In this document: positions 1 to 64,000 of the stretch, piece after piece
Numbering within the stretch: position 1 is the stretch's first letter
Layout: every line of letters begins with the position of its first letter
Source of the DNA: Saccharomonospora azurea NA-128
GTDB lineage: Bacteria; Actinomycetota; Actinomycetes; Mycobacteriales; Pseudonocardiaceae
NCBI RefSeq assembly: GCF_000231055.2
Contig: NZ_CM001466.1
Location: forward strand, 2,198,165 to 2,262,164
DNA: 64,000 bases
Reading direction: 5' to 3'
Notes under the pieces: model-generated
Databases searched by the model: none
What the model saw: only the letters and a program-made list of their open reading frames with translations
What the model was told of the DNA's origin: nothing
Made by a program: the position numbers and the translations under genes

Positions 1-18157
<18,157 letters not shown>

Positions 18158-18162
18158 TCTGA

Positions 18163-18170
18163 GCCACCTC
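18163..18170 (-). promoter_or_regulatory. Ribosome binding site selecting the TTG start of gene A
   Basis: On the minus strand, GAGGTGGC is followed 5 nt later by TTG at 18157 (9 nt counted from GAGG). The codons after it encode the start of a class-typical docking helix (ASEEKL). This supports a TTG start in the absence of an in-frame ATG or GTG. Confidence 0.7.
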
Positions 18171-18234
18171 AATCACCGCAGACTGCGAACGCCCGCCCCC
18201 AGCTATGGGCACACTATTCGCCCAATTCGGGGGA

Positions 18235-18281
18235 AACATATTTGACGTCCAGCAATGCGACAACCCTTAGGCAACCCCTAG
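18235..18281 (-). promoter_or_regulatory. Promoter of gene A with tandem heptamer operator
   Basis: Minus strand, 5' to 3': CTAGGGG (18281-18275), four bases, CTAAGGG (18270-18264), directly abutting TTGTCG as a -35-like hexamer (18263-18258), then a 17-nt spacer and TATGTT as -10 (18240-18235) preceded by AAA. Spacing and repeats match the promoter of gene C base for base in layout. The leader to the TTG start is about 70 nt. The activator is unknown. Confidence 0.6.
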
Positions 18282-18363
18282 TTCGGGCGCAGGCCAGGGC
18301 AGGACATTACCGCCACCTGAACACGGAATGACTCGTCCCACTATTCTCTTGTGAATTCTCCTG

Positions 18364-21300
18364 TCAAGGCGCGCCGAGCTCCTTGTTGATGAACTCGAAG
18401 ATCTCGTCGTCCGTCGCCGAATCGAGCCGGTCGGTCACGTCCACTTCCTCCCGCTCGGCGTCACCGGCGGTCAGTCGCGCCAATGCGGCTTTGAGCCGGA
18501 CCACCGCCGCGTCGACCGAGTCCGGGTCGTCGGCCAATTCGGCGACCACGGAATCGAGCTGGTCGAACACGGCCTCGGCGCCGCTCGCTCCGGCCGGGGC
18601 CAACTGGTCGAGCAGGTGGTCGGCGAGCACCCCGGGCTTCGGGTAGTCGAAGACCAGAGTGGCGGGCAACGACAGACCGGTGGCGGCCCGCAGCTGGTTG
18701 CGCAGTTCCACGGCGGTCAGCGAGTCGAAGCCGAGCTCACGGAAGGCCTGCCCCACCTCGATGAGCTCCGGCCCGCTGTAGCCGAGGACCGACGCCGCCG
18801 TCTCGCGCACCAGGTCGAGCAGGAGCTGCCGTCGCGCGGGCGGGTGCGTGGCGGCGAGCTGCTGCCGCAAGTCCGTGCCCGCATCGGTGTCGGCCTGCCG
18901 GTGCGCGTCGTCGTCGGCCCGCTGCGCCGCCGGGATCGTGCGCAGCAGCGGGCTGGGGCGACGCGCGGTGAACACCTGCGTGAACGTCTCCCAGTTCACG
19001 TCGGCGACCGTCACGGTCGCATCGCCGTGCGCCGCGCCGAGCGCGGCCAACGCGCGCTCGGGCGGCAGGGCCGCGAGTCCACGCTTGGCGAGCTCCTGGC
19101 CCGCGTCGCCCTCGGCCATGCCGCCACCGGACCACGGACCCCAGGCCACGGACGTGCCCACGAGCCCGGCGGCCCGCCGCTGCTCGATCAACGCATCGAG
19201 GAATGCATTCCCCGCCGCATATCCGCATTGCCCACCGCTGCCCCAGGTCGCGGCGATCGAGGAGAACACGATGAATGCCGACAACGGCAATTCCTTCGTC
19301 GCCTCGTGCAGATTCCTCGCACCCGCGACCTTTCCGGACATGACGTTCTCGAATTCTTCGGCGGTGCATTCCACCAAGGGTGTCGACTGCGCGACCCCTG
19401 CCGCGTGGACGACGACCGACAGCTCGGGCAGTCGCGCCACCAGCCGGGCGGTCGCGTCCGGGTCGGCGACGTCACACGCCGCCAGGGTGACCTCGGTGCC
19501 CAGCTCACGCAGCTCGTCCGCGAGCTCCGCGGCACCCGGCGAGTCCGCACCACGGCGGCTGACGAGGACGAGGTGTCCGACGCCGCGCCCCGCCAACCAG
19601 CGCGCGACCTGCGACCCGAGTGCGCCCGTTCCGCCGGTGACCAGCGCGGTCCCGGAGAACGACCAGTCGCCGGGCGCGGGTTTCGGCGCGGGCACCAAGC
19701 GTCGGCCGAACACTCCCGTGTCGCGCACCGCGACCTGGTCCTCGGTGCCGTCGGCGAGGACGGCGAGGACGGCGTCCGTCTGCTCGCCCGCGTCGACGAT
19801 ACCGCCCCAGACCTCGGGATGTTCCAGGGCCACGACCCTCGCCAGGCCCCACACCTCGGCCTGTTCGGGCGAGGTGAGCCGGTCGTCGGGTCCGGTCGAG
19901 ACCGCTCCCCGGGTGACGGCCCAGACCTTGGTGTCCGAGCCGATCACCGCCTGCACCAGCTCCAGGGTGGCGGCGGCGTCGAGGAACGACACCACCCCGT
20001 CCGGGTCGGCCGATCGTTCGCTCCAGTCGGTCACCAGTTCCGCGTCCAGCGCGGCCGCGAGCGACGCGCCGGAGCCGTCGGGCGAGACGACCAGCCAGCG
20101 GCCGTCGGGACGGCCCGCGGGGACGGACACGGGCTGCCAGGTGATCTGATAGCGCCAGTCGTCGATCACCGACAACTCCCGCCGTCGGCGCCGCCACGCC
20201 GACAGGGACGGCAGCACGCTGCTCAGTGGTTGGTCCGGGTCCACCGACAGCACCGTCGACAACGACGCCAGGTCCTCGCTCTCCACTGCCTCCCAGAACT
20301 GCCGGTCGTCGACCTCCTCGGAACGCAGCACGGCGGACACCCAGTACCGCTCCCGCTGGAACGGATACGTGGGCAGGTCGACCCGGTTACCGCTGACCAG
20401 CGTCGTCCAGTCGACGGCGACTCCGCTCGCGTAGAGGGTGCCGAGGGCGGCGAGCACGGTGCGGGGTTCCGGCTTGCCCGCCCGCATCGTGGGCACGAAC
20501 ACCGCGTCCAGGTGGGGCAGACATTCCTGTGCCAGCGCGGTCAGCACCCCGTCGGGGCCGAGTTCCACGAACACCGTCACGCCGTCGTCGGCCAGGGTGC
20601 GCACACCGTCGCAGAACCGCACGGCCCGGCGCACGTGCGTCACCCAATACTCCGGCGACGCCAGGTCGGTCGCGCGTTGCCCCGTCACGTTGGACACCAC
20701 GGGGATCTCGGGCTCGCGGAACTCGATGCCGCGGAGGGTCTCCGCGAACTCGGCCAGCATCGGTTCCATCAGCGGGGAGTGGAACGCGTGGCTGACGGTC
20801 AGGCGCTTGGTCTTGCGGCCCTGCGCGGTGAACACCTCGGCGACGGCCAGGGCGGCCTTCTCCTCGCCGGAGACGACCACCGAACGCGGGCCGTTCACCG
20901 CGGCGATGTCGACCTCGCCCGCCGCCTCCTTGAGCTGCACCTGGACCTCGTCCTCGGTGGCCTCGACGGCCACCATCGCCCCGCCGGTCGGCAGGGCCTG
21001 CATCAACCGGCCCCGCGCGGCCACGAGCGCGCACGCGTCGGCCAGCGAGAACACGCCCGCGACGTGCGCGGCGGCGATCTCGCCGATGGAATGCCCGAGC
21101 AGGTAGTCCGGGCGGACTCCCCACGATTCGAGCAGCCGGAACAGCGCCACCTCGACCGCGAACAGTGCGGGCTGCGCGTACCCGGTCCGGTCGAGCAGCT
21201 CCGGCTCGGTGAGCATCACCTCGCGCAACGGCAGGTCGAGCAGCTCGTCGAGGTGCGCACACGCGGCGTCGAGCGCCTCGGCGAACACGGGGAACTCGGT

Positions 21301-22929
21301 GTACAGCTCACGGCTCATGCCGGCCCGCTGCGCACCCTGCCCGGTGAACAGGAACGCGATCCGCCCGTCGCCCGTCACACCGCGCACGACCGCGGGAGCC
21401 GAGCCGCCGTTCGCGACCGTGTCCAGGGCGGTGAGCAGCTCCGCCCGGTCCGTGCCGAACACGACCGCGCGGTGGTCCATGGAGGACCGCGTGGTCGCCA
21501 GCGAGTAGGCGACGTCCGTGACGTCCGGGCCGGTGGCGGCGACGAACGTCGCCAACTCGGTCGCGCGGGCGCGGAGTGCGGCCTCGCTCTTGCCGGACAG
21601 CACCCACGGGACCAGGGACGGCCTGGTCGGCGTCACCGGCGTGGACTCGGTTCTCGGTGCCTCCTCGATGATGGTGTGTGCGTTGGTGCCGCTGATGCCG
21701 AACGACGACACCGCGGCTCGTCGGGGCGTGTCGCCGGGTTTCCACGGCTGTGGCTCGGTGAGCAGCTCCACCGCACCGGACGACCAGTCCACATGCGACG
21801 ACGGCTCGTCGACGTGCAACGTCTTCGGCAACACACCGTGGCGCATCGCCATGACCATCTTGATGATGCCCGCGACACCCGCGGCGGCCTGCGTGTGACC
21901 GATGTTGGACTTCACCGAGCCCAGCCACAACGGCCGGTCGCGATCCTGGCCGTAGGTCGCCAGCAACGCCTGGGCCTCGATCGGGTCACCCAACGCGGTC
22001 CCCGTACCGTGCGCCTCCACCGCGTCGACCTCCGCGGGCCGCAGCCCGGCGTTCGCCAGCGCGGCCTGGATCACCCGGCGCTGCGACGGACCGTTCGGCG
22101 CGGTCAGACCGTTGGACGCGCCGTCCTGGTTCACCGCACTGCCCCGCACCACCGCCAGGACTTCGTGCCCGTTGCGCTGGGCGTCGGACAGCCGCTCCAC
22201 CAGGAGCATGCCCACACCCTCGCCCCAGCCGGTGCCGTCGGCGGCCTCGGCGAACGCCTTGCACCGACCGTCCGAGGCCAGGCCGCTCTGGGCGCCGAAC
22301 TCGACGAACGCACCCGGGGTCGCCATGACGCTGACCCCACCGACCAGCGCGAGGTTGCACTCGCCCGTGAGCAGGGCCTGGGTCGCCAGGTGCAGGGCGA
22401 CCAGCGACGACGAGCACGCCGTGTCCACCGTGACCGCCGGACCCTCCAGCCCGAACGTGTACGACACGCGACCGGACATCACACTCGCCGAGTTGCCCGT
22501 GCCACGGTGCCCGCCGAAGTCGTCGGTGGACTCCAGCAGCAGCGTGAGGTAGTCCTGGCCGTTCGACCCGACGAACACCCCGGTCCGGCTGCCCCGCAAC
22601 GACACCGGGTCGATGCCCGCCCGCTCGAACGTCTCCCACGACGTCTCCAGCAGCAACCGCTGCTGCGGGTCCATGGCCGTGGCCTCACGCGGCGAGATGC
22701 CGAAGAACGCCGGGTCGAAGTGACCGGCGTCGTGCAGGAAGCCGCCCTGGTCGACGTACCCGCCGCCGCGGTGGTCGAGGTCCCAGCCGCGGTCGGTGGG
22801 GAATCCCGTCATCGCGTCCACGCCGTCGGAGAGCAGCTGCCAGAACTGCTCCGGTGTCGACACCCCGCCGGGGAAGCGGCACCCGATACCGACGATCGCG
22901 ATCGGCTCCTCGACGCGCGCGGCCTGCAC
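18364..22929 (-). other. PKS module B4: KS-AT(malonyl)-KR(A-type)-ACP plus C-terminal docking
   Basis: The AT has HAFH near 20790. The KR has [15 protein letters not shown] (A-type, catalytic residues intact). About 100 residues follow the ACP, ending in an acidic docking helix ([12 protein letters not shown]). Confidence 0.87.
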
Positions 22930-25900
22930 CACGGTCTCCGTCGTGGTCCGGTCCGCACCGACGAGTTCGTCGCACAACCAGGCGGCGAGCGCGGCGGGTG
23001 TCGGGTAGTCGAACACCAGGCTGCTCGGCAACGACAGTCCGGTGACGGTGCCCAGGGCGTTGCGCAGCTCCACCGCGGTGAGCGAGTCGAAGCCGAGCTC
23101 CCGGAACGCGCGATCGCTCGTCACCGACTCCGGCCCCGGATAACCGAGCACGGTCGCCGCTTCGGCGCGGACGACCTCCAGAACGCGTGCTTCCTGCTGC
23201 TGCCGGGACAACCCGGCCACGGCACCGGCGAGCGAGTCCGGCGCAGGCTCACGTCGAGCTGGTTCGGCCACCGCCGCATCCGGCAGCTCCGCCAGGAGCC
23301 GACCGCCGAGCAGCGGGCCGAACCTCGGCCAGTCCACGTCGGCCACGACGAGCGCGGGATGCGTCGACCCGACGGCGTCGGCCAGGGCCTGCACCGCGCT
23401 GCCGGGGTCGAGAGCCGGCAGGCCCAGGGCCGCGAGGTCGTCGGCGACACCCGCGGCCATGCCCTCGCCCGCCCACGGGCCCCACGCGATGGCCGTTCCC
23501 GGCAGGCCGTCCGCCCGCCGCTGCTCGATCAACGCGTCGAGGTGGGCGTTGGCCGCCGCGTAGCTCGCCTGACCGGCGCTGCCGATCGCACCGGCGAACG
23601 CGGAGAACACCACGAACGCGTCGAGGTCGCCCGTCAGCTCGTGCAGCAGAGTCGCCCCGTCGACCTTCGCCCGCAGCACCCCTCGGACGCGATCGGGGGT
23701 CAGCCCCTCGATGACACCGTCGTCCAGCACGCCGGCCGCATGCACGACCGCCGAGGGCGGTGTGTCACGGACCAGCTCCGCGACGGCCTCGCGGTCGGTG
23801 AGGTCGCACGCCACGACGCTCACCTCGGCACCGAGCTCCCGCAGTGCCGCGGTCAACGCCTCGGCGCCCTCCGCGGCAGGCCCGCGACGGCTCACCAGCA
23901 CGAGGTGTTCGGCCCCGTTGGCCGCGGCCCAGCGCGCGACGTGGCCGCCGAGCGCTCCCGTCCCGCCGGTGATCAACACCGTGCCGCGAGGCTGCCACGG
24001 GCTCTCCACCGGTTCGGTCACCCGCACCAACCGGCGGGCGAACACCCCGGACCGCCGGACGGCGACCTGGTCCTCGTCCGCTTCCAGCACCCCGAGCATC
24101 CGCGCGCACGTCCCCGCGTCGGCGTCGACCGGCAGGTCGATCAGACCGCCCCAGCGGTCCGGCTGCTCCAGCGCAGCCACCCGGCCGAAGCCCCAGAGCT
24201 GGGCCTGGGCGGGATCGTCGACGCGCTCCCCCGGACCGGTCGACACGGCTCCGCGCGTGACGGCCCAGACCCGCGCCTCGATCTGCGCGTCACCCACGGC
24301 CTGGACGAGCGCGAGGAGGTCGACCACGTCGGTCAGGAGCGACACCACCGCCTTCGGCGCTTCGTCGACCTCCCGCAAGCGAGTGGCGAGGGTCTGCCGG
24401 TCGGCGCTCTCGACGACCGTGGCTCGCTCACCGAACACGGACAGCAGGTGGTCGTCCGCGGGTCCGCTGGGCACCACGATCAGCCAGTCGCCCTGCGGGC
24501 GCGGCTCGGGCAGCCGCACCGGGCGCCACGAGATGCGGTACTGCCACGACTGCAGCGACGCGCTGCGGCGCCACGCCGACAACGCGGGCAGCACGTCCGC
24601 GAGCACCCGCTGATCGACCCGCAGCGAAGCGGACAGGGATTCGAGGTCCTCCCGCTCGACCGCGTCCCAGAAGCGGGCGTCCACATCCGACAGTTCGGTG
24701 GCGGCCGGCTCGGAGCCGCTCAGCCAGTACCGTTCGCGTTGGAAGGCGTAGGTGGGCAGGTCGATACGGGTGCCCTGGACCAGCGTGGTCCAGTCGACGG
24801 CAACGCCACGGCAGTGCATCGCGGCCAACGCGCCGATCGCCGTGCGCACCTCGGGACGGTCGCCCCGCAGCACCGGCACGAACAGACCCTCGGACACCGA
24901 CTGCTGCGCCATCCCCGACAACACACCGTCAGGACCGAGCTCGACGAAGTTGCTCACACCCTGCGCAGCCAGGGTGGTGACGCCGTCGGCGAAGCGCACC
25001 GCTTCCCGCACGTGCGAGACCCAGTACTCCGGCGAAGCCAGGTCGTTCGACAGCTCGCCGGTCAGGTTCGACACCACCGGAATCCGCGGCTGCTGGAACA
25101 CAAGCCCGCCAAGGACCTCGCGGAACTCGTCCAGCATCGGCTCCATCAACGGCGAATGGAACGCATGACTGACAGCGAGCCGCTTCGTCTTACGACCCCG
25201 AGCAGAGAACTCCTCCGCCACCGCAAGCACAGCCGACTCGACACCAGAGATCACCACGGAGCTCGGGCCGTTGATCGCGGCAATCCCGAACTCGTCGGTC
25301 GGCTCGAACTCGTCTTCAGTGCCCTCGATCGCCACCATCGCCCCACCAGCAGGCAGAGCCTGCATCAAACGCCCACGAGCGGCCACCAGCGTGCACGCAT
25401 CTTCCAACGACAACACACCGGCAACATGAGCGGCAGCGATCTCACCGATCGAATGCCCCATCAGGAAATCGGGGCGCACACCCCACGACTCCAGCAGCCG
25501 GAACAACGCCACCTCGACCGCGAACAACGCAGCCTGCGCGAACTCCGTCTGATTCAGCTCTTGCTCGTCACCCTCGATCACCTCACGCAAACGCGGATGC
25601 AACAGCTCACACGCCGCATCAAACGCCTCAGCGAACACCGGGAACTCGCCATACAGCTCACGCCCCATGCCCACCCGCTGCGCACCCTGGCCCGTGAACA
25701 GGAACGCCGTCTTCCCCGCGCCGACGGTTCCGCGGACCACGTCGGCCGACGATGCGCCGTCGGCCAGGGCTTCGAGCGCGTGGACGAGCTCGGCGCGGTC
25801 GTGCCCCAGCACAACCGCCTGCTCGGGCAGAGCCGCGCGGCTGGTGGCGAGGGAGAACGCGACGTCCTCGACCCGGGCGGTGTTCGCGAGCGGCAGCAGC

Positions 25901-28900
25901 CGCGCCGCCTGAGCACGCAGCGCGGCCTCGGTCTTGGCCGACAGCACCCACGGCACCACCGAGGGCACCGGGGCCCGCTCGGCCGTCTCCGGCGTCGCCG
26001 GCGTCCCCGCCTGTTCGAGGATCACGTGGGCGTTGGTGCCGCTCACACCGAACGACGAGACCGCCGCTCGCCGGGGACGTCCGTCCTCCCCCCACGGCCG
26101 GGGTTCGGTCAGCAGTGACAACGGGCCGGAGTCCCAGTCGATCCGGGAGGTCGACCGCTCGGCGTGCAGGGTGCTCGGCAGCAGGCCGTGCCCCATGGCC
26201 AGCACCATCTTGATCACGCCCGCGACGCCCGCGGCGGCCTGCGTGTGCCCGATGTTCGACTTCACCGAGCCCAGCCAGAGCGGCCGGTCGCGGTCCTTGC
26301 CGTAGGTGGCCAGCAGCGCCTGCGCCTCGATCGGGTCACCCAGCGCCGTACCGGTGCCGTGCGCCTCGACGGCGTCCACATCGGACGGAGTCAGACCGGC
26401 GCTGGTGAGCGCGTCGCGGATCACCCGCTGCTGCGACGGACCGTTCGGTGCGGTGAGGCCGTTGGACGCACCGTCCTGGTTCACCGCGCTCCCGCGCATG
26501 ACCGCCAGGACCCGGTGTCCCTTGCGCTGCGCGTCCGACAGCCGTTCCACCAGCAACACACCGGCGCCCTCACCCCAGCCGGTGCCGTCCGCGTCGTCCG
26601 CGAACGCCTTGCACCGACCGTCGGAAGCGAGGCCGCCCTGCGCGCTGAAGCCTTCGAAGGCGGTGGGCGTCGACATGATCGTCACGCCGCCCGCCAGGGC
26701 CATGTCGCACTCTCCCTGGCGCAGCGCCTGCGCCGCCCAGTGCAGCGCCACCAGCGAGGACGAACACGCGGTGTCGACCGTGACCGCGGGGCCTTCGAGA
26801 CCGAACGTGTACGCGACCCGACCGGACACGACGCTGGGCGTGGTGCCGATCATCAGGTGCGCTTCGACGGATTCCGGGAGGTCGTCGACACCGGCGGCGT
26901 ATCCCTGGGGACCGGCACCGACGAACACGCCCGTGCGGCTTCCCCGCGCGGTGGTGATGTCGATCCCGGCGTGTTCGAACGCCTCCCAGGAGGTCTCCAG
27001 CAGCAGCCGCTGCTGCGGGTCCATCGCCAACGCCTCACGCGGCGAGATGCCGAAGAATTCGGCGTCGAACGCCGCGGCGTCGTGGAGGAAACCGCCTTCG
27101 CAGACGAACTCGCCCTCGACCTTCCACCCCCGGTCGGAGGGGAAGCCGGAGATCGCGTCCCGTCCGGACTGCACGAGCTCCCAGAAGTCGTCCGGTGAGT
27201 CCACGCCGCCGGGGAACCGGCAGCCGATGCCCACGATCGCGATGGGTTCGTCACTGGCCCCGGTGCGCTGCGGCTGCTCGCTGACGACGACCTGCGTGCC
27301 GAGGAGTTCGTCCCGCAGGTACCCGGCCAGCGCGGTGGGCGTCGGGTAGTCGAACACCAGCGTCGCGCTCAGCGTGAGGCCCGTCGCCTCGGAGAGCCGG
27401 TTGCGCAGCTCGACCGCGGTGAGCGAATCGAAGCCCAGGTCGCGGAACGGCGCCTCGGTCCCGATGGCGTGGGGATCGGGGTAGCCGAGGACGGCGGCCC
27501 CTTCCGAGCGCACCAGGTCGAGCAGGAACGTCTCGCGCGCGGTCTCGGACATCGCACGCAGGTCGCGCGCGAGGTCGGAGTCCGGGCTCGACTCCGCGTG
27601 CACAGGCTCCTCGACCCGCGCCTCCGGGATGGTCGAGAGCAGCGGACTCGGCCGGTGCGCGGTGAACACGGGTGCGAAGGTGGCCCAGTCCACGTCGGCC
27701 ACGGTGACGGTGACGTCGCCGTGTTCCTCGGCCGTCGCCAGCGCGGCCAGCGCGCGCTCCGGGGCGAGCGCGGACAGACCGATCCGGCGGAGCTGGTCCT
27801 CCGCCTCACCCGCGGCCATGCCGCCGCCCGCCCACGGACCCCACGCGATGGCCGTTCCGGCGAGGCCGTGCGCGCGGCGCCGTTCGACCAGCGCGTCGAG
27901 ATAGGCGTTGGCCACGGCGTAGGCGCTCTGCCCGCCGCTGCCCCACGTCGCGGCGATCGAGGAGAACACCACGAACGCGGACAGGTCCTCGGTGAGCTCG
28001 TGCAGGTGGCGCGCGCCGAGCACCTTCGCGGCCACGACCTCGGCGAACTCGGCCGGGCCGATGTCGGTCAACGGAGTGACCTGCGCGGCGCCGGCGGCGT
28101 GCACCACCGCCTGCACGGGGGCACCGTCGTCCGACAACGACGACAGCATCCGCTCGACGGCGTCGCGGTCGGCGACGTCACACGCGACGACCGTGACGTC
28201 GCTGCCGAGGCCACGCAGCTCGTCGACGAGCTCGGCCGCGCCGTCGGCCTCCGCGCCACGTCGGCTGCACAGCACCAGGTGTTCGGTGCCGTTGCGGGCG
28301 AGCCACCGGGCGACGTGCGCGCCCAGCGCCCCGGTGCCCCCGGTGATCAGGGTCGTGCCCCACGGTCGCGGTTCGGGCGCCGTGCCCGTGCGCGGGGCGG
28401 GGACCAGCCTGCGGACCCGGATTCCCCGGGCGCGAACGGCCACCTGGTCCTCGCCGCCGGACAGCAACGAGACCGCCGTGGCGACCAGGTCGGCGTCCGC
28501 CGTCGCGGGAAGGTCGACGACGCCGCCCCACAGCGAGGGCAGTTCGAGCGCGGCGACCCGGGCGAGCCCCCACACCTGCGCGGCCTCGGGGTCCGGCGCC
28601 TCGTCCGGCGCGACGGACACCGCGTCGCGGGTGATGGCCCACACCCGGGTGGCGACCTCGGAGTCGGCGACCGCCTGGAGCAGCACGAGCGTGTCGGCCG
28701 CGTCCAGCAGCGACACCACACCGTCCGGCGTGTGCTCCGCGAGCCGCGCGGCCAGCGAGGCCCGCTCGACGTCGTCGAGCACGAGCACGTCGGCGTCCGG
28801 CAGAGCGGCGACGATCGCGTCGGCCTGTTCGGCTCGACGCGCCACGACCAGCCACGATCCCTCGGGAACACCGGTGCTGCCCGAGTACGGCTCCCAGTCG

Positions 28901-31900
28901 ACCCGGTACCGCCAGCCGGAGACGGCGGCGGCGTCGGCACGGCGCCGGTGCCACGCCGACAGCGACGGCAGCAGCGCCCGCAACGGTTCGTGGTCCTCAC
29001 CGCGGATCCGCAACGCCGCGGCCAACGACTCCACGTCGGCGCGCTCGACGGCGGCCCAGAACTCGGCGTCGACGGGCGCGGCCTGCCCCGCCTGGGCGGG
29101 AGTGTCGAGCCAGTAGCGCTCCCGCTGGAACGCGTACGTCGGCAGGTCCACGGCGCGGGCGCCGGGGAACACGGCGTCCCAGTCGAGCGGCACGCCCCGG
29201 ACGTGCAGTCCGGCCAGCGCCGTGAACAGCGACGTCTCCTCGGCGCGGTCCTTGCGCAGCACCGGCAGGTACTCGGCCTCCGGCAGGGTGTCCTGCGCCA
29301 TCGCGGACAGCACGCCGTCCGGGCCGAGCTCGACCACCGTGCGGACCCCGCGCTCCTTCAGCACGGCGACCCCGTCGGCGAAGCGGACCGCGTGACGCAC
29401 GTGCCGGACCCAGTAGTCCGGGCCCAGGTCCACGGCCTGCGAGCCGGTCACGTTGGACACGATCGGGATCGACGGTGCGGCGAAGTCGAGGCCGCGCAGA
29501 ACCTCGGCGAACTCGGCCAGCATCGGTTCCATGAGCGGCGAGTGGAACGCGTGGCTCACGCGCAGGCGTCGGGTCTTCCTCCCCGCCGCGGAGAACCGCT
29601 CGGCCACGGCGACGACGGCGGCCTCGGAGCCGGAGAGCACCACCGACCTCGGCCCGTTGATCGCGGCGATGTCGACCTGGTCGGTGGTCTCGATCTCGTC
29701 CTCGGTCGCCTCGACGGCGATCATCGCCCCGCCCTCGGGCAGCGCCTGCATCAGGCGGCCCCGGGCCGTCACGAGCGTGCACGCGTCCTGCAGGGACAAC
29801 ACACCGGCGACGTGCGCGGCCGCGATCTCCCCCACGGAGTGCCCGACCAGGACGTCCGGGCGCACACCGAACGAGGTGAGCAGCCGGAACAACGCGACCT
29901 CGACGGCGAACAGCGCCACCTGAGTGCAGTCGGTCTGGTCGAGTCGGCCCTCGGGGTCCGCGTGCGCGAACACGATGTCCCGCAGTGGCAGGTCGACGTG
30001 GGCGCAGACGGCGTCGAACGCCTCGGCGAACACGGGGAACCGCTCGTACAGCTCGCGGCCCATGCCCACGCGTTGTGCGCCCTGGCCGGTGAACAGGAAC
30101 GCGAGCCCACCCGTCACGGGCGTGCCGCCGACCACCTGCGCCGAGGATCGCCCGTCCGCCAGCGCGGCGAGCCCGGCGAGCAGGTCCTCCCGGTCGTGGC
30201 CCAGCACGACGGCCCGTTGGGTCAGCGCCGATCGGGTCGTGGCCAACGAGAATCCCACGTCGGCCGGGTCGGTGGACTCGTCGACGGCGTCGCGCAGCTG
30301 CCTCGCCTGGGCCCGCAGTCCCTCCTCGGTCGCGCCGGACAGGGGCCACGCGAGCACACCGTGCGCGCTCGGCGTGGTGCGCGCGGGCACGGGCTCCGTC
30401 GCCGGTGCCTCTTCGAGCACCGCGTGCGCGTTGGTGCCGCTCAGCCCGAACGACGACACACCCGCCCGGCGCGGCCGGTCGCCCCGACGCCACGGCAGGG
30501 CTTCGCGGACGACGTCCATCGTGCGCGACGACCAGTCGATGTGCGGGCTCGGCTCGTCGAAGTGCAACGAGGGCGGCAGCGTGTCGTGCTGCAGCGCGAG
30601 CACCATCTTCATCACGCCCGCGACACCCGCCGCGGCCTGCGTGTGACCGATGTTCGACTTCACCGACCCCAGCCACAACGGCCGGTTCCGGTCCTTGCCG
30701 TATGTGGCCAGCAGTGCCTGCGCCTCGATCGGGTCGCCCAGCGCGGTACCGGTGCCGTGCGCCTCGACGGCGTCCACATCGGACGGCTGTACTCCCGCGT
30801 TGGCCAGCGCCTGCCGGATTACCCGCTGCTGCGCGGGGCCGTTCGGGGCCGTGAATCCGTTGGACGCGCCGTCCTGGTTGATCGCGCTGCCCCGGACCAC
30901 GGCCAGGATGGTGCGGCCGTTGCGTTGGGCGTCGGACAGCCGCTCCACCAGCAGCATGCCCACGCCCTCGCCCCAGCCGGTGCCGTCCGCGGCGGCGGCG
31001 AAGGGCTTGCAGCGGCCGTCGGCGGCCAACCCGCCCTGCGTGCTGAACTCGACGAACGCGCTCGGTGTGGACATCACCGTCACACCACCGACCAGCGCCA
31101 GTTCACACTCGCCGTTGCGCAGGGCCTGCACCGCGAGATGCAGCGCCACCAGCGACGACGAGCACGCCGTGTCCACCGTGACGGCCGGGCCCTCCAACCC
31201 GAACGTGTAGGCGACCCGACCGGACATCACGCTCGCGGAGTTGCCGGTGCCGAGGTAGCCGTCGGTCTCCGGCCCGCCCTGGTCGACCAGGGCGACGTAG
31301 TCCTGCCCGTTGGTGCCGACGAACACGCCGACCGGCTTGCCGCGCAGCGAGTCCACCGCGATGCGCGAGCGTTCGATGGCCTCGTACGAGCTTTCCAGCA
31401 GCAACCGCTGCTGCGGGTCCATCGCCAGGGCCTCGCGCGGCGAGATGCCGAAGAAGCGCGGCTCGAAACCCGCCACGTCTTCGAGGAACGCGCCCTGCCT
31501 GGTGGAAAGGCGGGCGTCGACGTCCCAGCCGCGGTCGGTCGGGAAGCCCCCGACCGCGTCCGTGCCGGACACCATCAGCCGCCAGAAGTCCTCCGGAGTC
31601 CGCACCCCGCCCGGGAACCGGCACGCCATGGAGACGATGGCGATCGGCTCGTCGGTGCTGTCGTGCGCGGCCACCACCGGTGCGGCGTCCTGCGTGCCGA
31701 GCAACTCGTCGAGCAGGTATCCGGCCAGCGCGTCGGGGTTCGGGTAGTCGAAGACCAGACTGCTGGGCAACGTCAGGCCGGTCTCGGCCGCCAGCCGGTT
31801 GCGCAGCTCCACTGCGGTGAGCGAGTCGAATCCGAGTTCGCGGAACGCGTGGGAGCGTTCGACGGCCTCCGGGCCCGCGTACCCCAACACCGCGGCGGCC

Positions 31901-34900
31901 TCGCGGCGGACGAACTCCACCACGAGGTTTTCCTGCTCGCTCCGGCCGAGCCCGGCGAGCTCGGCGGCGAGTCCGGTGGGTTCGTCGTCCGCGGGCGCGG
32001 GCGCGAGCACGCTCAGCAGTGGGCTCGTGCGGGCCGACTGGAACGCCGGAGCGAACCGGGACCAGTCCACGTCGGCCACCACCGTCACCGCGTCGCCGCC
32101 GGTGGCGACGCGGGCCAGTTCGGCCACGGCCGTGTCCGGGTTCAGGGCGGGCAGTCCGAGCTCGGCCAGGCTGCCGGCGGCGCGCTCGGCCATGCCGCCA
32201 CCCGCCCACGGGCCCCACGAGATCGAGGCGGCGGGCAGGCCGTCGGCGACGCGCTGCTCGGCGAGGGCGTCGAGCACGGCGTTCGCGGCCGCGTAGTTGC
32301 CCTGCCCCGCGCTGCCGACCGTGCCGGCGAAGGCGGAGAACAGCACGAACGCCGTGAGGTCGAGGTCGCGGGTCAGTTCGTGCAACCACAGCGCCGCGTC
32401 GGCCTTCGCACCGAGCACGCCGGTGAACTGCTCCGCCGACATGTGTTCGAGCACGCCGTCGTCCAGCACACCCGCGGTGTGGACCACAGCGGTCAGCGGG
32501 TGCTCGTCGGAGTTCGCGTGGTCGACGAGCGCGGCGAGCGCCTCGCGGTCGGTGACGTCGCACGCCACGATCGACACCTCGGCACCGAGGTCGCGCAGCT
32601 CCGCGTCGAGCTCGGGCGCCTCACCACCACGGCTGGCGAGCACGACTCGCGTGGCCCCGTGAGCGGCGGCCCAGCGGGCCACGCGCGCACCGAGCGCCCC
32701 GGTTCCGCCCGTAATCAGGATCGTGCCGGTGGGCTCCCAGGGAGCGGCGTTCGCCCCGGCCCGGACGAGTCGGCGGGCGAACACCCCGTTCGCGCGGATC
32801 GCCACCTGATCCTCGGACCCGGTGAGCACCGCGGCGACGTGGTCGAGCGTGTGTCGGTCGAGCTGCGCGGGCAGGTCGAGGAGCCCACCCCAGCGGTCGG
32901 GATGTTCGAGGGCGGCGACCCGCCCGAGCCCCCACACCGCCGCGTGCTCCGGCCGCTCCACCCGGTCGCCTGCGCCCGTGGACACCGCCTGCCGGGTCAC
33001 CGCCCACACCGGTGCCGACGGCCCGCTCTGCAGGAGCCGGAGCGTGCCCACCGCGTCGAGCAGCGACACCACGCCCCGGAAACGCTGCTGTGCCACGCGG
33101 TCGAGGTCGTCGACGCCGTGGAGGACCTCGACGTCGGCGAAGATCGTGAGCAGGCCGGGCTCGTCGCACCCTTCGGGCAGGACCAGCAGCCAGCGGCCGT
33201 CCAGGTTCGGCGCACCGGGTGTCACCGGCTGCCAGTCGAGCGTGTAGCGGCGGCCAGCGGCGTCCGTGTGCCGCTGCCTGCCCCAGGTGGCGCCCTCGAA
33301 CCAGAACTGCTGACGCTGGAAGGCGTAGGCGGGCAGGTCGATCCGGCCGCCCTGGACCAGGGCCGTCCAGTCGACAGCGACACCACGGGTGTACATCGCG
33401 GCCAGGGCACTCAGCGCGGTGCGGACCTCGGGCCGGTCGCCCCGCAGCACCGGAACGAACAGACCGTCGGACACCGACTGCTGCGCCATCCCCGACAACA
33501 CACCGTCAGGACCGAGCTCGACGAAGTTGCTCACACCCTGCGCAGCGAGAGTGACGACGCCATCGGCGAAACGCACCGCCTCCCGCACATGCGACACCCA
33601 ATACTCCGGCGAAGCCAGATCATTCGACAGCTCGCCGGTCAGGTTCGACACCACCGGAATCCGCGGCTGCTGGAACACAAGCCCGCCGAGGACCTCGCGG
33701 AACTCGGCGAGCATCGGCTCCATCAACGGCGAATGGAAAGCATGACTGACAGCGAGCCGCTTGGTCTTGCGACCCCGAGCTGCGAAGTCCTCCGCCACGG
33801 CGAGAACAGCCGACTCGACACCAGAGATCACCACGGAGCTCGGGCCGTTGATCGCGGCAATCCCGAACTCGTCGGTCGGCTCGAACTCGTCTTCAGTGGC
33901 CTCGACGGCCACCATCGCCCCACCGGCAGGCAGAGCCTGCATCAAACGACCCCGCGCCGCGACCAGCGTGCACGCGTCTTCCAACGACAACACACCGGCA
34001 ACATGAGCGGCAGCGATCTCACCGATCGAATGCCCCATCAGGAAGTCCGGCCGGACACCCCACGATTCGAGGAGCCGGAACAGCGCCACCTCGACCGCGA
34101 ACAACGCGGCCTGAGCGAACTCCGTCTGATTCAGCTCTTGCTCGTCACCCTCGATCACCTCACGCAAGCGGGGGTTCAGCAGCTCACACGCCGCATCAAA
34201 AGCCTCGGCAAAGACGGGGAACTCGGCATACAACTCACGCCCCATACCGATCCGCTGCGCACCCTGGCCGGTGAACAGGAACGCGGTCCTGCCCCGAGTC
34301 GCCACACCTGTGACGACGTTCGGCGACGACGTGCCCTCGGCCAGCGCGGCGAGCCCCGCGTCGAGGTCGCCGAGCACCACGGCCCGGTGGTCCAAGGCCG
34401 CCCGGGTCGTGGCCAGGGAGAACGCCAGGTCGACCGGGTCGACGTCCTCGGCGGTGGGCCGCAGCTTCTCGGCCTGCGCGCGTAGGGCCGTCGCGGTCTT
34501 GCCGGACAGCACCCACGGGACGATCGACGGCGCGACGCGCTCGACCGGCAGCTCCGGGGAGTCCGGAGCCTGCTCGATCACGGCATGCGCGTTGGTGCCG
34601 CTGAATCCGAACGACGAAACGCCCGCTCGGCGTGGTGTGTCACCGGCAGGCCAGGGCTGCGCCTCGGTGAGCAACTCCACCGCACCGGCCGACCAGTCCA
34701 CATGCGACGACGGCTCGTCGACGTGCAACGTCTTCGGCAGCACACCGTGCCGCAGCGCCATGACCATCTTGATTACACCCGCCACACCCGCGGCGGCCTG
34801 CGTGTGACCGATGTTCGACTTCACCGACCCCAACCACAACGGCCGGTTCCGGTCCTTGCCGTATGTGGCCAGCAGTGCCTGCGCCTCGATCGGATCACCC

Positions 34901-35943
34901 AGCGCGGTCCCCGTACCGTGGGCCTCGACGACGTCCACATCGGACGCCGAAAGCCCGGCGTTGGCGAGCGCGGCTCGGATCACCCGACGCTGCGACGGAC
35001 CGTTCGGTGCCGTCAGCCCGTTGGACGCGCCGTCCTGGTTCACCGCCGAGCCCCGCACCACCGCGAGCACCGTGTGGCCGTTGCGCTGGGCGTCCGACAG
35101 CCGCTCCACCAGCAGCACACCGACACCCTCGCCCCAGCCGGTGCCGTCCGCCGCGTCCGCGAACGCCTTGCACCGGCCGTCCTCGGCGAGTCCACGCTGC
35201 CTGCTGAAGTCGAGGAACGCGGCGGGCGTCGACATGATCGTCACACCGCTCGCCAGAGCCATGTCGCACTCGCCGTTGCGCAACGCCTGCACCGCCAGGT
35301 GCAGGGCGACCAGCGACGACGAACACGCCGTGTCCACCGTGACCGCCGGGCCCTCCAGCCCGAACGTGTACGACACGCGTCCCGACAGCACGGCGGCCGC
35401 GTTCCCGGTGCCCAGAAACCCTTCGAGCTCGTCCGGGCCGTGCTCCAGCAGCGACACGTAGTCCTGGTTGTTGGTCCCGGCGAAGACGCCGGTCCTGCTG
35501 CCCTTCACCGACAGCGGATCGATCCCCGCCCGCTCGAACGCCTCCCACGACGTCTCCAGCAGCAACCGCTGCTGCGGGTCCATCGCCAACGCCTCACGCG
35601 GCGAGATCCCGAACAGGCTCGGATCGAACTGGCCGGCGTCGCGGACGAACGCTCCCTCCCGGGTGTAGCTCGTCCCCGGGTGCTCGGGGTCCGGGTGGTA
35701 GAGCGTCTCCAGCGGCCAGCCCCGGTCGGTGGGGAATCCCGCGACCGCGTCCCCGCCTGCGGCCAGCAGTTGCCACAGCTCCTCGGGCGAGCTCACGTCA
35801 CCGGGATACCGGCAGGCCATGCCGACGATGGCGATCGGCTCCCGCGCGGCCGCCTGCAGACGCTGGTTCGTCTCGCGCAGGCGGTTGTTCTCCTTGAGCG
35901 ACGCCCTCAGTGCGTCGACGACTTTTTCGGAAGGCGTTGTCAT
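18364..35943 (-). CDS. Type I modular PKS, four malonyl/ketoreducing modules (gene B)
   Basis: A 5,859-residue PKS of four modules, each KS-AT-KR-ACP with no DH or ER. Residues 1-32 are a docking helix ([18 protein letters not shown]). Approximate starts: KS 33, AT 548, KR 1072, ACP 1366; KS 1429, AT 1947, KR 2528, ACP 2830; KS 2899, AT 3410, KR 3987, ACP 4280; KS 4343, AT 4860, KR 5430, ACP 5733. A C-terminal docking segment ends in [12 protein letters not shown]. All four ATs carry HAFH (malonyl). KR types are B, A, B, A. The ATG at 35943 is preferred, with AGGGA upstream and the docking helix right after it. A TTG at 35970 in the same frame overlaps the stop of gene C as TTGA and would add nine residues. 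The overlap or near-overlap means translational coupling to gene C. Predicted role: four consecutive beta-hydroxy extensions of a polyol chain. Confidence 0.96.
22930..27264 (-). other. PKS module B3: KS-AT(malonyl)-KR(B-type)-ACP
   Basis: The AT has HAFH near 25160. The KR has HAAGVLDDG (B-type). Like B1, it has FSAFAGAIG (near 23600), with Ala at the catalytic serine position. Confidence 0.85.
27265..31679 (-). other. PKS module B2: KS-AT(malonyl)-KR(A-type)-ACP
   Basis: The AT has GHSVGE and HAFH near 29550. The KR has no LDD and carries the A-type Trp in [15 protein letters not shown] with intact Ser and Tyr. The AT is more divergent in DNA from the other malonyl ATs of this cluster. Confidence 0.87.
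31680..35943 (-). other. PKS module B1: KS-AT(malonyl)-KR(B-type)-ACP
   Basis: The AT has HAFH near 33740. The KR has HTAGVLDDG (B-type). The serine-loop reads FSAFAGTVG (near 32330), so the residue 13 before the active Tyr is Ala instead of Ser. KR activity is therefore uncertain. Confidence 0.85.
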
Positions 35944-35947
35944 CTCA

Positions 35948-35952
35948 TCCCT
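35948..35952 (-). promoter_or_regulatory. Ribosome binding site for gene B ATG start
   Basis: AGGGA on the minus strand lies 4 nt before the ATG at 35943, inside the short segment after the stop of gene C (35967-35969). The spacing is slightly short, but it is the best site for the start that begins the docking helix. Confidence 0.5.
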
Positions 35953-35966
35953 AGGAACTGTGGCCG

Positions 35967-52655
<16,689 letters not shown>

Positions 52656-52664
52656 CCGATGCAC

Positions 52665-52672
52665 ACCTCTTC
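52665..52672 (-). promoter_or_regulatory. Ribosome binding site selecting the GTG start of gene C
   Basis: GAAGAGGT on the minus strand precedes GTG at 52655 by 9-10 nt. The alternative in-frame GTG at 52664 directly abuts the site and is too close to be used. Confidence 0.6.
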
Positions 52673-52776
52673 ACGACGCACCCGCACAGCCGCCGAGTAC
52701 CGCAGACCATTCGCCGCCACAATGCGAGGAAAATGGCAGGACAAATGAACGCGCACTTGCCGCACAATTCAGGCTG

Positions 52777-52823
52777 AGAATATTTCCGGCCGGTGTGGGG
52801 CAACACCCCTAGCCGTCCCCTAG
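52777..52823 (-). promoter_or_regulatory. Promoter of gene C with tandem heptamer operator
   Basis: Minus strand, 5' to 3': CTAGGGG (52823-52817), ACGG, CTAGGGG (52812-52806), then TGTTGC as a -35-like hexamer (52805-52800), a 17-nt spacer and TATTCT as -10 (52782-52777) preceded by AAA. The same layout occurs before gene A. The leader to the GTG is about 115 nt, in a stretch visibly richer in A and T than its surroundings. Confidence 0.6.
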
Positions 52824-52849
52824 CTCGGTCGAGACGGACGGACATGGCC

Positions 52850-52889
52850 GACATGGCCTCCCGGTCGGAAGACACCGAGAGGCCACGTC
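52850..52889 (-). terminator. Hairpin downstream of the dehydrogenase gene, candidate terminator
   Basis: GACATGGCCTC (52850-52860) pairs with GAGGCCACGTC (52879-52889) with one mismatch. The stem continues after a C/A mismatch with CGGT (52862-52865) and ACCG (52874-52877), leaving an 8-nt loop. It begins 16 nt past the stop codon of the dehydrogenase. There is no T-tract, which is common for actinomycete terminators. It separates that gene from the promoter of gene C. Confidence 0.6.
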
Positions 52890-52905
52890 CGTCACGACGA
52901 CGCGA

Positions 52906-55257
52906 TCATTCGATCGTGTAGTAGACCGTGTAGGTCGTGGGTTCCTCCGGGGCGTCGATGATCCGGCTGGCACCGGCACCGTCCTCCCACCGGTCGAACA
53001 CCAGCACGTACGGCGGGATCTCGATCCGGGCGGCCGCGCTGACCGAGAGGGAGCTGCCGACGATGACCCTGATGGTCGAGTCGGTGACCACGCCGTAGTT
53101 GCCGACCGTCACCCCGATGCCCTCGGGATCGGACTTGAACGTCAGGTCGACGGTCTTGGGCTGCAACTCGATGGTCTTGGTTCCCACGTTGCCGTCGGAG
53201 TCCCGGGCGCTCAGCGTCAGTTCGAGGTGCGACGGGTACGGGTGGTCGGGTGCGATGAACTCACCGGACGAGCCCGTGAAGGTCTCGATGTCGTGGCTGT
53301 GGCAGTGACCGTCGTGGGCGCAGTGCCGCATGGTCAGCTTCCAGGTCAGCGCCGACTCGGGCAGCGTGCCGTCCTTGGCGTCCGTGGCACCGCCGGAGAA
53401 GGACACCTTCTGGCCCACGTGCCATCGGAGATCCGTGTCCGGGGTGTCGATCACCGGTGTCGGTTCCGGAGCCGGTGCGTTGTCGACCACCACGTCGACC
53501 CTGGCGATCGAACTCTTGCCGCCGGGGTCGGTGACCTTCAACGCGGGCCGCACGAACTCCTTCTCCGGGTAGATCCAGAACGCGATGGGCAGCCTGCCGT
53601 CGTCGAACTCACCGTCGCCGTCGAGATCCCACTCGTAGCGGAGCCGGTCGCCGTCGGGGTCGCTCGAACCGCGGCCGTCGAACATCACCAGCAGCGGCGA
53701 CTTCCCCTCCGTGGGCTTGGCCTTGATCACGGCCTCGGGCTCGGTGTTCGGGTCGTCGTCGTGCACGATGCGACGCAGCTCGCCGGTGTCGAGCGACACG
53801 TAGTACAGGGCGCCGTCCGGGCCGAACTCCAGCTGCACCGGCACCGACAGTCCCTGGGCGAACGTCGTCACGTCGGCGGGGTTCGGCGCGCCGTCGGCGT
53901 CCTTGCCCATCACCCAGATGCAGCCGCGCGTGCTGTCGCTGAAGAACAGCGCACCACGGTAGGGCTCGGGCAGCGTCTCCCCGTCGGCGAACGCGAACCC
54001 GGACAGCGAAGCGCCGCCGGTGTTCGGGCACGTGTCGTCCGGCGACACCTTCTCGCCGCTGGTGTACTGGAGCACGGGCTTGCGGTCGCTGCCCTCCGCG
54101 TAGAGCGTGTCGCACATCGTCAGCCCGGTGGCCTGCCAGCTCGGGTGCGGCTCCGCGCCCTCGAAGCACGGCCAACCGAAGTTCGGGGCCTCCGTGGAAT
54201 CCGGCACGAACCGGTTGATCTCGTCGGCCCGCGCCTCACCGACGTCGCCGACCCACACCTCGTTGCTCTCGGGGTGGACGACGAAGCGGAACGGGTTGCG
54301 GAAGCCGTACGCCAGGATGCGTCGCTTGTTCTCGTCGGCGCTGTCCGCGTACGGGTTGCCGGCCACGCCCTCGCCGGTGTCGGGGTCGATGCGGATGACG
54401 CTGCCGTTCAGCACCGCCGGCTCACCGTCGGGGCGACGCGGCGACTGAGCGCGCAGCGAACCGCCACGGGCGTCCGGGATCGTGAGGTCGGTCCCGGCGT
54501 CGCCCGGCGGGTCGGCGCACGGGTTGCCCTGCTGGCCGTAGTCGGCGAAGTTGAAGCTCGCGCCCTCACCGGCGCTGGCGTACAGCGCGCCGTCGGGGCC
54601 GAACGCCAGGGTGTCCGCGCTGTGACTCGGATACTGCTGACACCAGCCGTCGACCAGTGTCTCCGGAGCCTGCGCGACACCGTCCTCGCCCATCGTCAAC
54701 TTGACGAGCCGGTTGGTGACCACGCACCCGTCCTCGGTGTACCCGGGCGGGGACGGACACTGGTCGTTCCACACCGGCGCGGTCTGCCCGGGTGGGGCGT
54801 CGCGAGTGTAGAAGGCGTAGACGTGCGGCTTCTCCGGGAACTCCGGGTGCACCGCGAGGCCGAGCAGGCCACGGTCCCAGCCGTTGAACACCTCGGTGCT
54901 CAGGTCGGCGAAGACCCGTGAGGTGTCGGAGTCCACGTCGTCCCACACCCGGATCACACCGTCTTTGTCGCCGACGAAGGTCGTGCCGTCGGGTGCGAAG
55001 GCCGCCACGGTGGGCTCGGTGAGCCCCGAGATGGCCGTCTCGTCGCGGAATCCCTCCGGGACCGCGGCTGCCTCGACGCCCGCGCCCTCGACGTCGTCAC
55101 GTGGGGGGTAGAGAACCGACTCGTCGTTCGTACGCACCTGTCCGGGAGTCGCCATACCGAGCGCACCGGTCAGCATGGTCGCCCCCACGACCAGCACGGC
55201 TGTTATCACCGCGAGCGGCCGTAACCGCGTCCGCGATCTCGTTTCCGGAGATGTCAT
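52906..55257 (-). CDS. Secreted PQQ-type glucose/sorbosone dehydrogenase-like protein with PKD domain
   Basis: 783 residues. The N terminus has four arginines (7-13), a hydrophobic stretch (14-33) and a plausible signal-peptidase site after Ala36, so export is likely. Residues about 45-485 match the beta-propeller of the glucose/sorbosone dehydrogenase (GSDH) family: GLLGLAVHPEF near 128, SHSADTLAFGPDG near 209, AYGFRNPFRF near 314. In soluble glucose dehydrogenase the equivalent His and Arg-Asn contact PQQ and substrate. A PKD domain follows (FDGRGSSDPDGD near 520, YEWDLDGDGEFDD), then Ig-like segments with a His/Cys-rich patch (HCAHDGHCHSHD, about 642-653). Many cysteines suit a secreted protein. 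The ATG at 55257 is preferred, with GAAGGAAG 8 nt upstream. A GTG at 55293 would add 12 residues before the signal peptide. The gene lies 52 bp after PKS gene D, so it is probably co-transcribed with it. Substrate unknown; oxidation of a sugar or polyol alcohol is the family reaction, and a role in the polyketide pathway is inference. Confidence 0.88.
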   Translation of the reverse strand: MTSPETRSRTRLRPLAVITAVLVVGATMLTGALGMATPGQVRTNDESVLYPPRDDVEGAGVEAAAVPEGFRDETAISGLTEPTVAAFAPDGTTFVGDKDGVIRVWDDVDSDTSRVFADLSTEVFNGWDRGLLGLAVHPEFPEKPHVYAFYTRDAPPGQTAPVWNDQCPSPPGYTEDGCVVTNRLVKLTMGEDGVAQAPETLVDGWCQQYPSHSADTLAFGPDGALYASAGEGASFNFADYGQQGNPCADPPGDAGTDLTIPDARGGSLRAQSPRRPDGEPAVLNGSVIRIDPDTGEGVAGNPYADSADENKRRILAYGFRNPFRFVVHPESNEVWVGDVGEARADEINRFVPDSTEAPNFGWPCFEGAEPHPSWQATGLTMCDTLYAEGSDRKPVLQYTSGEKVSPDDTCPNTGGASLSGFAFADGETLPEPYRGALFFSDSTRGCIWVMGKDADGAPNPADVTTFAQGLSVPVQLEFGPDGALYYVSLDTGELRRIVHDDDPNTEPEAVIKAKPTEGKSPLLVMFDGRGSSDPDGDRLRYEWDLDGDGEFDDGRLPIAFWIYPEKEFVRPALKVTDPGGKSSIARVDVVVDNAPAPEPTPVIDTPDTDLRWHVGQKVSFSGGATDAKDGTLPESALTWKLTMRHCAHDGHCHSHDIETFTGSSGEFIAPDHPYPSHLELTLSARDSDGNVGTKTIELQPKTVDLTFKSDPEGIGVTVGNYGVVTDSTIRVIVGSSLSVSAAARIEIPPYVLVFDRWEDGAGASRIIDAPEEPTTYTVYYTIE

Positions 55258-55265
55258 GCCGTCTG

Positions 55266-55275
55266 CTTCCTTCTC
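55266..55275 (-). promoter_or_regulatory. Ribosome binding site of the dehydrogenase gene
   Basis: GAGAAGGAAG on the minus strand lies 8 nt upstream of ATG at 55257. The upstream GTG at 55293 has no comparable purine-rich site, which decides the start. Confidence 0.6.
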
Positions 55276-55309
55276 GGTGGACCTCGTCGTCACCCACGCG
55301 AACCAGAGG

Positions 55310-64000
<8,691 letters not shown>

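Follow-up and report, generated by a model that had tools for sequence, protein, structure and literature searches.

The window analysed here is a stretch of 64,000 nucleotides (positions 2198165–2262164) of the genome of Saccharomonospora azurea NA-128, a single contig of 4,763,852 bases, and gene calling together with Pfam searches was carried out over 164 kb around it. On the minus strand, the window carries a PKS gene at 35967–52664 (5565 aa, three KS domains), overlapped by a second PKS gene at 18364–35970 (5868 aa, four KS), and the two presumably form one transcription unit, referred to here as the C-B unit. PKS gene A, also on the minus strand, occupies positions 1–18172 of the window; its ORF of 8653 codons, with five KS, runs on to genome position 2190378 and is followed by the last PKS gene, in which Pfam finds a thioesterase domain. 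Genes for a VinK-like acyltransferase and a PMT_2 glycosyltransferase, and a divergent P450 gene, lie upstream of the loading PKS, and the cluster's other end holds an agmatinase-family gene, an ABC transporter, a separate thioesterase, an AMP-binding ligase and a flavin amine oxidase. Regulators are gathered at the low-coordinate end, namely two histidine kinases, two GerE response regulators, one OmpR-type (Trans_reg_C) response regulator, a LAL regulator and a 983-codon AAA_16/TPR protein.

With 16 KS and 17 ACP domains in total, the cluster is marginolactone-like by its gene set, which matches that of marginolactones primed with a guanidinobutanoyl unit, as excerpts of two papers describe them (PMC7522111; PMC4737276). 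The primycin cluster of Saccharomonospora azurea likewise includes agmatinase, glycosyltransferase, ABC transporter and two-component genes and a guanidinobutanoyl-primed PKS, but the excerpted description gives that PKS 18 extender modules (PMC7522111), as against the 16 KS found here, and we therefore rejected an assignment to primycin. We also observed that an AT-domain reading frame is broken at 63036–63220 (minus strand), between the ORFs 63036–70742 and 55310–63220. In two other genomes of the family, G093 and G147, the best matches to both pieces directly adjoin in one frame; either an error of assembly or a genuine frameshift could explain the break. Between the PKS genes, a glucose/sorbosone-dehydrogenase-like protein with a PKD domain is encoded at 52906–55293 on the minus strand, followed by a strong hairpin, and both the gene end and the hairpin look kept in two relatives. 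The hairpin (52853–52886, minus strand; 13-pair stem, 8-nt loop) lies between the stop of this gene and the tandem heptamer site of the C-B unit described below. The region 52824–52915 gave a folding z of −3.45, and the arms are largely kept in relatives. The hairpin was missed by the terminator scan and has no clear T tract, and it is a possible terminator.

An earlier note on this DNA had claimed that the gaps before both PKS units hold CTAGGGG-N4-CTA(G/A)GGG on the coding strand, and we found that both sites are exact. The site of the C-B unit, at 52806–52823 on the minus (coding) strand, reads CTAGGGG-ACGG-CTAGGGG (CTAGGGGACGGCTAGGGG), with its heptamers at 52817–52823 and 52806–52812. That of gene A, at 18264–18281 on the same strand, reads CTAGGGG-TTGC-CTAAGGG (CTAGGGGTTGCCTAAGGG), with heptamers at 18275–18281 and 18264–18270. 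A TANNNT hexamer, the predicted −10, begins 23 nt after the second heptamer in both cases (TATTCT at 52777–52782 and TATGTT at 18235–18240, both minus), so that the phasing of the two promoters is identical. Counted from these predicted −10 elements, the first heptamer would span about −53 to −47 and the second about −42 to −36. The same note had placed a TTG-containing −35-like hexamer and a 17-nt spacer directly after each operator. Here the 23-nt distance to the −10 stood, but a common TTG register did not: counted from the end of the second heptamer, the TTG of PKS A starts at nucleotide 1 and that of PKS B at nucleotide 3, 2 nt apart, so that a true −35 element is not common to both, and the 17-nt spacer is true only when TGTTGC and TTGTCG are taken as the −35 hexamers. 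The leaders, described as otherwise unrelated, are not wholly so, since both carry GAATTG 6 nt after the −10 hexamer. A promoter scan found no sigma-70 consensus promoter in 52600–53000. A G-quadruplex reading of the repeats was dropped, as there are only two G runs.

The earlier note regarded a high frequency of the motif elsewhere in the genome as evidence against its reading. CTAGGGG-N4-CTARGGG matched exactly only twice in the whole 4.76-Mb genome, each time at a PKS promoter and 23 nt before a −10-like hexamer, and the same pattern read backwards had no exact match. When up to two mismatches were allowed, 11 sites were found, five of them between 2160124 and 2271815 (112 kb, 2.3% of the genome; P = 2.9e-6 for at least five of 11, with the interval defined by the matches themselves). 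All five are intergenic by gene calling. The restriction of the motif to two PKS gaps thus held for the exact motif, but not for its near-matches, three of which lie in the cluster outside the window: GTAAGGG-N4-CTAGGGG stands 62 nt before the AMP-binding ligase gene, CTAGGGG-N4-ATAGGGG 40 nt before the P450 gene, and ATAGGGG-N4-CTAGGGG at 2160124, between the LAL gene and a thioesterase gene, where neither a good −10 nor a called gene in its orientation was found. Neither the agmatinase gene of the S. azurea NA-128 cluster nor, in the operon's own orientation, the PMT_2/starter-AT/loading-PKS operon was found to have a tandem site before it. A matrix scan of the 164 kb gave scores of at least 14 to the same five sites and no others, and nothing reached 14 in 10 Markov-model sequences; since the heptamer columns were set by hand after seeing the cluster sites (the −10 columns came from 23 sites elsewhere), the scan describes these sites and does not test them independently. 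Two controls at lower stringency did not set the motif apart. Shuffles of the window with up to three mismatches gave a mean of 4.74 matches against two observed, leaving the motif unseparated from chance, and the backward-read pattern with up to two mismatches gave 80 genome matches against 11 for the forward motif. We attribute the outcome of the shuffles to CTAG being rarer in the real sequence than its dinucleotides suggest, and regard the backward-read control as an unfair baseline on the same ground. On the whole-genome counts and the related genomes, we hold the motif to be unusual in spite of the window shuffles.

Among the 249 genomes of the family searched, S. azurea NA-128 (G000) included, G093 and G147 carry both PKS sites letter for letter, and all 18 operator bases are invariant in the three clusters at both promoters. 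Between G000 and G093, identity over the 110 bases upstream of the motif was 58/110 and 69/110 at the two promoters, as compared with 24 and 25 of the 30 bases after it. The rest of the aligned leader was identical at 70/122 positions in PKS B and at 74/92 in PKS A; in PKS A, conservation thus reaches past the −10 and beyond the promoter into a well-kept leader. As in G000, the P450 and the ligase have sites in both orthologous clusters: ATAGGGG-N4-ATAGGGG precedes the P450 gene, and ATAAGGG-N4-TTAGGGG occupies the gap from the LAL gene to an AMP-binding gene. A further tandem site is conserved in both (G093:C20:280596 and G147:C27:300970), for which no counterpart was found in G000. In G093 its orientation is toward a putative ORF (369 aa, signal-like start, no Pfam match) next to the AAA_16 gene, and not toward agmatinase.

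The spacing of the repeats was examined with CTAGGGG-N(0–25)-CTARGGG. In the family sample, in which overlapping repeats and related genomes were counted separately, 27 of 107 matches had a spacer of 4 and 15 a spacer of 3, the other spacers averaging 2.7. A class-wide sample of 394 genomes (spacers 0–14) gave 11 of 99 at spacer 4, two of these in G000, 14 at spacer 3 and 15 at spacer 7, the last group consisting in part of palindromic repeats of one genome. The excess at spacers 3–4 is modest class-wide, which weakens any claim of a universal spacing; a period of 10–11 bp is preferred, most clearly in the host's family. As to other arrangements, genome G499 has several CTAGGGG-(7 nt)-CTA(G/A)GGG sites containing a palindrome (contigs C3, C9, C21 and C24), possibly a repeated element or an inverted-repeat operator. 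In genus g8 (L038–L042, L051), conserved triple repeats TAGGGG/CTAGGGG/CTAGGGG with an 11-bp period were seen, with a LAL gene 4–6 kb away in five of the six genomes.

A scan of the GTDB species genomes for CTAGGGG-N4-CTAGGGG-T gave at least 116 loci, which we split at 66% GC. Among the matches listed, 51 high-GC and 64 lower-GC loci had at least 45 nt downstream, and one was dropped. TANNNT followed the second heptamer at 23 or 24 nt in 24 of these 51 high-GC loci and in none of the 64 lower-GC loci, and at any other single offset from 0 to 43 it occurred at most once in the high-GC set. The presence of the hexamer went together with PKS genes: among the matches listed, a KS was found within 3 kb downstream at 17/24 high-GC loci with the hexamer at 22–25 nt, as compared with 1/23 high-GC loci lacking it there and 0/57 lower-GC sites (12 loci with less than 400 nt were left aside). 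Both the hexamer and the KS counts include two orthologous clusters and a few near-duplicates. We also combined the family search with the GTDB matches listed, excluding this cluster and its orthologues, which gave 69 high-GC sites; 29 had the hexamer at 22–25 nt, 23 of them non-redundant, and the other 40 were dropped. Of the 23, 22 yielded a downstream ORF, each of which was scanned with Pfam, six as an N-terminal piece of 800–825 aa. KS-containing PKS genes accounted for 13, from sources that include Streptomyces, Micromonospora, Actinoplanes, Actinomadura, Amycolatopsis and Streptacidiphilus. Six encode other enzymes (an AMP-binding enzyme, a DegT aminotransferase, two zinc dehydrogenases, a P450 and a VinK-like acyltransferase), and three were unclear.

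The candidate reader of the repeats is the LAL regulator encoded at the cluster edge, about 38 kb before the window start (genome 2157068–2159857, minus strand). The protein has the domains of a LAL, AAA_16 at residues 8–167 and GerE at 866–918 of its 929 aa (Pfam), and showed no Pfam match to a PAS domain at E ≤ 0.001. Its gene lies 57 and 91 kb from the two PKS sites. Relatives of this protein (P0004) were scored with three candidates per genome and matches listed down to 382 bits; among the matches listed, they occurred within 75 kb of 20 of the 27 family spacer-4 sites, these 20 being spread over 17 genomes, against 0.67 expected. Seven sites were missed: two are the second sites of their clusters, at distances of 78 and 91 kb; another is 354 kb from the nearest listed relative but has a weaker LAL match about 31 kb off; and for four (in G189, G048 and G140, and one site in G051) the contig carries no listed LAL. 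In an alignment confined to proteins of motif-bearing genomes or loci, 16 of 17 LuxR-type proteins had ST(V/I)EQHLT in the recognition region of GerE; the cluster's aligned response regulator does not have it. It may be that LALs and the motif each merely accompany PKS clusters. Neither the related genomes nor the PKS clusters can be counted as independent, many matches coming from a few genera, and the LAL counts are to be read without phylogenetic independence. The tight phase to the −10, together with the co-localisation with LAL genes, nevertheless makes a direct link between LAL and motif more likely, short of proof.

Known systems offer parallels to parts of this arrangement. The LAL prototype is MalT of E. 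coli, which multimerises when ATP and inducer are present and then binds boxes near −35, and excerpts on MalT promoters describe a STAND/LAL activator with a LuxR-type C-terminal domain and asymmetric direct-repeat box pairs overlapping −35 (PMC7567727, PMC4381067). Such a placement would fit the present sites if the predicted −10 is used. The E. coli box itself, GGGGA(T/G)GAGG, differs from the CTARGGG repeats, and the Actinoplanes MalT site, given in the excerpted text as the inverted repeat TCATCC-N5-GGATGA (PMC7567727), is unlike the direct repeats here. The half-site is nearer to that of the PAS-LuxR regulator PimM, which controls macrolide clusters and whose operator is given in excerpt as CTVGGGAWWTCCCBAG (PMC9942304); its half-site CTAGGGA is nearly the heptamer found here, but PimM sites are inverted repeats read by a PAS regulator, whereas here direct repeats accompany an AAA_16 protein without a PAS match. 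The simplest model, in which the GerE domains of a LAL multimer would sit on tandem CTAGGGG, combines features of MalT and PimM. The operator of MilO, a LuxR-family regulator of mildiomycin, is given as TGTCNNNCGGT, with 2-nt spacers, a 13-bp period and a position 142 bp upstream of the start, and differs from the N4 spacer and 11-bp period of the present sites. A G-rich LAL core is reportedly mentioned in industrial patents, and RifZ is said to have an inverted CTACC-N8-GGATG site. In the excerpted text of the RifZ paper (PMC7062684), CTACC was not found. MilR, AveR, PikD, FkbN and GdmRI/RII are likewise cluster-situated polyketide activators with AAA and LuxR-HTH domains, and the excerpts of the three papers concerned (PMC5015266, PMC3551636, PMC6784220) contain no CTAGGGG operator for them. 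No published description of a CTAGGGG tandem operator was found in the literature searched, available in part and mostly from outside the subscription journals.

Taken together, these data suggest that the tandem heptamer is the operator of the 929-aa LAL at the cluster edge, a reading based on sequence comparisons to which we assign a probability of roughly 0.7. We infer its steps, from ATP dependence and oligomerisation to binding, activation and the transcription starts, as follows. The ATP-bound LAL would oligomerise, as in MalT, and adjacent GerE domains would occupy the pair of direct repeats, which are spaced by a helical turn (11 bp), next to or overlapping the −35 region. RNA polymerase would then be recruited by the LAL to promoters whose −10 is usable and whose −35 is poor, and PKS C-B, PKS A, the P450 and the starter-unit ligase would be switched on together. 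A dedicated activator bound at about −53 to −36 and serving both PKS units, as had been proposed without naming a regulator, is supported as the best reading by the rarity, the conservation, the −10 phase and the LAL co-localisation, but a regulon of the C-B unit and gene A alone appears too small, because the P450 and ligase genes have sites too.

An alternative to the LAL is the AAA_16/TPR ATPase of the cluster (983 codons; genome 2176500–2179448, L012:7501–10449, outside the window), which has no GerE domain and might read the operator through a possible OmpR/SARP-like winged-helix C-terminus; we consider this unlikely. The protein is present in all three orthologous clusters, and its relatives lie near four of the 27 spacer-4 sites against 0.15 expected (52 matches listed, at least 422 bits). 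All four belong to this cluster (G000) or to its orthologues in G093 and G147, and so count as a single case. Moreover, in genome G021, where the motif occurs, nothing matched the protein at E ≤ 0.001 among three candidates scored. In 200 of the 249 family genomes the protein was matched at that threshold, many of the matches being partial. Its last ~175 residues have no Pfam match and are 60–82% identical in 19 relatives. For the predicted fold of this C-terminus (mean pLDDT 74), the nearest solved structures are mostly OmpR/PhoB-type DNA-binding domains, plus an AfsR complex, but all these matches are weak, none reaching E ≤ 0.001. The C-terminal domain may bind DNA.

It appears less probable still that the repeats are read by one of the response regulators, either of the two NarL-type (GerE) proteins or the OmpR-type (Trans_reg_C) one, although all three and the two histidine kinases are encoded at the low-coordinate end of the cluster. 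OmpR-type domains bind direct repeats with an 11-bp period. PhoP boxes, for instance, are given as 11-nt repeats in the excerpted text of PMC6784220, and up-regulation of a two-component kinase and regulator in a primycin-overproducing strain is described in excerpt (PMC7522111). The aligned response regulator (2175544–2176194) has a GerE helix unlike that of the LALs, however, and in other genera the motif recurs near LAL genes.

A SARP-family activator, which we regard as very improbable, would account for the form of the site, CTAGGGG-N4-CTARGGG being a pair of heptameric direct repeats with an 11-bp period. Classical SARP promoters have the 3′ repeat about 8 nt from the −10, and the distance of 23 nt here and 23/24 nt elsewhere is unlike that spacing. 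BTAD genes were within 75 kb of one of the 27 sites against 3.15 expected (150 of 935 matches listed, none of them from G000), and Pfam gave no BTAD match in the cluster genes scanned. Heptameric direct repeats are also reported, in the excerpted source, to be bound by SARP-LAL regulators (PMC5930380). CsoR copper repressors, whose operators are described in excerpt as G-tract pseudopalindromes (PMC3902906), were set aside, the sites here being direct repeats. That the repeats have no regulatory role, the two promoters being alike by coincidence or because they go back to a promoter duplication, with which their common GAATTG at equal distance after the −10 is compatible, is the least credible reading in view of the genome-wide rarity and clustering, the conservation and the recurrence in the same phase in other genera.

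LALs control many macrolide clusters, but their target DNA is ill defined; for the geldanamycin regulators, for example, the recognition sequences are described in excerpt as still to be elucidated (PMC6784220). The CTARGGG tandem repeat is, on the sequence data, a candidate operator code for LAL-controlled PKS clusters. We give a little better than even odds to the wider proposal that CTARGGG-N4-CTARGGG, followed after 23/24 nt by TANNNT, is the operator–promoter code of a broad LAL branch, present in several actinomycete families and used mainly for modular PKS, starter-unit and tailoring genes. If so, the code would represent a MalT-like direct-repeat arrangement of a PimM-like half-site. 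The combination of a regulator class with a fixed promoter geometry would then allow regulon membership in silent PKS clusters to be predicted, and checked with one purified DNA-binding domain, so that the regulons of such clusters could be read from sequence.
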